Source: Cyclostephanos tholiformis (lineage: Eukaryota > Bacillariophyta > Thalassiosirophyceae > Thalassiosirales > Thalassiosiraceae). Taken from it: DNA of 12,378 nt. Each line of letters opens with the position of its first letter. Within the stretch, counting starts at the first letter, position 1. This document shows, piece after piece, positions 1 through 12,378 of this stretch. The notes beneath the pieces are model-generated. The model did no database searches. It saw only the letters and a program-made list of their open reading frames with translations, and was not told the DNA's origin. The stretch is taken from positions 1-12,378 of the forward strand of contig JALLPB010000876.1 of NCBI GenBank assembly GCA_036939975.1. The letters run 5' to 3'. A program made the translations under genes and the position numbers.

Positions 1-453
1 TTTTTTTGTCATGGAAGGTCTCGAACACATCACATCATAATAACATCACACATCACAACATCCAAAATCAACGATGACCACGGCACGGTACGGGGAAGCG
101 TTATGTTGTGTGTATTCGTTGACGTGAAAGTGGCGGGATAACACACATGGTTGGGGCCGATGTAATTTTTTATATTAGGTATATACAAACTCCTACGTAC
201 GTGGGTTTCGACGTCCGGGCCGTAGTAAAAAACTTCATGTTCGACGACCGAATCGAACGACGACCAACAGAAGGATGGATACCTACATCATCACCTACCA
301 TGGTATATTATCTAGCGAGAGAGAGATGACGAATGATGATTAGAATCGCAAGAGTAGAACAACGCTTGGGAGGTAGACTGGGGGTGTGTTAGGGTGCGGT
401 TCATTTCTCCTCATCGTCGAATAGTCAACATTTCCGTAATACATGCTACCATC
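1..453. other. Upstream region of the chitinase gene, no gene recognised
   Basis: No convincing coding region is seen. Positions 20-62 are rich in short CA/CAT-type repeats (variants of acatcaca). AT-rich TATA-like stretches occur near 167-188 and 302-310, roughly 270 and 145 bases before the chosen ATG at 454; either could belong to a promoter, but neither is diagnostic. An open frame from 147 to 329 has no recognisable composition and is not called. The frame of the first chitinase exon stays open upstream to 394, but that codon is GTG and no ATG precedes 454 in frame. Confidence 0.5.
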
Positions 454-3400
454 ATGAGGCATGACAGAACCGACGACGGCGATCCCACCCGATTCTCCAA
501 CCATGGACCACTACTATCGCGTATCGTCCTGGTCGTCGTAGTTTTCATTCCGGTCATCGTCGTCGTAAACATCGTCATCGTGATGACGACGACGACCGTG
601 ACATCCAGCCTCCCCCCGTCGTCGTCATCCTCGTCTTGGACGGGAATGTGGGGCGATATTGGGATTCCCACCCCCCCGGCATTGCGCGTGCGACGGGAAC
701 TCCAATCGTCGTCGTCTTCGTCGTCGACGTGGACGACGCACACGGGGGACGATGGCGTCGTCCTCCCCCCTGTCGATCTATCGGCATATCATACCGAGGT
801 GGAGGGGGGTGGGGGGGGAGAGTATGACGATGACGCGTCGTCGTCGTCGTCATCGTCGTCGTCGTCGTATGAGACATCGAACGAGGAGAGTGAGGCGCTG
901 CTCGAGAGGCTATCGAGAGCGATATCGGCGAGGGAATCGCTCGTCGTCGAACATCCGAGGTGGTCGTACGACGACGACGACGACGAGGAGGAGGACCACG
1001 TCATCGAGGGTAATTACGTAAACGACGATGCGGGGATGGTCATCGATGGGACCATGACACAATACAGTCACATATCGTCCCTGGGCAAAAAGCGTCGGAA
1101 CCTGGTGGGATCGTACGCCAGCTGGCAGTGGTACGATCGCGATTCGTTGGCGACGCCGACGAATATTCCGCTCGACAAGTACACGAGGGTGAATTACGCC
1201 TTCTTTCAGGCCGATAACTACGGATACGTCTACGGCACCGATAGCTGGGCCGATCCAAATATACTGTTCGGGCCGTACAGGTACGACGCGCCCGATGATT
1301 TACCGGAGGGGTGCAGGGGCGGATTGGGACGGGATGACGGATATGATGTGATGACCGGGAGGGGGGAGGAGGATGATGATATTGCCGCCACGACCAAGGA
1401 TGACTCGCGTGGAAGGCGGAGGACGAATAGGCGTCGGAGGAACGATATAAGGGGGGGGGGGAGGAGGAGGAGGAAAGCGCAGACGACGCTCGTCGTCGAG
1501 GACGATGACAATACGAACAACTCCAATGCGACGACGACGACGAATACGACGGCGAGGTGCGAATTTTTTGAGCAATGTCATCGCAACTTCCCGAACTCGA
1601 AATCTTGCAACGTACACAACTACAAGGATGGATTGATATATCGGAGTCACTCGATGGGTACGCAGGTATATCCGAGCATAGGGGGATGGACGTTGAGCTC
1701 GTCATTTCCCATTGTGGCAAGTTCTGATGCTAGGAGGAAGAGGTTTGCGGAGGAATGCGTCGGATTGATCGACGATTATGGTTTCGATGGTGAGTAAATT
1801 TGATATTGTTGCTTGTTTTGTTTCGTTTGCTTGTTTTGTTTGTTTGTTCTGTTTGTTCGTTCGTTTACTTGTTCATTTACTTGTTTGTTGTAGGATACGA
1901 CGTGGGGCACGATTGGGCTTGCCCATATGCATCATAATATTTATTGTGGGGGAGGGGGTTGCACCCGTCCCCCATCGCCGCGCCGCGAGACTGGGTATTT
2001 CCACCTCCACCCCCATCATATCTTTCGAACCCTTCGTCATCTTACTTTCGTCTGTGTTAACCCCACCCCCTCAAAGGAATCGACATCGACTGGGAGTATC
2101 CCGGCTACAAGGAACACGGCGGCACGGAGGCCGATCGCGATAACTTTAACAAATTGCTCCTCGAGGTACGAGAGGCTCTCAACGCCTATCAGGAGAAGAC
2201 CGGTAAATCGCCATTGGGTGGGGGCGCTTACGGACTAACGGCCGCGTTACCGTGCGGACCGGCGAATATCGATTTTCTAGACGTGTCGTTTATTGCCGAG
2301 GCATTGGACGAACTGAACCTAATGACTTTTGATTTACACAATGAAAGGGATCCGAAAACGGGTGCGAATTCTCCATTGTTCGATCAGGAGTGGGACGAGG
2401 AGCCCGGTTTAAGCGTGGACGGATGCGTCAAGAATTACAGGCTCGGGGGGGTGGGGGACTTTGCGAAGAAGATCAACATCGGGTGAGTTGTCGGCGACTT
2501 GCGCGTGTTTTTCTTTTATTTACATACATCGTATACTTCTCTTCGCTAATGAGAAGCATTCGTTGTTTCACCCTACGGTCTTTCGTTAATCATGAACATT
2601 CGCCAACGCCGCCGATCGAACTGCAGTGTCCCATTTTACGGCAAGACGTACCCCTTTGCCTCGGAGTTGAATGCAGCACATAGCAATATGACCGAGGAGG
2701 AACTCGGTGAGGGTATGTCCGATCAGCAGAACTGGCCCCAGGACCTCGGCACTCCTGTATTTTACAGCATTATCGATAAGCTAGCTAAAGGTGGGATGGT
2801 ATCGAAACGTCATGAACCCACCAAGACGCAATATGCTTACTTTAAGGATGGCTCTGGGTTAGGTGAGTGCATGTTGTCTTGAACGATGACGCGTGACTAC
2901 CGCCACCTGGTAACAGTAATCGAAATTACACATTCAATATTCTTCAGTTTCGTATGACGATCCTCAGTCTGTCTGTGACAAAGCGGACTATGTATCCAAG
3001 GAGTTCCTTGGGGGCCTCTTCATTTGGGAAGTCACAGGAGATTTGATGAAAAATTTGGTGAGATTCTCATTTTTCGCCTCATAACGACCTCGCTGTCATT
3101 TGTGACCGCGCTCACGCCCACCAAATCCCTGAATCGCAGGAGACGCCCTTGGTAGATTCAATTAATCGCAAACTGGAAGAGACCAACTTTGATTGTCGGC
3201 TGATGGCGTCCGCTGAGGATGGATCAATAGTTGATTTGCCTCCGCCTGCTCCTAAGGGAGAGGAGCAAATATTACGGCTGGAAAATGCGAGTGTAGTAAC
3301 ATCTATCATCGACCACTTGCAAAAGGCCGAGAATGGCGAGTTGGCTGGGGGCGGTAAAGGAACAATTACGAGGGCAGCGTTTGTGTACCGTGCTTGGGAT

Positions 3401-6400
3401 GGAAGCTTATTTCCATCGTATTTTTACAGGTTTGAGCACTTTTTGGATGCCTTAGAAAAGATGGCGACCGTGGGGGTGAATGGAGATTTATTTTACTTGG
3501 GATATGGTCAAAATGTTTCAAGTACAAACGGTACTCAGAATGCTACGGGGATAGAAGATGGTCAACTTAGGCGTCAGCTCCAGATGGAGGATGAAGATAA
3601 TGTCGCTCTTGATGCCACAGAGGTCTTACAGACTTCGTTGGTTTATGGACTTGTTAATGTCGCCGCATACCTAGCCCAAGCTATGACAGACTCCATCATC
3701 CACGATGCATGTGACGAGCTCAATGTAGATTACTTAGACGATGACAATAACGACGGACGTGGACTTGACGATGGCAAAGACGTTTTTCGATTCCCAATAA
3801 GTAATGCATGTGGCCAATACGGACGGTCTTACGAAGACGAAAGCTGCGATACGGTTGATTTAAAGTACGACTGCAAATCACAAATGGATGTAGAGCTTCT
3901 AGCAAATATGGAATCCAACGGAATTAGTCGAGGTCATTGGGACGGAGCTCCTGGGTCATTTTATTGTGGACCAAAGGAAGTGTACGGAAAGACTGGTTAG
4001 TTCGACTTGTTGATTGTTTGGTATTTTTTACCCAACCTGATTTTGATCCCCATTTATTTTATTTCGTTTCATTAGGATTCTGGGATGCAATTACTGGAAG
4101 GGAACCTGACGACGTGACCCCAACTCCGAATGATGGTGGCAGAACAGGTATGTATCTTCCTTGACCAATGTGCTGGTTGCGACGAAAATCGTCACCATAT
4201 CAAGTAAAATAGACATTAATTACGCACAATTTGATGCTCATGAAACCTGATCTTGTTCGCACAGACGTGCAAGGTTGTTGCTGGTGGGGTCGAGGCAGCT
4301 TGCAAATGGGCACCAAGGGTACTTGTATTTACGGAAAACTGAACTATCATTTGGGCAAGGCTAAAGCTCTGCGTGATGGAGAAGCAATGTTTGCTAACGT
4401 CGATTTTTGCAATGATCCAGGTCAAATCTGCTCGGGATTAGATTCTATACCTCTTCGGTGGATATCGGGAATGTATCATTGGATGGAGAATGTCCAAAAG
4501 TACGATCAAGGTAGATTTAACTACATGGATGAGCTTATCTCCTACGTCAACGGTGATCTTACATCAGAAGAATTCTTTCGTGGGGCAACAAATATTCATG
4601 TTCTGGGATGTCACAAGACCGATTGTTCCTCGTCCAAATCTCTCACGGATATGGACGCTCGTCTTCGCGCTTTTGAAAAGGTAATGTCCCTTTTTGGCCT
4701 CCAATTTGAATCTCACGCCAAACCCGAGCCTCCGTTCAAGGCGTATCCAGGCCAACAACTGCCGACCCCGGCCCCTACTGTGACCGTTCTCGAGGAAACT
4801 GAAAACACGCTATTATCACCCACAATCCCTCCTACTGTTATGAGGGAAACCGTCGTTATTCCATTCAACATATTCCTCACAGGTGTGCCCAATGCCACCA
4901 ACATGACCAATGATGAGCAGAAACTTTTTGAGTCAGTCATGCTTGACATGCTTGTTTCTCGTCTTGCGACAGTCGATATAACCGTTTTAGACGTGGTGAC
5001 GGATTCTCAAATCCCAAACCCTTTTTTAGCAAAATCAATCTTTGATTCTCAGGGTGAAAGCGGTGCCAGTGACAATGAAACAAAGCCCGTATTGCAAGTC
5101 GTAATGAACGTCACAATTAGCTACGGCCCTCCTCCCCCCGAAGGAATGCGGGACTGGTCCATTTACGTAAAATCGTGGATAGAATCGTTTGGAAACACGA
5201 TGGTAGAAATCTTCACCTCGCCAAAACACCCACAGCATCCTGAAACCAACTCAAAGTTTTGGGATGAGTTAAGCGATGTCACGGCGTCTAATGTCGAACC
5301 GCCAAACACAGACCCTACAATGTCGCCTACACCCGTTCCAGAGCCTGTCTGGGTTTATCCGGATAATTCCGGGAACAAAGGAATCATTGCCGGCGTAACC
5401 CTCTTTCTTTTGTTTCTTATCGCTGCATTTTGCGTGCACTTTCAAAGGAAGTTACGCGAATACAGACGACTTCAATCATCTCTGCAACAAAACAAGAAGT
5501 ATTTGGAGATAGTCGATGAAAATTCTTACCAACGCCGGGAGAAGAAAATACGACAAAGGTCATCTGGATCTCATCTAACACGGGATTCGACGTTCTTTCG
5601 TCCTGATTCGCGCAGACGGTTAGAGAGAGTGATAGAGGAAAGTTCATCGGATTCCTCCTCTAGCAGTGACAGTGAAAGTTACAGCGACAGTGACAGTGGT
5701 GAAAAGAAACGCCGATTTTCGGCTGTGAGAAAAGTTAGAGGTGTAAGCCAAGCACAAAGTGTCACTGCTTCAGCTGCAATGCGCTCACGTGGTTCGCTTG
5801 CGAGTGCTTCCTCTTACTCCAGAAAAAGCTCACATGATTCCGCTGCAAGCGCTTCTCTTGCTAAGCGCTCACGTGGATCGCCTGCAAACGCGTCCTCTGA
5901 CACCCATAGGAAATCACGTGACTCCGTCGCGAACGCTTCCGCTGAAACGTGCTCGCATGGTTCGCTTGCGAGCGTTTCCTCTTACGCCAAAAAAGGCTCA
6001 CGTGATTCCGTCGCAAACGCTTCTACTTATTCAAAAAGTCTGAACGGTAGCGTGTTCTCTAATTCAACGCATGGCGAGGGGGAAAGCTCCACGGAAAACA
6101 AGAAATTGAGTCAATTTGATGAGATTGTCGAACGTGTTCGGGTTAATGATCCAACACTAAATGAAATCATTCTTGATGGCAGGAGAATGGTTCAAAGACA
6201 TCACTATAAGAGTTTATGGAATGCCCTTGTGGATAACTCCGTTGTCACAAGACTTTCTCTCAGACGTTGCAATATCAACGATGAGGGTGCCAAATCCTTG
6301 TCACTGGCTTTGGTTCACAACACTTGTATTACACATGTTTGGTTAGGAGAAAATGTCATTACAGATGACGCCGTGGAATGTGAGAAAGACTCATTTTGCG

Positions 6401-7494
6401 CAGTAATTCATTTTCTTTTTAGTTCGCAGACACCTTTCTAACTGTTTTTCTTCACTTACATCATAGCTTTAATTGCAACATTGGAAAGCAACGAAACCAT
6501 CGTCAATTTAGAGCTGGCGGGAAATTCAGGTACTGATCCTGTCCTAATTGACGAGGTTAGATCGATACTGAAACCGCGAGAAAATGCTTACTTGGTTGAC
6601 ATCATGGACCGAGTATCGCAAAACGATCCATCACTGACAACGTTAAATTTCAGCAGAATGAATATTGGCTCGCGCGAAGATGTCCTGCCCATGCTTGATT
6701 CTCTTACTAATAGTATCTATATTCGAAAGATTGACCTTTCTTGGAACGAAATGGATGATGATTGTGTGTCGTACATCTCCCTGGCTTTGGAGGAAAACAC
6801 TAGTGTAACTGATCTCAACTTGGCGAATAATGTCATACATTCAGATGGAGCAGAATGTAAGTGCTCTGTGCTAGAATGACTGTTTTCTTTTGGCTTTCAA
6901 CTCCTCAATTACTCTTGTGCATCGTTTTTTCGTTGATCTCTAGACTTAATTGGCATCCTCGATTCGAATACAACGCTAGTAGACATCAATTTGGCTGGTA
7001 ACATGATTGACAGCAGTATTTTAGAGGAAATATATGCACTATTGAAAAAACGTCGCAGTTCTAAATCCATCAAAAAAAATGAATTACGTGACGGACAATC
7101 ACAAGCTAGCCAGTCAAGTGAAGATGAGTCAGGAGCCGAGTCGTCTGATGAGTCACCAAGTGATTTGGAATCAGCCAAGGAAGGTGCGGTGGCTTCAGCG
7201 GCCTCCCAATCATTGAACTCACTTTTATTGCCTGCTGATGCTAGCAGTGGATCTATCAGCCGCAAATCTGGATCGAGATCGGCTAGAAATTGGAGTGAAT
7301 CTATGAAATCAAAGTCTAAGACTTCAACGGCGTCCCAATCATTGAACTCACTATTATTGCCTGCCGATGCTAGCAGTGGATCTATCAGTCGCAAATCTGA
7401 ATCTAGATCGACTAGTGATAGGAGCGAATCTGCGAAATCAAGCTCTAAGCGTCACGGAGACCATGAGCGGAGAAAGGTGAGAAAAATCGTCTGA
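454..7494 (+). CDS. Receptor-like GH18-GH19 chitinase with transmembrane helix and LRR tail (9 exons)
   Basis: Exons: 454-1789, 2077-2482, 2627-2862, 2948-3057, 3140-3995, 4076-4147, 4265-6379, 6467-6856, 6944-7494. All eight introns are GT-AG and keep frame, giving about 2,023 residues. Order: hydrophobic anchor 24-44; Ser/Asp/Glu-rich stretch 51-205; GH18 domain 217-700 with SIGGW (408-412) and DGIDIDWE (445-452); GH19-like domain about 765-1150; unrecognised domain about 1200-1350; transmembrane helix 1378-1397; Ser-rich tail; two LRR modules 1620-1877; repeat tail to the TGA. Expected role: hydrolysis or binding of chitin outside the membrane, with a cytoplasmic tail able to recruit partners. 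If the N-terminal segment is cleaved the protein is type I; if not, both ends are cytoplasmic. I start at 454 because it is the first in-frame ATG and is followed by the hydrophobic segment. The exon chain is strong; signalling is inference. Confidence 0.8.
838..867 (+). repeat. TCG trinucleotide tract coding poly-Ser
   Basis: Nine TCG units and one TCA encode ten serines (residues 129-138). Related GTC/TCG/GAC runs are scattered through 530-990, including five GAC codons at 970-984 that encode five Asp. The stretch lies between the N-terminal anchor and the GH18 domain, where length variation would be tolerated. Confidence 0.9.
1320..1557 (+). repeat. Low-complexity insert inside the GH18 domain, with 11-G run
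   Basis: Residues 289-367 are a charged, Arg/Asp/Thr-rich tract lying between the GH18 blocks ending PEGC and starting CEFFEQC. The DNA includes a run of 11 G at 1451-1461 read as Gly codons, and later ACG repeats. The frame stays open and GH18 homology resumes afterwards, so it reads as coding. A spliced intron here was considered but I see no good GT-AG pair. Confidence 0.6.
1790..2076 (+). other. Intron 1 of the chitinase gene, T-rich with an internal cryptic acceptor
   Basis: The donor is gtgagt at 1790 and the acceptor ends at 2076, before a GA that completes the Gly codon of DGIDIDWE. The first 100 bases are variants of tttgttt/cgtt, an almost pure T/G tract. A second good-looking acceptor (ttgttgtag) ends at 1893. 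At 287 bases this is the longest intron of the gene; the other seven are 80-144 bases (2483-2626, 2863-2947, 3058-3139, 3996-4075, 4148-4264, 6380-6466, 6857-6943). Confidence 0.8.
3350..4700 (+). other. GH19-like chitinase domain (exons 5-7)
   Basis: Residues about 765-1150 continue directly from the GH18 end in the same exon. Recognisable blocks are VYGLVNVAAYLAQAMTDS (ending at S881), a Cys-rich SNACGQYGRSYEDESC block, GCCWWGRGSLQ (1009-1019), an FCNDPGQICS block, and RWISGMYHW followed by an NVQKYD segment. GRGxxQ and the Cys/Trp framework match GH19 chitinases; the block order fits an algal or oomycete-style GH19 rather than plant class I. By my alignment D880 sits where GH19 usually has its catalytic Glu, so activity is uncertain. 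The family call rests on motif recognition only. Confidence 0.7.
4850..5440 (+). other. Membrane-proximal extracellular domain and transmembrane helix
   Basis: After a Pro/Thr-rich linker, residues about 1200-1350 form a mixed alpha/beta-looking region with several N-glycosylation sequons (for example NATN and NVTI). A second Pro-rich stalk (PTMSPTPVPEP) leads to the helix GIIAGVTLFLLFLIAAFCV (from 1378), followed at once by basic residues (QRKLREYRR), the classic stop-transfer pattern. This puts both chitinase domains outside and the remainder inside. I do not recognise the extracellular domain. Confidence 0.75.
5776..6040 (+). repeat. 84-bp tandem repeats coding a Ser-rich cytoplasmic tail
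   Basis: The hexamer tcacgt, or one-base variants, recurs at 5785, 5830, 5869, 5914, 5953 and 5998, with alternating spacing of 45 and 39 bases. That makes three copies of an 84-bp (28-residue) higher-order unit, each of two half-units such as SRGSLASASSY and SRDSVANAS. Just upstream (near 5640-5700) is an acidic Ser-Asp stretch that looks like casein-kinase-2-type sites. The repeats lie in the cytoplasmic tail, between the transmembrane helix and the LRRs. Confidence 0.85.
6107..7053 (+). other. Two tandem LRR modules (exons 7-9)
   Basis: Module 1 starts QFDEIVERVRVNDPTLNEI and module 2 starts LVDIMDRVSQNDPSLTTL. Each has about four leucine-rich repeats (such as VTDLNLANNVI) and ends in a LELAGN or INLAGN repeat plus a helix (EVRSILKPR, EEIYALLKKR). 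The NDPSL-type cap and repeat length recall tropomodulin/RNI-like LRRs rather than plant receptor-kinase LRRs. Introns 7 and 8 cut both modules at the same place and phase. The position after the transmembrane helix predicts a cytoplasmic protein-binding surface. Confidence 0.8.
7192..7449 (+). repeat. 129-bp tandem duplication in the last exon
   Basis: Copies at 7192-7320 and 7321-7449 are in frame (43 residues each) and very similar in DNA. Both contain SQSLNSLLLPADASSGSIS. The core is nearly identical and the flanks differ mainly at Ser/Arg codons. The encoded tail has high Ser content and scattered Arg/Lys. Confidence 0.92.
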
Positions 7495-7748
7495 GCGTAC
7501 ATTGATGCAGTGTTGCAAAGAGACACAAGAATTAGCGCTTGAGGTGAAAATCGGCGATGTCGAGAGAAGGTGCATGTCGTAAACACACATGCGCACTTCT
7601 CTACTGGGAGGTTTCGACTCCTCAGCGGGGGTTTCATGAAGATGATTGCCCCCCCCCCCCTTTCTAGAGAATGGCATGTCTCACTGATAAGCCGTTGTCA
7701 ATGGCCGCCACTTAACAATATAGCTTCTTTTACAAACACACTATGGAG
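7495..7748. other. Tail-to-tail intergenic spacer
   Basis: This spacer of 254 bases lies between the stop of the chitinase gene and the stop of the minus-strand membrane protein, so it must hold both 3' ends. It contains a run of 12 C at 7649-7660. I see no clear polyadenylation signal, terminator hairpin or gene. Confidence 0.6.
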
Positions 7749-9410
7749 TTACATTCTCGACCCTCCAGGACGACGTGAGAGGAGAGCGCCAAACCTCAAT
7801 GGTGCAGCGGGCACCGTCTCTTCATTATATTCAACCAAATCCTCAGCTTCAACCAGATCAGAATGAGATGAATCCATCCGTGGCACTCTCCCTCGAATGA
7901 CGGAGTGAGACGAATAGGGTGGGAGCGTATCTTCGATGGAATTACTCCCATTCTCCAAATCTATTTCGTCTTCATCCCTCAGTGGCGTTTCTTCTCTCCC
8001 ATTCGGAATTTCTCCGAGTTCGTTCCACGCCACATAATCTATGCAGGGGACGTATATCTTCAAATATGTCGAGTACGACGGCTGAGCTTTTAACGATAAT
8101 AGCATCGCAAGCACTGATATGAACAGAGTACAATTTCCCCAATACCTCGTCCCGAGGAATGTCGTTAATCCCCACGACCAAAGCCAACCACTCCACAGTC
8201 CGCTGACGATGGACGTGATTGGATGGATCCCACGAGAGATTGCCATCAATATCAGTATCGAAAGGTAATGGCTGAATCTAGAGGAGGATAAAAAGTTCAA
8301 ACCGAACGGGAGCACCGGGGGGGGGGCGTACGGAAAATGAGATCCGTACACACCCAAAACAGCCGTCGACAGCGAGGCGATGGAACACATGGCCGCCCGT
8401 TGGGCGAGGAGTTGACGAGGCGTTGTACTATATCCATCAAAATCTACGATGCCGTATATTTTTCGAAGTATGCATCGACTTAGGCCCAATTCCAGAAGCA
8501 TCGACGTGAGATTTAGGGCAAGGAGGACGCGCAAGTACGAGTATCCACCATCCAACGACAGCAAGGGATGGCGACTGTCATTATCGACGGTGGTGCCGCC
8601 AGGAATGTGGTCCGCGTCGTTTATTATTTGCGCCGTCGTCCCAATAATTCCGGCCAATTCCGTCGCGAGGCTTGTTACATTATTCCCGATCACGCCCAAT
8701 ACGAGCCTGCCGTCGTGTATATCGTACAACTCCTCCAAAGCGCGACATTGCCATAGCAAATGCGACGAGTATGCCAACAACGGCAATCCAGACAAGCTCC
8801 TACCACCTGTCCGCATCGTTCGTAGTAATTCCATCGGAATGACCCTGCCGCATATCGGAATAATCCCCCCGCGCAAAGACGAGAAGCGACGATGATCGTC
8901 GCCCGCGCCCGTGGCGGCGGCGACGGCATCCCTCCCTCCAATATCATTGGAGGCATCCTTCTCCGCCGGGGGATGACTGACGATGGCGAGCGGCGCCCTG
9001 TAGAATTGTTTCATGATCACCAATTGATCGTGTCTGGCACACACGTCTCTACGCGTGCGTCTGGCATTCCACTGAAATAAGTAAACGACGTGTAGAAATA
9101 TTATGATAGATAGGGTGGTGGTATCGTGATGGCGACGATGATCGTCTATACGGTGGGAGGAGGAGTCCAGCGAAAAGTAATGCGGCCGAGAAGAAGAACG
9201 GTCGGAGACGGATGCGATGTTGACGTTTCGGTAGTAAAAGTAGGGTCGGACGACGTCATTATTCCAGGATCCGTGCTGATCAACCACCTTTGTGATCCTC
9301 GACTGTGTCGATTCTACAAGCCCCGCATCTCCACCCCCGTCATCCTCCTCCTTAGCAGACAGGCGACGCCGTCGGCGTCGTCGTCGTCGTCCTTCCCTCG
9401 GCATCATCAT
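7749..9410 (-). CDS. Multi-pass membrane protein, rhomboid-like, probably without protease activity
   Basis: A single exon of 553 residues, from ATG at 9410 to TAA at 7749. The N-terminus is MMMPREG followed by poly-Arg, then about 90 polar residues. Hydrophobic segments lie near 99-113, 206-222, 291-311, 337-354, 379-394, 397-418 and 424-441. Rhomboid-like features are YLFQWN after the first helix, FYRAPLAIVSH, LLWQCRALEELY (where active rhomboids have HLLxN then an E-Y/F-G segment), and a late HPxTSIVSGLWSGWLW block. I see no GxSG serine motif (nearest SLST, 347-349 region), the expected Asn is replaced, and the late His is displaced, so I infer a pseudoprotease. Residues about 149-190 look like a lineage-specific insert. 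The C-terminal 110 residues are acidic and polar. The family assignment is tentative; the gene itself is well supported by length and hydrophobic pattern. Confidence 0.6.
   Translation of the reverse strand: MMMPREGRRRRRRRRRLSAKEEDDGGGDAGLVESTQSRITKVVDQHGSWNNDVVRPYFYYRNVNIASVSDRSSSRPHYFSLDSSSHRIDDHRRHHDTTTLSIIIFLHVVYLFQWNARRTRRDVCARHDQLVIMKQFYRAPLAIVSHPPAEKDASNDIGGRDAVAAATGAGDDHRRFSSLRGGIIPICGRVIPMELLRTMRTGGRSLSGLPLLAYSSHLLWQCRALEELYDIHDGRLVLGVIGNNVTSLATELAGIIGTTAQIINDADHIPGGTTVDNDSRHPLLSLDGGYSYLRVLLALNLTSMLLELGLSRCILRKIYGIVDFDGYSTTPRQLLAQRAAMCSIASLSTAVLGVYGSHFPYAPPPVLPFGLNFLSSSRFSHYLSILILMAISRGIHPITSIVSGLWSGWLWSWGLTTFLGTRYWGNCTLFISVLAMLLSLKAQPSYSTYLKIYVPCIDYVAWNELGEIPNGREETPLRDEDEIDLENGSNSIEDTLPPYSSHSVIRGRVPRMDSSHSDLVEAEDLVEYNEETVPAAPLRFGALLSRRPGGSRM
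9377..9391. repeat. GTC trinucleotide tract coding poly-Arg at the membrane protein start
   Basis: Five GTC units on the plus strand read as Arg codons on the minus strand, inside a run of nine Arg at residues 8-16. The repeat type is the same as that in the first chitinase exon. Confidence 0.85.
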
Positions 9411-9581
9411 ATCCGGGCCTATCGTCCCGACGGGGCGATCGTCTCAGTCGAGGGTCGGTAAAAGCACGCTACGAGCAGCAAAAACTGAGAAACGCAAAAA
9501 CTGAGAATTGTTTGATTTTCTACGTAAGCTGCTACCTAAACTCCTCCCCCACCATGGCATCTGCTCACTACAATACCATTT
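9411..9581. promoter_or_regulatory. Upstream region of the rhomboid-like gene with a 14-bp direct repeat
   Basis: This short stretch between the minus-strand ATG and the candidate LTR must hold the gene's 5' UTR and proximal promoter, unless the transposon interrupted it. It carries two identical 14-bp copies (gcaaaaactgagaa) at 9478-9491 and 9494-9507, 68-97 bases from the ATG. No TATA element is clear. A regulatory role for the repeat is a guess. Confidence 0.35.
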
Positions 9582-9650
9582 TGTTGAGACACAGTCTCCT
9601 GGTACAGGTGAACCGGTCCCTCAGAGGCATAAGTACGCCCACTAAGAATG

Positions 9651-9658
9651 TGACGTGG
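9651..9658 (+). promoter_or_regulatory. TGACGTGG, bZIP-type ACGT motif in the candidate LTR
   Basis: TGACGT is the core of cAMP/bZIP response elements, which are described upstream of CO2-responsive diatom genes. Here it lies 69 bases into the candidate LTR, where retrotransposon promoters sit. An 8-base match can occur by chance. Confidence 0.25.
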
Positions 9659-9673
9659 AGAGACACCTTATTT

Positions 9674-9712
9674 CCACGTTGCCTCCCCACGTTGCCTCCC
9701 CACATTGCCTAC
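9674..9712 (+). repeat. Three tandem 13-bp repeats in the candidate LTR
   Basis: The unit ccacgttgcctcc is present twice exactly (9674-9686, 9687-9699), then once as ccacattgcctac (9700-9712). Short tandem repeats in the U3 part of an LTR often act as enhancer-like elements; that role is inferred here. Confidence 0.85.
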
Positions 9713-9863
9713 CTAGTAGAGGGCCATCCCTCACAATTTAATCAATATCTCGATTTCCTACCATATGTCAAATCAGCTATCGATTAAATAATCGCTATTG
9801 CCTCAACATATTGATTAAATTAGTGGGGCTTCCGCCCGCCGTCAAATGAAATTCGAAATAAAA

Positions 9864-10025
9864 ATGGAGCCTGTCTGTGCAGTGATCATCGCTGTCTCTG
9901 CCTACGTTGCCATTGTCGTCATCACACTTGGAATGGGCGTTCGCACACAGAACGCATGGCTCCCCCTCTCTGTCATCATCACCATCCTCATCATCGGCGT
10001 ATCGTTCGTTTCATCCACAAAATAA
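9864..10025 (+). CDS. Small two-helix membrane peptide (53 aa) just before gag
   Basis: An ATG at 9864 opens 53 codons ending in TAA at 10023-10025, one base before the ATG of the gag frame at 10027. The peptide has two hydrophobic segments (residues 4-23, starting VCAVIIAVSAYVAIV, and about 33-49, SVIITILIIGVSFV) separated by a polar turn GMGVRTQNAW. The short N- and C-termini carry few charges. I do not recognise it. The frame is unbroken although gag beside it is frameshifted. It could be an accessory membrane peptide of the element, or a chance open frame in a C/T-rich leader, where GTC and ATC codons give hydrophobic residues automatically. Confidence 0.4.
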   Translation: MEPVCAVIIAVSAYVAIVVITLGMGVRTQNAWLPLSVIITILIIGVSFVSSTK

Positions 10026-10026
10026 A

Positions 10027-11340
10027 ATGGGGACCATCAAGGAGGAGGAACAACAAGCCGTGAAGGTCCCGGCGGGGGGTGATGCAGGCCAACAAAATTG
10101 ACGTGGGGGATGTGGCTACGGTCGCCACCGCCGGAACAACAGCATGGGCGGTGGGGGGCCACAAAATACCTCCACACAATTCCCAACATGCAACAAAGAT
10201 TTACCCGACAATGCCGTCTTCGACAAAATGGGCCAGGTAGATGCCACAAACTTTCAGCATTCCCTCAAGGCCATTGCAAACTATCTCAATACAACATTTA
10301 GTGCGGAGGTGTCGACTGCAATCCTCAAGATGCAAGACATCACAATTAACATTGAAGAAGAGCCCACCCTACAAACGGACCCGTCCACCAAGAAAAAGTT
10401 CCTGCTAACATCATGGGAAGAATACACATGAAAAAAAACTACACCGAACAGTCCAACAAACTGAAGGTGTACAATGGCAGTATGCTGAAGGCATACATCC
10501 ACATCTATGAGCAATGCTCTACAAACCTCAAGAATGATCTTGAGGCATCCTCTGCCTTTCCCACTGTCGAAGCCAACAAGGATCCGATTGGGCTCCTCAA
10601 GTTAATACAGGGACTCTGTTGTTCCTACGACTCTAAAACCCAGAGCATCATGGTGACGGTTGTGTCGCAGAAGAAACTGTTCACCTTTTTCCAGCGTGAT
10701 GGGATGGACAACAGCACTTTGTCACGCACGCCAAAACCATCAAGAGGAATGGAGGCACTGGTGCCATTGGCATCACCCCAACCTTTGTTGTCCAGAAACT
10801 ACATGACATGCAGCTGGCTGGTTCCTGCACCAATGCCAATGCTCCCACCAAGTCTGAAATGGCGGCAGCACACAAGTTTGTCTGTGACAAGTTCCTGGCC
10901 GCCCTGATGCCCAGTGGTGCTAATCGCGACCACTATGGTGCCCTCCGCAATGAACTCGCAAACCAGTATGGATTCGGCAATGACATCTATCCCAAGTCTA
11001 TCGACCAATGTCTTACGATGATGAATCGTCGGGTTGACTCTGTCCCCGCCTGCCCACCCCACGGGCAACAGCTCCATCGTGAACCTAGGCAAGAACAGGA
11101 GGAAGAGGCCCTAGGATTGCCCAAGACTCTGACAAGAAGATGCCAACCAAGCCGCAACCCTACTCTACCAAGAGCACTTCTTCCACCAGTTCCGGCTTGC
11201 GCAGCAGCAAAATAACTACCGTGGTGTGCAAGAATTGCAGTCAAAAAGGACACCTCTCCACCGTATGCCCTTGGAAGAACCCGCCCGAGCAAATCCATGC
11301 CATGGCCGCCGAACCTGACAATGCCGTCGGTTTACTTTGA
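10027..11340 (+). pseudogene. Frameshifted copia-type gag with CCHC zinc knuckle
   Basis: From ATG 10027 the frame reads 24 codons to a TGA at 10099. It then continues in the same frame (knowledge-based Gag match from about 10190: DATNFQHSLKAIANYLNTTF) to a TGA at 10429 beside eight A. Homology continues in the next frame (NYTEQSNKLKVYNGSMLKAY, GLLKLIQGLCCSYDS) to about 10700. It shifts again (HFVTHAKTIKRNGGTGAIG, GNDIYPKSIDQCLTMM) to about 11060, then again to a knuckle C-x2-C-x4-H-x4-C (CKNCSQKGHLSTVC, 11227-11268). Gag would coat element RNA; this copy cannot make one protein. At least one in-frame stop and three frame changes are seen directly. Confidence 0.8.
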
Positions 11341-12274
11341 CTCCATGAGCATCGCCAATGTCAGCTCTCTTTACCATCTGGGGCAGAAGTTCAAAGTCAC
11401 CTACAACAGTACGGACCGCTGTGGCGTCTTCAAGGTCTTCACCAAAGCTGGTGTGTTCGAATTTGCTCCCACTACCAAAGGTCTCCATGCCATCAACATT
11501 CAAGACAATCCTGATGCTGCCTACATCCTCGTCAACAATGTCAACCTCTCCTTTGCCTCTCCCATCCAAACTGTCTGTAAAAATTACGAAGGTAACACCA
11601 AGAAACACTTAACAACGATTGAACATTTCCCACAACATACTGCATCCAAACTTGGTTCCCTCCTTCATTGCATCATCAATGTCTACACGTGTGCAAGTTT
11701 CACGGTCCAAACAATTCTCGTGGACAATGAATTTGAAAAGGTCAAGGACCACATCCACCAAGCCACATTAAACACTACTGCTGCATCAGAACATGTTGGC
11801 GACATCAAACACCACATCTGGGTCATCAAAGAATGCTGCAGAGGCATCATTTGCACCCTCCCGTATGCACACTTCCCTCAGATTATGCTCGTACACCTCC
11901 TCCATCATGTCATCATGTGGCTGAATAACTTCCCTGTCAAGAATGGTGTCTCCAACCATTTCAGCCCCCTTGAGATTGTCCTTTGCCACAAGCTTGATTT
12001 TAAGCACCATTGCCGTGCACCTTTTGGTGCATATTGCAAGGTCCACAAAGATAACTCCCCCACGAACAGCATAAAGTCTTGTGGCATACCATCAATATGC
12101 CTCGGCCCCACTGGCAACATTCAAGGGACCTACATCTTCCTCAATCTTGCTACTGGTCTGGTCATCAGGCAACAATGTTTCAACAAACTTCCTGCCCCTG
12201 ATTCCATCATAGTCATAGGCCATGGCTTGTTGGCGGGAAACATCCTCGCTAAAGGTCGCGATTTGCTAGATTAG
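11297..12274 (+). pseudogene. Copia-type pol remnant: integrase region, internally deleted
   Basis: This is one open frame of 325 codons, read from 11297 though homology starts near 11333 (DSMSIANVSSLYHLGQKFKV, the strand before GAG-pre-integrase), ending at TAG 12272-12274. It runs to the integrase core end: FTVQTILVDNEFEKV (with a DNE that matches the second catalytic Asp), an EHVGDIKHHIWVIKE block where the third catalytic Glu appears replaced by Lys, then LHHVIMWLNNFPVKNG and HCRAPFGAYC. The protease Asp motif, the integrase zinc finger and the first catalytic Asp are not visible. From family knowledge they should lie before 11333 and near 11630-11690, so I infer two deletions. Reverse transcriptase is not in the window. 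An open frame in a dead element suggests a fairly young copy or deletions that happened to keep frame. Confidence 0.75.
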
Positions 12275-12327
12275 CCAATTGCCAATGTGAGTCAGAGAGC
12301 ACCAGCACGCCCTCTAAATATTCAGAT

Positions 12328-12348
12328 CTGCTTCAACGAAAGAAGCAG
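12328..12348. other. Perfect 7-bp hairpin near the window end
   Basis: ctgcttc and gaagcag flank a 7-base loop (aacgaaa). It lies 54 bases past the pol stop. No function is assigned. The remaining bases 12275-12378 show no recognisable reverse-transcriptase or host coding sequence. Confidence 0.5.
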
Positions 12349-12378
12349 CTATAAGATCCGAACATGTGGTAAAGACAA

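Follow-up and report, generated by a model that had tools for sequence, protein, structure and literature searches.

GH18-GH19 fusion chitinases have already been published from Thalassiosira, namely TpChi12 together with seven TwChi proteins (PMC7874618) and TwChi10/22 (PMC12028343), and resemble the protein described here in that a single centric-diatom protein carries both domains. LRR_6 is likewise on record for diatom chitinases, as one of the auxiliary domains named for the 38 T. weissflogii TwChi proteins (PMC12028343); it is only listed there, with "LRR" occurring once in the main text and "receptor" and "leucine" not at all. The LRR_6-bearing TwChi may be an ortholog. CHRK1-type plant receptor kinases have a GH18 domain outside and a kinase inside, as described in the available part of PMC5485988. 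They share with the Cyclostephanos tholiformis protein a chitinase-family ectodomain combined with a putatively cytosolic module, but have a kinase where that protein has leucine-rich repeats (LRRs), and the same part of the source mentions no GH19-like domain. Ribonuclease-inhibitor-type LRR proteins (NLRP, DRC5, LRRC34, ribonuclease inhibitor, tropomodulin/leiomodin) share the LRR sequence class of the tail, and their listed names point to no chitinase part. Our literature searches found no description of a GH18, GH19-like, helix and LRR layout; the earlier note's statement that no such receptor is described requires a qualifier for CHRK1, the GH18-GH19 fusions and the LRR_6 listing.

Members of the Thalassiosirales extrude beta-chitin fibrils through fultoportulae, and chitin fibres can account for 31-38% of cell mass in Thalassiosira species (PMC10134812). 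The window, the whole stretch of 12,378 nucleotides of C. tholiformis DNA that was analysed, contains a predicted gene at 454-7494 (+) with nine exons, which encode a single chain of 2,023 amino acids in frame and without internal stops. All eight introns are GT-AG. From the N- to the C-terminus, the domain order is GH18, GH19-related domain, juxtamembrane domain, transmembrane helix, Ser-rich linker and ribonuclease-inhibitor-type LRRs. We give an even chance to the reading of this protein as a receptor-like chitin tether or sensor of centric diatoms, mainly holding chitin, rather than a normal chitinase. The layout hints that chitin fibres may be held or sensed from within the cell. The features are as follows.

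454..1789, + strand: exon 1, with the start codon, hydrophobic stretch, low-complexity extension and beginning of GH18
511..582, + strand: hydrophobic stretch at the N-terminus, residues 20-43 (hydropathy over 19 residues reaching 3.47)
1102..3042, + strand: GH18 domain, residues 217-691, exons 1-4 (PF00704, PDB chitinases, residue table)
2077..2482, + strand: exon 2
2627..2862, + strand: exon 3
2948..3057, + strand: exon 4
3140..3995, + strand: exon 5, with residues after the GH18 match, linker and first part of the GH19-like domain
3392..4704, + strand: GH19-related domain, residues 781-1152, exons 5-7 (hhalign with controls, residue tables)
3689-3691, + strand: general-acid position, Asp880 (residue tables)
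3716-3718, + strand: base position, Glu889 (residue tables)
4076..4147, + strand: exon 6
4265..6379, + strand: exon 7, uninterrupted, with the remaining GH19-like domain, juxtamembrane domain, helix, Ser-rich linker and first LRRs
4846..5298, + strand: conserved juxtamembrane domain, residues 1200-1350 (43 invariant columns across 10 sequences)
5380..5442, + strand: transmembrane helix, residues 1378-1398, the second hydrophobic helix, followed by an Arg/Lys-rich stretch
5461..6108, + strand: Ser-rich low-complexity linker (27% Ser)
6124..7092, + strand: LRR region of the ribonuclease-inhibitor type, from exon 7 to exon 9, residues about 1626-1890 (with an NDP motif at the start of two blocks)
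6467..6856, + strand: exon 8
6944..7494, + strand: exon 9, with the stop codon and a Ser-rich C-terminal tail (32%)

The same domain order, which the earlier note had proposed to look for in other diatoms, was found in relatives that form one monophyletic clade. The LRR-bearing rows and close fragments, 19 rows in total, are united with a support of 100/100; they comprise the C. tholiformis protein, P0001-P0007, for which LRR sequence is shown, and 11 pieces too short for LRR. P0001-P0003 are near-identical and show the first LRRs only, P0120 is 99% identical to the C. tholiformis protein, and part of the clade rows are environmental fragments. The first tree contains 78 rows, and a more careful tree was built without 12 of them (long-branch rows, triple-domain proteins and a single near-copy). 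In the careful tree, the clade sits on a long stem next to another long branch, that of P0163, which affects the sister group and not the unity of the clade. A search with the juxtamembrane region (length limits 1,113-3,540 aa) retrieved nine proteins, all with the transmembrane helix, GH19-like and LRR sequence. The homologue searches were word-based and length-limited, and one of them was restricted to 7,998 candidates. Among the matches listed, the only species-named clade members are C. cryptica and Thalassiosira exigua (P0004, P0119), both of which we take to belong to the chitin-spinning order Thalassiosirales. The label Tetstr1 presumably denotes Tetraselmis.

The N-terminal hydrophobic stretch, also present in P0003, is predicted to be a signal peptide or signal anchor. 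The GH18 domain expected in the translated chain was confirmed by PF00704 (Glyco_hydro_18; E 1.7e-62, 212.4 bits against a cut-off of 29.6) and by PDB chitinases (best E 1.3e-54), whose alignments extend slightly beyond the Pfam end at residue 691. The DxxDxDxE motif is kept as DGIDIDWE, with the catalytic acid Glu452 at 2094-2096. Among 24 highly conserved GH18 columns, 21 are kept; the three lost ones (530, 534 and 536) lie within seven residues, as in all six readable clade members. In the MxYDxxGxW motif these are the Tyr, Gly and Trp, missing in 6/6 readable clade members and present in other proteins in 109/112, 110/113 and 102/110 cases, respectively. Residue 530 is Phe (2328-2330), as in each of the six, where most GH18 proteins have Tyr. 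As a mark of the LRR clade alone, this Tyr-to-Phe change was rejected: among five other GH18 loci of the same genome with a readable motif, two (L001, L004) have Phe and three have Tyr, and in a separate alignment Phe was found in two of three. The intact DxxDxDxE motif counts against a tether or sensor, as does the occurrence of Tyr-to-Phe outside the clade.

The earlier note had also placed a GH19 module in the middle of the chain. Plain HMM searching did not detect it, an outcome that the note had named as refuting: PF00182 (Glyco_hydro_19) at E<=1 matched neither the middle domain of the C. tholiformis protein nor any of 47 relatives. A search of six relatives against NCBIfam returned no GH19-type family, and the middle domain found nothing meaningful among PDB sequences. 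Profile-profile comparison (hhalign), however, linked the domain to GH19. Global comparison gave 97.7% and a score of 63.6, against controls of at most 11.45 (100 column shuffles), 6.05 (reversed) and 1.69 (GH18); local comparison gave 92.2% and 55.3, against at most 24.2, 12.75 and 22.9. Only the global comparison aligns the acid/base pair with GH19, the local one covering the later half, and this counts against a tether or sensor. As judged from these profiles, the middle domain is homologous to GH19. Four GH18 proteins with a Pfam-detected GH19 (P0014, P0015, P0020 and P0022) differ in having the HES form of GH19 and no match above 60 bits to the family profile of the C. tholiformis middle domain, and no LRR family was found in them.

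Roles of the GH18 and GH19 catalytic residues follow PMC2976769, PMC7844276 and PMC8802321. Asp880 and Glu889 have the same spacing as the acid-base pair Glu61/Glu70 of BcChi-A (PMC7844276). For the residue counts, 18 of 37 LRR-clade names were assigned by similarity, and the remaining groups were taken from the first tree. The general base Glu is present in 35/35 LRR-clade rows, a count that, like the other clade counts, is not independent since near-copies and fragments are among the rows; it lies nine residues past the acid position in all 104 family rows with a letter. The general acid is Asp in 22/35 clade rows and Glu in 13 (P0004 and 12 further rows), and at least seven D/E changes are required on the first tree, so that Glu-to-Asp was rejected as clade-defining. 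The retention of the acid Glu in these 13 rows is a further observation counting against a tether or sensor. The water-positioning Ser/Thr120 is found in 0/18 clade rows and Gln118 in 2/18; the intact-site group has Ser/Thr120 in 29/30, Gln118 in 30/30, the acid Glu in 28/29 and the base Glu in 29/29. In the C. tholiformis protein, the Ser/Thr120 column is less sure because the hairpin there (GRG, near residues 1014-1024) is two residues longer. In these alignments, loss of Ser/Thr120 is a more consistent clade mark than the acid change. The new finding is that, by residue comparison, the GH19-like site of the LRR clade has lost most of the catalytic set.

The juxtamembrane domain probably corresponds to PF27087, which is listed for relatives and whose placement here is inferred. 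A PDB sequence search with its profile gave nothing meaningful (best E 0.076), and from the strand/helix pattern our guess is a SEA-like fold. The 20 residues after the transmembrane helix contain five to eight Lys/Arg in 9/9 relatives, with zero or one before it, and the tail following the helix counts 625 residues, not 626 as noted earlier. LRR_6 was detected above cut-off, as anticipated (E 1e-15 on a piece of residues 1614-1882; 56.9 bits against 23.4), and the inner part probably forms a scaffold of leucine-rich repeats. Sequence matches of the LRRs in PDB include NLRP14, DRC5 and LRRC34. A tropomodulin-like actin-binding tail is not claimed, since the tropomodulin/leiomodin matches are weaker than those to NLRP and flagellar LRR proteins. 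The LRRs could also be a plain localisation device, which counts against a tether or sensor. A Pfam kinase search of the chain gave none over cut-off; the sole match, in the piece with the juxtamembrane domain, is at chance level (12.7 bits against 23.1). The proposed receptor-like layout without a kinase is thereby upheld, and it occurs in a monophyletic gene set.

In the preferred reading, the outer half would consist of two tandem chitinase folds, a GH19-like one without most of its catalytic groups and a GH18 whose acid/base is kept while the motif at its cleavage site is changed. The two grooves would mainly grip a chitin chain, with cleavage slow or absent. The strongly conserved juxtamembrane module, the single helix and the Ser-rich linker would pass this attachment inward, where the putative cytosolic LRR scaffold may recruit partners. 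In nature, the protein would bind either the beta-chitin fibre that the cell itself makes or chitin of the wall. Chitin-synthase-type genes are present in the same genome, where three contigs carry matches to Chitin_synth_2 (up to 580 bits); these are no proof of chitin, as 4/14 control genomes (bacteria) are matched too. Of the earlier suggestion that the protein could sense or process chitin, sensing may hold, and processing is weakened by the degeneration of the GH19-like site and the changes in the GH18 site. Tentatively, we further propose that Thalassiosirales would monitor or anchor fultoportula-spun beta-chitin fibres through a chitin receptor or mechanical tether that lacks a kinase and combines two enzymes turned grips, a juxtamembrane module specific to the lineage and an LRR scaffold in the cytosol. 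Two unrelated chitinase folds have apparently been turned into binding modules within one protein, and the gene is a conserved, testable candidate for linking outside chitin to an inside protein scaffold.

An active membrane-anchored chitinase could trim or remodel nascent surface chitin; catalysis would then fall to GH18 and binding to the GH19-like domain, with the LRR tail serving only to position the enzyme in the membrane. The intact Glu452 motif and the 21 kept columns are consistent with it, and Tyr-to-Phe may be tolerated since it recurs in 2/5 other readable GH18 loci. Chitin synthases and chitinases in general cooperate in building chitin fibres, according to a T. pseudonana paper (PMC3478156). 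We nevertheless regard this alternative as rather doubtful, given that the Tyr, Gly and Trp missing from every readable clade member are present in most other proteins. That the protein resides internally, in the membrane of the Golgi or of a silica deposition vesicle, and there ties luminal chitin or wall matrix to cytosolic machinery during wall building, is unlikely. It would fit chitin as a scaffold in diatom walls (PMC7874618) and the T. pseudonana chitinases, for which signal anchors and helices are predicted and whose locations vary (PMC7874618). An immune-type receptor for foreign chitin of fungal parasites or grazers, not the diatom's own, is improbable: the receptor-like layout, the NLRP proteins among the LRR matches and the existence of plant GH18 receptor kinases (PMC5485988) speak for it, but the juxtamembrane region has one match in the genome, with no expanded set, and NLRP-type LRR similarity is common to many non-immune proteins. 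Both species-named clade members also belong to the Thalassiosirales, the order that spins chitin.

That a splicing model fused two or three adjacent genes is very improbable, because exon 7 alone holds a GH19-like part, the juxtamembrane domain, the helix and the first LRRs, and relatives traverse all eight joints. Each joint is crossed in frame by four to eight relatives among the matches listed, and seven run across the GH18/GH19-like joint, securing the join. A mis-splice or merged gene is rejected on this basis, in agreement with the earlier note, whose single-chain layout is borne out and whose exon limits 3140-3995 and 4265-6379 are exact. Its claim that the domain joins lie inside uninterrupted exons stands for GH19-like, helix and LRR within exon 7, but not cleanly for GH18 and GH19, since the PF00704 match ends at residue 691 in exon 4 and exon 5 begins at 697. 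CCRYP_017568, whose prefix we take to denote Cyclotella cryptica, spans all eight joints in frame. Its model CCRYP_017568-RB has an AED of 0.03 and a quality string that presumably indicates splice sites with transcript support.

The layout of the window protein is real, conserved and more than a plain fusion; its function is what we infer, and parts of the layout were previously in print. Nine exons with GT-AG introns between them (window contig C854, from a 25 Mb assembly with 1,566 contigs) encode 2,023 residues in an uninterrupted reading frame. Pfam placed GH18 at residues 217-691 (E 1.7e-62); its only other family over cut-off in this protein was LRR_6 (E 1.1e-10 for the whole chain, 1e-15 for the LRR piece). 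The earlier note held that the domain joins lie within uninterrupted exons and thus argue against a merged gene. This stands for the GH19-like/helix/LRR joins, as a single exon of 2,115 bases carries the later GH19-like part, juxtamembrane domain, helix, Ser-rich linker and first LRRs. The GH18/GH19-like join, however, is not fully covered, because exon 4 contains the end of the GH18 match and exon 5 the start of the GH19-like domain. At the sequence level, this join is secured as part of one predicted gene by relatives that continue in frame across the joints. Joints 1 to 8 are bridged in frame by 4, 5, 6, 7, 7, 8, 5 and 6 of nine relatives compared, the remainder being truncated or absent at that joint. 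Database relatives P0001-P0003 terminate 9-39 residues past joint 7, and P0009 has an insert precisely at joint 7, the pattern expected of a retained intron. CCRYP_017568-RB (P0004; 1,752 aa; AED 0.03) spans all eight joints, and we take its MAKER quality string to mean transcript-supported splice sites. Within the Ser-rich tail, a 23-residue stretch occurs twice (7201-7269 and 7330-7398), identical in protein sequence.

The GH19 family match expected in the middle domain is absent from plain Pfam searches, PF00182 giving no match at E<=1 in the window protein or in any of 47 relatives. The relationship itself was recovered by comparing a profile of the middle domain (47 rows, 45 used) with a GH19 profile built from eight regions: five of these come from database proteins, and three are frames taken from four GH19 loci in the window's genome. 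The global comparison gave 97.7% and a score of 63.6 over 246 columns, against 6.05 for the reversed profile, 11.45 for the best of 100 column shuffles and 1.69 for GH18. The local comparison covers the later half only (92.2%, score 55.3, 148 columns; controls 12.75 reversed, 24.2 column shuffles, 22.9 GH18). In the global alignment, the family E-x8-E falls on the GH19 HES...RE, and the catalytic pair reported for BcChi-A, Glu61/Glu70, has the same spacing (PMC7844276). Since the comparison beats its controls and the pair spacing agrees, the middle domain is, as judged from profiles, a distant GH19 branch that the family models applied here do not detect. In one source, 5 of 87 relatives bear the name 'predicted chitinase'.

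A group of 19 rows around the window protein, the LRR clade, was recovered in both the first tree (78 rows; SH-aLRT 100) and the careful tree (66 rows; 100/100 and 100% of 200 bootstrap trees). LRR sequence is visible in eight rows (window, P0001-P0007), and the other 11 are pieces ending before the LRRs or too short. A juxtamembrane-region search, with protein lengths of 1,113-3,540 aa allowed, retrieved nine proteins, each of which has GH19-like sequence, a helix and LRR sequence; P0001-P0003 include the first LRRs only, and P0006, P0008 and P0009 begin too late for GH18 to be visible. The region has a single match in the window's genome, and 43 of 156 columns are invariant in an alignment of 10 sequences. 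Downstream of the helix, the window protein shows 7 LRR-like motifs and six relatives show 15-19 each.

Hydropathy of the window protein indicates an N-terminal stretch (17-53) and one further helix (1375-1399), with a comparable transmembrane helix in 9/9 long relatives. In the nine long relatives, 20-residue stretches contain 5-8 Lys/Arg after the helix and 0-1 before it; by the positive-inside rule, this suggests a cytosolic LRR tail.

Both putative catalytic sites are altered. Among 24 GH18 columns with at least 90% conservation in other proteins (homologue search, matches listed), the LRR clade retains 21, including Glu452. In all six readable members, Phe replaces Tyr at 530, Asn/Ser replaces Gly at 534 and Lys/Arg/Gln replaces Trp at 536. 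The GH18 motif Tyr is reported as crucial during catalysis (PMC8802321). Phe also occupies this position in two of five other readable GH18 loci of the genome, so the clade's Tyr to Phe change should not be over-read. One of these two, locus L001 (G000:C602:2520-3524), has a GH18 match with MSFD in place of MxYD; one alignment places Asp at the acid Glu, which a separate pattern scan neither confirmed nor excluded. L001 is a possible pseudo-chitinase. At G000:C303:5229-7706, minus strand (L004, L025), GH18 matches with MTFD where MTYD is usual are followed on the same strand by a Pfam-positive GH19 match, perhaps a GH18-GH19 fusion of the published type.

According to PMC2976769, GH19 catalysis involves a general acid, a general base, Ser120 to position the water and Gln118 as a putative accessory residue. 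In the LRR clade, the acid position is Glu in 13/35 and Asp in 22/35, the base Glu is kept in 35/35, Gln118 in 2/18 and Ser/Thr120 in 0/18. In the window protein these four positions read Asp, Glu, Gln and Gly; its hairpin is two residues longer, which leaves the Gly column unsure. Another GH19-like group, of 16 members (P0142-P0146, P0151, P0153, P0165, P0167 and kin), 7 of them with the chitin-binding domain CBM_14, shows similar decay. Its acid position holds Asp in 12/16, Ser in 2/16 and Glu in 2/16, and position 120 holds Arg/Lys in 15/15; acid Glu is mostly gone and Ser/Thr120 always. The GH19-related 31-row group (P0152, P0159, P0162, P0028, P0052, P0033 and kin) keeps an intact site (acid Glu 28/29, base Glu 29/29, Gln 30/30, Ser/Thr 29/30), gave no Pfam GH19 match among members scanned, and may be an overlooked chitinase family. 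It includes diatom proteins and P0053, named 'uncharacterized protein YjdB' by one source; P0033 and P0035 are, judging by name, presumably from Tetraselmis. P0012 and P0013 (~1,220 aa) have three GH19-like domains apiece, with D/L/R and G/L/R at the acid position.

Because both grooves are altered at the cutting site and otherwise well kept, the outer half is suggested to hold chitin rather than cut it. Two grooves for one polymer would retain the chain, and attachment would act either as a signal read by the cell or as a mechanical tether. Chitin_synth_2 matches three contigs of the genome (best 580 and 517 bits), a model that also matches 4 of 14 control genomes. Thalassiosirales are described as the one order for which secretion of beta-chitin fibrils via fultoportulae is known to date, and additional chitin-making diatom groups are proposed in the same source (PMC10134812). 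On these two grounds, synthase matches and fibril secretion, the cell's own chitin would be the likeliest ligand.

GH18-GH19 fusions are reported for TpChi12 and seven TwChi (PMC7874618) and for TwChi10/22 (PMC12028343); LRR_6, also found here, is named once in the latter chitinase set. TpChi2 (2,070 aa, predicted signal anchor and transmembrane helix; PMC7874618) may be an ortholog of the window protein. GH18 receptor kinases are reported from plants (91 sequences, CHRK1 as example; PMC5485988). In the portions of open-licence full-text literature covered, no paper was found to describe the layout as a whole, how it is conserved or the degeneracy of its sites.

Two further features were noted in the window:
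7749-9443, minus strand: an open frame of 564 residues, parts of which look hydrophobic by eye
10100-12274, plus strand: frames that overlap and, by eye, resemble a decayed retrotransposon
Pfam gave nothing over cut-off in the 7749-9443 frame (best 13.3 bits). Five pieces of 10100-12274 were scanned, and only 11089-11337 matched, weakly and below cut-offs, to a zinc knuckle (E 0.005) and eIF3g (E 0.001).
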